Assembly (NCBI GenBank): GCA_030828165.1
Contig: JAURDA010000008.1
Span: 1 to 51,149 of the forward strand
DNA length: 51,149 bases
Reading direction: 5' to 3'
Source of the DNA: Candidatus Poseidonia sp.
GTDB lineage: Archaea > Thermoplasmatota > Poseidoniia > Poseidoniales > Poseidoniaceae
The position numbers were made by a program, and so were the translations under genes. Numbering within the stretch: position 1 is the first letter of the stretch; every line of letters begins with the position of its first letter. Below, one piece after another: positions 1-51,149 of this stretch. Below the pieces are notes generated by a model. That model worked only from the letters and a program-made list of their open reading frames with translations. It searched no databases and was not told the DNA's origin.

Positions 1-51
1 GGGCATGCCTTCGAGAATATCCTGGCGCAAGAGCGCAACGAGGTCCTCCAT
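1..51 (-). CDS. Partial unidentified gene start, cut by the left window edge
   Basis: An ATG at 51 on the minus strand opens a frame with no stop to the edge. The 17 visible residues begin MEDLVALLRQ. It would be divergent from the hydrolase gene that starts at 168. Seventeen codons are too few to identify a family, and the frame could be open by chance. The divergent arrangement and plausible N-terminus are the only support. Confidence 0.35.
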   Translation of the reverse strand, partial: MEDLVALLRQDILEGMP

Positions 52-167
52 GTTGAAAGGTCATGGTTGGATGTCTTTGAGGCTTGTTCTCTTCATTTGC
101 TCAAGGACCGTTCGTGCATAGGCTCAAGAACATCCCATGCGACCCATAAACGCTGGAGGCGTGTGCC

Positions 168-2039
168 ATGGATGATGGACAATTTGTGGATTCCCAACAC
201 CACACCGCCCGGGAATTCAACATCGTGTTGGGCGCCACAATGGCCGTTTCCCTCGTCTTCCTCTTCTTGTCTGCCGTTTTTGGCGAGGCACTCGTTGACC
301 TGTTGGTGGACGATGATGAATCATCGGACGTACGCGTTCCCGTTTGGGAACGCTCCACGTTGCCTTACAAAACCGATGGGGAGTTTGGCGTTGCACTGGA
401 AGTTGGTCCATACGAAATCCTGCCCACGGAAAACGAATGGAATTCGACCCATCATTTTGTTGAATATACTCTCCCAATCGAGGAGGGCGGGGCAGCCCCC
501 AACGGCCTCATCAGCCTCGCTGTTTGGCGCCCAAACGTCCCGGAGGGCGTGAAGGTACCCGTGATAGCAGAAAGTGGACCGTATTTCCAAGAACCAAGTG
601 TTCAGACGCCGACCATCGAAGTTCCCGGTAGCTGGCTCGGTCAAATGTTCATTGACCAGATCCTGCCCCACGGGTATGCCTTTGCCCAGATATCGGTTTC
701 AGGCACCGGGCGATCAAACCATTGCATGGATTTGATGGGGACGGCTGAGCAACTTGGCAACGATGCAGCCGTTCGTTGGTTGGCGGAACAGTCGTGGTCG
801 AGCGGTGCGGTGGCGCTCATTGGAAAATCATACGATGGAAGCACACCGTGGCAAGCTGCTATGTTCGGTTCGGAACACGATTATCTGAAAACCATCGTTC
901 CGATTTCCGGACTTATCGGCGTCAAGGAACTCATGTGGAAAAACGGTTCCTCGGAAGCCAGAGCGCCCATCATGCACAACGGCGTCTACGGCTCGTACGG
1001 TATTGACGGCGACGAAGAGGACTACCAGAACCTCTGCCCGGATTACATCATCGGACCGGGAACCGGCGTCGGTGCATGGGCTTGGGGGGGCGAAGCCGCA
1101 GGCGACTATTGGGCTGAACGGTATTTCCTTGACAGAGTTCTTGAAAATTACAAGGGAAGTGTCTACTTAATTCAAGGCATGCACGATTGGAATGTTGACC
1201 CGCACATGGCCATCCCAACCATCAACAAACTGATTGATGCAGGGATTGATGCACGAGGTTTGTTCGGCCAATGGGATCACGATTACCCCGACCGCCCCGT
1301 CCAACTTGACGACCGTTCAGACCTCGGTGGCCGAGGCGGTGAGGCATTTCCTGAAATGATACGCTTCGACTGGATGCAAGACATGCTTGAATGGTTTGAC
1401 TATTACCTCAAGGGCATCGGTCCCCAACCGGGTCAATGGATCGAAATTCAATCAAATCAGGGTTCTTGGAGAATTGAAGACCGGTATCCTCCTTCGGACA
1501 CAACCGAACTCCTGTTTGACTTAGGAGGTAACCTCTCCCTTGTCGACGGCTCAACAACGGTGTTGCCTGATGCCTCATCCGGGCCGGTCTATGAAACGGA
1601 ACCTCTCCAGACGTCGTTGCACATCAGCGGATTGCCTCGACTTCACGTTGAGGTGACCACGGCCTCCGTAGGCGGCCAACTCTATGCGTTGCTCGAAGAT
1701 TGTGACGAACAAAACAATTGCATCCACCTCGCCCACGCCATCATGGATCTGCGCTACCACGAAGGTGGAGATGAAGTACAGACCTGGTTGCCGGTTGCCG
1801 AGACGATCACCGCCAAAATGGAATTCTTTGCCATGGATGCAGAAGTTGCTGCCGATCACACCCTCCGCCTCAGCCTTGCGTCGACAGGAGAGGACTACTT
1901 GCCTGCCAGCACGTCATCGGTCGTGTTTATCCAAGAAGGCCTGGGTTCAACCCTCCAACTTGATGTCTTTGAACCCGCGGACCGCAGGTACTTCACGCCC
2001 CCGGCATGCACGCATGAACGCTGTTTATCCGTCGAGTAA
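168..2039 (+). CDS. Membrane-anchored CocE/NonD-family (peptidase S15-like) alpha/beta hydrolase
   Basis: A 623-residue protein of the X-Pro dipeptidyl-peptidase/cocaine-esterase superfamily, which cleaves peptides, esters or amides with a Ser-Asp-His triad. One hydrophobic segment at about residues 20-42 looks like an N-terminal signal anchor, placing the catalytic part outside the cell. The nucleophile motif GKSYDG has its serine at residue 221. The likely Asp is at 340 (GMHDWN) and the His at 371 (WDHDYP), in the family order. The C-terminal 200 residues match the beta-rich jelly-roll region of S15 enzymes. The 3' end overlaps the convergent MFS gene by 15 bases. An exported peptidase would suit a protein-degrading marine heterotroph. 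The exact substrate cannot be read from sequence. Confidence 0.85.
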   Translation: MDDGQFVDSQHHTAREFNIVLGATMAVSLVFLFLSAVFGEALVDLLVDDDESSDVRVPVWERSTLPYKTDGEFGVALEVGPYEILPTENEWNSTHHFVEYTLPIEEGGAAPNGLISLAVWRPNVPEGVKVPVIAESGPYFQEPSVQTPTIEVPGSWLGQMFIDQILPHGYAFAQISVSGTGRSNHCMDLMGTAEQLGNDAAVRWLAEQSWSSGAVALIGKSYDGSTPWQAAMFGSEHDYLKTIVPISGLIGVKELMWKNGSSEARAPIMHNGVYGSYGIDGDEEDYQNLCPDYIIGPGTGVGAWAWGGEAAGDYWAERYFLDRVLENYKGSVYLIQGMHDWNVDPHMAIPTINKLIDAGIDARGLFGQWDHDYPDRPVQLDDRSDLGGRGGEAFPEMIRFDWMQDMLEWFDYYLKGIGPQPGQWIEIQSNQGSWRIEDRYPPSDTTELLFDLGGNLSLVDGSTTVLPDASSGPVYETEPLQTSLHISGLPRLHVEVTTASVGGQLYALLEDCDEQNNCIHLAHAIMDLRYHEGGDEVQTWLPVAETITAKMEFFAMDAEVAADHTLRLSLASTGEDYLPASTSSVVFIQEGLGSTLQLDVFEPADRRYFTPPACTHERCLSVE

Positions 2040-3275
2040 AGGCTCGTTGCTTGGTTTCCAAGCTGAAAATCCGATGCCGGATACCACCATGATGGACGAA
2101 AAGATGAGCATTCCTTGTTGTATGGTCAACGCTGTGTTTTCCATCAGGTAGCCCGCTGCACTGGTCGAGCATGAGAACGCAACCGACAAAATGAGCATAT
2201 CTGCTGAAAACACTCGGCCACGAACCTCATCCTCAACCCAACGTTGCATCATGATGGTCGAGAGAACCCAATTCGCACCGCTGGCACTGTGTGCGAGGAT
2301 GACGAGGAGAACGGTGAGCCATAGGGAAATGTCCAATGTGGCACCGACGATCAAGTAGAACATGCCTGAAACCACAATGAGTTTTCCAACCAAGCCGGGC
2401 CAGTGGTCTTCGTTTGTGAACAGCGACCGTGCAATGACGGGTCCCAAACCGGTGCCCACGCCTCGTGCAAAGAAAAAGAGGCCAAAACCAAATGCTGCTC
2501 CGAACCCTTCTACGTTTGCCCCCAGGAGGACCAAGTAGACGCCTGCCAATCCTCCACCGGCGACGTTCCAGGAGGCTTTGGCAAACACGATACGGAACAA
2601 CGGAGGTTGACTTCGAATTCTCATCCAACCGTTTCGAATGTTGCCCACCGCCGTTGAAATCCAAGGTCCTTTCAACGAGGGGTCAATGGTCTGAGGGAGT
2701 TTGAGGTTCACCAAGAAAATCGTTCCGATAAGAAAGGTGACTGAATCGATGATGAAGGCTGCGTTGGTGCCCCATATCGACACCACGACTCCCCCGAGCA
2801 TGGCCCCAATGCACAAGGCGGTGGACCAGGAGGCTGCATCAAGAGCGTTCGCCGTCGAAAGATCATCCGGGTCAACAACGTTGGGCAAAGCGGCTCGCTC
2901 AGCCGTCATGTAAACGCCGTGAAGAACCATCATGAGGCCTGAAAGACCGATCATCCAAACAATATCGCTGCTGTCGTTGACCAATAAGAAACACAACGCA
3001 AGAACGGCTTGAGCCAAGTTCGACCATATCATGAGCCCCTTCCGGTTTAATCGGTCGGCCATCAATCCGATGACGGGTTGAAGGAGGGCAAAACCGGCCA
3101 TTCGCACCGTGAACAGCAAGCCGAGAAGAAATTCGCTGCCGGTGTATTCCAAGATGAGGAAGAACAGAGCGATGGTGTTGAACCATTCTCCCATCATGGA
3201 GATGACGGCGGCAATCCATAATTTCCGAAAGTCCCGATTCTCACGGACAAGTTGAACGTATCCACGAGAACTCAT
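2025..3275 (-). CDS. MFS transporter, EntS/MFS_3-like exporter
   Basis: A 416-residue polytopic membrane protein with about 12 hydrophobic segments. The FRKLWIAAVISMMGEWFNTIA start and the GLMADRLNRK loop between segments 2 and 3 are typical of the MFS_3 (enterobactin exporter-like) branch. These carriers usually export small molecules by proton antiport. Its ATG overlaps the stop of the upstream molybdoenzyme gene by four bases (ATGA), so the two are probably translationally coupled. The substrate is unknown. Membership in the FdhD/FdhF operon might be functional or only positional. The last 15 bases overlap the convergent hydrolase gene. Confidence 0.82.
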   Translation of the reverse strand: MSSRGYVQLVRENRDFRKLWIAAVISMMGEWFNTIALFFLILEYTGSEFLLGLLFTVRMAGFALLQPVIGLMADRLNRKGLMIWSNLAQAVLALCFLLVNDSSDIVWMIGLSGLMMVLHGVYMTAERAALPNVVDPDDLSTANALDAASWSTALCIGAMLGGVVVSIWGTNAAFIIDSVTFLIGTIFLVNLKLPQTIDPSLKGPWISTAVGNIRNGWMRIRSQPPLFRIVFAKASWNVAGGGLAGVYLVLLGANVEGFGAAFGFGLFFFARGVGTGLGPVIARSLFTNEDHWPGLVGKLIVVSGMFYLIVGATLDISLWLTVLLVILAHSASGANWVLSTIMMQRWVEDEVRGRVFSADMLILSVAFSCSTSAAGYLMENTALTIQQGMLIFSSIMVVSGIGFSAWKPSNEPLLDG

Positions 3276-5566
3276 TCCTCTTCCCCCAAGTCATGCGCAG
3301 ACCCGGAGGCGGTTAAGGTGCAGACGATCCATTTTGAGGTTGGTGTGTTCGAGACATCGGCGGTTGAATGGAGCGGAACAAGCGCATTCGCTTCGGGGAA
3401 ATAGCTTGCTAGATTCCCCCTCGGGATGTCATAAGGGACGAGTTTCCAAGTTTCGGCAAATCGGGTCTCGCCGTTGAAATGACTGGTGATATCGACGGAT
3501 TGATGAGCTTTCCATCCACGTTCTACCATGTCTTCGGCGTTCATGAGCAATACACGTCGGTGACCGTGAATCCCTCTGTATCGGTCATGCAAACCGTAGA
3601 TGGTGGTGTTGTACTGGTCGTGGCTTCGCAACGTCATCATCACGTAGTGTTTTGGTGGGACGTCGATGTTTGGAAGAGCGTGGGCGGTAAAATTGGCTTT
3701 TCCGTCGAGCGTAGCGAAGCGTTGTTCATCCCGAGGTGGATTGGGGAGGGCAAAGCCAACTTCGCCTCGAACCCTTTCGTTGTAGTCTTCAAAGCCCGCT
3801 AAGGATGCTTGCATCAACTCCCGGATGGCGTCGTAATCGGAAGCAAGGTCCATCCACTTCAGGGGTGATTGCTGGAGCGTGGCTTCTGCAAGGGAGGCAA
3901 CAATCCAAGGTTCGCTTCGCAAATGGGGGGAGGCGGGTTTCAATTTTCCTCGGGAACGATGAACGATGCCCATCGAGTTTTCGACCGTCACAAATTGTTC
4001 ACCAGTTGCTTGGACATCCAACTCCGTGCGGCCTAAGCACGGCAAGATAAGAGCCTCGTTTCCCGTGACCAAATGAGATCTGTTCAGTTTCGTCGATACT
4101 TGAACCGTCAACCCAACGTTTGAGATGGCCTTCGCCGTGAAATCGGTATCTGGCGTTGCGGAGAGGAAGTTTCCTCCCATGCAAAAAAAGACATCCACTG
4201 CCCCGTCAGCCATGGCTTGTATCGCGTTGACGACGTCGTAGCCATGGTCTTGAGGCATGGGGATGCCAAGGCCTGCCTCAAGGTCATCAAGAAAGGCCTT
4301 TGATGGTGCTTCCCAAATGCCTACGGTTCGGTCGCCCTGAACGTTTGAATGCCCGCGAACCGGGCAAAAACCAGCCCCTCTTCGTCCGACGTGCCCGTTC
4401 ATCAACAACAAGTTGACGACTTCTTGAATAACGGCGACACCGTTTCGATGTTGGGTAAGTCCCATGGCCCAACAAGCGATGGTTGCTTTTGAATTTGCAA
4501 GCATTGTTCCGGCGTGTTCAATGGTCGCCCTCCCCAGTCCAGTGTCTTGAGATATGCGCTCCCATGCCACGTTGTCTGCGGCTTCTACCATTGAGGCATA
4601 GTGGGATGTTTTGGTTTCAATAAAGTCGGTATCAACGGCGTCGTGTTCCAACTGGGTTTTGATCAGGCCCTTCATGAGCGCAGCATCGGAGCCGATTCGA
4701 ACTTGGAGATGAACATCTGCAAGGGTCGTTGCATCAAAGTCCAGTTTCATGTAGTCTTGAGGATGTTTGAATTTGGCAAGTCCGGCCTCGGGAAGCGGGT
4801 TGACATGGATGATTTTCGCTCCGTTTCGTTTGGCATCCCGCAAAGCCGTAAGCATCCGCGGATGGTTTGTCCCGGGGTTTTGACCGATCACGAGAATGAC
4901 ATCAGCATGATTGAAGTCGTCCAACGTAACGGTTCCTTTGCCAATACCGATGGTTTGCCCGAGACCCTTGCCGCTGGATTCGTGACACATGTTTGAACAA
5001 TCGGGAAGATTGTTGGTGCCGTGTGACCTCACAAAGGCTTGGTAGAGGAACGCAGCCTCGTTGCTTGTTCTCCCAGAGGTATAGAATACCGAACGATCGG
5101 GTTTGGAAGCGTTCAATTTTGCAGCGATTTTTGAAAAAGCATCCTCCCACGAGATCATGGCGTAGTGGCTCGCACCCTCGGCCAGATAAACTGGATGAGA
5201 GAGGCGCCCCAGTCGGTTGAGTTCGTAGTCACTTAGCCTCGCCAAATCACCAACGCTGTTGCCGCTGAAAAATTCTGGTGTAACCTTGGCTTTCATCGCT
5301 TCGTCAGCGACGGCTTTTGCACCGTTTTCGCAGAACTCGAAGCTCGTTCTGTGTTCCGGGTCGGGCCAAGCGCAACCAGGGCAATCAAAACCGTCCTTTT
5401 GATTGACCATGCTCAAGGTTTTGACGGTCTTAGAAATGCCCATCTTGCTGATGCCGTGAAGACTTGAGGAAAGGACAGCGGGAAGACCAGCGGCCTGAGA
5501 TTTGGCTTTCTTCAGCCGAAGTTTGTGATTGTCGGGTGGCGTCCGTGCGCTTGGTGCTGGTCGCAT
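3272..5566 (-). CDS. FdhF/YdeP-family molybdopterin oxidoreductase (formate dehydrogenase-like alpha subunit)
   Basis: A 764-residue molybdopterin enzyme of the DMSO-reductase superfamily. The N-terminal QKDGFDCPGCAWP stretch (Cys 62 and 65) is characteristic of the YdeP branch. This branch lacks the full four-cysteine cluster motif of true formate dehydrogenases. GQNPGTNHPRM and GHSNVQGDRT are cofactor-binding segments. The C-terminal molybdopterin-guanine-dinucleotide domain is present. The frame stays open upstream to 5788 but runs through the fdhD coding region, so I chose ATG 5566, 35 bases after the fdhD stop. The family is annotated as formate dehydrogenase but the real substrate is often unproven; YdeP itself is tied to acid resistance. 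Adjacency to fdhD supports an active sulfurated Mo enzyme. Confidence 0.85.
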   Translation of the reverse strand: MRPAPSARTPPDNHKLRLKKAKSQAAGLPAVLSSSLHGISKMGISKTVKTLSMVNQKDGFDCPGCAWPDPEHRTSFEFCENGAKAVADEAMKAKVTPEFFSGNSVGDLARLSDYELNRLGRLSHPVYLAEGASHYAMISWEDAFSKIAAKLNASKPDRSVFYTSGRTSNEAAFLYQAFVRSHGTNNLPDCSNMCHESSGKGLGQTIGIGKGTVTLDDFNHADVILVIGQNPGTNHPRMLTALRDAKRNGAKIIHVNPLPEAGLAKFKHPQDYMKLDFDATTLADVHLQVRIGSDAALMKGLIKTQLEHDAVDTDFIETKTSHYASMVEAADNVAWERISQDTGLGRATIEHAGTMLANSKATIACWAMGLTQHRNGVAVIQEVVNLLLMNGHVGRRGAGFCPVRGHSNVQGDRTVGIWEAPSKAFLDDLEAGLGIPMPQDHGYDVVNAIQAMADGAVDVFFCMGGNFLSATPDTDFTAKAISNVGLTVQVSTKLNRSHLVTGNEALILPCLGRTELDVQATGEQFVTVENSMGIVHRSRGKLKPASPHLRSEPWIVASLAEATLQQSPLKWMDLASDYDAIRELMQASLAGFEDYNERVRGEVGFALPNPPRDEQRFATLDGKANFTAHALPNIDVPPKHYVMMTLRSHDQYNTTIYGLHDRYRGIHGHRRVLLMNAEDMVERGWKAHQSVDITSHFNGETRFAETWKLVPYDIPRGNLASYFPEANALVPLHSTADVSNTPTSKWIVCTLTASGSAHDLGEEE

Positions 5567-5601
5567 GGCATCGCCTCGTTCACGGCTCGTGCCTGCCCTT
5601 C

Positions 5602-6405
5602 TCAATCCTTCCCCTGAAAGCGGCCTTGAACGGCGCCAATTACGGTCCCTTTTCCTTCTCGGCCAAAGGTGACCAGCGTTATGCCGCATGCTCTTGCCGT
5701 TTCGGCTGCAAGCGAAGAGGCGGCACCGATTGATGCGATGACAGGGATGTTCATTCGTGCGGCTTTCGCAACGATGTCCCAACCGCAACGTCCCGAAAGC
5801 GTGAGCGCAATGGGTCGCTGTGCCAACCCTGACATGAGATGGGCTCCAACCACCTTGTCAACGGCATTGTGACGTCCAATGTCCTCCCTTACCAACAAAT
5901 CGCCCGGTTCCAACGAATACAGCAAACCTGCAGCATGCACACCTCCTGTTTTTGCGAAGAGCGGTTGATTTTGATTCAGGAGAGGCAGTGCGTCAAGAAG
6001 TTCTGCGAGATCGATTGAATTCAACGGTTCATCAACTCGTCCGGCCACCTGCACCAATGCAGATTGGTCGTCTGCCGTACAAGCACCGCAAGACGTGGTG
6101 ACCAATCCCTGCCTTTCTGCGACGTTGAATGCCTTGTCGGCCGTGACTTCAACTCTGTGGACGCCTTGCGATGTGTTACGATGGACAGGGGCATGACGGA
6201 GCGCTTCTGCACAGCCGTGCTCGCATGCAAAATGCCCGATGGCTAGTGCTTCCAAATCTGCATTCGTAGCCAAAACCGTCGCCACAACGGATCCGTTGAG
6301 CGCCAATTGAACCACGCTTTCATCAGCGAGGTAATCTTCGTCCAATTTAAATCGAGACCCGTTCCAACGCTGAACGGCATGACGATGGGCACCACCATCG
6401 TTCAT
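5602..6405 (-). CDS. fdhD: Formate dehydrogenase accessory sulfurtransferase FdhD
   Basis: A 267-residue protein that transfers sulfur from a cysteine desulfurase to the molybdenum cofactor of formate dehydrogenase-type enzymes. The catalytic CxxC lies in TTSCGAC (Cys 106 and 109). LLVREDIGRHNAVDKV and LSGRCGWDIVAKAA are family signatures. Its ATG overlaps the stop of the tsr3 gene by four bases. It sits directly before the FdhF-type gene it presumably activates. Length and motifs are normal for FdhD. Confidence 0.93.
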   Translation of the reverse strand: MNDGGAHRHAVQRWNGSRFKLDEDYLADESVVQLALNGSVVATVLATNADLEALAIGHFACEHGCAEALRHAPVHRNTSQGVHRVEVTADKAFNVAERQGLVTTSCGACTADDQSALVQVAGRVDEPLNSIDLAELLDALPLLNQNQPLFAKTGGVHAAGLLYSLEPGDLLVREDIGRHNAVDKVVGAHLMSGLAQRPIALTLSGRCGWDIVAKAARMNIPVIASIGAASSLAAETARACGITLVTFGREGKGTVIGAVQGRFQGKD

Positions 6406-6989
6406 GCAGGTTCCCCCTCATCATCAAGGTGGACATCAAAGAATTCAAACTGCAAGTCGACGAGTTCTTGGCTGTTTTTTGCACCGGCATAGGCCTCCAA
6501 CGGTTCCCTGTTCAATTCGAAAAACCGTTCCCCCCAACGAAACGCTCCCAAGACATCCCGGGCCTGGTCATCTTCACCGATCAACGAGAGGACGGTTGCA
6601 AGGGCTTCCGCCGTTGTTAATCGGCTGGGTTTTCCCCAATTGACAGGATTGGCAGCGAGAAGAAGGGGCAGCGTTCGCGCTTGAAGGCGTGTTTGCTTCA
6701 TCACGGCCTCAACCGAGGCTTCAATGTGGGCCCAACTGCAATCCAACCCCACCAGCGAGCCTCGTTGATTGAGCAAAAGTTCGTGGTCTTCCGGACCAAA
6801 CACCTTGCCGCAAAGCGGTTCGAGGATTATGCCCTTTTTTGGGAGCGTGCGCACCGATTTGTGCAGCTTCAGGTTTCCCCGCTTGCTGGCGAGAACCGCC
6901 GTGTTTTTCCGGGGGTCGTCCTGTGCAAGCCACAATGCATGGACGGGAACCTTCAGAAGTTCACCCCATGTTGTTGAAATAATCTCCAA
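6402..6989 (-). CDS. tsr3: Tsr3-type 16S rRNA aminocarboxypropyltransferase (DUF367)
   Basis: A protein of about 185-195 residues that adds the aminocarboxypropyl group from S-adenosylmethionine to a conserved uridine of small-subunit rRNA. Visible signatures are GLDCSWAH, LPLLLAANPVNWGKPSRL and the C-terminal FRWGERFFELN. The frame has no ATG near its expected start. The longest version begins at TTG 6989, overlapping the aMBF1 gene by 29 bases. The family homology starts near KVPVHALWL, just after GGTGAACTTCTG, so a TTG or even CTG start is needed. The upstream neighbour is aMBF1 and the downstream one is fdhD, with a 4-base overlap. Confidence 0.88.
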   Translation of the reverse strand: MEIISTTWGELLKVPVHALWLAQDDPRKNTAVLASKRGNLKLHKSVRTLPKKGIILEPLCGKVFGPEDHELLLNQRGSLVGLDCSWAHIEASVEAVMKQTRLQARTLPLLLAANPVNWGKPSRLTTAEALATVLSLIGEDDQARDVLGAFRWGERFFELNREPLEAYAGAKNSQELVDLQFEFFDVHLDDEGEPA

Positions 6990-7440
6990 AAGTCATGCCG
7001 CGTGAATTCCCTGCATTGACAAAACGGGTCTCTTCCGCTTCCCGTTCAACCATCAACTCAATGCCCAACGCAGACTCAAATTTCTTGATAACAGCATCCG
7101 TTGGTCGCTTCCCCGACTCCGCACTTTTGATGACGTTGACGGTTTCTGCCATTTCCTTTGCAAGTTGGACCTGCGACAAACCTCGAGCGTTTCGTCCTCG
7201 GGCGATGCGCTTGTGAAAATCAGGAGCGAGTTCCTTTTGCCCCCGGGCCATAAGATCGTTTCGCTTCCGAGGTGCCCCTCCTCCGGTGCGGTGGCGAGAT
7301 TGCTGGAGGCCAGGAGCTTCGCCTTTCGGTCCGAGGTTGAGTTTCTCTGTACATCTTGAACATGCGAGAACTTCGGTTTTTCCCGTCCGAACCTGACGAA
7401 CGCTGACCTTGACCGCACCGCACAGTTCACATTCGCCCAT
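6961..7440 (-). CDS. mbf1: Archaeal multiprotein bridging factor 1 (aMBF1)
   Basis: A 159-residue protein with an N-terminal zinc ribbon (CELC and CSRC, residues 4-32) and a C-terminal cro/C1-type helix-turn-helix at about 78-135, including RGLSQVQLAKEM and ESGKRPT. This is the archaeal form of MBF1, a ribosome- and transcription-associated factor. The ATG at 7440 faces the divergent PAN gene across about 100 bases. It heads the leftward operon with tsr3, fdhD, the molybdoenzyme and the MFS gene. Linking a core factor to a molybdoenzyme operon is unusual and may simply be co-transcription. Confidence 0.93.
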   Translation of the reverse strand: MGECELCGAVKVSVRQVRTGKTEVLACSRCTEKLNLGPKGEAPGLQQSRHRTGGGAPRKRNDLMARGQKELAPDFHKRIARGRNARGLSQVQLAKEMAETVNVIKSAESGKRPTDAVIKKFESALGIELMVEREAEETRFVNAGNSRGMTFGDYFNNMG

Positions 7441-7508
7441 GAAGACCTACCCCTCGCGACGCCCTTTCAACTCTTCCATTTCCAGTTGTATGGAAACTGC
7501 GCAAGGAG

Positions 7509-7517
7509 CCTTTAAGG
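7509..7517 (+). promoter_or_regulatory. Candidate TATA box for PAN
   Basis: CCTTTAAGG lies about 35 bases before the ATG at 7548. With archaeal TATA spacing (about 26 bases) transcription would begin near 7539, giving a leader of about 9 nt. This supports ATG 7548 over the GTG at 7536. The call rests on sequence resemblance only. Confidence 0.4.
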
Positions 7518-7547
7518 ACTGTTGGCTCGGTATGCGTGTTGATACAC

Positions 7548-8768
7548 ATGGGTACCGACGTTGAGCGAAACGAATCCACCATGCCAAACACGGCTGAGGA
7601 AGACCTGCGGCAACTCGAAGAATCCTACGCTGCACTTCGGGATGAATCGCAACAACTCATCAACGAACGAAACACGCTTGAAGCCGATGTTCGCCAGTTA
7701 AGGAAAAAAATAGACCGCTTGGAAGAGAACGTCAACCTGCTCAAGATGCCCCCGCTGATCATCGGGCACATTCAAGACATCCTCGACCACGAGCGGGCCA
7801 TCGTTCGTTCTTCAAACGGAACGGTTTTCCAGGTCTCGTTAAACCAACGTCTTGAACCGGAACTGCTCAAACCCGGTACGCGTGTAGCGCTTAACCAAGA
7901 CAGCCTATCCGTGATCGAAGTTCTCCACGAGGCATGGGACCCGATGGTAAGCGGCGCCGAAATGGTCGAAAAACCCACCATCACCTACGATGACGTCGCC
8001 GGCCTTGACGACCAAGTTGAATCGGTTCGTGAGGCGATAGAACTCCCCCTCGTCAAACCCGAATTGTTCGAAAAAGTCGGCATCGTACCTCCAAAAGGTG
8101 TTCTTTTGGTTGGGCCTCCGGGCTGCGGAAAAACCCTGCTCGCAAAGGCCGTTGCAAACCACACCGAGGCGACGTTTATTCGAATGGTTGGAAGTGAGTT
8201 GGCTCAGAAATACATCGGTGAAGGCGGGCGCATGGTTCGAGAGTTGTTTTCGCTCGCCAAAGAAAAAGCACCAAGTGTCATTTTCTTGGATGAAATTGAC
8301 GCTATTGGGGCTAAACGCCTAGACGGATCAACCAGTGGGGATCGAGAGGTTCAGCGTACACTCATGCAACTTCTAGCTGAACTTGATGGATTTGATGCCC
8401 TTCACGATGTGAAAATTATTGCGGCCACGAACCGCCCGGACATTCTCGACGATGCGCTCCTTCGCCCGGGCCGGTTTGATCGAGTCATTGAAATCCCAAT
8501 TCCCGATGAATCTTCGAGAAAAGCGATTCTTAGCGTCCATCTCGGAGCAATGAACACCACAAAAGTTAGCATTGCACGGGTTGTTGAGCGCACAAACGGC
8601 TATTCCGGTGCTGAGTTGAAGGCGACCTGTGTTGAAGCGGGAATGATCGCTATTCGGGACGGACGCTCCTCGGTTCGTCAATCCGATTTGATGGACGCCG
8701 TAGCGCGGTTGGACAAGAAGCGAAGTCAAGGTTCCACCATGAGGTCCCCCGAGGCTCTTTACTCGTGA
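7548..8768 (+). CDS. pan: Proteasome-activating nucleotidase PAN
   Basis: A 406-residue AAA+ ATPase that unfolds substrates and feeds them to the 20S proteasome. An N-terminal coiled coil (about residues 15-65) precedes an OB domain (70-130) and the AAA module. Walker A is GPPGCGKT and Walker B is IFLDEID. The sensor and arginine-finger region contains AATNRPDILDDALLRPGRFDR. The C-terminus ends LYS, fitting the HbYX motif that docks into the alpha ring. ATG 7548 was preferred because an in-frame GTG at 7536 would precede the predicted transcription start; ATG 7581 is also possible. The proteasome alpha gene is at the far end of the window. The formiminotransferase gene follows after 45 bases. 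Confidence 0.96.
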   Translation: MGTDVERNESTMPNTAEEDLRQLEESYAALRDESQQLINERNTLEADVRQLRKKIDRLEENVNLLKMPPLIIGHIQDILDHERAIVRSSNGTVFQVSLNQRLEPELLKPGTRVALNQDSLSVIEVLHEAWDPMVSGAEMVEKPTITYDDVAGLDDQVESVREAIELPLVKPELFEKVGIVPPKGVLLVGPPGCGKTLLAKAVANHTEATFIRMVGSELAQKYIGEGGRMVRELFSLAKEKAPSVIFLDEIDAIGAKRLDGSTSGDREVQRTLMQLLAELDGFDALHDVKIIAATNRPDILDDALLRPGRFDRVIEIPIPDESSRKAILSVHLGAMNTTKVSIARVVERTNGYSGAELKATCVEAGMIAIRDGRSSVRQSDLMDAVARLDKKRSQGSTMRSPEALYS

Positions 8769-8813
8769 ACTCAATCAACGAACATTGAAAGACCGATTCA
8801 CGAGACGCGAACC

Positions 8814-9860
8814 ATGAATTCCCCCCTGGTTGAATGCGTCCCAAACATCTCGGAGGGTCGGGACCTCGACAAGATTGAGCAAATCGTCGATGCGGTCCGC
8901 GCTGTACCGGGTTGCACGGTTTTAGGAGTTGAACCCGACCACGATTACCATCGAACGGTCATCACGTTTGCTGGCGCCCCCGATGCTGTAGTGGAAGGAG
9001 CCGTGGCGCTCATCAACGCAAGCATTGACCTTATCGACATGTCCCAACACACCGGTGAACATCCACGAATGGGAGCTGTTGATGTGTGCCCGTTTGTACC
9101 TCTTCGTGGCATTGGTCTCGATGCGTGTGCAGACCTCGCCAGACAAACGGCAGACAGGATTGCTGCCCTCCATGACATCCCCTTGTTCCTTTACGGCAAG
9201 GCTGCGGCGGGCGATGAGCGAACATTGCTCTCGACCTTGCGGAAAGGGGAGTACGAAGGTTTGGAGGCAAGGTTGTCGGGAGGAGAAACCGGACATGGTT
9301 CATCGACACGATTCCCCGATGCTGGGGGCCAGAAATGGAACGAAGCGACAAGGCGTTCGGGAGCCATTACCGTCGGAGCACGACCGATTCTTGTTGCCTA
9401 CAACGTCAACGTTGAGGAGCGTGATGCGACGGTCGCCAAGATGGTGGGGTCATTGGTTCGCAGCAGCGGCCGCCTCTTGAAAAGTGAAAACGGGGAAAAA
9501 ATCCGAGCAAAGGGCATGCTGCCAAACGTCCAAGGCATGGGCGTCCCTCTTGAGGAATTGGGCATCTCTCAAGTATCCATGAATCTGCTCGATGTGGATG
9601 CTTGCCCCCTTCATCTTGCCTTCAAAACATGCGAAAGCATCGCCGGCGATCATGGCGTTGCCTTGTGCGGGAGCGAAATCGTTGGATTGGTGCCACTCCA
9701 AGCCATGCTTGAGGCAGGGCGATTCTTTGAACCTCAAGCGGAAAACGACGAGGCGCTCGTTAATGCAGCTGTCATCGGACTTGGTCTGAACGCTCATCAC
9801 CGGTTTTCACCGCGTGAACATATTATTGAATGGGCCATTGAATCGGAGGTGGGCAATTGA
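8814..9860 (+). CDS. ftcD: Glutamate formiminotransferase
   Basis: A 348-residue protein that moves a formimino group between formiminoglutamate and tetrahydrofolate. The N-terminus has VECVPNISEGR. The catalytic-His and substrate region is HTGEHPRMGAVDVCPFVP. The C-terminal part contains VQGMGVPLEELGISQVSMN. In animals this activity is fused to the cyclodeaminase; here they are separate genes overlapping by four bases. It usually completes histidine degradation by the Hut pathway, but no hut gene is in the window. The pair can also run in the folate one-carbon direction. Confidence 0.92.
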   Translation: MNSPLVECVPNISEGRDLDKIEQIVDAVRAVPGCTVLGVEPDHDYHRTVITFAGAPDAVVEGAVALINASIDLIDMSQHTGEHPRMGAVDVCPFVPLRGIGLDACADLARQTADRIAALHDIPLFLYGKAAAGDERTLLSTLRKGEYEGLEARLSGGETGHGSSTRFPDAGGQKWNEATRRSGAITVGARPILVAYNVNVEERDATVAKMVGSLVRSSGRLLKSENGEKIRAKGMLPNVQGMGVPLEELGISQVSMNLLDVDACPLHLAFKTCESIAGDHGVALCGSEIVGLVPLQAMLEAGRFFEPQAENDEALVNAAVIGLGLNAHHRFSPREHIIEWAIESEVGN

Positions 9861-10486
9861 ATTGGATGGACATGACATTGCGTGACTTCCAATCAGCGTT
9901 GGCCTCCTCCTCGCCCACACCAGGTGGAGGAACCGCTGCTGCCGTTGCGCTCGGACAAGCCGCATCCCTGACGGTTATGGTCTGCGATTTGACCCTTGGA
10001 AACGAAAAATGGGCCGACGGGTGGGCCGTTGCTGAAGCGGCCCAAACGGTAGCCATTCCACTCTTGAACAGAGCTGGTGAATTGGCGCAAGCCGACAGCG
10101 ATGCCTTTGACGGCGTTATGGGCAGTTTCAAACTGCCGAAGTCCACCGATGCAGAAAAAACAGAACGCCGAGATGCCATTCGGAAAGCCACTCTGGTGGC
10201 TGCGGAAATTCCCTACGAAACCGCACGGTCGGCGTTGGCGTTGATGAAACACCTCCCTGAACTCGCAAAACGAGGAAACGGCAACGCTGTCTCCGATGTC
10301 GGAGTGGCCGGTCTCCTCGCCAGCGCTGCAGCAAAAGGCGCCGTTTTCAATGTCGAAATCAACCTCGGCTCCCTACCCAAAGAATTGGGGAGTGAACTCA
10401 GGTCAGATTTGTTGACGCTGAAGAACGAAGTGAAGGTGATTTCACGAGAAATCATGCAAGCCGTGCGGGACCGTCTCGAGGAATGA
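9857..10486 (+). CDS. fchA: Formimidotetrahydrofolate cyclodeaminase
   Basis: A 209-residue, mostly helical protein that converts formimino-THF to methenyl-THF with release of ammonia. The signature SSPTPGGGTAAAVALGQAA is at residues 18-36, in the family position. The longest frame starts at TTG 9857, overlapping the stop of the formiminotransferase. An ATG three codons later (9866) is an alternative. It ends two bases before the stop of the convergent MetRS gene, so transcription from the two sides meets there. Together with ftcD it makes a complete two-step formimino-folate module. Confidence 0.9.
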   Translation: MNWMDMTLRDFQSALASSSPTPGGGTAAAVALGQAASLTVMVCDLTLGNEKWADGWAVAEAAQTVAIPLLNRAGELAQADSDAFDGVMGSFKLPKSTDAEKTERRDAIRKATLVAAEIPYETARSALALMKHLPELAKRGNGNAVSDVGVAGLLASAAAKGAVFNVEINLGSLPKELGSELRSDLLTLKNEVKVISREIMQAVRDRLEE

Positions 10487-10488
10487 CC

Positions 10489-12741
10489 TCACCGAACCGT
10501 TGAACCGGTTGGCATTTCCCCGTCAACGGTGATGAGGCGAACTGTACCGGAGCCGTCGTCAGCAGCGAGCATCATGCCTTCCGAGGTCACGCCCCGTAAG
10601 GGGCGAGGTGCAAGGTTTTCAACAAACACGACAAGCTTCCCTTCCATGTCTGATGCAGCGTAATAGGCCTTCAGGCCGGCACAAATGGTTCGCTCGGTTC
10701 CACTTCCGTCGTCCAGTTTAACGACATAGAGTTTGTCTGCATTGGGATGGTCTTCCACGCGAAGGATGCGGCCTACACGTAGGTTTACTTTCATAAATGT
10801 CTCAAAATCCACATACTGGATGCCTTCGTCTTCGTTGCTCATTTTTTTTCCTCCTGTCTTTTTACCGCCCTTTACACCATGAATCGTGGGCGTTTCTTCG
10901 ACCGTTTCCTCAACCAATCCCTGCTCTACCTCAAGAATTTCCTCAAGGTCCAGGCGCTTGAACAGAGGTTCCGGTCGCTGGCTTGACCAGCCGAGAGGGG
11001 CATCCCAGTTCACGGCCTCGCCCCAAAGAACGTCCTCAACTTGACCTTCCAACCCCAGACTGTTCCAGAGCCGCTGAGCGCTCAGAGGCATGAAGGGGTG
11101 CGTCGTGATGGCAAGGAAACGTGCGATGCGCCAACAAAAGGCCAAGTTGGCTAGACTTTCTTCGTGTCCGTCTTGTGGCTCTTTGAGGTGTTTCCACGGT
11201 GCTGCCGCTTGCAGGGTCTGGTTCCCGTATTGAGCGACGTTCATGATCCCGCGGAGAGCCTCCTTGAATCGGTGACGCTTTAGGGAATCCGTAATCTCAT
11301 CAAGTGCGGCCTCCAAATGATGCTGATGCTCGTGAATGCAGGCATGTCCGTCGTATGGGGTGAAGGGGGATGCGTTTTCCAGTAGGGGGAGCCGCTCGCC
11401 GAGCGTGAGAACCCTATGGACGAAGTTACCGTAGGCTGCAATCAATTCACTGTTGACTTTCTCGACAAAGTCGGGCCAATTGAAGTCCGTGTCGTGTTGC
11501 TCAGGCATGTTGATGGAAAGGTAGTAACGCAGCGTATCGGGGTCGTACCGTTCCAAAAACGAAGGTAGCCAAACAGCGTGTTTTCTTGATTTCGAAAACT
11601 GTCCTCCTGCGAGCATCAAGTATTCCATGGCGGGGACGTTCGTGGCGAGTGCGTAATCCATCGGCCCAGGAAGGCCGATTGGATCGGCGAAGGTCTTCCC
11701 GTTTTTCGCATGATTGAGTCCCAGAATAAGAGCGGGCCAGATCACCGTGTGGAACGGAATGTTGTCCTTGCCCAAGAAATACAAATGTCGAGGAGCATGT
11801 CCGTCTTCATCGAGCGTCCACCACCGCTTCCATGCTTCGTCTCCATCGGGATGGACTTGAGCAAAGCGGGACGCCCAAATTTGTGCACACGTGTAGTATC
11901 CTTGCACCGCTTCGAACCAGACGTATACGCACTTGCCATCCCACGCTTCACCTTGGAGGGGGACGGAAATTCCCCACTCCAAATCACGGGTAACGGCACG
12001 CGGACGCAGGCCCATGTCAAGCCATTGTTTGGTCATGGCTCGCACGTTTGATTTCCATACGGCATGGCGGTCGTTTGCATGACCCTCAAGCGCATCTTGA
12101 AAGAGGTCGAGGCGATAGAAGAGGTGCTCAGTCTCGCGAATCTCGACCTTGGCATCGGGTCTCATTTTGGAAATTGGATTCCGCAATTCCACGGCCTCAT
12201 ACGTGGCTCCACAGGCATCGCATTGGTCTCCCCGAGCACCATCGGTTTCACAGACGGGACACGAGCCTTCCACGTACCTATCGGGTAGAAAACGCCCCCC
12301 GCCCTCTCCATCCAGTTCGAAATATTGTTCGGTGGCTTTCCGTTCAAACAGCCCGGCTTTTTCCAGTGCGACAAAGTTCTCCTGAACGATTCGTTTGTGT
12401 TCAGGGTCGCTCGTCCGGTTGAAGAGGGCGCCACCGAATTCAACACCTCTTGTGTCCGTGTGGGTGGACCAAGCGCAACCAAGGTCGTCCAATGCCTTGG
12501 CGTTGATGGCGTGAAATCGGTCAACGACCTCTTGGGGATCGACACCCTCCTGTTCTGCGGTCACCGTGATCGGCGTACCGTGTTCATCGGACCCCGACAC
12601 CATCAGGACCCGATTGCCAAGAGCGCGTTCAAACCGAAATTGAATATCGGGTGGAAGGTAACATCCAGCCACGTGGCCCAGATGGAGGGGGCCGTTCGCA
12701 TAGGGCCAAGCGACACAAATCAACACGTGTTCGCCCGTCAT
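10489..12741 (-). CDS. metG: Methionyl-tRNA synthetase
   Basis: A 750-residue class I synthetase that charges tRNA-Met. The HIGH-class motif is HLGH at residues 20-23. The zinc knuckle is CPVC/CDAC. The KMSKS-class motif is the archaeal-style FSKSR in GGQFSKSRKHAVW. A Lys/Gly-rich linker joins the catalytic and anticodon part to a C-terminal EMAP/Arc1p-like OB fold (from about YVDFETFMKVNLRVGRI), which boosts tRNA binding. The frame continues to a TTG at 12807, but family proteins begin at MTGEHVLICVAWPYANG, so ATG 12741 was chosen. It is divergent from the CNNM-like gene. Confidence 0.96.
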   Translation of the reverse strand: MTGEHVLICVAWPYANGPLHLGHVAGCYLPPDIQFRFERALGNRVLMVSGSDEHGTPITVTAEQEGVDPQEVVDRFHAINAKALDDLGCAWSTHTDTRGVEFGGALFNRTSDPEHKRIVQENFVALEKAGLFERKATEQYFELDGEGGGRFLPDRYVEGSCPVCETDGARGDQCDACGATYEAVELRNPISKMRPDAKVEIRETEHLFYRLDLFQDALEGHANDRHAVWKSNVRAMTKQWLDMGLRPRAVTRDLEWGISVPLQGEAWDGKCVYVWFEAVQGYYTCAQIWASRFAQVHPDGDEAWKRWWTLDEDGHAPRHLYFLGKDNIPFHTVIWPALILGLNHAKNGKTFADPIGLPGPMDYALATNVPAMEYLMLAGGQFSKSRKHAVWLPSFLERYDPDTLRYYLSINMPEQHDTDFNWPDFVEKVNSELIAAYGNFVHRVLTLGERLPLLENASPFTPYDGHACIHEHQHHLEAALDEITDSLKRHRFKEALRGIMNVAQYGNQTLQAAAPWKHLKEPQDGHEESLANLAFCWRIARFLAITTHPFMPLSAQRLWNSLGLEGQVEDVLWGEAVNWDAPLGWSSQRPEPLFKRLDLEEILEVEQGLVEETVEETPTIHGVKGGKKTGGKKMSNEDEGIQYVDFETFMKVNLRVGRILRVEDHPNADKLYVVKLDDGSGTERTICAGLKAYYAASDMEGKLVVFVENLAPRPLRGVTSEGMMLAADDGSGTVRLITVDGEMPTGSTVR

Positions 12742-12898
12742 TCCAACCCCCCTAAGAACGGGGAGTTGCACCCGCTTCTTGAGGTTCACCCCCCACGAGT
12801 TCAACACCGATGCTGTTGAGTGAAAGAGGCGTCATTTTGAAGAACCCATCTCTCGTGGAGAGGTATACTCCCAATCGGACAGGGGTCTTGGACAAGCC
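12742..12898. promoter_or_regulatory. Divergent promoter region between metG and the CNNM-like gene
   Basis: This 157-base gap holds a candidate TATA box GGTATACTCC at 12862-12871 for the rightward gene. It predicts transcription starting near 12892 and a leader of about 7 nt before ATG 12899. No equally clear element is seen for metG. I see no RNA gene here. Confidence 0.4.
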
Positions 12899-13984
12899 AT
12901 GCTCATCGACGCATTTAGCGCAGTTACAACTGCACAGGCAACAGGCGAGGGCGACATTCGTCTCCTGATTTTCTACATCACGTTAGCACTCGGTGTTTCG
13001 TTCCTCTGTTCAATTCTCGAGGCCGTCGTGCTCTCCACCCCACAAACCCATGTTAACATCCTCAAAAATGAAGGCAAGAGGACCGCTCAAATGTGGGAGC
13101 ACCTCAAAGATGACGATTCTGTACGGCCCTTGACGGCCATCTTGACGCTCAACACAGTCGCTCACACCATGGGCGCTGCCGGCGTTGGTTCGCAAGTACA
13201 GCAAATATGGGGCGTTGAAGTTTTGACGTTTGCCTCGGCGGTGCTTACGCTTGCCGTCCTCTTTTTGTCGGAGATCATTCCCAAAACGTTGGGTGCAGCC
13301 TACTGGAAGAGATTATCCACGCCCTCGGCCTACGTTCTGACATGGATGACCAAATTGCTGTTTGTTCTGATCGGCCCCATCCAACTTCTGAAGTCCATCT
13401 TGCCTTCCTCCAGCCATTCTGTGGTTACGCGTGATGATGTCGCCGCAATGGCTGATTTGGGAGAAATTGGAGGCGCCCTCGAGACAAACGAGGAAACCGT
13501 CATTCACAACCTTCTTCGCTTGCGGGAAATTATGGTTGAAGACGAAATGACACCGCGCGTCGTCCTCAGTGCATTTGACATGAATTCTACCATCAAAGAA
13601 ATTCTTGACGAAAACACCATCCTTCGATTCTCACGGATTCCAGTCTACGAAGAAAACATCGATAATGTTCAGGGCCTGGTGATTCGCTCCGAGATTCTGA
13701 TGGCCGCAAGTCGTGATGAATGGGACACCACTCTCAAGAGCCTGATGAAGCCCATTCTTACGCTTGAGTTAGGGTCCACCATCGAGGACGCACTGGACGT
13801 CTTGTTAACGAACCGCCAGCAATTTGCTCTTGTCAAAGACGAGTTTGGTGGAACCTCGGGTATTTTGACCATGGAGGACATCATGGAAACCCTGCTTGGA
13901 AAAGAAATCGTTGATGAACTCGACGAAGTTGAAGACATGCGAGAACTTGCTCGGGAGCAAGCCGGTCACTCAGAAGACGAGTGA
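12899..13984 (+). CDS. CNNM/CorC-family membrane protein (DUF21 plus CBS pair)
   Basis: A 361-residue integral membrane protein. Four hydrophobic segments between about residues 20 and 180 form the DUF21/CNNM transmembrane domain, including SEIIPKTLGAAYW. Two CBS domains follow at about 205-335 (EDEMTPRVVL and FGGTSGILTMEDIMETLLG). The tail is acidic and the CorC_HlyC C-terminal domain is missing. Relatives transport or regulate Mg2+/Na+, with CBS domains sensing adenine nucleotides. The 3' end overlaps the convergent alpha/beta hydrolase by 19 bases. The transported ion is inferred from the family only. Confidence 0.88.
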   Translation: MLIDAFSAVTTAQATGEGDIRLLIFYITLALGVSFLCSILEAVVLSTPQTHVNILKNEGKRTAQMWEHLKDDDSVRPLTAILTLNTVAHTMGAAGVGSQVQQIWGVEVLTFASAVLTLAVLFLSEIIPKTLGAAYWKRLSTPSAYVLTWMTKLLFVLIGPIQLLKSILPSSSHSVVTRDDVAAMADLGEIGGALETNEETVIHNLLRLREIMVEDEMTPRVVLSAFDMNSTIKEILDENTILRFSRIPVYEENIDNVQGLVIRSEILMAASRDEWDTTLKSLMKPILTLELGSTIEDALDVLLTNRQQFALVKDEFGGTSGILTMEDIMETLLGKEIVDELDEVEDMRELAREQAGHSEDE

Positions 13985-14976
13985 ACGTCAATCCATTGTG
14001 AGACCAATCGGTCTCGCTCATCGTGTACGGCAGCGCCGGAATGTCTCAAAGATTCGAGATAGTAAGCCGAGAGCAAATGCTCTACTCCAGCCTCTTGCAT
14101 GGTGCTTTCAAGTCGCTGGTGGTGAGCATTCCCCAAACGCTCGTCGGGTTGTGCCTGAACCAAGAGAAGCGGTTCCCGAGGCATCCCCCAAAGGGGCATA
14201 TCGGCTTCGAGGAGTTGGTACAGCGGTTGAGGCCGTTGGTTGATAGCGTTCACGTGGCGGATGGTTTTGCGAAGCAATACGGGGCGAAGGAAGCGAGGTA
14301 CGCGGAGCAGACGACACGTTTCCTCGAAAATTTCTGTATAACCCGTCATCGGAGATTCAAACACCCATCCGGCCAGCTTTTCTCCGAAGGCCACTTCATC
14401 TCGCCGCTTGCTGATTCGAAGACCGATGAAAGCGCCCATGGAGTGCCCGTAATAATAGACGGGTCCTTCGAACAACGATGGAAATTCATCTGCGAGCCGA
14501 TTTATGGAGCCGATGACCAACGTTGTTGATTCCTCAGCGGTCCATTTTCTCAAGCGTTGCGAACCCCCGTGACTGGGAAGATCAACCATGACCACGTTCC
14601 AACCCTTTGCTCGAAAAGACTCCGCTCTTCCCACCATGCGCTGAGAGCCGGAGGTCCACCCGTGACAAATCCAAACGGTCGGGCGACCTTGCTCACCGAC
14701 TGCATGATTGGTGAACATCTGAATGCCTGCGACATCGTAGGCCAATGGATTCCATTCCTCTTCAATGAGTTTCGGTTTTCGTGCCATCGGTGCACGGAAG
14801 GCCCATTGTGTCATGACTTCCATGTAAACCGCATAGAGGGCGCCTGCGGCGACAATGATTGACAGGTTGGGCGAAATGCGCCAGGCAAACATTGTGAGAA
14901 GAATGCCTGCGAAGGCTACGAGGACAGGTAATATGTGGTTGTGCCTCCTCAAAAACGCCAACAACTCAATGACCAC
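13966..14976 (-). CDS. Membrane-anchored alpha/beta hydrolase
   Basis: A 336-residue protein with two hydrophobic segments in the first 55 residues, then an alpha/beta hydrolase fold. The oxyanion region reads WICHGWTSGSQRM and the nucleophile elbow is YYYGHSMGAFIG. A late His (SLRHSGAAVHDERDRLV) could complete the triad. It most resembles lysophospholipase or serine aminopeptidase-like hydrolases. The start is GTG 14976, 16 bases after the stop of the upstream membrane-protein gene. No upstream ATG is available. The 3' end overlaps the CNNM-like gene by 19 bases. Confidence 0.8.
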   Translation of the reverse strand: MVIELLAFLRRHNHILPVLVAFAGILLTMFAWRISPNLSIIVAAGALYAVYMEVMTQWAFRAPMARKPKLIEEEWNPLAYDVAGIQMFTNHAVGEQGRPTVWICHGWTSGSQRMVGRAESFRAKGWNVVMVDLPSHGGSQRLRKWTAEESTTLVIGSINRLADEFPSLFEGPVYYYGHSMGAFIGLRISKRRDEVAFGEKLAGWVFESPMTGYTEIFEETCRLLRVPRFLRPVLLRKTIRHVNAINQRPQPLYQLLEADMPLWGMPREPLLLVQAQPDERLGNAHHQRLESTMQEAGVEHLLSAYYLESLRHSGAAVHDERDRLVSQWIDVHSSSE

Positions 14977-14992
14977 GGGGGATTGGTTGGGC

Positions 14993-15811
14993 TCAGTCTT
15001 CTTGAGGCGTTGTTTCTTCCTTTTCGGCCTTGGCTTGTTCCTTCTTGGCTTTTCGCTCTTCTTGACGCTTCATCATTTGGTCGCCGAAATTACCCATGTT
15101 CTCGAGACGTGACCAAATTCCCGTCGCCTTCTCATCCTCAGGCGGGATGTATTTGACGAGGTAGGCTCGGAACATCAAATCGTACATGCCTTGACCCATT
15201 TCGCTACCGTTTCGCAGAAACCGATCGATGAACCAAACGATGATGAAAACGGTGCCCATCGAAAAGAAAACGATGGAAGAGGTCTGTTTTTCAGACAAGT
15301 TTTGGAATTCGGTGCCGACGAAAATCAAACCGATAAGAGCCAACAATCCAGAAGTGTTGGCCATGATGCCGTGCAAAAAGAGGGGGTTTGACCCGTCTCC
15401 TCGAATAAATTTGGTCCGCGAAACAAATTGTCCGAGATTTCGGCTAAACTTCATCGGGATGAAGATGGCGTTGAGGATGATGATCGCAAAGCTAGCGCCA
15501 AAGAGAATCGTGGTGATGATGCCCGTGTCAGAGGCCGCGATGAAGAGGGCTGCGAACAAGACGCCGAAGTTGATTGCAAAATTGACAAGCCAAGAAATAC
15601 GCCGGTTCATGTTTGAAGCGAGTTCATAGTCGTCGGCAAGACCCATTGGCCGGGCTTTCGGCGCCTTCGCTTTGGTCGCTTTTGCGGCTTTGGCCGCCTT
15701 CACGGGTTTCGCCTTTGCTGGTTCTGCTGGTTTAGCAGCGACAGCCACCGCCTTTGGTGCGGGTTTCTTTTTTTCTTCGGTGGTGGTACCGGCTTTGTCA
15801 AGTAGTCCCAT
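14993..15811 (-). CDS. Unidentified multi-pass membrane protein with Lys/Ala/Pro-rich N-terminal tail
   Basis: I do not recognise a family. The 272 residues divide into three parts. A low-complexity basic tail (about 8-55) is built of AKAAKATKAKAPKA-like units. Four hydrophobic segments lie at about 72-185. A charged C-terminal tail is rich in Lys and Glu (KRQEERKAKKEQAKAEKEE). ATG 15811 was chosen; a GTG at 15820 overlapping the upstream stop (GTGA) is an alternative. The tail could bind nucleic acid or acidic partners on the cytoplasmic side. The gene is coupled to the Pro-rich protein upstream, and both proteins start MGL. Confidence 0.75.
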   Translation of the reverse strand: MGLLDKAGTTTEEKKKPAPKAVAVAAKPAEPAKAKPVKAAKAAKATKAKAPKARPMGLADDYELASNMNRRISWLVNFAINFGVLFAALFIAASDTGIITTILFGASFAIIILNAIFIPMKFSRNLGQFVSRTKFIRGDGSNPLFLHGIMANTSGLLALIGLIFVGTEFQNLSEKQTSSIVFFSMGTVFIIVWFIDRFLRNGSEMGQGMYDLMFRAYLVKYIPPEDEKATGIWSRLENMGNFGDQMMKRQEERKAKKEQAKAEKEETTPQED

Positions 15812-15816
15812 GGTTT

Positions 15817-16812
15817 TCACGCATCCTTGTACTGCTCGCCTACTTGGCGATAAATCTCAAATTCAGGTGAAGCGATAAACGCCTCAATGGATTCAGGGAA
15901 CATGTTTCCAAGTTGGTCATCGACCATGTTGCAAAAGGTCGAACGAGTAGATTCGTCAACACCAGCTGGGTTTGCGAGCACCTCTCTGTAGGTGTCAAAT
16001 TCAGGGCTAGCGACGAATGCATTGACGATCTCTTCGGGCAGATGCTCACCCAGCAAATCATCAACGATGGCGACGAACTGAACGAACATGTCATCTTCGT
16101 CCGAAGCAGCAACGGCCGTTGTTGGCTCGGCGGGACCGCTTTCGCCCTGAGACTTCAGCGCCTTCCGTTGAGCCATGAGGGTTTGGAGAGCCGGGGTGAG
16201 TTCGGCGAGCGTCTCTTTGTCGCCGAGAGCTTTGGCCTCCTGGTAAAGCGGTTTGAGTGCACGGAGTTCATTTTCAACCCGCTCAAGTTCCGTCATGCCT
16301 TCGCCAGGTTCATCCTCAATGAGTTCAACCGTCGGGGCATCACGTATCTCAGCAACTTTTTCTTCAACCGCTGCTTTCCGCATAACGATGATCTCTCGGT
16401 CAAGCGAGTGTCCAAAGCGGTCTGCATACCGGTCCAACAACGAGCCGGCTTCCTTGTTGCTGATTCGGTCGATGTGTCCGTAGATTTGTTGCAACGGTTT
16501 TTCGGAGCGTTTGGCCCAGAGTTCGTTGTACCCTTTCTCTTCAGCCAGCCCGGAGAGCGTGGTGTTTGGGTCGTTAACGGGCACGGGGGCCTCTGGAAGC
16601 GGTGCGGGAGGGAGAGGATTGGCCTCAACGGGTGCTGGCAGCGGTGCAGGAACTGGGGCAGGAACGGGAGCGGGCAGAGCACCGGACAATGGAGGAAGGG
16701 CACCACCTGGCGGAAGTGGGAGAGGTGCCGGTAGGTCCCCGGGAGGGGGTAGATTCGGCATCGGGAGAGGGGTGTCTGCGGCCTTGCTTTTCTTCCCTCG
16801 TCGCAGACCCAT
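15817..16812 (-). CDS. Unidentified Pro-rich protein with tandem C-terminal helical repeats
   Basis: No known family is recognised. The 331 residues have a short basic start (MGLRRGKKSK), a Pro/Ala/Leu-rich stretch at about 15-85 with repeated PAPVPAPVPAPLPAPV units, and a charged middle at about 90-215 that is likely helical or coiled coil. The end carries two copies of a module of about 35 residues: one reads VDDLLGEHLPEEIVNAFVASPEF and the other VDDQLGNMFPESIEAFIASPEF with YR.V following. No signal peptide or membrane segment is visible. ATG 16812 follows GAGGTGAGGGTC; a GTG nine bases upstream is less likely. It overlaps or abuts the downstream membrane-protein gene. Confidence 0.75.
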   Translation of the reverse strand: MGLRRGKKSKAADTPLPMPNLPPPGDLPAPLPLPPGGALPPLSGALPAPVPAPVPAPLPAPVEANPLPPAPLPEAPVPVNDPNTTLSGLAEEKGYNELWAKRSEKPLQQIYGHIDRISNKEAGSLLDRYADRFGHSLDREIIVMRKAAVEEKVAEIRDAPTVELIEDEPGEGMTELERVENELRALKPLYQEAKALGDKETLAELTPALQTLMAQRKALKSQGESGPAEPTTAVAASDEDDMFVQFVAIVDDLLGEHLPEEIVNAFVASPEFDTYREVLANPAGVDESTRSTFCNMVDDQLGNMFPESIEAFIASPEFEIYRQVGEQYKDA

Positions 16813-16902
16813 GACCCTCACCTCGTCCCAAGGGGGAAGAAACCACCCTTGAACCTTACCTCAAAATGCAATTGATGGAAAGGGTATTGCATGCACTGCG
16901 GA

Positions 16903-16921
16903 CGGCCTCAGACGGAGGCCG
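16903..16921 (-). terminator. Perfect hairpin at the end of priS
   Basis: An inverted repeat CGGCCTC/GAGGCCG (7-base stem, 5-base loop) spans the stop codon of the primase gene. There is no clear T tract after it, so it may act on RNA stability or not at all. Confidence 0.3.
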
Positions 16922-18104
16922 CCCATCCCGTCAGAACGAGGAAGGTTGCACCGGATTCATGGATGGAAAATCGCTCTCCTGTTTGGCTCTCAAGCCGGTG
17001 TTCTCCAAATTGTGCAATCGCATCATCGACCGTCCACTCCATCTCGTGTGCGTCGTCCATACCGAGGACGAAGGCCTCCTGCAGCGGATTGTAGGCTTGG
17101 CCTCCATCGGGGTCGAGTCTTGCGAGGGGGAATTCACTCACGCGCATACCCGTTTTGCCGTGGAGGGACGTTGGCCACCGGATTTGACGGCGGACATCGA
17201 TGGTGACCACTTCATCGGTTTCCCCTGCATTGCCGAGAACGACCGAAGCATCCGCCTTCAAGAGGTTCAGAAACAAGCCTTGGTAGTTCCCGAGGACATC
17301 AAAACGCCCGTCTTTCAGGCGTTGTATTCGCCCATCGTGGTCGGTCAATTCTGCAAGACGTTTGATGGCGGACGCCGAGCGCTGTGAAGTGACGCCTTCA
17401 CGGTCTTGGAGGGATTGAAGCGCCGATTCGAGACGTGCCAGTTGACCGTGTCCGTCTTCGGTACCTCGGTGAATGTTGCGCAATGTGACGATCATGTCGT
17501 CCATGCCGTTCCGAATGCGCTCGGTCCAACCTCGTGCATCAGCATCGTGGTACCGGGCCAAACCGCCTTGCACATCAACGCCTTCGCCACGAATGTGCGA
17601 TACCAGTTCTCTGCGGGCCTCCGAATCCAAGTGAAACAGGCGCGGGTCTCGGTAATGTAAATGGAATCCTCGATGTCCAGAAAACGTCACCTGGAGGTGC
17701 TTTTCTTGAAAGCCGAACTCGGGCTCCAAGAAATCGTTCCAAAGCGTCCATGCTTGGTCCTGAATGACCTCAAGCATACCAGGGAAATCTTTGTCCGTCA
17801 CGCCGGGGAGGTGGTCGCCGTCCAAATCAAAAATCAAATCGGCTCCCTGCCAGAGTTTATCCGCCATTTTCAACTCATGCGGACGCCGCCAATATGCCGT
17901 TGAGTAGAAACACGAGTGCATGGCCCTTTCAGAAAGAAAGCGCTGTACCTGCCCAACATCAGAAAACGACTTGTGTCGGAGAGGAGGAGCGCCACCAAAC
18001 GGGATGAACATCCATTCTCGCGTTCGAATGCGAGGGGGTGACCACAACGAGGCGTGCCGATAATATTGGCCAAACCGGTGCGCTACCTTCGCCCATCCAC
18101 TCAC
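16908..18104 (-). CDS. priS: DNA primase small (catalytic) subunit PriS
   Basis: A 398-residue archaeo-eukaryotic primase catalytic subunit that makes RNA/DNA primers with PriL. The metal-binding DLD motif is in ADLIFDLDGDHLPG, and the nucleotide-binding SGHRGFHLHY is intact. HSCFYSTAYWRRP matches the conserved tyrosine-rich segment of the family. The start is GTG 18104; no ATG lies upstream in frame near it. PriL is not in the window. The downstream gap to the Pro-rich protein is short and holds a hairpin. The upstream neighbour is a small zinc protein on the same strand. Confidence 0.92.
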   Translation of the reverse strand: MSGWAKVAHRFGQYYRHASLWSPPRIRTREWMFIPFGGAPPLRHKSFSDVGQVQRFLSERAMHSCFYSTAYWRRPHELKMADKLWQGADLIFDLDGDHLPGVTDKDFPGMLEVIQDQAWTLWNDFLEPEFGFQEKHLQVTFSGHRGFHLHYRDPRLFHLDSEARRELVSHIRGEGVDVQGGLARYHDADARGWTERIRNGMDDMIVTLRNIHRGTEDGHGQLARLESALQSLQDREGVTSQRSASAIKRLAELTDHDGRIQRLKDGRFDVLGNYQGLFLNLLKADASVVLGNAGETDEVVTIDVRRQIRWPTSLHGKTGMRVSEFPLARLDPDGGQAYNPLQEAFVLGMDDAHEMEWTVDDAIAQFGEHRLESQTGERFSIHESGATFLVLTGWAASV

Positions 18105-18157
18105 GGCCGTCGTCCCCGACCGTAACTGATGGTTGAGGGTTCTTGAAGGCGACCGTT

Positions 18158-18367
18158 CTATTCCTGCTTCATCCAGAAGCGTTCGTCGGCTTGAGCGACT
18201 TCGGTGGAGGTGTCAGCTCCGGTCGCTTCAACGTAGTGCTCCCAGCACATGTAGTACTTGTCAACGACCATGGCGTTGCCAAACGTCAATCTCACGCCGC
18301 AATTGTGGCAGCGTGGGCCAAGTTCGCCGTTTGGAGCTTGGGCAAGTTGAATGTGGTCGTGAGGCAT
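18158..18367 (-). CDS. Small zinc-binding protein of unknown function
   Basis: A 69-residue protein with a C-x2-C and C-x2-H pair (CHNCG and CWEH) about 17 residues apart, suggesting one structural zinc. No family is recognised. ATG 18367 is preceded by GGAAGG at good distance; ATG 18373 is an alternative. It lies between the DOHH-like gene and priS on the same strand, with gaps of about 50 bases. Conserved cysteines and operon position argue for a real gene. Confidence 0.65.
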   Translation of the reverse strand: MPHDHIQLAQAPNGELGPRCHNCGVRLTFGNAMVVDKYYMCWEHYVEATGADTSTEVAQADERFWMKQE

Positions 18368-18420
18368 GGACATCCTTCCATCTCTTGGCAATCCATCCTA
18401 GTCTTTGAACTTGAGGTCGC

Positions 18421-18909
18421 TTACCACTCGGTTTCAGCAAATTCCGCTCGCTGCACCCAAGCCAGCAGATCGAGTGCAACAACGCACGATTCTGCAACCT
18501 CGGGGAGGGAGTCGGAGGTGAAACGTTGGAGAACAGGAATCACCGAACGATCACCGATGGCACCCATCGCCTCGGCCGCTTCATGGCGCACCATGACGTG
18601 TTCGTGTTCGTCCTCGAGGCGTTGAATCAACGTTGGAAGGGCAACCGGGTTTTGCATTTGACCAAGAACATAGGCAATTTCATGGCGAAGCAGGGCGCTC
18701 TCGCTGTTAAAGCCCTTGCAAAGGGCAAGACAGGCTTCATCGCTGCTGTGATTGCGTAATGCAAACACGGCGCGCATGCGTTGGAACATCGGTTGTTGTT
18801 CATCGCACAGGGTTCCGGTCCAAGACTGGAGTTCGCCGCTTTGTTCAGGAGGGGCCGGGTCAACCGACCCGTATTGACTGACTTGGGGGCGAGGTGAGTC
18901 ACCGTCCAC
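18421..18909 (-). CDS. Half-length deoxyhypusine hydroxylase-like HEAT-repeat protein
   Basis: A 162-residue alpha-helical HEAT-repeat protein that resembles one half of eukaryotic deoxyhypusine hydroxylase (DOHH), the diiron enzyme that finishes hypusine on eIF5A. Two His-Glu motifs are visible: LLRHEIAYVLGQMQ (HE at 76-77) and MVRHEAAEAMGAIG (HE at 109-110). Their spacing of 33 equals that within each half of human DOHH. The N-terminal SVDPAPP resembles the linker before the second half of the eukaryotic enzyme as I recall it, and VAESCVVALD is also DOHH-like. Eukaryotic DOHH has four HE motifs in two halves, so a homodimer would be needed to build the site. The start is GTG 18909, nine bases after mqnD; an in-frame stop lies upstream, so it is not a truncated longer frame. 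A generic HEAT adaptor remains possible. Confidence 0.75.
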   Translation of the reverse strand: MDGDSPRPQVSQYGSVDPAPPEQSGELQSWTGTLCDEQQPMFQRMRAVFALRNHSSDEACLALCKGFNSESALLRHEIAYVLGQMQNPVALPTLIQRLEDEHEHVMVRHEAAEAMGAIGDRSVIPVLQRFTSDSLPEVAESCVVALDLLAWVQRAEFAETEW

Positions 18910-18918
18910 GAAAATCCC

Positions 18919-19797
18919 TCAAGCGCCAATGAAGACCATGGAATCCGTGTCAAAATCCTCTCGGATGAGGCCAATCTGTTGGCCTTCCTTGATGAAGAGC
19001 TGGATGGATTTCCGCCCTTCATCTCGGTAGTCAATGGTCCGGTCGTTGACGTACATGCTGACAAAGGCTTGATTGGTTTCATCATCAATACCCCTTCCCC
19101 AGGCTTTGGCGAACTCGAGTGCTTCGTCGGGGGATTTGAGAGCATATTCGATGCTCATTTTGGTGTATTTGGTGATGTCCTGCATTACGTCCTCACCCAA
19201 ATCCCGGCGAACCACGTTTCCACCAAGTGGCATCGGCCAATTTTCTGTTCTGCCGTTCCACCACTTTCCGAGATCGACCAGAACATCCAAGTCGTGGTCC
19301 ACATAGGTGAGTTGACCTTCGTGAATGATGAGTCCGCTCATGTAGGTTCCGTCGAGGATTCGTGGGATGATTTCGTCAAAGGGGACAACGGCCACGTTAA
19401 CGTCTCCCCACGCCAACCGGAGTCCGAGGTAGGCGCTGGTTTTCAAGCCCGGGACAGCGATGACACCCGCCTTTGCCTCGGCCTCAGTGACCCCTTGCTT
19501 GCACACCACCATGGGGCCGTAGCCCTCGCCCATTGAAGCTCCGCAGTTCATCAATGCGTAATGTTCGGCGATGTCCGGATAGGCGTGAATGGAAACAGCA
19601 GAAACCTCGAGATCCTGATTCATCGCTCGATGATTGAGGGTTTCGATATCTTGCAGTTCGTGAACGAACGTGTACCCGGGCGTCGGGAAGGCGCCGGTGG
19701 TCATGGCGTGAAACATGAACGCGTCATCTGGGTCGGGACTGTGGCCAATTCGTACGATTTTGTTGCCTTCCAGGTCAAGAGGGAGTTCAACCACCAT
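18919..19797 (-). CDS. mqnD: 1,4-dihydroxy-6-naphthoate synthase MqnD (futalosine pathway)
   Basis: A 292-residue periplasmic-binding-protein-like enzyme converting cyclic dehypoxanthinyl futalosine to 1,4-dihydroxy-6-naphthoate in menaquinone synthesis. IGHSPDPDDAFMFHAM near the N-terminus is the MqnD signature. YGPMVVCK, VPGLKTSAYLGLRL and GLIIHEGQLTY follow in the family order. ATG 19797 (MVVELPLD) was chosen after GGAAGAGG; the frame extends to a TTG at 19860 overlapping the mqnA end. It lies in an mqnE-mqnA-mqnD order with the DOHH-like gene behind. Confidence 0.9.
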   Translation of the reverse strand: MVVELPLDLEGNKIVRIGHSPDPDDAFMFHAMTTGAFPTPGYTFVHELQDIETLNHRAMNQDLEVSAVSIHAYPDIAEHYALMNCGASMGEGYGPMVVCKQGVTEAEAKAGVIAVPGLKTSAYLGLRLAWGDVNVAVVPFDEIIPRILDGTYMSGLIIHEGQLTYVDHDLDVLVDLGKWWNGRTENWPMPLGGNVVRRDLGEDVMQDITKYTKMSIEYALKSPDEALEFAKAWGRGIDDETNQAFVSMYVNDRTIDYRDEGRKSIQLFIKEGQQIGLIREDFDTDSMVFIGA

Positions 19798-19856
19798 GCC
19801 TCTTCCAAACGCAGCCCCTTCAAGAACCAACCGTTGTAAAATTGAAACAAGCCCGG

Positions 19857-20657
19857 TCAAATCGGTGCAAACTCTGGGGATGTCCCCATCTTACAGGCTT
19901 CCGAAAGAAACCGAAACAATCCTTCCAAATGATGGTCGTCAAGCCGATTGAATACCTCGCCGTAGTATTGGTTGAGACGTTCGTAAGCAAGACCGGATTT
20001 TTCCATTGACCCGGCGATAACCTCCTCTCGTCGTTGACCACCGTTCTCAAACGCAGCCAAATTCTCAACCAAGGCAAGATGGGCCTGTTGGAGGGCCTCA
20101 ACAGGGGTATCTCTGCGAGCGACGAAGACACCGAAAATCATCGGCAGACCCTCCAGTTCCATCCAGGCCTTTCCGAGGTCCAATTGGACCATTTCAGGAA
20201 ACTCCCTCGCTGCTTCCAATGCTCGGTCGCCGATCAAGAGAGCGCCGTCAGCAAGGGACATCATGGCCTCGTAATCGGGACCCGTATCAACGTAATTCAT
20301 GTCCATTTCGCGTTTTGAAACGAGGTGCTTCAACAAGGCCACGGACGTTGCTGAATCGGAGGGTAAAGCAATCGTTTTCATCGCATCGAGGGGAATGGCT
20401 CCAAACAAAAGGACGCTCCCGACCTCACCTTGACTTCCGATGCCGATGTCCGGCAACAACAGGAGTTCATCGGCATGTTTTGCGTAATCAGCGGCGGGAA
20501 TGGGCGCCAGAATGCAATCCTTTCGCAGCACGTGCCCGGTCAACCAAGACGGTGGAGCTGCAAGGACATTCCACCGGGGGGACAACCCGTGGAAAAGGGG
20601 GTCGCAGTTGATGAACGCCACCCGTCCGATGGTCGAGAGCCAAGTGGGTTGTTCCAT
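19857..20657 (-). CDS. mqnA: Chorismate dehydratase MqnA (futalosine pathway)
   Basis: A 266-residue binding-protein-fold enzyme that dehydrates chorismate to 3-enolpyruvylbenzoate, the first futalosine step. The N-terminal GRVAFINCDPLFHGL and the following IPAADYAKH segment match the family; GLPMIFGVFVARRDTPVE is the conserved core. ATG 20657 begins MEQPTWLSTIG. It lies nine bases after the mqnE stop and shortly before mqnD. It is related in fold to MqnD but is identified by its N-terminal signature and length. Confidence 0.9.
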   Translation of the reverse strand: MEQPTWLSTIGRVAFINCDPLFHGLSPRWNVLAAPPSWLTGHVLRKDCILAPIPAADYAKHADELLLLPDIGIGSQGEVGSVLLFGAIPLDAMKTIALPSDSATSVALLKHLVSKREMDMNYVDTGPDYEAMMSLADGALLIGDRALEAAREFPEMVQLDLGKAWMELEGLPMIFGVFVARRDTPVEALQQAHLALVENLAAFENGGQRREEVIAGSMEKSGLAYERLNQYYGEVFNRLDDHHLEGLFRFLSEACKMGTSPEFAPI

Positions 20658-20666
20658 CGTACCACC

Positions 20667-21875
20667 TCATTGTGCCATCCGAAGGCGGCGGTGGGTTGGT
20701 TCAGGTGCCGTGTAAGGCGTGAAGGTTGAGTAAACGGTGTTCCGTTGCACAGGTTCACAACTTGCATCACGGATGAGGCGTGCAAGACGGGAACGGTCAT
20801 GGTCGAGCGGTGCAGTAGAACCGGCAAGATGCATGATCGACTCTTTTTGCACGGTGCCGTCGATATCATCCGCTCCGTATTGTAGGGCGAGTTCCGCAAC
20901 GTGATCGCCGATGTTCATTCGGTAGGCTTTGATGTGGGGAATGTTGTTGAGGAGAAGACGAGAAACGGCGATCGTTCGCAGGATTTCGGTCCCGGATGCG
21001 AGTTGGGCTTCGGGGAGACGGGTGTGATCGGGCAGGAAAGGGTAGGGCACAAAGCATTGGAATCCAGACGTTTTTGCTTGAAGTTCCCGAAGCGAAATCA
21101 TGTGCTGAAGACGCTGTTCAAGCGTTTCAACGGTCCCAAAGAGCATCGTGCAGTTCGACGGCAGACCAACCTCGTGGGCTTCTTGATGAATGCGAAGGTA
21201 TTCTTCCGAGCTTTCCTTCCCGTTGCAGATGATCGCTCGCACATCGTCATCGAGGATTTCTGCTCCTCCACCAGGCAACGATGTGAGGCCTGCATCTTTT
21301 AGCCGCTGGAGAACGGTTTTGGTGGTGATTTGGGAGCGTTGGCCAAGATGTTTGATCTCAACCGCCGTGAGGGCTTTGATCGATACATGAGGATAGGCGG
21401 AACGGGTTTCACGAAACATCTGTTCGTAGTGAGAAACATCCCACTCCGGGTGAAGTCCGCCCACGGAATGCACTTCATCCACGGCGTGGGCATATTTCCC
21501 CAGGTCCTCTACATATTCAGTCACGCTCATTGCGTACGCATCCTTGGCCTTTGGCCCACGACGAAAAGCGCAAAATCGGCACGCCAGCACACACACGTTG
21601 GTCTGATTGATGTGCACGTTTGAATTGAAGAAGGCTTGCCGTCCGAATCGCGCTGTGCGAACCGCATTGGCGAGGGCACCAACCTCGGAGAGGTTCGGAT
21701 GGTGGTAAAGTGTCAGACCATCCTCAACCGTAAGGGGAGTGTTGAATTTGAGTTTGGTGATGATGCCATGCAACGCCGTTGACCAGCCACCCTGTCTCTC
21801 CAGGAGGGCATCAAGGTTTGACAACCACTCAGGGGATTCCCCTGCGAGCGGTTGAGGCACCCTCAAGGCTTCCAT
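20667..21875 (-). CDS. mqnE: Radical SAM aminofutalosine synthase MqnE
   Basis: A 402-residue radical SAM enzyme joining 3-enolpyruvylbenzoate to S-adenosylmethionine to give aminofutalosine. The cluster motif C-x3-C-x2-C is in TNVCVLACRFCAFRRG. LTSLPGGGAEILDDDVR follows, as does the late DDIDGTVQKESIMHLAG. That last segment favours MqnE over the related MqnC. ATG 21875 begins MEALRVPQP. MqnA and MqnD are directly downstream. MqnC and the nucleosidase MqnB are not in this window. A P-type ATPase lies 45 bases upstream on the same strand. Confidence 0.88.
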   Translation of the reverse strand: MEALRVPQPLAGESPEWLSNLDALLERQGGWSTALHGIITKLKFNTPLTVEDGLTLYHHPNLSEVGALANAVRTARFGRQAFFNSNVHINQTNVCVLACRFCAFRRGPKAKDAYAMSVTEYVEDLGKYAHAVDEVHSVGGLHPEWDVSHYEQMFRETRSAYPHVSIKALTAVEIKHLGQRSQITTKTVLQRLKDAGLTSLPGGGAEILDDDVRAIICNGKESSEEYLRIHQEAHEVGLPSNCTMLFGTVETLEQRLQHMISLRELQAKTSGFQCFVPYPFLPDHTRLPEAQLASGTEILRTIAVSRLLLNNIPHIKAYRMNIGDHVAELALQYGADDIDGTVQKESIMHLAGSTAPLDHDRSRLARLIRDASCEPVQRNTVYSTFTPYTAPEPTHRRLRMAQ

Positions 21876-21920
21876 GGCCTTCTGAGCAAGCCGGTGTTCA
21901 TGAAGATGTGCTTAGAACCA

Positions 21921-24809
21921 TCATGAGGTTCGAACGGCAAAAAATTTCGATTTTACGAGCAGTTTTCGAAATTCCTCGATGATGAAGACGGCGGAGGCGA
22001 CGAGCACCACGACGGTCCAATCGCTAGAAGAAAGGGTGGTCGTCGAGAGCAAGTTGCCCACCTGAATACCAACAAGCGGGATGGAAGCATCCGCCAGTTG
22101 GACGAAGAAGAACAACAAGCCACCTGAAATCAGCAAGGCGAGGTTAATGGCTCGGTTTGAAAACAAACCCAACTCGAAAACGGATTGGTCGTTTGATCGG
22201 CAATTGAGAACGTTGAACAATTGGAAGACGATGAACACCGAGAAGGTCATCGTTTGCGCATGAGCAAAATGACCGTCCGCGTAAACCTGCCATTTGTTCA
22301 ATTCCTCAACATCCCCTGCGTTGCAGGCAGCGACATCAAAGGCGGTGGTAGCGGTTTCTGTCGGCAGAATCTCGCATTCTGCCAAACCTCCGCCAGCGAG
22401 GTAAAAGATGGCGAGGGTGCCCGTGACCATGACGATGCCGAGGTAGAAAATCAAGGAGATGTCTCTTCCGTTTGGTAGATTTTCGTCAACCGGTCTCGGC
22501 GGTCGGTTCATGACGTTCCCGTGTTTCTTTTCAACCCCCAACGCAACCGCTGGAGGGCCGTCCATCAAGATGTTGATCACAAGAATCTGGGTTGCTGTTA
22601 ACGGGATGGATTCAGGCCCGAAAAGAATGGTGGCCAAGATCAGGAGCAAGACGGCGGCCACGTTGGTAGAGACCTGGTAGCGAACAAAATTGCGAATGTT
22701 CTGGTAGATTTTGCGACCTTCCTCCACGGCATGAACAATGTTTGCAAAATTATCATCCTGCAAAACCATGTCAGCAGCGTCTTTCGCAACGTCCGTACCG
22801 GATATGCCCATGGCGATACCAATGTTGGCGCCTGAAAGTGCAGGTGCATCGTTCACACCGTCACCGGTCATGGCAACGATTTCGCCTTGCTCTTGAAGCG
22901 ATGAAACAATGCGCATTTTTTGGTCCGGGGTTACGCGAGCGTAAATTGAAACGTTGGCCGATACATTGACCAGCTCTTCGTCCGACATGTCGGTAAGGCT
23001 TTGCCCGTCGAGTGCACCCAGTGTGCCGGATTCAATATCCAATTCTTTGCCGATAGCGGCAGCCGTCATTTGCTGGTCACCGGTGATCATTTTCACCTTG
23101 ATGCCGGCTCGTTGACAGGTTGCAATCGCGTCTTTCACTTCAGGGCGAGGCGGGTCCATGATGCCGATCAACCCAAGGAAAGCCAAATTCGATTCAACCG
23201 TTTTCACGTCGTTCGTATCTTCGTCTTTACCGAAAGGACGAGCAAACAAACCGATGACACGCATGGCTTTCCCGCCCATGGATTGGTTCATTTGCCGAAT
23301 CGAGGCACGGTCGTCATCGGTCAAGGGCACCACTTCGTTGTTGACGATTTTCGAGGTCATCAACTCATCGTAGCCTTCTACGCTGCCCTTGGAGAACACC
23401 CAACGGTTTCCTTGGTATTCATGGAGAACGCTCATGCGTTTCCGGTTTGAATCGAAAAAGAATTCATTGATCCTCGGGTGGCGATGCGCGAATTTCTTCA
23501 CGTCTCCGTTGATTTTCCAACCAGCAACGGCGCAGGCCGAATCCGTGGGGTCACCGATGGCTTGCCAGAGCCCATCTGTTTTGGCAATGGTTGAATTGTG
23601 GCAGAGTGACAAACAAGCACTGAGCAAGCGAAAACCCATATCGGACTGGTGGGCTTGAAGATCGTCATCAGAGAGTTCGACGCCGTGACGAACCAAATTT
23701 CCATCGGGTTTGAAGCCCTCGCCTGAGACGCCAAAGTCTTCGTCGAGGGTGAAAATTTGGCGAACCGTCATCTGGTTCTTCGTCAGTGTTCCCGTTTTGT
23801 CGGAGCAGATAACGGTGGTTGAGCCGAGCGTTTCAACCGCTTTCATGCGACGGATGATGGCTTTGTGACGGGCCATGTTGCGCATTCCAAGGGAGAGCGT
23901 GATGACCAAGATGATCGGAAGGCCTTCGGGTACAATCGCGACAAAGATAGCGATGGCGACAATGAATTGCTGCACGGCGACCTCCTTGAGGTCAACACCG
24001 GGCCGACCGTAAGAAACGATCAAGTTCAGACTGACCAACAGAACGGCGACGACAAGGGCGATGAAACCCAGAAAACGACCGAGGCTCTCGAGTTTCAGTT
24101 CAAGCGGAGTTTTCGGCGTGGTGCTTTCGGCAAGATTTTGAGCGATTTTTCCCAATTCCGTGTTCATTCCTGTGCCGATCACCAAACCTAAACCTCGACC
24201 GGACGATACGGTCGTGCCCATGTACGCCATGTTGGTTCGTTCCGCAAGAACCGTTTCCGGAGGCAAGGACTCAATCGTTTTGCGAACCGTAAGGGACTCG
24301 CCGGTCAGTGCTGATTCGTCGATTTTGCACTGCAGTGAGCGAATCATGCGTACGTCTGCTGGGACATTAAGGCCTTGCTCCAAACAAACGATATCGCCTG
24401 GAACCAATTCAGAAGTTGCAATTTCGCTTTCGAACGTTCCGCGAATGACCACGCATGTTGAGACGGACATTTGTTTCAAGGAATCCATTGCTTGCTCCGC
24501 TTGTCCTTCTTGCCAGAAACCAAAAAACGCATTGGCGGTGAGCACGATAAATATGAAAATCGCATCTCCGGGCTGATCAGGGTGGATGGCCAAAGCCACC
24601 AAAGCCGCCCCGATAAGGAGGTAATTTAACGGGTCGTTGTATTGGGATATAAACCGCAGAAACGCTGGCGTTTTCTCCGGTTCAGCGAGTTTGTTCAAGC
24701 CGTACCGTTGCGTTCGAGCGAGGACTTCCTGCATGGATATTCCTTCCATGGAACTGTCTTGCTGAACGATGCTGTCTTCCGGAGAAAGGTTGTGCCATTC
24801 CGTCGTCAT
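21921..24809 (-). CDS. Cation-translocating P-type ATPase, probable Ca2+ pump (P2 type)
   Basis: A 962-residue P-type ATPase. The actuator loop has LTGES. The phosphorylated Asp is residue 337 in CSDKTGTLTKN. The hinge is MTGDGVNDAPAL. Ten membrane segments are expected: four before the P domain, including VPEGLPIILVITLSLGMR, and six after. PEGLP in segment 4 and NILMDGPPAVALGVE in segment 6 resemble SERCA/PMCA-type calcium pumps, though H+/Na+ relatives are similar. It has an N-terminal cation-ATPase domain and a full C-terminal membrane block. ATG 24809 is about 38 nt from a predicted transcription start. Confidence 0.9.
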   Translation of the reverse strand: MTTEWHNLSPEDSIVQQDSSMEGISMQEVLARTQRYGLNKLAEPEKTPAFLRFISQYNDPLNYLLIGAALVALAIHPDQPGDAIFIFIVLTANAFFGFWQEGQAEQAMDSLKQMSVSTCVVIRGTFESEIATSELVPGDIVCLEQGLNVPADVRMIRSLQCKIDESALTGESLTVRKTIESLPPETVLAERTNMAYMGTTVSSGRGLGLVIGTGMNTELGKIAQNLAESTTPKTPLELKLESLGRFLGFIALVVAVLLVSLNLIVSYGRPGVDLKEVAVQQFIVAIAIFVAIVPEGLPIILVITLSLGMRNMARHKAIIRRMKAVETLGSTTVICSDKTGTLTKNQMTVRQIFTLDEDFGVSGEGFKPDGNLVRHGVELSDDDLQAHQSDMGFRLLSACLSLCHNSTIAKTDGLWQAIGDPTDSACAVAGWKINGDVKKFAHRHPRINEFFFDSNRKRMSVLHEYQGNRWVFSKGSVEGYDELMTSKIVNNEVVPLTDDDRASIRQMNQSMGGKAMRVIGLFARPFGKDEDTNDVKTVESNLAFLGLIGIMDPPRPEVKDAIATCQRAGIKVKMITGDQQMTAAAIGKELDIESGTLGALDGQSLTDMSDEELVNVSANVSIYARVTPDQKMRIVSSLQEQGEIVAMTGDGVNDAPALSGANIGIAMGISGTDVAKDAADMVLQDDNFANIVHAVEEGRKIYQNIRNFVRYQVSTNVAAVLLLILATILFGPESIPLTATQILVINILMDGPPAVALGVEKKHGNVMNRPPRPVDENLPNGRDISLIFYLGIVMVTGTLAIFYLAGGGLAECEILPTETATTAFDVAACNAGDVEELNKWQVYADGHFAHAQTMTFSVFIVFQLFNVLNCRSNDQSVFELGLFSNRAINLALLISGGLLFFFVQLADASIPLVGIQVGNLLSTTTLSSSDWTVVVLVASAVFIIEEFRKLLVKSKFFAVRTS

Positions 24810-24868
24810 AAACGCTCACCTGCGGTCATGGCATGCACCAAAACCACTTTCTCCTCGCTCGGCCCCTC

Positions 24869-24878
24869 TATTATATGG
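24869..24878 (-). promoter_or_regulatory. Candidate TATA box for the P-type ATPase gene
   Basis: CCATATAATA on the minus strand lies about 64 bases before ATG 24809. Expected transcription start is near 24847. Sequence resemblance only. Confidence 0.4.
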
Positions 24879-24904
24879 AAGGATGGGACACCCACCAAAG
24901 ACTC

Positions 24905-24912
24905 TATATTTT
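24905..24912 (+). promoter_or_regulatory. Candidate TATA box for the OPT transporter gene
   Basis: TATATTTT lies about 55 bases before ATG 24963, predicting transcription from near 24934. It is back to back with the ATPase element in the same 153-base gap. I see no RNA gene in that gap. Confidence 0.4.
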
Positions 24913-24962
24913 CATGAGGCGATAATCGCAGGCTATACCTACTTCTTCGACTTGGCCCGGAC

Positions 24963-27008
24963 ATGAGCGGTGCGCACCAGCCTTACATCCCTGCGGATGA
25001 ATCACCGCTCGAACTGACGGGCCGAGTCATCGGGGTAGGAATCGTCCTTGGCGTTTTGATGACGGCAGCAAATGCCTACCTTGGACTCTATGCGGGCATG
25101 ACGGTTTCAGCCAGCATTCCGGCAGCGGTCATGTCGATGATCATTCTTCGTTCGATGTTCAAAGACGTCTCCATCCTCGAGAACAACGCCGTTCAAACCA
25201 TGGCTTCTGCTGGTGAATCCCTCGCTGCTGGCGTGATTTTCACGGTTCCCGCCCTGCTGGTCATGAGCCTTTGGACGAGCATCCAGTGGATGGAGACGCT
25301 GATCATCGCCACCCTCGGTGGGTTGCTCGGCACCATGTTCACCATCGCACTGCGTCGTCTCTTCATCGTAGAAGAAGCGCTCCCGTATCCCGAAGGCGTC
25401 GCCTGCCGAGAGGTCCTGGTCGCCGGAGAAGAAGGGGGCGAAGGCGCACTCGCCATTCTCTATGCACTTGCTATTGGAGGCGTGTACGGTCTGATGGTCA
25501 AGGGCTTTGAAGTCACGCACCACACCGTAGAAGGCGCCTTCTCGTTTGTTTCAACCCGACTCTATGCGGGAATGGATCTTTCCATCGCCCTCCTCTCCGT
25601 CGGCTACATCGTAGGGATTCGTATCGCATCGTTCATCTTCTTTGGTGGTGTGCTTGGGTTTGGGCTTCTCGTGCCCATGTACGGCCTCATCTATGGCTGG
25701 CCTGCAACCGATTCTCTCGTTGATGGATTTTACAGCATTTGGTCAACGCAAATCCGGTATGTCGGCGTGGGAGCCATGGTGGTCGGAGGCGTCTACACCC
25801 TTTGGTCGATGAGGAAAACGATCATTACCGGTCTGTCAAAGGCCTTCGTAAAAAGTGAAGAGAGCGAGGCTGCACTCCCACGAACCGAGCAAGACATTTC
25901 GATGAACATCGTGTTCATGGTCTGTGCGGCGTTGGTCGTCCTCACGTTCTTCTTCTATTGGTGGGCAACCGAATCCTTTGTCCTCGCCCTTGCTGGCGCT
26001 CTCTTCCTCGCTTTTGTCGCCTTCTTTTTCGCAGCGGTTGCAGGATACATCGCCGGGGTTGTCGGCTCCTCCAATTCACCGGTGTCCGGTATGACCATCG
26101 CAACCCTACTCTTCACCGTCGGCTTGGTCTATATCATTGGCGACCTGATGTTGGGGATGGCTCGTCAAGACTTGATGTACGCCACCTTGCTGATCGCTGC
26201 TATCGTCGCTTCAAGTGCTGCCATCGCTGGCGATGTTATGCAAGACCTGAAAACCGGCCACATGCTTGGAGCGACCCCAAAACGGCAGCAGACGGCGGAA
26301 ATCATTGGGGTCCTCACCGGGGCCGTGGTGATTGGACCCGTCTTGTCCCTGCTCCACGATGCCTTCCGGATTTCACAAACAGCGTGTCAAATGAACCCAC
26401 TCCCCGGAGATCCTACGTGTTCCAAGGCCCTCTTTGCTCCACAGGCTGAATTGATTGGCGCCATCGTCCAAGGCGCTTTTGGAGGCGACCTCAACATCCA
26501 AATGGTCGTCCTCGGTGCTGCTATCGCTGTGGCTCTGATTCGCCTCAACATGCCGGTGATGAGCGTTGCCATTGGAATCTACCTCCCACTCGGCCTCTCC
26601 GTCCCCATCATGGCCGGTGGCATCATCTCGCATGTGCTTTTGAGAAGCGCTCATCTTCGGGTTGACGGGGTATTGAGGGCTGAACCTTCACCCCGTGCTC
26701 TTGAAGCTGCGAAGGAAGTGGAGAGTAGAGGCGTCCTCATCGGCGCCGGATTCATCGCCGGCGAGTCGATCATGGGCGTCCTCATCGCCGTTTTGATCGT
26801 CGCAAAAATTGACCTTCCGGAGATATTTGGCATTGTAACCCTCAACAATGTCTTCTCGCTTGCTTTCTTTGCTTGGTTTGTTGCCGTCTTTATCTGGCTC
26901 GCCTCAAGGGCGTTGCCCAAAGGCGGCACCCTGGCAGGTGATGCCGTGATGGTGACGGCCGACGCAGTGCGGAACCTCATCGATGCCTTGCAGCCAAAAC
27001 GACGCTGA
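24963..27008 (+). CDS. OPT-family oligopeptide/metal-chelate transporter
   Basis: A 681-residue polytopic membrane protein with about 14-16 hydrophobic segments. The N-terminal half has LTGRVIGVGIVLGVLMTAANAYLGL and the AGMTVSASIPAAV loop; NNAVQTMASAGESLAAG is the OPT signature. Relatives take up small peptides or metal-siderophore complexes by proton symport. The long loop near residues 470-490 contains two cysteines (TACQ and TCSK). It precedes the transketolase operon by 75 bases on the same strand. Peptide uptake would fit the secreted peptidase at the left end. Confidence 0.92.
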   Translation: MSGAHQPYIPADESPLELTGRVIGVGIVLGVLMTAANAYLGLYAGMTVSASIPAAVMSMIILRSMFKDVSILENNAVQTMASAGESLAAGVIFTVPALLVMSLWTSIQWMETLIIATLGGLLGTMFTIALRRLFIVEEALPYPEGVACREVLVAGEEGGEGALAILYALAIGGVYGLMVKGFEVTHHTVEGAFSFVSTRLYAGMDLSIALLSVGYIVGIRIASFIFFGGVLGFGLLVPMYGLIYGWPATDSLVDGFYSIWSTQIRYVGVGAMVVGGVYTLWSMRKTIITGLSKAFVKSEESEAALPRTEQDISMNIVFMVCAALVVLTFFFYWWATESFVLALAGALFLAFVAFFFAAVAGYIAGVVGSSNSPVSGMTIATLLFTVGLVYIIGDLMLGMARQDLMYATLLIAAIVASSAAIAGDVMQDLKTGHMLGATPKRQQTAEIIGVLTGAVVIGPVLSLLHDAFRISQTACQMNPLPGDPTCSKALFAPQAELIGAIVQGAFGGDLNIQMVVLGAAIAVALIRLNMPVMSVAIGIYLPLGLSVPIMAGGIISHVLLRSAHLRVDGVLRAEPSPRALEAAKEVESRGVLIGAGFIAGESIMGVLIAVLIVAKIDLPEIFGIVTLNNVFSLAFFAWFVAVFIWLASRALPKGGTLAGDAVMVTADAVRNLIDALQPKRR

Positions 27009-27083
27009 TGCATCGAGGAGGGCGAACGACCACAGGCACAACCATCAAAGGCCATCCACGGAAGCACGGGGACAAGTGGTCCA

Positions 27084-27908
27084 ATGGCGAGTGCAGATGA
27101 ATTACGAGAACTTGCTCGACGTTGTCGCGTCCACATCGTGAACATGGTGCATCGGGCACAAGCCGGCCATCCCGGGGGCTCCCTATCTGAAATCGATTTG
27201 CTCGTTGCCCTCTACAAAACGACCCTCCGCGTTCGCCCATCGGAACCCCGTTGGGAAGACCGAGACCGCTTCATCCTCTCGAAAGGGCATGCTTCCCCGG
27301 GCATGTACGCCATTCTCGCCGAAATGGGATTCATATCCGAAGAAGACTTGTCGTCCTATCGAGTCCTCGGCGGCGTTTGTCAAGGTCACGTCGACATGAA
27401 ATGGTGTCCCGGTGTCGATTTTTCAGCAGGATCGCTCGGCATGGGACTGTCCTTTGGATTGGGTTCCGCCATCGCTGGACGTCTTGAACAAAGTGAACGC
27501 CAAGTCTATGTTATGCTCGGTGACGGAGAAATCCAAGAGGGCAGCGTTTGGGAAGCGGCCATGGCGGCAGCACACCACGAACTCGGAAACCTCAATGTCA
27601 TTTTGGACCGGAACCGAATCCAAAACGACGACTTTTGTGAAGCCCAAATGCGCATGTTTGACATTCCAGCAAAATGGAAGGCGTTTGGTTGGAACGTGAA
27701 GGAAATTGACGGCCACAACATGGAGGAGATCATGGATGGAATGCAGTTCCTCTCCTCAACGAACGACGGCCCTTCGATTTTGATTGCCCACACCGTGAAA
27801 GGTCATGGGGTTTCGTTCATGGCGGACAACCCCGCCTTCCACGGTGCAGCGCCGAACGACGAGCAATACGCATTGGCCATGCAAGAACTTGGCGAGGTGA
27901 GTGCATGA
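27084..27908 (+). CDS. Transketolase, N-terminal (thiamine-binding) subunit
   Basis: A 274-residue N-terminal half of a split transketolase. The thiamine diphosphate motif begins GDGEIQEG and ends near DRNRIQND. HIVNMVHRAQAGHPGGSLS and ILSKGHASPGMYA are substrate and cofactor contacts. Archaea often carry transketolase as two genes; here the next gene overlaps by four bases (ATGA). Transaldolase follows, so this is a non-oxidative pentose phosphate cassette supplying ribose and erythrose phosphates. Confidence 0.95.
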   Translation: MASADELRELARRCRVHIVNMVHRAQAGHPGGSLSEIDLLVALYKTTLRVRPSEPRWEDRDRFILSKGHASPGMYAILAEMGFISEEDLSSYRVLGGVCQGHVDMKWCPGVDFSAGSLGMGLSFGLGSAIAGRLEQSERQVYVMLGDGEIQEGSVWEAAMAAAHHELGNLNVILDRNRIQNDDFCEAQMRMFDIPAKWKAFGWNVKEIDGHNMEEIMDGMQFLSSTNDGPSILIAHTVKGHGVSFMADNPAFHGAAPNDEQYALAMQELGEVSA

Positions 27909-28840
27909 CCAAGATGGCAGCGACCCGAGACGGGTACGGCGATGCTCTCCTCGAACTGGCCAACAACCCGAAAGTCGTCGTTCTCGAAGCCGACCTTGGA
28001 AAATCCACGAAATCACTCCACTTTCGAAAGGCCCACCCGGAAAGGACCGTTTCCTGCGGTATCGGCGAGCAAAACATGTTGCTGGTTGGTGCAGGCCTTG
28101 CAGCCTCGGGATACATTCCCTTTGCAAGCACCTTCGCGATTTTTACCGAACGTGCCTTTGAACAAATGAGAAATGGTGTTGCACGACCAAATCTTGCCGT
28201 CCACGTTTGTGGAAGCCACGGCGGTACGCATACGGGCACGGACGGGTCTTCGGCGCAATCTATCGAAGATCTAGCGATTTTCCGGACCCTTCCAAACGTC
28301 ATCGTCATGCATCCAAGCGACGTCGTTTCGACCAAGGAACTCACGATTCAACTCGCTGGCGAATCTTCACCTTCGTACATGAGAACAGCTCGTAACAAAA
28401 CCCCCGTTCTCTACGAGGGACGCGAAAACGAAATCAAAATCGGGAAGGGAATCGTGCTCAAAGAAGGAAGCGATGTAGCCATCGTCGCTTGCGGTGTGAT
28501 GGTCTCGGAAGCCCTCAAGGCCGCTGAAGCCCTCGAAGGGGAAGGCATCCAAGCCAGCGTGGTCGACATGCACACCCTCAAGCCACTGGACGGCCAGTTG
28601 ATTGACAATCTTGTCTCAACGTGCGGTGCCTTGGTGACGGCCGAAGACCACAGCGTCATCGGGGGCTTAGGCGGGGCCGTAGCGGAACATCTCACCGCTA
28701 ACACCTACGCACCGCTTGAGCGCGTTGGCGTCAAAGACCGATTCGGAGAGTCGGGACAATCCGATGAAATGCTGGAAGTCATGGAAATTTCGGCACCATA
28801 CATCGCCGAGGCAGCCAAGCGAGCCATCACACGCAAGTGA
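27905..28840 (+). CDS. Transketolase, C-terminal subunit
   Basis: A 311-residue C-terminal half with the pyrimidine-binding domain ([16 protein letters not shown], whose Glu activates the cofactor) and a C-terminal transketolase domain ([10 protein letters not shown]-like [13 protein letters not shown]). It assembles with the preceding subunit to form the active enzyme. The two genes are coupled by a four-base overlap. The transaldolase ATG lies 59 bases after its stop. Length is normal for the split form. Confidence 0.95.
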
Positions 28841-28899
28841 AAATCGGTGGTTCAGATCGCAGGGGAGAGTTCATAGAATCCCTTGTAGGAACGAGGACC

Positions 28900-29559
28900 A
28901 TGGAGTTCTTCCTTGATACTGCAGACGTGGATGAAATTCGAGAAATCGCCGCATGGGGAATCCTCGACGGCGTGACAACCAACCCCTCGCTGATCAAAAA
29001 ATCGGGGCGCGATTTCAAAGAAGTCGTCCGAGAAATCGCCGGCATTTGCTCAGGCCCGATTTCCGCTGAAGTAACGGCCATGGATACGGCCGGAATGGTG
29101 GAACAAGGTCGTGCACTCAAAGCTGACCTGCCGGAAAACGTAATTATCAAGATCCCGTGCACGCCAGAAGGCTTGGCAGCCACGAAAATTCTCACCGAAG
29201 AGGGCATTGACACCAACGTCACGCTCATCTTTTCCGCCTCCCAAGCCCTCATGGCTGCGAAGGCAGGCGCCACCTATGTCTCCCCGTTCATCGGACGCAT
29301 CGACGACACCGGACACGACGGCATGGAACTCATTGCCGAAATCATGAACACGTGGGCAAATTACAACTTAGACACCAAGGTGCTCGCAGCATCTATACGA
29401 CACCCCACGCATGTCTTGCAGTGCATCCAACTCGGCGCTCACACGGCAACCATGCCTGCAAAGACCTTCCGTCAACTCATGAGCCACCCCCTCACCGACA
29501 AGGGCCTTGAGGGCTTTATGCGAGACTGGGCCGAAGTTGAAAAAGCCGGAAACGCTTGA
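28900..29559 (+). CDS. tal: Transaldolase (TalC/fructose-6-phosphate aldolase-like)
   Basis: A 219-residue short-type transaldolase. [16 protein letters not shown] begins the protein and [10 protein letters not shown] follows. The Schiff-base lysine is in [24 protein letters not shown] and the C-terminal [17 protein letters not shown] are family motifs. The frame opens at GTG 28837, but ATG 28900 fits family length and has ACGAGGACC just ahead. It transfers dihydroxyacetone units in the pentose phosphate cassette with the split transketolase. Fructose-6-phosphate aldolase activity cannot be ruled out. Confidence 0.93.
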
Positions 29560-29584
29560 AATCAAGCTTGACGGGTCGAAAAGC

Positions 29585-29604
29585 AGGTGGAGAGGCTTCC
29601 ACCT
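29585..29604 (+). terminator. Hairpin after the transketolase-transaldolase operon
   Basis: AGGTGGA and TCCACCT form a 7-base stem with a 6-base loop, 25 bases past the transaldolase stop. The bases after it (ACGGTTTGTG) are only weakly T-rich. It is a plausible terminator between the two convergent genes. The rest of this 139-base gap shows no gene. Confidence 0.4.
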
Positions 29605-29698
29605 ACGGTTTGTGTCCGCTAACGGCTAGAATCATCTCTCATGCTGGCGGAGCAAGCGGGTTGAATTCCCGGGGCTGACGAGGAAGCAACCGTTGAAA

Positions 29699-30724
29699 TC
29701 AACGGGAAGCGAGAGTGAGGTTCTTCCACATCTCTTCGGGAACTTCCATGGCGAGGCGAAGACCGCCCATGGCGCCCAAGCGAACAGGATCGTCGACAAC
29801 GTGAACGTTGACGTCGCCCATGTCCGAGAGACGGCGCTCGATGAGGGCACCGAGGCCCTTGATGGAAGAACCGCCACCAGCGAGAACCATGTTCTTGCGG
29901 AACTCATCGTGGTATTCGGGGTTGGAACCAGCAATGAGTTTCTTGACGTTCTCCACAATGGGGTCGACGATGGATTCACATGCACGCTGCATGCAGTCCG
30001 TGATGTCGAGCGTCATGGCCTTTCCTTCTATGGAAAAGTCCACGAGAACAGGTCCATCGGGAGTTGCCGTCGATACGAACGAGTAGGCTTCCTTCCAGCG
30101 TCGAGCCATGTCCTTGGTGATTTGTGCGCCGTTGTACTTGGATTGGATTTCTTTGATGAGTTGGTTGTCGACGTAGTCACCGGCGTGACCGGTGTGCATT
30201 TGGTCACCGGGTCCTGGGATGGTACCGTAGACGCGGCAAAGGTCAGTCGTTCCTGCACCGATGTCAATGACCAGCGTATGGTTGATCATGTCGAGAGCGT
30301 AAGCGACGGCAAACGGTTCGGAGATGATCATAGCGGAGTTCACAGAGCCCGCTGCTGCATCAAAGATGGCGGTTTTGTCAACGTGGCTTGCTTCGGCAGG
30401 CGCACCGATAACAGCGACCACGCGGTCGTAGTCTTCAGGATCGGATAGACCGATGAGATGGGTGATGAAGTGAGCAATGAATTCACGGTCTTCTGGCGTG
30501 TCCTTGATGACACCGAGCTCCAAGGGCCGGAAAAGGTTGAGAGCAAGTCGGTTTTTGAGCGCCTCGTTCCCAAAGAGAACATCGCGCTTCAAAAAGTTCC
30601 GTGCGATGGGGTCCTTGGGCGTTCCAATCACGGTCAATTCTTCCACTTCGTGGCTGTCAGAAGAAACCATCACTGAACGGAAGGTTCCCAAGTCAATTCC
30701 GATATACAACACATCTTTCGCCAT
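29699..30724 (-). CDS. MamK/MreB-like actin-family ATPase
   Basis: A 341-residue actin-fold protein. The phosphate motifs are GIDLGTFRS (residues 9-17) and VIDIGAGTTDL; the adenosine motif is LAGGGSSIKGL. Segments such as GTPKDPIAR, GTIPGPGDQ, GDYVDNQL and EPFAVAYALD resemble the magnetosome actin MamK as I recall it, more than rod-shape MreB. No other magnetosome gene is present, so a cytoskeletal or positioning filament is the reasonable inference. ATG 30724 follows GGTGAGCCT. A TATA-like element lies 30 bases upstream. It is likely a single-gene transcript with the zinc-ribbon gene upstream on the same strand. Confidence 0.83.
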   Translation of the reverse strand: MAKDVLYIGIDLGTFRSVMVSSDSHEVEELTVIGTPKDPIARNFLKRDVLFGNEALKNRLALNLFRPLELGVIKDTPEDREFIAHFITHLIGLSDPEDYDRVVAVIGAPAEASHVDKTAIFDAAAGSVNSAMIISEPFAVAYALDMINHTLVIDIGAGTTDLCRVYGTIPGPGDQMHTGHAGDYVDNQLIKEIQSKYNGAQITKDMARRWKEAYSFVSTATPDGPVLVDFSIEGKAMTLDITDCMQRACESIVDPIVENVKKLIAGSNPEYHDEFRKNMVLAGGGSSIKGLGALIERRLSDMGDVNVHVVDDPVRLGAMGGLRLAMEVPEEMWKNLTLASR

Positions 30725-30754
30725 AGGCTCACCGTCGTTTGGGACATCACTTGA

Positions 30755-30763
30755 GTTTATGAA
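30755..30763 (-). promoter_or_regulatory. Candidate TATA box for the actin-like gene
   Basis: TTCATAAAC on the minus strand is about 35 bases before ATG 30724 and predicts a leader of about 9 nt. It lies within the 128-base gap before the zinc-ribbon gene; no other feature is seen there. Confidence 0.4.
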
Positions 30764-30852
30764 GAGTCCCCAAACGAAATACGGCCGATGAACTCAGAAG
30801 CATGAGACCGATGGCCATCCGCCTCCCTATAGAACGCTTTACGACGCTGGAA

Positions 30853-31869
30853 TCAGCACCACGAATCGCAGGGATGACAGTACCATGCAGCGTGTTCGGG
30901 ATACAACTCAGCCATACCACCGCATGAGGTGCATTCTTTGAGGGTGTTTTCACCACAAAGTTGCATGACCACCTGAATGTGATAGGCATCATCGATGTTC
31001 AATTGTTGCCGCATGGCCCAGAGGAGTTGATCCTCACTTGGTGAAATAATGCCGTCTTCGAGAACCATCTCAACGACGGTCCTGTAATCCTGTATGGTCG
31101 AGAAATCACGGTGATCCAACACGACGCCACCCTTTTCTGCAACGATATCGGTCCCACCAGGGTCATCGACGAAGATGACAAACGACGACGCATTGAGGTT
31201 CTCATCACGCAACTCGAAGGAGATTCGTACCCCTTCCAAGGTTGCATAAACCAGTTTGGACGACCGGTTGATGACGTTCGTGATGGACCTAGCGGTCGTC
31301 TCGGCGTTTGGTCCACGCTTCCAACCGGTAGGGCTGCGCTCGTTGTAGGCGTAAAACTCCGTACCCAGCCCGGGGTACTCCAACCGGATTTCTTCGCCAC
31401 CGTCAAAACCGTTTGAAACAATGGTGATGGCAGCGACTTCCGTGGAAACGATGTTGTCGTCGTCGTCAAAACTGATCATAAGCGGTTTGCGTTCTTCTGC
31501 AGCAGCGTTGTAATGGCCCTGCATACCGCTCATCCACTTCTCCTCCAACCGCTTGAGCGATTGTTCCTGTTCGCCGGAGAGGTTCTTGTTCACACCGAGA
31601 ACATTCGCCAATTCTCCCGAGGCCATCTCTTGTTTGAATTGTTCAATGAGCTCGGCATCCCGTTGATGGGTTGGTGGCGCAGGCCGCTTCTTCTGTTCAA
31701 CATGATTGGGATCGGCCCACTCGTGTCCGCACGAGCCGCATTGAAGGTATCCCGCCATCGTCGAATCTTGTGAACTTCCACCGCAACGAGGACAATCCCC
31801 GCCTTCGGTATAACCGAGGTTGTCTTTGGCCTCTTCACGACCTTTGCGCATACCGCCAAATCCCGCCAT
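30853..31869 (-). CDS. Unidentified protein with zinc ribbons at both ends
   Basis: The 338 residues have an N-terminal zinc ribbon (CPRCGG and CGSCGHEW, about 26-50), a charged linker, a beta-rich middle (about 125-270) and a small helical part with EDGIISPSEDQLLWAMRQQLNI that resembles TerB-like or EF-hand-like helices. The end is a second ribbon (CTSCGG and CHPC). I recognise no family for the whole protein. It lies upstream of the actin-like gene on the same strand and 37 bases after the DUF35-like gene. Two zinc ribbons around a beta core suggest a scaffold or nucleic-acid contact, but this is only inference. Confidence 0.7.
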   Translation of the reverse strand: MAGFGGMRKGREEAKDNLGYTEGGDCPRCGGSSQDSTMAGYLQCGSCGHEWADPNHVEQKKRPAPPTHQRDAELIEQFKQEMASGELANVLGVNKNLSGEQEQSLKRLEEKWMSGMQGHYNAAAEERKPLMISFDDDDNIVSTEVAAITIVSNGFDGGEEIRLEYPGLGTEFYAYNERSPTGWKRGPNAETTARSITNVINRSSKLVYATLEGVRISFELRDENLNASSFVIFVDDPGGTDIVAEKGGVVLDHRDFSTIQDYRTVVEMVLEDGIISPSEDQLLWAMRQQLNIDDAYHIQVVMQLCGENTLKECTSCGGMAELYPEHAAWYCHPCDSWC

Positions 31870-31906
31870 GCTTTTGCGGTAGACTTTGCGTTGTATGAAT
31901 CCTTTG

Positions 31907-32737
31907 TCAGGCCGGCATGGCTCGGGCCTTCAAGCCGTAGCGGATGAATCCCTCTTGAGCGTAAATCCGTCGAACGACCAATTCCATGGGAGCATCCATG
32001 GAGTGTTCAGGTTCTTCATCGTCAACGACCAAAAACACCCCGTTTGGTCCATCGACGAGTTCGAGCAAGACGGTGCTGACACCGCCAAGCAACGGCGCTC
32101 GTAGCGAAAATTCAGATGGTGCACCTGCGGCAGAAAGCGTGGTCCACGAGAGAACACGTCCACTGGGCGTTAAGCGGTGAACGCCGTTTTCCTTCTGACT
32201 CGTGTTGGCTGAATATCGTGGAGGCCAAACGGCTCCGTTGCGCCCCATTTGTCCCGAAAGCGATAGCCTCGGGCTGGCGGCTTCAACATATTGGGCTTGG
32301 GATACGTAAGCGCCCTGACTGACATGGAGCACGTTCAACTCCATCTCCCAAGCAGCAACGATGGCTTCGTGGAACGCTTGGTCCACCTCAACGGCGACAT
32401 CCATGACGGAAATCTCAACCTCCGCACCCGGCCGTGCAAGAACGAGAATGGCTTCTTCGCTCAACAACAAATCCCAATCCGGTTCGCTCTCGGATTCTTT
32501 GTCCCAAACTTGAATGTTGCAAGCCGTGGATAGGGCATCTGCATCAATCCCTTCGGGCACGGCCACCGAGGCAACGTTCTCGTGTTGAAGTCGATGAAGA
32601 ACCGCAGCAATCGAGAGGGTGGTGGCGTCGCTATCAGCACCAAAGACGCGTTCATCGCCAAGGACAAAGGGAGATTGAACCACCGTAAAATCCGGACAAT
32701 GGTCCACGAGATAGCCCATCCAAACCTCTGCGGTCAT
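31907..32737 (-). CDS. DUF35-like OB-fold protein with degenerate zinc ribbon, thiolase partner
   Basis: A 276-residue protein whose last 90 residues fit the DUF35 OB fold: SGRVLSWTTLSAAG, then LLELVDGPNGVFLVVDD, ending RIYAQEGFIRYGLKARA. In archaea DUF35 proteins bridge thiolase and HMG-CoA synthase in the mevalonate pathway. The preceding ribbon region (GQMGRNGAVWPPRY) keeps its framework but has none of the usual cysteines. The N-terminal 160 residues are not recognised; they could be a degenerate thiolase-fold remnant. ATG 32737 overlaps the thiolase stop by four bases (ATGA), so the two are coupled. Confidence 0.72.
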   Translation of the reverse strand: MTAEVWMGYLVDHCPDFTVVQSPFVLGDERVFGADSDATTLSIAAVLHRLQHENVASVAVPEGIDADALSTACNIQVWDKESESEPDWDLLLSEEAILVLARPGAEVEISVMDVAVEVDQAFHEAIVAAWEMELNVLHVSQGAYVSQAQYVEAASPRLSLSGQMGRNGAVWPPRYSANTSQKENGVHRLTPSGRVLSWTTLSAAGAPSEFSLRAPLLGGVSTVLLELVDGPNGVFLVVDDEEPEHSMDAPMELVVRRIYAQEGFIRYGLKARAMPA

Positions 32738-33906
32738 GTCCGATCCCTCCCGAACACATGGACGGCACACGTGGCACCCGAGCCCCCAACGTTGTGGGTC
32801 AATCCGACTTCAGCACCTTTCACCTGTCGTTGAGATTCCACTTGGCCTCGCAGTTGTTTGAAAACCTCAACCACTTGGCCGGTTCCGGTTGCTCCGAGTG
32901 GATGGCCTTTGGACTTGAGCCCCCCGCTGGCGTTCACCGCCACGCTTCCTTGATTGATGATGCCTTGGCCTTCGCGAGCGAAGCGCCCTCCTTCTCCTCG
33001 TTGAGCGAATCCGAGGTCTTCGGTTGCGAGAACTTCAGCGATGGTAAAGCAGTCATGAACTTCGGCAAGATCAATGTCTCGGGGTGTCAAGTTCGCCATT
33101 TCGTAGGCTTTTCGTCCTGCCGTTTGGGTGGCTTTGAGTTGGGTGATGGATGGACGGTCGTGAAGAGCCAGATGGTCGGAGGCAGCACCGGACCCCCGAA
33201 CCCAAACGGGTGTGTCCGTCATCCGCTTTGCGACATGGTCTGCAGCCAAGACAACGCATGAGGCTCCGTCCGATGTTGGACAACAATCGTAGAGCGTGAG
33301 CGGGTCAGCAACCATGAAGCCAGAAGCCGCTTTTTCAAACGCCACCTCCTTTTGGATGTGGGCGAGTGGGTTGAGCGAACCGTGAAGATGGTTTTTGACG
33401 CTCACATGGACCAAATCGTCGTGGGTTGCGTCAAATTCATGGAAATAACGACGGGCCATGAGGGCATATGTACCCGGAAACGTGAGCCCAGCAAGTCGCT
33501 CCCATTCCGTGTCTCCGGAAACGCCCAGCCAATACCGCCTCCTCTCAGGAGTCAGATCATTCATTTTTTCGATACCACCGGCGACCACGACATCGGCCTG
33601 ACCGCTTTTGATCGCCATCCACGCATCCCGAAATGCAAAACCCGAAGACGCGCAGGCATTTTCGACTCTTCGAACGGGGAGACCCTCCATGTCAGAATGT
33701 TCTGTCAACAGGGCCGCAGTGTTGCCGAGTTGGGCACCGCCGAAAGCCAAACTGCCGATGTATGCCTCGTCGACCATCTTCGCATCGAAGTCGCCGTCAA
33801 CGCTGGCAAAGGCACTTCGTGCGGCTTCCGCCCACATCCCCTTCAGGCCCAAGTCGTGGTTACCGTACCGTGTTTGACCTGCGCCGACAACGGCAACATC
33901 CACCAT
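32734..33906 (-). CDS. Acetyl-CoA acetyltransferase (archaeal SCP-x-type thiolase)
   Basis: A 390-residue thiolase. The nucleophilic cysteine is in VENACASSGFAF. The HDCFT segment, GGLKSKGHPLGATG (catalytic His) and GGSGATCAVHVFG (second Cys) are intact. Archaeal members condense two acetyl-CoA to acetoacetyl-CoA, the start of the mevalonate route, in a channeling complex with HMG-CoA synthase and DUF35. The DUF35-like gene overlaps the stop; HMG-CoA synthase is not in the window. ATG 33906 (MVDVAVVGAGQTRYG) was preferred to an upstream in-frame start at 33930. A role in fatty-acid oxidation is the alternative. Confidence 0.9.
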   Translation of the reverse strand: MVDVAVVGAGQTRYGNHDLGLKGMWAEAARSAFASVDGDFDAKMVDEAYIGSLAFGGAQLGNTAALLTEHSDMEGLPVRRVENACASSGFAFRDAWMAIKSGQADVVVAGGIEKMNDLTPERRRYWLGVSGDTEWERLAGLTFPGTYALMARRYFHEFDATHDDLVHVSVKNHLHGSLNPLAHIQKEVAFEKAASGFMVADPLTLYDCCPTSDGASCVVLAADHVAKRMTDTPVWVRGSGAASDHLALHDRPSITQLKATQTAGRKAYEMANLTPRDIDLAEVHDCFTIAEVLATEDLGFAQRGEGGRFAREGQGIINQGSVAVNASGGLKSKGHPLGATGTGQVVEVFKQLRGQVESQRQVKGAEVGLTHNVGGSGATCAVHVFGRDRT

Positions 33907-34013
33907 GACCAACGCAACCATCGGCAGCATTTCATACCCACGGCGAAGAAGACCACGCTCATCATGTTCAACGGACTTCCAACCCGCAGGGTTCTTGAAC
34001 AGGCCTCGCCCGC

Positions 34014-34712
34014 ATGGACAACATGCTACGCCAATGCCGAAGCCATGGACACTTTTCAGGAACCAACTGTGCGGTTTGCAACGATGAAGGGAAATTCATC
34101 ATGAGCGACCGTGAAGCTAACTCGCTTGGTCGTATGCTGGCCTTGGTTCTGCGCCACGCCCCAGAGAAATTCAACGTTGACATGGACATCAACGGCTGGG
34201 TCAACACCCGTGAACTCTCGGAGGCTATCGGCAACCAACGCCGCCACTACCACTGGCTGCGTGGATGGCACTTCGAGGCAATTGCGAATGCCGATGAGAA
34301 AGGACGATACCAGGTTGAAAACGGCATGATTCGTGCAACCTACGGGCATTCCATTGAGTTGGACCTCGATTTGCCCACGGACGACATTCCCGAAGCCCTG
34401 TTCTATCCGTGTGAACCGGAGGAGGTTCCCACCATGCTCGAATACGGCATCACTTCGGGCGACCGAAAGAACGTCCATCTTTCCCGTTCAATCCAAAACG
34501 CCATGGAAGCCGGCCACGTTCGTATTGACCGCCCGGCTATTCTGGAAGTCGACACCGTTCGGGCTATCGCCGACGGCCACACCATTTATCGCGCTGGAAC
34601 GACGGTTTTCTTGACCGACGAAGTCCCCGGAGAGTACCTCTACCAAGTCGATGCTGAAGACCCACTCATCCTCGAGGTCATCGAGGAGTGGATTCGTGAA
34701 GAAGAAGAGTGA
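34014..34712 (+). CDS. kptA: RNA 2'-phosphotransferase (KptA/Tpt1)
   Basis: A 232-residue enzyme that removes a 2'-phosphate from RNA with NAD+. The N-terminus has the archaeal C-H-C-C element (CRSHGHFSGTNCAVC). The catalytic module has LGRMLALVLRHAP, then NRRHYHWLRG-like QRRHYHWLRGWH, then ITSGDRKNVHLSRS, and the end YRAGTTVFLTDEVPGEYL. It is divergent from the thiolase gene across 107 bases with no clear TATA box. It ends six bases from the convergent coiled-coil zinc gene. In archaea its RNA substrate is not settled. Confidence 0.92.
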   Translation: MDNMLRQCRSHGHFSGTNCAVCNDEGKFIMSDREANSLGRMLALVLRHAPEKFNVDMDINGWVNTRELSEAIGNQRRHYHWLRGWHFEAIANADEKGRYQVENGMIRATYGHSIELDLDLPTDDIPEALFYPCEPEEVPTMLEYGITSGDRKNVHLSRSIQNAMEAGHVRIDRPAILEVDTVRAIADGHTIYRAGTTVFLTDEVPGEYLYQVDAEDPLILEVIEEWIREEEE

Positions 34713-34718
34713 AGCCCC

Positions 34719-35054
34719 TTACTTTTCTGCACCGCAAGCGGGGCAGAACGCCAAATCGGGCTCCAAAACAGCCCTGCAGGTTCCGCAATGGGCATGACCG
34801 GACATGAGAGCCTCTACTTTTTTCGGAGCCGGCGCAGGTGTATTGACACCGTCTGCCTCCACAAGCCGAACGGGATCGAGACCATGACGTTGCAGTTCCT
34901 CGATTCGATTTTTGTAAATGATGGCTTCTTGAAGCGCGGATTCCAACTGCCAGCAACGTTCCTGTCGCTCTTTCCCGTCTGCAATGGTTCGTGCCTCTTC
35001 AAGGCAAACTTGCAAATGACGCATGAAAGCGTCTACGGTTGGCTCTTCGCTCAT
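34719..35054 (-). CDS. Small coiled-coil protein with C-terminal zinc ribbon
   Basis: The 111 residues form a helical N-terminal part (about 5-65) and a zinc ribbon at the end (CGTC and CPACG). No family is recognised. ATG 35054 (MSEEPTVDAF) is preferred to an extended frame from 35096. It is convergent with kptA (6-base gap) and divergent from the isopentenyl phosphate kinase, whose leader covers its start region. Confidence 0.7.
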   Translation of the reverse strand: MSEEPTVDAFMRHLQVCLEEARTIADGKERQERCWQLESALQEAIIYKNRIEELQRHGLDPVRLVEADGVNTPAPAPKKVEALMSGHAHCGTCRAVLEPDLAFCPACGAEK

Positions 35055-35139
35055 GCATCTCGCTGAACCACGATGCCTCATGAATCCTTGCTCCACAAAA
35101 AAACGGCATCCTCATCATGCCCGATTCCTTCGCAAGGTC

Positions 35140-35949
35140 ATGCGGGAACGCGTCGTCATCAAGTGGGGCGGTGGCCTCATCACCGACAAGGCAGCGTTGA
35201 AGACGGTCCGTACCGACGTTCTTGACAACCTTGCTGAACAACTCGAGGCGTGCTTGGACAATGAAATGGACGTGATCCTCGTTCACGGGGCAGGTTCGTT
35301 CGGCCATCTGAAAGCAAAACAATACCGCCTTGCGGAGGGGCGTGTCGATGCTCAGGGCATCGAAGGCGAACTGACCCAAGACGAAGCCGTCGAAGAAGTG
35401 CGCCAAGATATGCTCGACCTCAACGAGCACGTGATGAAGGCCCTCACCAAGCGAGACATCAGTGCCGTGACGCTTCCACCCCATCAATGGGCACGCAACA
35501 CGGGACCCAACTTTGACGGTGATCTCTCGTTGTTCGAGGGTGCCCCTCCGGGGATCGTTCTCGTGACGTACGGGGATGTTGTTGAGTGCGATGGCGACTC
35601 GGAGTTTGGTATTCTCTCCGGGGACGACCTGGTCGTTCGGCTCGCCATAGAATTACCACGAGTGAAACGCCTCGTCTTCGCAATGGGCGGAGTTGATGGC
35701 GTTTTGGCGGAGCCCCCTCAACCGGATAAGGAACAAAACCTCTTGAAAACCCTGAACAAAAAACAAGTCTTCGAAGGCGACCATGCTTCAGAAATCGACG
35801 TTACCGGCGGCATCGGGTTGAAGGTTGAACGAGGATTCCGCGTGCTCGATCACGGTGTGCAAGTCGTCTTGGTAAGCGGTGAGACCGAGGAGCGGGTTGC
35901 TGGTGCTTGTCTTGGACATCCGGTCCGAGGCACGACATTGGTAGCATGA
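35140..35949 (+). CDS. ipk: Isopentenyl phosphate kinase
   Basis: A 269-residue amino-acid-kinase-fold enzyme that phosphorylates isopentenyl phosphate to isopentenyl diphosphate in archaeal mevalonate variants. The N-terminal RVVIKWGGGLITDK and the VHGAGSFGHLKAKQY segment, whose His contacts the substrate phosphate, mark IPK. SGDDLVVRLA and GGVDGVL are nucleotide and metal contacts. ATG 35140 was chosen because the family begins there; the frame opens further upstream at 35023. The IDI-prenyl synthase fusion, which uses its product, follows after 54 bases. Confidence 0.92.
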   Translation: MRERVVIKWGGGLITDKAALKTVRTDVLDNLAEQLEACLDNEMDVILVHGAGSFGHLKAKQYRLAEGRVDAQGIEGELTQDEAVEEVRQDMLDLNEHVMKALTKRDISAVTLPPHQWARNTGPNFDGDLSLFEGAPPGIVLVTYGDVVECDGDSEFGILSGDDLVVRLAIELPRVKRLVFAMGGVDGVLAEPPQPDKEQNLLKTLNKKQVFEGDHASEIDVTGGIGLKVERGFRVLDHGVQVVLVSGETEERVAGACLGHPVRGTTLVA

Positions 35950-35965
35950 AATGAAGGAGAACTCT

Positions 35966-35975
35966 TCATTTATCC
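35966..35975 (+). promoter_or_regulatory. Candidate TATA box for the IDI-prenyl synthase gene
   Basis: TCATTTATCC is about 35 bases before ATG 36004 and predicts a leader of about 8 nt, suggesting its own promoter in addition to read-through from ipk. Confidence 0.35.
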
Positions 35976-36003
35976 TCCGCGACCACGTCCGGTCGGTGAA
36001 ACA

Positions 36004-37755
36004 ATGGCGGGATACAGCATTGAGGATGTTCCGCGTGTTGAATTGTCCGATGCCGAGCGCTCGTCGCTCGTAAGCCAGGATGAAGCCCAGGTTGCACTCA
36101 TGGCCGAAGCGGTCATTCAGGTGAATGAACGGGATGAGGTTCTTGGATCGCTGTCGAAATTGGAAGCGCACCGAGGGCCCGGTGCATTCCATCGTGCGTT
36201 CAGTTTGCTGTTGTTCAACTCAAAAGGCGAAATGTTGTTGCAACGTCGCTCGATGGACAAAGTCACGTTCCCCGGTGTTTGGGCCAATGCATGCTGCTCC
36301 CATCCGCTCCACGCAGAGGCCGAATTGGACGAGGAAAATGCCATGGGCGTGAAGCGGGCCGCCGTTCGAAAATTGGAACAAGAACTGGGAATTCCTCCCT
36401 CCCAAGTCTCCGAAGACGACATGACCTTCATGACCAAAATGCGGTATGCATCCCGGATGAATGCCGAATGGATTGAACGAGAAATCGATCACATCTTGGT
36501 CATGACGGCCGATGTTGAATTGAACCCCAATCCAAACGAGGTGGCGGAGGTGATGTGGGTTGACCACGAAGCACTGGAAGCCATGCTCATTGAAGAACGC
36601 CAACCCGAAAACGCCGTAGCCCCGTGGTTCCGTTCCATCGCAGCCCGCATCATGACCAAAGATTGGTGGCGTCATCACGCCGATTCCACCAAACTTGCCG
36701 AACTGGCCGATGACAAAATCCACGACATGGGCGACATCAGCCACATGCTCCCCGGCGCTGAAGGGGCTGATTTGCTCACCTCCATCATGGAGGTCAAGCC
36801 GCTCATTGAAGCGAGGATTGAATCAAGCTTACGGGCGTCGCGCCATGAACGGTTGGGCAACGCCATGATGCACCTCATCGAGGGCGGTGGTAAACGCATG
36901 CGGGCCACGCTACCTTGGCTCATTGCAAAGGCTGTTGGTGAAGCCCATTCAGGTCTTCTCGACATTGGAGCGGCCATTGAAACCGTTCATAATTTCACGC
37001 TGGTCCACGATGACATCATGGACGACGACGAAGTTCGGCGTGGAAGAAACGCCGTTCACGTGGAATACGGCATGCCCACGGCGATCAATGCGGGTGACGC
37101 CATGCTCGCGATTGCCTTTGAACGGCTCGTCCAGGCGGAGAATCTTGAGCCAACCGATGTCGCACCGCTGGTGAACCGCATCGCATGGATGGTCCGACGA
37201 GTGAGCGAAGGCCAGCAATTGGACATTGAATTTGAAGACCGGATTGGCGTATCCGAAGATGAATACTTGGAAATGATCGAAGGAAAAACCGCGGTCATGT
37301 TCTTGATTTGTGCTGAAATCGGAGCCCGTATTTCGGGCGCTGATGAGGAAACCGTCCAATTGATGGCCGATTGGGGGAAAGCCGTCGGTCTCTGCTTCCA
37401 ACTGATGGACGATATCATCGATGTTCTCTCGGATTCGGAAACCTTGGGCAAGCCTGCAGGCTCCGACATTGCTCAAGGAAAACGCACACTGATGGTCATT
37501 CACGCTCTTCGTCAGCCCGAAGGACCGGTCAAAGACCGGCTTCTGGCCGTCCTTGGAAAAGGCGAGGCGGTTGGACAAGAAGCCCTGAGCGACGGCCTGC
37601 AAGCCCTTCAGGAATTGGGTTCCGTCAAATACGCTCGGGAAATGGCGGAGGCCTTCCACACGCAAGCGCATGCATGTCTTGACCGAATCGACGACGGGCC
37701 TGCTTTGGTTGCCCTGCGGGAGTTGACCGACTTCCAACTCGCAAGACTTCACTGA
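36004..37755 (+). CDS. Fused type I IPP isomerase and geranylgeranyl/farnesyl diphosphate synthase
   Basis: A 583-residue protein with two complete enzymes. Residues about 1-225 are a Nudix-type (type I) isopentenyl-diphosphate isomerase: VWANACCSHPLH carries the catalytic cysteine (98 by alignment), and WIEREIDHILV holds the catalytic glutamate region. From about 250 to the end is a trans-prenyltransferase with first Asp-rich motif HDDIMDDDE (from residue 336) and second LMDDIIDV (from 469), plus GGKRMRATLPWL. It would make DMAPP and condense it with IPP for ether lipids. Most archaea use the unrelated type II isomerase. The product chain length is not determined. The 3' end overlaps the MOSC gene by 7 bases. 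Confidence 0.9.
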   Translation: MAGYSIEDVPRVELSDAERSSLVSQDEAQVALMAEAVIQVNERDEVLGSLSKLEAHRGPGAFHRAFSLLLFNSKGEMLLQRRSMDKVTFPGVWANACCSHPLHAEAELDEENAMGVKRAAVRKLEQELGIPPSQVSEDDMTFMTKMRYASRMNAEWIEREIDHILVMTADVELNPNPNEVAEVMWVDHEALEAMLIEERQPENAVAPWFRSIAARIMTKDWWRHHADSTKLAELADDKIHDMGDISHMLPGAEGADLLTSIMEVKPLIEARIESSLRASRHERLGNAMMHLIEGGGKRMRATLPWLIAKAVGEAHSGLLDIGAAIETVHNFTLVHDDIMDDDEVRRGRNAVHVEYGMPTAINAGDAMLAIAFERLVQAENLEPTDVAPLVNRIAWMVRRVSEGQQLDIEFEDRIGVSEDEYLEMIEGKTAVMFLICAEIGARISGADEETVQLMADWGKAVGLCFQLMDDIIDVLSDSETLGKPAGSDIAQGKRTLMVIHALRQPEGPVKDRLLAVLGKGEAVGQEALSDGLQALQELGSVKYAREMAEAFHTQAHACLDRIDDGPALVALRELTDFQLARLH

Positions 37756-38210
37756 AGGTGCACAGCGTCGTCCAAGCGAACGGTCCCTTCAACCAGAACC
37801 CGTGCGTACCACCGAGTTTGTCCGGGGATCTGCTTGTGACTTAACGCTCGAAACATGCCGTTTTCAAACGATGAAACAATGGTTTTGCAAGGCGGTGCGT
37901 CGCTGGTGAGTTCCAAAACAACGTCCCCGATGCGTAAACGCCGACCAACGTGCAAAGATTCCGGCGGGAGTCCGTCGATGAGGAGGTTCTCTCCGGTCGA
38001 GCCTGCCTCAATGGGATGGCCGTCGGCTTGAAGCTGTTCCATCACCGAAGTCAGAAGAAGGCAAACGGCTCGGTCCGGTCCGCCATGGTGGCGCGTGTCA
38101 CGTTGTTTATCACCGGCACAACCGTTCACCTGCACGACGAGATAATCAACAGGGTACTTGGGCACACCACCTTGCGGATTGACATGAAGGCCAACCGCCT
38201 TCGCCACCAT
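37749..38210 (-). CDS. MOSC-domain protein
   Basis: A 153-residue protein made of one MOSC domain, the sulfur-carrying fold found at the end of molybdenum-cofactor sulfurases and in YiiM/mARC-like proteins. The conserved cysteine is in SDAPPCKTI; HGGPDRAV and GSTGENLLIDG are family motifs. ATG 38210 (MVAKAVGLHVNPQGGVPK) was chosen because the extended frame (to 38420) runs through EF-2. It sits eleven bases after the EF-2 stop on the same strand. A link to the FdhD/FdhF molybdoenzyme elsewhere in the window is possible. Confidence 0.88.
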   Translation of the reverse strand: MVAKAVGLHVNPQGGVPKYPVDYLVVQVNGCAGDKQRDTRHHGGPDRAVCLLLTSVMEQLQADGHPIEAGSTGENLLIDGLPPESLHVGRRLRIGDVVLELTSDAPPCKTIVSSFENGMFRALSHKQIPGQTRWYARVLVEGTVRLDDAVHLQ

Positions 38211-38220
38211 GTTGGAGACC

Positions 38221-40428
38221 TCAATCGGCGTAGTAGGATTCGGGGTTGGGCTCAGGCTTGAGGCCCTTGCGCTGGCGGATTTCTCCGACAACCTTGTCGA
38301 AAAGTTGCGGTGGAAGAATCTCAAATCCAAGGTTTTCCGTGTTCCAAACGGCACGACCTTGAGAGGCTGCTCGAATGTCGTTGGAGAAACCAAAGGTCTC
38401 GGCGATCGGGATGACACCAACCACGGTGGTCACGTTGCCTTCAGAGGGCATGTCTTCGATGATGCCACGACGGGTCGTCACCTCACGCGTCACTTGACCG
38501 AGCCAGTCGTTGGGTACGGAAATGAAGGCCTTCTGCATGGGTTCAAGCAGGACGGTGCGAGCCCGCATCATGGCCCCTTTGATGCCGTTACGAACGGCGG
38601 GGATGGTCTGGGCAGGTCCGCGGTGAATGGCGTCTTCGTGCAACTTCGCATCGACAAGACGAACAAACATTCCTTGGACGGGCTCGTCGGCGATTGGGCC
38701 TTTGACACAGACTTCTTTGAACGCCTCGATGATGAGTTCACGGGTTTCGTGAAGGTTCTGGATACCCTTGGTATCGTTGACAAGAACATTGGTACCGTTG
38801 ATGGCGTAGATTTTCCTCATGACATCCTTGTCCATGCCGTATTCGCCAAACTTGTTTCCAACTTCCTTCGAGTCGCTGTTGCGAACAGGTCCGTCGCCGA
38901 GTTCGCCAGCCCGCAAGGCATCAACGACCTCGACCGGGAGGGCTTCGATCTCGAAGAAGAATCGGTTGTGGCGGTTTGGAGATTTCCCTTCGAAGGCGTT
39001 TCCACGGTTGGACCCTTGGATTCCTTCTCGATAGACCACAATGGGCGGGCTCACTTTGACCTTGATGTTCTGCTCTTCTTCAATACGGTAGACGGTGATT
39101 TCCAAGTGGAGTTCACCCATGCCTGCGAGCAGAGCCTCACCCGTTTCTTGGTTGGTGGTAACTTGCAGCGAAGCGTCGGCCTTGGCGAGAGAGCGAAGGG
39201 CGTCAATGAACTTGGGGAGGTCTTTCATGCTCTTGGGTTCAACAGCAACGGTAACAACCGGGTCGGAGTAGTGGCGAATCGCCTCAAACGGCGTGAAGTC
39301 CTTGTCCCTGGACAACGTCACACCGGCTGCGGCAGAACGAATACCGGTGACGGCAGCGATGTTTCCAGCAACCACCTTCGGGACGGTGATTCGGTCACCG
39401 CCGACCATCATGGCAACTTGCTGAACACGCTCGGATTTGGCGGCGCCAATGGCGTACACCGATTCACCTTGGTTGATGGCACCCGAGTACACTCGGCCGA
39501 CAGCGACCTCTCCAGCATGCGGGTCCATCCAAATCTTCGTGACCATCATGGCGAGTTCGGCATTGGGGTCGCAATTCATCATGGCTTGGCCAATTTCGGA
39601 ATCGAGGTCCCCGGTCCAAATGTTGGGAATGCGGTACTTTTGAGCCTCGGTGGGGCCGGGGAGCTTGGTCACGGCCATGTCGAGAAGGACTTCGTGAACG
39701 GGTGCTTTCTGAGCAAGCGTCTTTTGATCCTCGTTGTTGCAGTACTCGAAAATTTCCTTGAAGGAAATCCCCGATTTCGCCATGTAAGGGACCGTAATCC
39801 CCCAGTTGTGGTAGGCTGAACCGAAGGCCACCGTTCCGTCTTGGACGGACACTTGCCAATCTTTCTTTTTGTTCTCAGGAGCGAATTGCTTGATGAGTTT
39901 GTTGACCTTTTTGATGGTCTCGGTAAACCGGGCCATCATGTCTTCGGGAGTTACTTGCAACTCGTTGATGAGGCGGTCCACCTTGTTGATGAACAAAACG
40001 GGCTTCACCTTCTCCTTCAAGGCTTGGCGAACCACCGTCTCGGTTTGCGGCATGGGTCCTTCAACAGCGCAAGCAAGAATGAAACACCCGTCAACGGCAC
40101 GCATGGCACGGGTCACGTCACCGCCAAAGTCGACGTGACCTGGCGTATCGATGAGATTGATGAGGAAATCCGTGCCTTCGACGGCGTGGACCATCGAGGC
40201 CGATGCTGCGTTGATGGTGATTCCACGAGCGGATTCTTGCTCGTCAAAGTCAAGGACACGGGCGGCTCCTGCAAGTTCGTTGGACATCATGCCCGCACCG
40301 GCGATGAGGTTGTCCGAGAGGGTGGTCTTTCCGTGGTCAATGTGAGCGGCGATACACAAGTTCCTGATTTGAGGAAGGATGTGCATGACTTCTGTGGCCT
40401 TCTTGATGTTGTCTTCTTTACGTCCCAT
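38221..40428 (-). CDS. fusA: Translation elongation factor 2 (EF-2)
   Basis: A 735-residue translocase GTPase. The P loop is AHIDHGKTT; the other G motifs are DTPGHVDF and NKVD. The C-terminal segment LHEDAIHRGPAQTIP carries the diphthamide histidine. ATG 40428 follows GGTGGTATCC; a GTG nine bases upstream is less likely. It is the third gene of an S12-S7-EF-2 order. A 215-base spacer and a TATA-like TTAAG at about 40473 suggest a separate promoter. The MOSC gene follows after ten bases. Confidence 0.97.
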   Translation of the reverse strand: MGRKEDNIKKATEVMHILPQIRNLCIAAHIDHGKTTLSDNLIAGAGMMSNELAGAARVLDFDEQESARGITINAASASMVHAVEGTDFLINLIDTPGHVDFGGDVTRAMRAVDGCFILACAVEGPMPQTETVVRQALKEKVKPVLFINKVDRLINELQVTPEDMMARFTETIKKVNKLIKQFAPENKKKDWQVSVQDGTVAFGSAYHNWGITVPYMAKSGISFKEIFEYCNNEDQKTLAQKAPVHEVLLDMAVTKLPGPTEAQKYRIPNIWTGDLDSEIGQAMMNCDPNAELAMMVTKIWMDPHAGEVAVGRVYSGAINQGESVYAIGAAKSERVQQVAMMVGGDRITVPKVVAGNIAAVTGIRSAAAGVTLSRDKDFTPFEAIRHYSDPVVTVAVEPKSMKDLPKFIDALRSLAKADASLQVTTNQETGEALLAGMGELHLEITVYRIEEEQNIKVKVSPPIVVYREGIQGSNRGNAFEGKSPNRHNRFFFEIEALPVEVVDALRAGELGDGPVRNSDSKEVGNKFGEYGMDKDVMRKIYAINGTNVLVNDTKGIQNLHETRELIIEAFKEVCVKGPIADEPVQGMFVRLVDAKLHEDAIHRGPAQTIPAVRNGIKGAMMRARTVLLEPMQKAFISVPNDWLGQVTREVTTRRGIIEDMPSEGNVTTVVGVIPIAETFGFSNDIRAASQGRAVWNTENLGFEILPPQLFDKVVGEIRQRKGLKPEPNPESYYAD

Positions 40429-40643
40429 GGATACCACCGGTTCGGTTGTTTCTGCCCACCTGAACCGGGTTCTTAAGTGCCGCGTTGGAGAGGTGCGCGA
40501 GAGGCTCCGCTGGAGGCGAACTGGCCCCTCTCAGCCGTTCAGAAATGGTTCACGGCTCTGTGGAACACGCAGGCGCTAACCGCAAGCGCTACGTGCAACG
40601 AATTCGAGGCAAGCCTTTCGTCGAGAAAACGAGGCCTGATGCT
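40429..40643 (-). other. S7-EF-2 spacer with possible RNA hairpins and TATA-like element
   Basis: This is the longest gap in the window (215 bases). On the minus strand it contains AGCGCT/AGCGC around 40572-40590, AGCCGT/ACGGCT around 40532-40557 and GAGAGG/CCTCTC arms around 40488-40531. These could form three successive hairpins. CTTAAG near 40472-40477 could serve EF-2. I found no tRNA, snoRNA box pattern or convincing small gene. Confidence 0.35.
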
Positions 40644-41258
40644 TCATCGAGCCGAGGCTGCGATGCGCTCAAGTTCTTCCTTCTTGCTCACGGCGTAGGA
40701 CGTGACGTCACCCTCGCTGGCCTTCGTCAGTTCGTTGATGATGCAACTCTGCAAGGTGCGCTTGGACTTGTGCGTTCCTTGCTGAGCGCCTTTTGCTAGA
40801 TTGGCGAGAGCGACATCAAGGCGGCGAGAAGGCGAGGAGTCAACGGCCTTTGGCTGGGAGACGGCACCGAACTTGATCCGGGTAATCTCTTCCATCGGAG
40901 CAGCCGAACAGATGGCGTCGACAAAGACTTGGAGAGGGTTGTTTCCCGAGCGCTCAGCAATGTGGTCCAAAGCGCCTTCGAAAGCCTTCATAGCACCCAT
41001 TTTCTTACCGGTATAAGCACCGGTTCGCATGAGTTTGTTGATGTAGCGCTCAACCACAGAGAGCTTGGACTTTCCAAACCATGCATTGGCGTGTCGGCCA
41101 CCGGTATGGGGCACACCGACCGTTGTCAGGTTGATGTAGGGGGCAAGTCCGGGATCACGGCAGGTGACTTCGGAAGCATCCCACTTTCCGAAAACCTTGG
41201 TACCGATCCCAGCAATGGGCTTGACTTCAACAACAGTGGATTCTTCGTCGCTCATCAT
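40644..41258 (-). CDS. rps7: Small-subunit ribosomal protein S7
   Basis: A 204-residue archaeal S7, the head-domain assembly protein of the 30S subunit. KLMRTGAYTGKKMGAM and GNNPLQVFVDAICSAAP, then RRLDVALANLAKGA, are conserved S7 segments. GAGGTG lies just before two tandem ATGs (41258, 41255). The longer frame to 41450 only shadows S12 and was rejected. The S12 stop is seven bases upstream. The C-terminal KKEELERIAASAR end is archaeal in type. Confidence 0.96.
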   Translation of the reverse strand: MMSDEESTVVEVKPIAGIGTKVFGKWDASEVTCRDPGLAPYINLTTVGVPHTGGRHANAWFGKSKLSVVERYINKLMRTGAYTGKKMGAMKAFEGALDHIAERSGNNPLQVFVDAICSAAPMEEITRIKFGAVSQPKAVDSSPSRRLDVALANLAKGAQQGTHKSKRTLQSCIINELTKASEGDVTSYAVSKKEELERIAASAR

Positions 41259-41265
41259 GTACACC

Positions 41266-41697
41266 TCAGCGGACAGGTTTCTCCTTGCGGCCTCGGACCA
41301 TCTCGTCAAGCGAGACCCCGTTGACTTGAATGACTTTGTAGCGAACTCCGGGGATGTCACCGTATGACCGGCCCATGCGTCCACCGATACCTTCCACCAT
41401 GACTTCATCGTGCTCGTCGATGAAGTTAATGGCCCCGTCGCCGGGTGCAAAGGCGGTGAGTTTGTTGCCGTTTTTGATGAGGGAGATTTTCACGGCCTTT
41501 CGGATGCCGGAGTTGGGTTGTTTGGCCTCAATGCCGACTTTTTCCACAACGATACCCTTGGCTTGGGTAGACCCTGCGAGGGGGTCGTGCTTGGCTCGCG
41601 ACTTGAGCATGCGCTTCTTGTATCGACGGTCAGACCAACGAAACTTTTGTCGGTCCTTGGCCATCTTTGCACCTGCGAAGAGTCCTCTGCCCATCAT
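41266..41697 (-). CDS. rps12: Small-subunit ribosomal protein S12
   Basis: A 143-residue archaeal/eukaryotic-type S12 (S23e-like) of the decoding centre. [21 protein letters not shown] is represented by its conserved core [10 protein letters not shown], and [10 protein letters not shown] is also present. GAGGTGACC precedes ATG 41697. It opens the S12-S7-EF-2 operon behind a good TATA box. S12 is divergent from the UbiD-family gene. Confidence 0.96.
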
Positions 41698-41735
41698 GGT
41701 CACCTCATTGAAGCAAGTTGCCGACTTACCGCCCC

Positions 41736-41744
41736 TATTTAATC
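41736..41744 (-). promoter_or_regulatory. Candidate TATA box for the S12-S7 operon
   Basis: GATTAAATA on the minus strand lies about 43 bases before ATG 41697. Transcription would start near 41715, leaving about 18 nt with the GAGGTGA ribosome-binding site. This is the best-formed TATA-like element in the window. Confidence 0.5.
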
Positions 41745-41852
41745 AAATCCCTCACGGCAAGCAGAACCAAGGCGGCGTCATTTGGTTTTGACCCCATCTC
41801 TTTGTTCAAATTTGAGGAACAACTTCAAGCAACGCCCCGACGTGGGGAAACC

Positions 41853-43124
41853 ATGGCCTTTCGCGACCATCTTGGCGCCGCTAAACACGAGAACGCTCCC
41901 GTGAGCCTCGTGCACGGCATGCTCAAGCACTCGAAGGCCAGCGACCACGCCATGACCGTGTTCAACACGATTGAGGAATGCCCCGGCCACCGCGCTGCGG
42001 TGAACATGTTGACACGGGACCGATTGTGCGCTGCCATCGGCATTGAACCCGAGGCTTACATCGACACCTTGGGCTGGGCCATGAAACACCCCGGCCAACC
42101 GCAGATCGTTGGCCCGGACAAGGCGCCTTGCTACGAAGTTCAACCCGAACAGGTTGATTTGCGAACCATCCCTATTCCCCATCATTGGCCACAAGACCGC
42201 GGGCGATATTCATCAGCGAGCATCATCATCGCCGAGGACAACGGCATACGGAACGTTTCCTTCCACCGGCAATTTCTCAGGGATGCAAATCACCTCGTGG
42301 TTCGACTCGTCCCTCGGCACCTGCGGACCATGGTGATGAACGCACGAGCGGAAGGGCGTGAAGTGAACGTCGCCATCGTGAATGCCCCTGACCCGGTTGT
42401 TTTGCTGGCGGCTGCGATGTCGTTCAACGAAAACATCGACGAATTGACCATCGCTGCTGCCCTGCATGAAAAGCTGTACGGCGCCCCTCTCCAACTTGTG
42501 AAATTGCCGAACGGTGTTCATGCACCCGCCGACGCTGAATACATGTGGTGGGGACGAATCACCCTTGAGGACGATGACGAAGGGCCGTACGTCGACATCA
42601 CCGGAACGGTTGACGATGTGCGTCAGGAACCGGTGATTGAAATCGACGGATTATCCCACAGGAAGGACCCCATCTTTCACGCCTTGATTCCAGGCGAGGC
42701 CGAGCACAAGACGCTGATGGGCCTCCCTCGCGCCCCGACCATCAAAGACGCCGTGAACAAGGTGGTGATGTGCACCGACGTGCACATGACCGAGGGCGGT
42801 TGTGGTTGGCTTGGTGCGGTTTTGAAAATCAAGAAAATCAATCCTGACGACGGCATGAAAGCCATCAAGGCAGCCTTCGACGGACACAAGAGCATGAAGA
42901 TGGTCACCGTCGTCGACGAAGACATCGACATCACGGACCCCGTACGCGTGGAATGGGCCCTGATGACCCGCTGGCAGCCCGACAAGGACACGCTGATTCT
43001 CAGCAACCAAAAGGGGAGTTCCTTGGACCCGTCAAGGTACGATGACGGCAACACCTCAAAAATAGGGTACGACGCCACCATTGACCACGGTGTGGACCCA
43101 TCGGGTTTCATGTCCGTTCAGTGA
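41853..43124 (+). CDS. UbiD-family decarboxylase
   Basis: A 423-residue UbiD-type enzyme, which uses prenylated FMN to decarboxylate unsaturated acids. DRGRYSSASIIIAEDNGIRNVSFHR and the later VRLVPRHL region match the cofactor-binding core; SHRKDPIFHALIPGEAEHKTLMG resembles the family active-site region. An archaeal member, anhydromevalonate phosphate decarboxylase, acts before IPK in a mevalonate variant, so with ipk in this window that is a reasonable guess. Menaquinone-related decarboxylation (the futalosine genes are here too) is the alternative. ATG 41853 follows GTGGGGAAACC; the frame extends upstream without family support. Confidence 0.87.
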   Translation: MAFRDHLGAAKHENAPVSLVHGMLKHSKASDHAMTVFNTIEECPGHRAAVNMLTRDRLCAAIGIEPEAYIDTLGWAMKHPGQPQIVGPDKAPCYEVQPEQVDLRTIPIPHHWPQDRGRYSSASIIIAEDNGIRNVSFHRQFLRDANHLVVRLVPRHLRTMVMNARAEGREVNVAIVNAPDPVVLLAAAMSFNENIDELTIAAALHEKLYGAPLQLVKLPNGVHAPADAEYMWWGRITLEDDDEGPYVDITGTVDDVRQEPVIEIDGLSHRKDPIFHALIPGEAEHKTLMGLPRAPTIKDAVNKVVMCTDVHMTEGGCGWLGAVLKIKKINPDDGMKAIKAAFDGHKSMKMVTVVDEDIDITDPVRVEWALMTRWQPDKDTLILSNQKGSSLDPSRYDDGNTSKIGYDATIDHGVDPSGFMSVQ

Positions 43125-43133
43125 GGCGATTCA

Positions 43134-44132
43134 ATGAGTGACAGCCAAGACCTTCTCCAGCATCCGCGAAGGAACCTTGGGAATCGTTACCGCTCGACGG
43201 CACAAAAATTTGCAAAACTGGCAAAAGACGACCCTTCCCGTTCGAAAGACAACCTTGCTTGGGCTGAACAAAATGCACGTCAGGCCCTTCTCCATGATTT
43301 TACAGACGAGCGAAATTGGCGCTGTCTTGCCGAATTAAAGGTACTTAACGGCGATGCCGAAGGTTTGCACACCGTTCTTGAAGATGTTTTCAGCGTCTTG
43401 GGCAGGGACCCTGAGCATGTTGAACAACTCAAGGGAATTGACTTCCTCGCTCACGGAAGAACCTTGCTCGAAGCCACGTTTGCGAACGATTCTCTGGACC
43501 CTGAGACATGGTGGAACCAGGTGTCGGACAACCAACCCCGGTCCACGCTTGACCAGTTCGCAGAGCGCTGTCGAAGGCTTGATTTCCGTGACCAAAGGGC
43601 CAACATCGTCTACGGACGACGTCTCGAGAGAATACGCTCTGCAGGCCACATTGAGATGTTCATCGATCTGGCGCGTCACTTGCTCGCCCACCGGCCGATG
43701 AACCACGAGTTGTGGCTCGAACTTGGACGCCTCCACGAACGCCGTGGCGAAGTGGACAATGCATGGTCGTGTTACGACCAGGTTCAACAATTGCGACCGC
43801 ACAGCGAGGAGCGAAGTCGCTTCCTCGAGCGCCTCAAAGGCGATATGGACGGTGAGGAAAAGAGAGCATGGTCTGGCCCAACCGTTGAACATCGGGAAGC
43901 GTTTTTGAAAGGCATGCAGGCCCTCACCGAACGGATCTCTTCGCCCGAGACCGTTCTTGCAGAGCCTCCAATGCCTGCGGAAGAAGTCAAGGGTCATCCG
44001 GACGAAATCCAACTGGCTGCCCTGCTTGACAAAGGAGATGTCCAGGCGGCGTTCTTCCTTGCAAGACGTTTGGTTGCCGGCGGAGAATCGTGGGCGGAAG
44101 CATGGCTTGAACGGATTCAATCCGAATGGTAG
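43134..44132 (+). CDS. TPR-like helical-repeat protein
   Basis: A 332-residue soluble, helix-rich protein. A segment at about 190-235 (HELWLELGRLHERRGEVDNAWSCYDQ, cited in part) is a classic tetratricopeptide repeat; other helices are weaker. No catalytic motif is seen. It follows the UbiD-family gene by nine bases and its stop overlaps the Nudix start. It likely serves as a protein-interaction scaffold; the partner is unknown. Confidence 0.75.
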   Translation: MSDSQDLLQHPRRNLGNRYRSTAQKFAKLAKDDPSRSKDNLAWAEQNARQALLHDFTDERNWRCLAELKVLNGDAEGLHTVLEDVFSVLGRDPEHVEQLKGIDFLAHGRTLLEATFANDSLDPETWWNQVSDNQPRSTLDQFAERCRRLDFRDQRANIVYGRRLERIRSAGHIEMFIDLARHLLAHRPMNHELWLELGRLHERRGEVDNAWSCYDQVQQLRPHSEERSRFLERLKGDMDGEEKRAWSGPTVEHREAFLKGMQALTERISSPETVLAEPPMPAEEVKGHPDEIQLAALLDKGDVQAAFFLARRLVAGGESWAEAWLERIQSEW

Positions 44133-44539
44133 GTGGAGTGGTGAGCGAAGACCACCCGCGCTTCGTGCTTGCATGGGTTACCGTTGAGGGCGAGCAAGCT
44201 ACGCCGATGGGAGAGGGTGGCCGAGTCCTCTTTGTTGATCATCCAGAACGTGGTTGGGAAATTCCCGGTGGTCATCTCGAGAATGGTGAGACGCCCGAAA
44301 CAGCCCTTTGGAGAGAACTTGAGGAAGAGACCGGATTGTCTGGAAAATTGGTCGCCTGGACCCGTGCATATTACCCCGAGGGATGGGTCGGCCATGTCCG
44401 GGTCCCTCCAACGTCCTCACTCGCTTGGTCCGTGGACGACAAGAAGGTTGCATCGGTACGATGGTGGTCAACCACGCCGCCGGTGATCGCTTGGACAGAA
44501 CAGGAATTCGAAGACCTCGCACGGCTTTTCTCATCATGA
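44126..44539 (+). CDS. Nudix hydrolase
   Basis: A 137-residue Nudix-fold protein hydrolysing nucleoside diphosphate derivatives. The Nudix box is GHLENGETPETALWRELEEETG, whose key residues are the Gly, REL and EE..G set in REL-x-EE-x-GL form. ATG 44126 overlaps the stop of the TPR gene by 7 bases; GTG 44141 after AGGTGGAG is an alternative start. The 3' end overlaps the convergent helical-repeat gene by six bases. The substrate cannot be predicted. Confidence 0.88.
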   Translation: MVGGVVSEDHPRFVLAWVTVEGEQATPMGEGGRVLFVDHPERGWEIPGGHLENGETPETALWRELEEETGLSGKLVAWTRAYYPEGWVGHVRVPPTSSLAWSVDDKKVASVRWWSTTPPVIAWTEQEFEDLARLFSS

Positions 44540-45604
44540 GGTTAACGAAGTGAGCACTGCAAGGCGTTGACCCCAAACCTCGGTTTCCTCCTCGGTTTCA
44601 GCGCATGCTTGCGCCACAGCAGCCAACATCGGATCGTCCACTTGGGAGGGGTTCTGCATCAAATCAGCAAAGCGGTCCATCCGACCCATCCGATGAGCGA
44701 GCGTCAGCATCGCCCGGACATCGGGTCGTTCGAGGCCGCTGTATCCTGCTTCCATGTGCTCCAAGCACCAATCAAAAACACCGTTGATGTCGTCGGGATG
44801 AACCTCCAGTGTCGGTCGATCTTCATTGAGATCAATGGGTTTTGCATGTTCAACTTGAACGTGCATTGGATCAGCATCTTGGCTTTGATGGTCACAGGCA
44901 AGGTCAAGGAACAACGCACCTGCTTCAACCGCCATTTGAGTTTGGGAGGCAAGGATGGCATGCTTATGGGCGTTCCATGCATGTCGACAGGCGTCAAACG
45001 TGTGCCCGATAGCTTGGCGAATCCTGCTCGCACCAAGCCGTGATATGGCAACCGTTTCGTGAGCATGTCCGCCGCTTCTGGATATATCTCCGTACACTTG
45101 AAGCGCCATCAGGGCTTCGCCTTGCGCCATGTGGTAAGCCGCCTTGTTCAGCAGCGATAAGTCGTGGTCTCTGCTCGCTTTTGCGACGGACTTCAAGCGA
45201 ACTTCGGCCCAGGTGAGGTCATCCTCTGCCCCATCGGCATCTCCGCGTTCAAATCTCACAAGACCTCGTTCCATTCGAAGCCGGCCTTCGAGAGCCAAGT
45301 CGCGGGTTCCAGGTGCGCGAACGATTTGAAGGGCCTCTTCAATCGCTTCCTCAAGGTGGGTGTCGCCAAGCCAACGACGACGCACCAAACCAAGAACAGC
45401 ACGTTCGCCCGCCGTCAAATGCGGGTCCATGGCATCAAGAAGTTCCGGGGCATCCATGAACAAGGCCGCCTCTGCGAGGGTCAACCACGACGGCCAGTTC
45501 ATGTCTTCTTTCCAAGAAAGAAGCACATCGCTTTCCACCGGGCCTTCTTCCCTCCACCTTGAGACAAAGGTTCCCGGTCCAACGGGCGTTTCAATGACGG
45601 TCAT
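44534..45604 (-). CDS. Unidentified helical-repeat (TPR-like) protein
   Basis: A 356-residue, Ala/Leu/Glu-rich, probably all-helical protein with no clear family. Segments such as LALEGRLRMERGLVRFERGDADGAEDDL look like TPR helices; key positions are the Gly, Ala and aromatic pattern. No membrane segment or enzyme motif is seen. ATG 45604 overlaps the DHH phosphoesterase stop by four bases (ATGA), so it is coupled to that gene and to prefoldin beta beyond. It overlaps the Nudix gene by six bases at its 3' end. Confidence 0.72.
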   Translation of the reverse strand: MTVIETPVGPGTFVSRWREEGPVESDVLLSWKEDMNWPSWLTLAEAALFMDAPELLDAMDPHLTAGERAVLGLVRRRWLGDTHLEEAIEEALQIVRAPGTRDLALEGRLRMERGLVRFERGDADGAEDDLTWAEVRLKSVAKASRDHDLSLLNKAAYHMAQGEALMALQVYGDISRSGGHAHETVAISRLGASRIRQAIGHTFDACRHAWNAHKHAILASQTQMAVEAGALFLDLACDHQSQDADPMHVQVEHAKPIDLNEDRPTLEVHPDDINGVFDWCLEHMEAGYSGLERPDVRAMLTLAHRMGRMDRFADLMQNPSQVDDPMLAAVAQACAETEEETEVWGQRLAVLTSLTS

Positions 45605-46608
45605 GGCCCGACCTCCTGCCTCTTCACCCGCGCCACGGCATCGAGGAACGCCGTTTCAGCAGCGATAGGATCGGCATCACCTGCCCAGCCGGCAGCACCG
45701 TCATGCCCACCGCCCTCCCCGCCGATGGATTGCGCAACCCGTTCCATGATGGCACCCATGTGCAAGCCGGCAAGAACACTTGAACGAGGTGCGCGCACGG
45801 TAAGACGCGTTTCACCGTGGCGATGGCGTGTGACGACCACAGCGTCAGCACCTAATCCGTTGAGAAGGCCTGCAACCTTCCCCTCCAGCGTACCAGCGGT
45901 GGTTCGAAGAACGGTCCAAGGACCGGCTTCTGTAGCGTCTGCCCGCTGCAATCCGCGAAGAATTGCTCCTCGGTCGCTTGGACTGGGAGATTGGTCTTCA
46001 AGGGATTCAATGAAGGCCTGATAATCGATATGACCTCGCTCAACGAGCAAGGCCGCTGCGCGGAAGGCCCCGCCATCGGCGTGGCGAAACCGACCGGTGT
46101 CCGTGACCAAACCGGCCAAAAGGAATTCACATACAGGCGGCGTTAAGGCTTGGGGAACATGACGTTCGAGGTAGTGCGAAATCACTTCGGTCGTGGACCG
46201 GACATCCCATTTCAAGGCCAAATCGTGTTCACCCAGCACCCATGCATCGGTGGCGTGATGGTCGATGATGCAGAGCGGTACATCCGGCATCGGAAAACCG
46301 ACCTGATCGGGCGAAGCCGCATCCACAACCACAGCGGCTGCAAGTCCATTTGGCCAGGCCGCATGGTTTTCAGCGAGTTTGCGGAAAGGAGCACGGTGCT
46401 GCTCGACGAGTTGCTTTGCCAACCTTCCAAGGTGAAGCCCACAGGCCATCATGTGGGGGTGACTTGCAGCGAGAGCCACCGCAGAACCAACCGTATCCAT
46501 GTCGCCGTTCTTACCGGTAATCACGGCCACGGGTCCTTTTGACACCGCAGAGAAAAGCCATTCATGCAGACGTTGAAGGTCATTCGAAACGAACGGTTCG
46601 TCCTTCAT
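45601..46608 (-). CDS. DHH-DHHA1 family phosphoesterase (NrnA/RecJ-like)
   Basis: A 335-residue phosphoesterase of the DHH family, whose members degrade nano-RNA, cyclic dinucleotides or single-stranded nucleic acid with Mn2+. The metal motifs are NGDMDTVGSA, VVVDAAS and IIDHHATD. The DHHA1 domain ends with GGEGGGHDGAAG. ATG 46608 was chosen; the frame also has a TTG two codons upstream. It lies directly after prefoldin beta, at the tail of the exosome superoperon, which suits a role in the last steps of RNA turnover. The substrate is inferred. Confidence 0.88.
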   Translation of the reverse strand: MKDEPFVSNDLQRLHEWLFSAVSKGPVAVITGKNGDMDTVGSAVALAASHPHMMACGLHLGRLAKQLVEQHRAPFRKLAENHAAWPNGLAAAVVVDAASPDQVGFPMPDVPLCIIDHHATDAWVLGEHDLALKWDVRSTTEVISHYLERHVPQALTPPVCEFLLAGLVTDTGRFRHADGGAFRAAALLVERGHIDYQAFIESLEDQSPSPSDRGAILRGLQRADATEAGPWTVLRTTAGTLEGKVAGLLNGLGADAVVVTRHRHGETRLTVRAPRSSVLAGLHMGAIMERVAQSIGGEGGGHDGAAGWAGDADPIAAETAFLDAVARVKRQEVGP

Positions 46609-46610
46609 GG

Positions 46611-46922
46611 TCAAGCACCTTGAAGGGACTTTTTCAACTCCTCATAGGTTTGAATCAACTGTTTTTCCCTCTCCGAGAACCGTTCAAGATGGGCGGTCAG
46701 CGAATCAAGCGTCTCTTTGAGATCTGAAATCAACGCCTCACGGTCGGCAACTTCGATCAAGACCCCACCCAATTGGCGGTGCAGAGCGAGGCCGTCTGGC
46801 TGGGATTGCACCGCCGCGATGGTGCCCTCCAATTCTTGGACTTGGGCTCGCACACTGCTGACCTGTTGACGCGCTGCTTGGACTTCGGCAACCACCAGCT
46901 GAAGTTGATCGATGTTTTCCAA
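46611..46922 (-). CDS. pfdB: Prefoldin beta subunit
   Basis: A 103-residue coiled-coil chaperone subunit; two long helices flank a short beta-hairpin region (GGVLIEVADREALISDLKE in part). With prefoldin alpha it forms a hexamer that passes unfolded proteins to the thermosome. The start is TTG 46922 after GGTGAG; no ATG is available in frame. The gene order L37Ae-Pcc1-PfdB is the usual end of the archaeal exosome superoperon and supports the call. Confidence 0.85.
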   Translation of the reverse strand: MENIDQLQLVVAEVQAARQQVSSVRAQVQELEGTIAAVQSQPDGLALHRQLGGVLIEVADREALISDLKETLDSLTAHLERFSEREKQLIQTYEELKKSLQGA

Positions 46923-46954
46923 TGGCTCACCAAGTCAAAGGGCGGGGCCGTGGT

Positions 46955-47179
46955 TCAAGAATGCTTTCCGAACACCTTCAGCACGTTGTCCGTGGCGATG
47001 AGGCCACGGAGACGGGTGTTCCACATCGCTCGCAAGTCTTTGCAGGCGGCTTCTTCGAGCTGAAGAGAAAAGGCAGACTCAGCAAGCCACGTCACATCAC
47101 AATCCGTGGCGAGGCATGCGGCCAACGCACGGGTGTCCTCGGTTGTGCGAGAAACGACGGTGAGGTCGAGTTGCCACAT
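46955..47179 (-). CDS. pcc1: KEOPS complex Pcc1-like subunit
   Basis: A 74-residue protein matching Pcc1, the small dimerising subunit of the KEOPS tRNA t6A-modification complex. The conserved C-terminal helix is CKDLRAMWNTRLRGLIATDN, resembling the family DLRA..N..LRWL pattern. ATG 47179 is preferred; a GTG at 47200 overlapping the L37Ae stop (GTGA) is possible. Its place between L37Ae and prefoldin beta is typical of archaea and is the strongest support, because the sequence is short and divergent. Confidence 0.8.
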   Translation of the reverse strand: MWQLDLTVVSRTTEDTRALAACLATDCDVTWLAESAFSLQLEEAACKDLRAMWNTRLRGLIATDNVLKVFGKHS

Positions 47180-47196
47180 GGGCGACCCGCTCCAAA

Positions 47197-47592
47197 TCAC
47201 TCTTCTTCGCCGGCAGCCTCTGGAGCGGCCTCTTCTTCTTCACCGACCGGTGGACGGTTGGCGAGTTCACGCTCGTAATTCATGGCAGCCTCTTGGGCGA
47301 TGAAGGCCATGTCGGCCGTGGTTGCACCGTCGACCGAGCGGCGGAGAATTCGGTTGTTCGCATCGGATGCACGGGTGAACGGTTCCCAAGCACCGCCTGC
47401 AAAGGTGTGATCGCACTTCTTGCAGGACCAGATACCGACGGATTGACGCTCAACCTTGGGGTACTGGCAGACGGGGCAGGTGTACTTGTGAGAGCGCTTG
47501 GCCATGGCGGCGCCCGCATTTCGGCGGACGGACACACCGTAGCGTGCTCCAAATCGTGCGGTTGCGCCGGCTTTTTGGGTTCGCTTGGCCAA
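47197..47592 (-). CDS. rpl37ae: Large-subunit ribosomal protein L37Ae
   Basis: A 131-residue zinc-ribbon ribosomal protein. The ribbon is CPVC and CKKC, at about residues 39-60. The N-terminal TARFGARYGVSVRR matches the family, which shows that the start is TTG 47592 immediately after the Rrp42 stop; the first ATG (47505) would lose this conserved part. The C-terminal tail is extended and very acidic (GEEEEAAPEAAGEEE), unlike shorter archaeal homologues. Confidence 0.93.
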   Translation of the reverse strand: MAKRTQKAGATARFGARYGVSVRRNAGAAMAKRSHKYTCPVCQYPKVERQSVGIWSCKKCDHTFAGGAWEPFTRASDANNRILRRSVDGATTADMAFIAQEAAMNYERELANRPPVGEEEEAAPEAAGEEE

Positions 47593-48378
47593 TCAGTTCC
47601 CCTCCTTTTCTGCTACGAGTTTTCGAAGTTCAACACATCGTTGTTGCGCCACCTCAAAGATCTCGGCAAACTCGGCGGGAGTGAACACTCCTTTTAGCCC
47701 CTTCTGTAGCGAGTGGAGGTGCCCCTCATCACCAAGGGTGATGTGAATGCGTTCATCGCCGCCCAACTCTTCCTGCTCAGAAGCGTCCAAGACGTAGCGT
47801 CCGCCAACTCGGGTGAACGACGCCATAATGGGCGTGCCGTTCACTTCCAAGCGGTGGTCTTCGCCGACGTCAAATCGCTCGGCAGGCACCGTAGCGGTTC
47901 GAAGTGCAGCGATGGCGGCCAATCCACAGGCGTCGAAGATGTTGCCCTGGTCAGAAAGAACGTGGATATCGATCATGATGCCCCAAACCTTCTCGCCGGG
48001 AACAATGCACAGGCTGTCCATGTTGATGCAGCCCGACTCACGAATACCACGGTCGACAACACGGCCGAGTTCAATGGATTCGGGCGAAGGAGGGCCGGGT
48101 TCGTACTTACGACCTGCAACAGGACGGAGTTCAGCACCGCACATCAAGGAGCCTTGCGTGGGTCGGTCTGGCCAAGGTGTTCGCAATTCAAATTTGACAC
48201 CGGCATAAACGACGGTACCGCCGATAACGACCTTCGCAGAGCCTTCGGCGTTGTAGAGGCAATCGACTTCCAAGGAGACGTCGCGACCTTCCCAACGGCC
48301 TCGACCGTCGAGGCGATTATCCTCCTCGGCAAGCCGGGCGAGTTCTTGGCGAAGCAAGGCAGGAACGAGTTCAGCCAT
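47593..48378 (-). CDS. rrp42: Exosome complex protein Rrp42
   Basis: A 261-residue RNase PH-fold subunit, the catalytically inactive partner in the archaeal exosome ring, needed to build the active site with Rrp41. DNRLDGRGRW, VYAGVKFEL and MIDIHVLSDQGNIFDAC are family segments. Its ATG (48378) overlaps the Rrp41 stop by one base (TGATG). L37Ae starts directly after its stop. Confidence 0.95.
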   Translation of the reverse strand: MAELVPALLRQELARLAEEDNRLDGRGRWEGRDVSLEVDCLYNAEGSAKVVIGGTVVYAGVKFELRTPWPDRPTQGSLMCGAELRPVAGRKYEPGPPSPESIELGRVVDRGIRESGCINMDSLCIVPGEKVWGIMIDIHVLSDQGNIFDACGLAAIAALRTATVPAERFDVGEDHRLEVNGTPIMASFTRVGGRYVLDASEQEELGGDERIHITLGDEGHLHSLQKGLKGVFTPAEFAEIFEVAQQRCVELRKLVAEKEGN

Positions 48379-49109
48379 CAGGCTTCACCTCCTTCATACC
48401 GGCGACGCAGCGCATCCACCATGATTTCATGGATTTCTTTGGCGGCTTTGAAGTTGTATTCCATGGCCAGATTAAACTCATCAGGGGAGAGGTCGCCGTC
48501 CATCTGCAAAAAGGCGATTTCGCCAGTGTTGGGAAGGATTCCGACGGGGAGGTCGGCTTGACCGTAGTTGTCTTCAGCCTTGTCGAGGTCAAGTACAACG
48601 GTGTCCTCAACCTTTCCGGAAGCCACGCCCACGATGAGGTCCCGCATGGGGATACCAGCGTCAGCAAGCGCAACGGCTGCCGCCGTGATACCGACGCAGC
48701 GTGTGCCCGCTTCTGCGGCGAGAATTTCAATCTCGACTCGGATTTTCGAGCGAGGATAGCGCTCGACGAGAACGACCGATTCCAGAGCTTCAGCCGTGAC
48801 CTTCGAGATTTCTCGAGAGCGGCGGTTGAATCCAGGTCGAATGCGGTCCGAGGTTGAGAAGGGCGCCATGTTGTAGCGAACGTCAATGACCGCTCGGTCT
48901 TGGCGCTGAATTTTGCGGGGGTGGGCTTCCATAGGGCCGTAAACCGCAGCGACGGCCACGTTGAGACCGTGCGTCACCATGGCCGATCCGTCGGCAGCAG
49001 GAAGAACACCGGCCTCAATACTCACCGGTCGCATTTCGTCAATTTTTCGACCGTCCAGGCGAAGCCCGTCGTCTCGCAGCAGTTGTACATCTCCGTATCC
49101 ACCCATCAT
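48378..49109 (-). CDS. rrp41: Exosome complex exonuclease Rrp41
   Basis: A 243-residue RNase PH-fold phosphorolytic exonuclease, the catalytic subunit of the archaeal exosome. LDGRKIDEMRPVSIEAGVL, YNMAPFSTSDR and VVLDLDKAEDNYGQADLPVG include the RNA and phosphate-binding Arg and the catalytic Asp region. ATG 49109 follows GGTGATGC and overlaps the Rrp4 stop by four bases. It degrades RNA 3' to 5' and can add poly(A)-like tails. Confidence 0.96.
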   Translation of the reverse strand: MMGGYGDVQLLRDDGLRLDGRKIDEMRPVSIEAGVLPAADGSAMVTHGLNVAVAAVYGPMEAHPRKIQRQDRAVIDVRYNMAPFSTSDRIRPGFNRRSREISKVTAEALESVVLVERYPRSKIRVEIEILAAEAGTRCVGITAAAVALADAGIPMRDLIVGVASGKVEDTVVLDLDKAEDNYGQADLPVGILPNTGEIAFLQMDGDLSPDEFNLAMEYNFKAAKEIHEIMVDALRRRYEGGEA

Positions 49110-49795
49110 GCATCACCTTTCAATTCATTTTCCAAAGTTGTGAGAAGTTCGTTGATATCCGTTCGATGCCCCGTTGAAGCGAGGGCATGGACTGCTTTTC
49201 TTGCCCAACGAATGCCAGCGAGGGAACCGTCAATCCAGACACGACCGTTATCGCCCACCATGATGCGGGAATCGCAAGCTTCGCGCAACCGCTGGAGGTT
49301 CTCGTTGTTCTCGCCGCGGATGCGGTCGATGTGTTGAACGGGGAGGGTTTCCACAGCGCCTTGATTGAGGCGACGAAGGCCTACGCCTTTCATGGTGAGA
49401 ACCACGTTGTGGCATTCATCAACTTCTTGGACACGGGCCAGAACCACATCGCCAACATCCATGTGTTGGCGAGCCGCTCCGAACTCAACTTTCCAAGGTG
49501 CCAGCGACATGGGGAGCAAGCCCTGAAACGACCCGTTGATGTTCATGAACCACAAGTTGTTTCGGACCTCGGCGACCGTAGCGACGACGAGGTCGCCCGA
49601 ACGGGGCATGTACGCCGCATTGATGGGATCAACCGAGACGGTGGAATTTCGCTCTCTGAGCCAGCCCAATTGGGTGGCGATGAACGTGTCGTTGGCAGCG
49701 ACAACTCCGCTGCCTGCTCGCTTCCCGGTGGATGGCCCAACGGCCATTCCCGGGGTCACTAGGCGCTGCTCGGCGCCGGATTGACCTTGGGACAT
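49106..49795 (-). CDS. rrp4: Exosome complex RNA-binding protein Rrp4
   Basis: A 229-residue cap subunit with an N-terminal segment, an S1 domain (about 75-145: SGDLVVATVAEVRNNLWF, MDVGDVVLARVQEVD) and a C-terminal KH domain (about 150-220: DRIRGENNENLQRL and RIMVGDNGRVWIDG). It feeds RNA into the Rrp41/42 ring. ATG 49795 follows GGAGAGAAAAGA; ATG 49831 is an alternative and the frame extends to 49888 across the SBDS end. Confidence 0.93.
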   Translation of the reverse strand: MSQGQSGAEQRLVTPGMAVGPSTGKRAGSGVVAANDTFIATQLGWLRERNSTVSVDPINAAYMPRSGDLVVATVAEVRNNLWFMNINGSFQGLLPMSLAPWKVEFGAARQHMDVGDVVLARVQEVDECHNVVLTMKGVGLRRLNQGAVETLPVQHIDRIRGENNENLQRLREACDSRIMVGDNGRVWIDGSLAGIRWARKAVHALASTGHRTDINELLTTLENELKGDA

Positions 49796-49865
49796 TCTTT
49801 TCTCTCCAGTTGCGGCGAGCCGCCTACCCATGATAAAGGCCACCCTGTGCTCTTCCAAATCGACG

Positions 49866-50552
49866 CTAGAGTTCCTTGACTTCAGCATCGGAGCTTTTCC
49901 GCATCACTTGGCCGATGAGTTCACCTTTCATCCCCGCAGGGCATTCAATGACAGAAGCCCACGAGCCGTCTTCCAGCCAGCCTTCTTTTTGCTGGTAGGC
50001 ACGGAGAATCTGGCTCACGCCACCGTAAGCAGAACCCGGAACTTTGAATGCCAAGCGAACCGTTTCAAACGAGAGGGGAATAAGCGGCTTCAACTTCGCA
50101 ATGGCGTCCTTGACTTGTTCCTCGAGTCGTTTGAACGGATCCACCGAATACCGAGACTCCTCAAGCGCCAATTCAATTCGCGTTTTGGGATGCGGCGATT
50201 TTGTCTTTGGGTCGACGGCTTGCGTGTGAATGTGGTGGATGATTTGCTGCCGCATGGTTTCGACCATCGCTTTTCGCTGAGCCGTCGTGAGTTGAATGGA
50301 GCCCTTATCAAGAATCATAGAAGTGATGACCGTGATGTCTTGAGTTTGGAAGACCGATTCAATGGCTTCTTCGGTTGGTCGCTCACCGCCACGTGCATCG
50401 TGAAAGACCTCGTCCATCGCCAAGAAATCGTTGATATCAACACTGTTGGGGTCAGATTTGAACGCCTCAACCAAAACGGGGTCAACGAGAACTTCGTACC
50501 GTTTTCCACCCTTCTCAAGGCGGGCGAGCACGGCGTCGTCAAGGCTGACCAT
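49866..50552 (-). CDS. sbds: Ribosome maturation protein SBDS/Sdo1
   Basis: A 228-residue homologue of the Shwachman-Bodian-Diamond protein, which helps release the anti-association factor aIF6 from 50S subunits. N-terminal FYSH domain (residues 1-90, with KGGKRYEVLVDP), helical middle and C-terminal ferredoxin-like domain (SFETVRLAFKVPGSAYG) are present. It lies between psmA and rrp4 in the classic archaeal order. Confidence 0.95.
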   Translation of the reverse strand: MVSLDDAVLARLEKGGKRYEVLVDPVLVEAFKSDPNSVDINDFLAMDEVFHDARGGERPTEEAIESVFQTQDITVITSMILDKGSIQLTTAQRKAMVETMRQQIIHHIHTQAVDPKTKSPHPKTRIELALEESRYSVDPFKRLEEQVKDAIAKLKPLIPLSFETVRLAFKVPGSAYGGVSQILRAYQQKEGWLEDGSWASVIECPAGMKGELIGQVMRKSSDAEVKEL

Positions 50553-50593
50553 GAACCATCACCTCGGCGGTCTGCCTCGGGCGCCTCCTCTGC

Positions 50594-51149
50594 TCAATCC
50601 TCAAGAGGCTTGAGACGGTCGATTTGCTTGTTCACTTCGTCTCGGTCAAGAACGCGATAGCCGTTGCTGTCCACGACCGTCACCTCAACAGCGTCCCTGT
50701 TGAGTTCAGCATCGTTTGCAGAACGAAGGGCTTCAAGGCCGAGTTTCATGGCAGCGTTGAGAGTCATGTTTTCCTTCCAGTTGTCCTCAAAGAATTCAAT
50801 GACCGTGTTTCGGCCGCTGCCAATGGCTCCAGCATGGTAGGATTGGTACGCCCCGGATGGGTCGGTTTCGTAGAGGTGGATGCCGCTATCGTCAACGCCT
50901 CCAATCAACAAGGCTGTTCCGAAGGGGCGGGAGCCCCCGTACTGGGTGAACGACTGCTTGAAGTCACAAATTTTCTTCACCATGACGTCGACGGGAACCG
51001 TGGCACCGTAGGTGATGCGGTTGATTTGAGCCTCAACTCGAGCACGAGCAACGAGTTGACGGGCGTCCGCCACAAGGCCGGAGGTTGCAATACCGATGTG
51101 GCCGTCAATTTTGAACATCTTTTCGATGGACTCGGGGATGATCAGTCGA
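50594..51149 (-). CDS. psmA: Proteasome subunit alpha, N-terminus beyond the right edge
   Basis: 185 residues of the 20S proteasome alpha subunit are visible; the frame is open to the edge through IPESIEKMFKIDGHIG, so the first 50 or so residues are missing. SGLVADARQLV and RPFGTALLIGGVDDSG are family motifs, and KYPSG-type substrate-path residues are replaced by DPSGAYQSYHAGAIGSGR. It forms the gated outer ring that docks PAN. It heads the exosome superoperon. Confidence 0.96.
   Translation of the reverse strand, partial: RLIIPESIEKMFKIDGHIGIATSGLVADARQLVARARVEAQINRITYGATVPVDVMVKKICDFKQSFTQYGGSRPFGTALLIGGVDDSGIHLYETDPSGAYQSYHAGAIGSGRNTVIEFFEDNWKENMTLNAAMKLGLEALRSANDAELNRDAVEVTVVDSNGYRVLDRDEVNKQIDRLKPLED

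Follow-up and report, generated by a model that had tools for sequence, protein, structure and literature searches.

A half-length candidate deoxyhypusine hydroxylase in archaea of Marine Group II

Results

The gene and its motifs

The window, by which we mean the whole stretch of 51,149 nucleotides of contig JAURDA010000008.1 (Candidatus Poseidonia sp.) that was analysed, contains a short gene resembling one half of eukaryotic deoxyhypusine hydroxylase (DOHH). We refer to it as half-DOHH, and its position and features are listed in Table 1. The reading frame opens with a GTG codon at 18909–18907, preceded by an in-frame stop four codons upstream, and runs for 162 codons to its own stop. A first-pass annotation, made from the sequence letters, had described this frame with its GTG start and upstream stop, as well as two His-Glu (HE) pairs at residues 76–77 and 109–110 and the segments SVDPAPP, FALRN and VAESC. 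All of these were confirmed: the HE pairs occur in the contexts RHEIAYVLGQMQ and VRHEAAEAMGAIG, and FALRN and VAESC occupy residues 49–53 and 138–142. The frame lies on the minus strand, which that annotation had left unstated. The frame was under purifying selection, with dN/dS of 0.06–0.07 against three relatives; two further relatives had saturated dS and gave no value.

Table 1. Coordinates of half-DOHH, its motifs and the adjoining gene in the window
Feature	Position	Strand	Description
Half-length DOHH gene	18421..18909	minus	162 aa from a GTG start; four HEAT hairpins in the AlphaFold2 model
SVDPAPP segment, residues 15–21	18847..18867	minus	Equivalent of the linker preceding the C half of human DOHH
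First His-Glu motif, H76-E77	18679..18684	minus	Equivalent of human H56-E57 and H207-E208
Second His-Glu motif, H109-E110	18580..18585	minus	Equivalent of human H89-E90 and H240-E241
mqnD-like gene (VitK2_biosynth)	18919..19860	minus	9 bp upstream of half-DOHH; conserved Marine Group II neighbor, not a required partner

Upstream of half-DOHH lie, besides the mqnD-like gene, a second VitK2_biosynth gene (mqnA-like) and a radical-SAM gene of the MqnC/CofH type, all mqn names being assigned from Pfam matches. Downstream are a 77-aa open reading frame and the gene for the primase small subunit.

Homology and predicted fold

A phmmer search among PDB sequences matched half-DOHH to human DOHH (4d4z) with E = 1.3e-66 and ~46% identity. 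Separate domain matches extended over the whole of each human half, scoring 110 bits for the N half and 118 bits for the C half, the latter match including SVDPAPP. The resemblance is well beyond chance: among the phmmer alignments listed, no single stretch of an artificial alphaRep HEAT protein scored above 33 bits. Only generic HEAT families passed in a Pfam search, and no NCBIfam model came near its cut-off; the NblB model scored 26.9 bits against a curated cut-off of 300, which places the protein outside the phycobilin lyase/NblB family.

An AlphaFold2 model computed from 41 family members (pLDDT 91.4, pTM 0.85) showed eight helices forming four hairpins, half of the eight that DOHH carries in one chain. 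Foldseek identified a HEAT fold like that of human DOHH 4d4z, which was the top match (E = 1.4e-10, 46% identity) with a TM-score of 0.80–0.82 on the query and an rmsd of 4.0 Å. Artificial alphaReps came next (E = 1e-5, TM ~0.67); their superpositions had a lower rmsd, near 2 (1.8 versus 4.0 Å for DOHH), but covered fewer columns at a lower TM-score. We rejected a generic HEAT or phycobilin-lyase identity on the NblB and alphaRep scores. The first-pass annotation had weighed DOHH against generic HEAT and PBS-lyase proteins, and phmmer and Foldseek bore out the former.

Active-site residues

In human DOHH the diiron center is anchored by H56, H89, E90, H207, H240 and E241, and substrate is bound by E57, E90, E208, E241, G65 and G214, according to the review PMC9117371. 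These iron-anchoring and substrate residues align onto only five positions of half-DOHH: H76, E77, G83, H109 and E110. The glycine pair reads G63/G214 in our numbering (PDB chain index minus 5) and G65/G214 in PMC9117371. All five residues were invariant in 41/41 Marine Group II homologues, and remained so in A2 and A3, alignments that also include copies from outside Marine Group II. SVDPAP was likewise kept in all 41, the seventh residue being P in 37 and A in 4. Each chain thus has the equivalents of E57, E208 and G214, and two of the four His-Glu motifs. A single chain carries half of the ligand set, which a second chain would complete, and from this we infer strongly that half-DOHH works as a homodimer.

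Distribution of the family

We found half-DOHH in 191/292 genomes of the window's class (24/38 of the high-quality ones). All 191 belong to the two Marine Group II families, f1 (the window's own) and f2, which together number 271 genomes. The gene was absent from all 21 genomes of the third family of the class, f3. These f3 genomes (e.g. G001, G003, G005) have deoxyhypusine synthase (DHS) and aIF5A, and their aIF5A loop read TSKPGKHGE in 16/16 cases.

Across the phylum, half-DOHH occurred in 104/389 genomes, nine of them other Thermoplasmatota outside f1 and f2. Its members occur in several families of Thermoplasmatota and share little identity. Every copy read in the family was half-length, including all nine outside Marine Group II, which upholds the earlier description of a stand-alone single half. 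A scan of genome contigs from 84,980 species returned 237 relatives. The best 80 of these carried Euryarchaeota or Poseidoniales titles except for three conflicting ones, and no Crenarchaeota were among the matches listed. The conflicting titles (Proteobacteria, Rhodobiaceae and Halobacteriales; L064 = JAJPHT010000023.1, L078 and L098) probably belong to mislabelled bins. A search of viral contigs found no relative.

We also searched the window's genome, which is 84% complete, for a second, different half and saw none. Its sole other match (E ≤ 10) lay on a 3 kb contig (G000:C97:1-3003, L002) that is colinear with window positions 17185–20186 at 78% DNA identity. We took this match for the copy of another population and not for a paralogue, because of that colinearity and identity, and a separate N-half gene in this genome was therefore rejected. 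The genome bin apparently combines sequence from two related populations.

Partners in the hypusine pathway

Matches to PF01916 (DHS) were present in 288/292 class genomes, mostly twice; the model also picks up a weaker DHS-like paralogue, and a match with E below 1e-60, seen in 255 genomes, set true DHS apart. For aIF5A we used TIGR00037, which detected it in 79/98 and 59/80 genomes searched, in place of the Pfam eIF-5a model PF01287, which detected it in 0/292 class genomes and gave a signal in just 2/14 control genomes. A survey by PF01287 would wrongly call aIF5A absent from the window's class. The motif PGKHG was present in all 137 aIF5A sequences read. DHS and an IF5A with the PGKHG loop occur in the same genomes as half-DOHH, a co-occurrence for which the first-pass annotation had proposed a survey; the window's own genome has both DHS and aIF5A.

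Outside Marine Group II, the genomes with half-DOHH had DHS in 9/9, aIF5A in 9/9 (partial in G324) and the haem-copper oxidase gene COX1 in 9/9. COX1 was found in 69/255 of the non-class genomes drawn (Fisher p = 5e-6 versus the nine carriers, uncorrected for kinship). The presence of the oxidase in all nine fits an O2-dependent enzyme.

A cluster elsewhere in the window's genome (G000:C84:34500-37050, L062) holds open reading frames that we assign to agmatinase, a SpeD-like protein and a DHS-like protein (SpeY), an arrangement described for Marine Group II in PMC10407285. Their predicted products are agmatine-derived putrescine and homospermidine.

Neighborhood and gene loss

The mqnD-like gene adjoined half-DOHH on the same strand in 92/96 distinct Marine Group II places; before merging, which reduced the 116 re-examined loci to 105 distinct places overall, the count was 98/116 loci, duplicates included. 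The pair stayed intact where its surroundings were inverted. Three of the four exceptions came from genus g9 (G106, G149, G176; L031, L032, L033), which has half-DOHH without this neighbor, and outside Marine Group II mqnD stood beside half-DOHH in 0/9 distinct places. Neither DHS (the one on C32) nor aIF5A was near half-DOHH in any of 117 loci, some of which were the same place fetched twice, and a neighboring gene for either was rejected as a feature of the locus.

Among the 80 Marine Group II genomes without half-DOHH, mqnD was found in 35. At 30 such loci mqnD, the 77-aa frame and the primase gene remained, with half-DOHH gone or reduced to remnants, and at two more mqnD loci there were at most weak, short traces. 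The other 45 genomes had neither gene, and there the locus may simply be missing from the assemblies. Decayed remnants stood beside mqnD in G074, G072, G290 and G238 (L320, L333, L329, L324), and weak ones (E about 1e-3 to 1e-4) in G034 and G014 (L315, L312). We concluded that half-DOHH was lost repeatedly in Marine Group II while mqnD stayed, and a functional link between the two genes is weakened.

Gene loss and the hypusine loop of aIF5A

We read the hypusine loop of aIF5A in 121 f1 and f2 genomes, some drawn evenly and others chosen by hand; the loop was cut in one genome without half-DOHH, and 120 were used. Eighty of the genomes searched were hand-picked, comprising most genomes without half-DOHH together with carriers of the same genera, so that the sample is non-random. 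The standard loop, K-S-KPGKHG-SA, was present in 62/69 genomes with half-DOHH and 25/52 without. When phylogenetically independent pairs were drawn from all 120 genomes, using a tree of aIF5A itself without the loop, the 19 pairs gave 3.8 in the expected direction and 0.4 against (median p = 0.25, not significant).

A rule made after this first test kept only those absences with a visible locus (mqnD found with its flank), leaving 90 genomes. Results for the two families differed. In f1, 14/15 confirmed losers had an altered loop versus 3/45 keepers (p = 5.5e-10, uncorrected). In f2, the counts were 2/6 losers versus 4/24 keepers (p = 0.57), which shows no association. Over both families there were 12 independent pairs: on average, loop change went with loss in 6.4 and 5.6 showed no difference, with none running the opposite way (median p = 0.031, range 0.016–0.063). 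On its own f1 gave 6 pairs, too few for significance, with a median p of 0.063. Adding two losers with standard loops (G064, G028) and recoding as a loser G041, whose half-DOHH gene has two stops, gave 6.0 pairs for and 0 against, with the median p again at 0.031.

Of the nine carriers that lie outside Marine Group II, eight had a readable loop, and all eight differed from the standard; altered letters are thus not incompatible with half-DOHH in general. The link between loop change and half-DOHH loss is lineage-specific, and we take it as moderate evidence that aIF5A is the substrate.

Discussion

Our analysis suggests, with a probability of roughly 0.78, that the protein is a homodimeric, O2-dependent archaeal DOHH acting on the deoxyhypusine of aIF5A. 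Each chain would be one four-hairpin HEAT half bearing H76-E77 and H109-E110, and a pair of chains would be placed opposite one another like the two halves of the eukaryotic enzyme. Paired in this manner, they would supply four His-Glu pairs to hold one diiron center, and the dimer would use O2 to add a hydroxyl group to the deoxyhypusine formed by DHS at the aIF5A lysine (PGK*HG). Pairing of the chains, the iron site, the hydroxylase activity and aIF5A as its substrate are predictions.

Other functions have to be weighed against this one. A diiron hydroxylase of DOHH fold could have been recruited to another substrate, for example in a step of futalosine-type menaquinone synthesis, as might be expected of a gene that sits directly beside mqnD almost throughout Marine Group II and travels with it through inversions. 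We consider this improbable, since the neighbor is missing from all nine outside places and from genus g9, mqnD persists in 35 of the 80 genomes without half-DOHH, including the 32 loci where the latter is gone or decayed, and in f1 the loss goes with changes in the aIF5A loop. Still less probable is a non-enzymatic HEAT adaptor built on a retained DOHH scaffold. The Pfam result and the many genomes that do without the gene would suit an adaptor, but not the invariance of both HE motifs and the glycine in 41/41 homologues, nor the oxidase in every outside carrier, which an O2-using enzyme would predict. Least probable of all, and in our judgment very hard to sustain, is an enzyme formed as a heterodimer of two different half proteins. 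Genomes G112 and G138 do have two divergent copies each (in bins with 2–3% contamination), whereas nearly all positive genomes listed have one match, and the second match in the window's genome belongs to the colinear contig of another population.

The origin of the halves is a separate matter from their function. Over 122 shared columns, 53 archaeal sequences averaged 48% identity to the human C half and 45% to the N half, and the two human halves were 39% identical to each other. The first-pass annotation had proposed an ancestor-like form. Near-equidistance to both human halves, each on average closer to the archaeal protein than to the other, agrees with that proposal; a tree of 34 of the 53 sequences, in which the human branches are long, did not settle the direction of evolution. 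In sum, the sequences are compatible with an unfused, ancestor-like form of DOHH. More specifically, the archaeal half might be a living pre-fusion DOHH, a homodimeric aIF5A-deoxyhypusine hydroxylase that gave rise to the eukaryotic enzyme by tandem duplication, with the eukaryotic SVDPAPP linker as the former N-terminus of the second copy and with repeated gene loss in Marine Group II going along with aIF5A loop change; we hold this full account tentatively, at somewhat under even odds. An unlikelier origin, which would leave the proposed function as it is, has the C-terminal half of eukaryotic DOHH transferred to archaea and becoming dimeric there. The archaeal half does bear the linker that belongs to the C half, and the C half was the closer one for 37/53 archaeal sequences (12 for N, 4 ties). 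Against a transfer stand the near-equidistance and the occurrence of poorly conserved copies in several families of Thermoplasmatota. A single clade of both human halves was not rejected by the AU test (p = 0.21), and the free tree does not show such a clade.

If the homodimeric hydroxylase is real, it bears on an old gap. Reports of hypusine in certain archaea go back to the early 1990s (cited in PMC6105217 and PMC5178350). According to PMC5178350, archaeal genomes had yielded no DOHH orthologue as of 2016, and PMC6105217 states that no archaeal DOHH gene had been found as of 2018. Nor did the titles and abstract openings listed for the open-licence literature, bioRxiv preprints aside, include a report of an archaeal DOHH. 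PMC5178350 gives hypusine for several Crenarchaea and mainly deoxyhypusine for Euryarchaeota, including Thermoplasmales. The idea that a half-length enzyme could explain hydroxylated hypusine in archaea therefore holds at most for these Thermoplasmatota, as the hypusine-containing archaea named there are Crenarchaeota; with no Crenarchaeota in the best 80 of 237 matches, half-DOHH does not explain hypusine in Sulfolobus. The abstract of PMC6461757 describes Marine Group II as the most abundant archaea in the plankton of the surface ocean. The family is a concrete, small and testable candidate for the missing archaeal hydroxylase of the hypusine modification of IF5A. If correctly identified, it could show DOHH before the fusion of its two halves, and its natural losses offer a setting in which to study the contribution of the hydroxyl group to translation.

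Among known systems, EpmC/YfcM hydroxylates EF-P, the bacterial homologue of IF5A, at the site of its modified lysine; its fold is not known to be related to that of DOHH. The PBS-lyase HEAT proteins NblB and CpcE and the artificial alphaReps share the HEAT repeat fold with half-DOHH, but their scores are far lower. Yeast Lia1 is another eukaryotic deoxyhypusine hydroxylase. The closest counterpart is human DOHH (4d4z), which half-DOHH resembles in its ~46% identity, HEAT hairpins, His-Glu motifs and SVDPAPP segment, and in occurring in the same genomes as DHS and IF5A. The difference is that human DOHH consists of two fused halves, whereas the archaeal protein is a single half of 162 aa, two chains of which would be needed to provide four His-Glu pairs.
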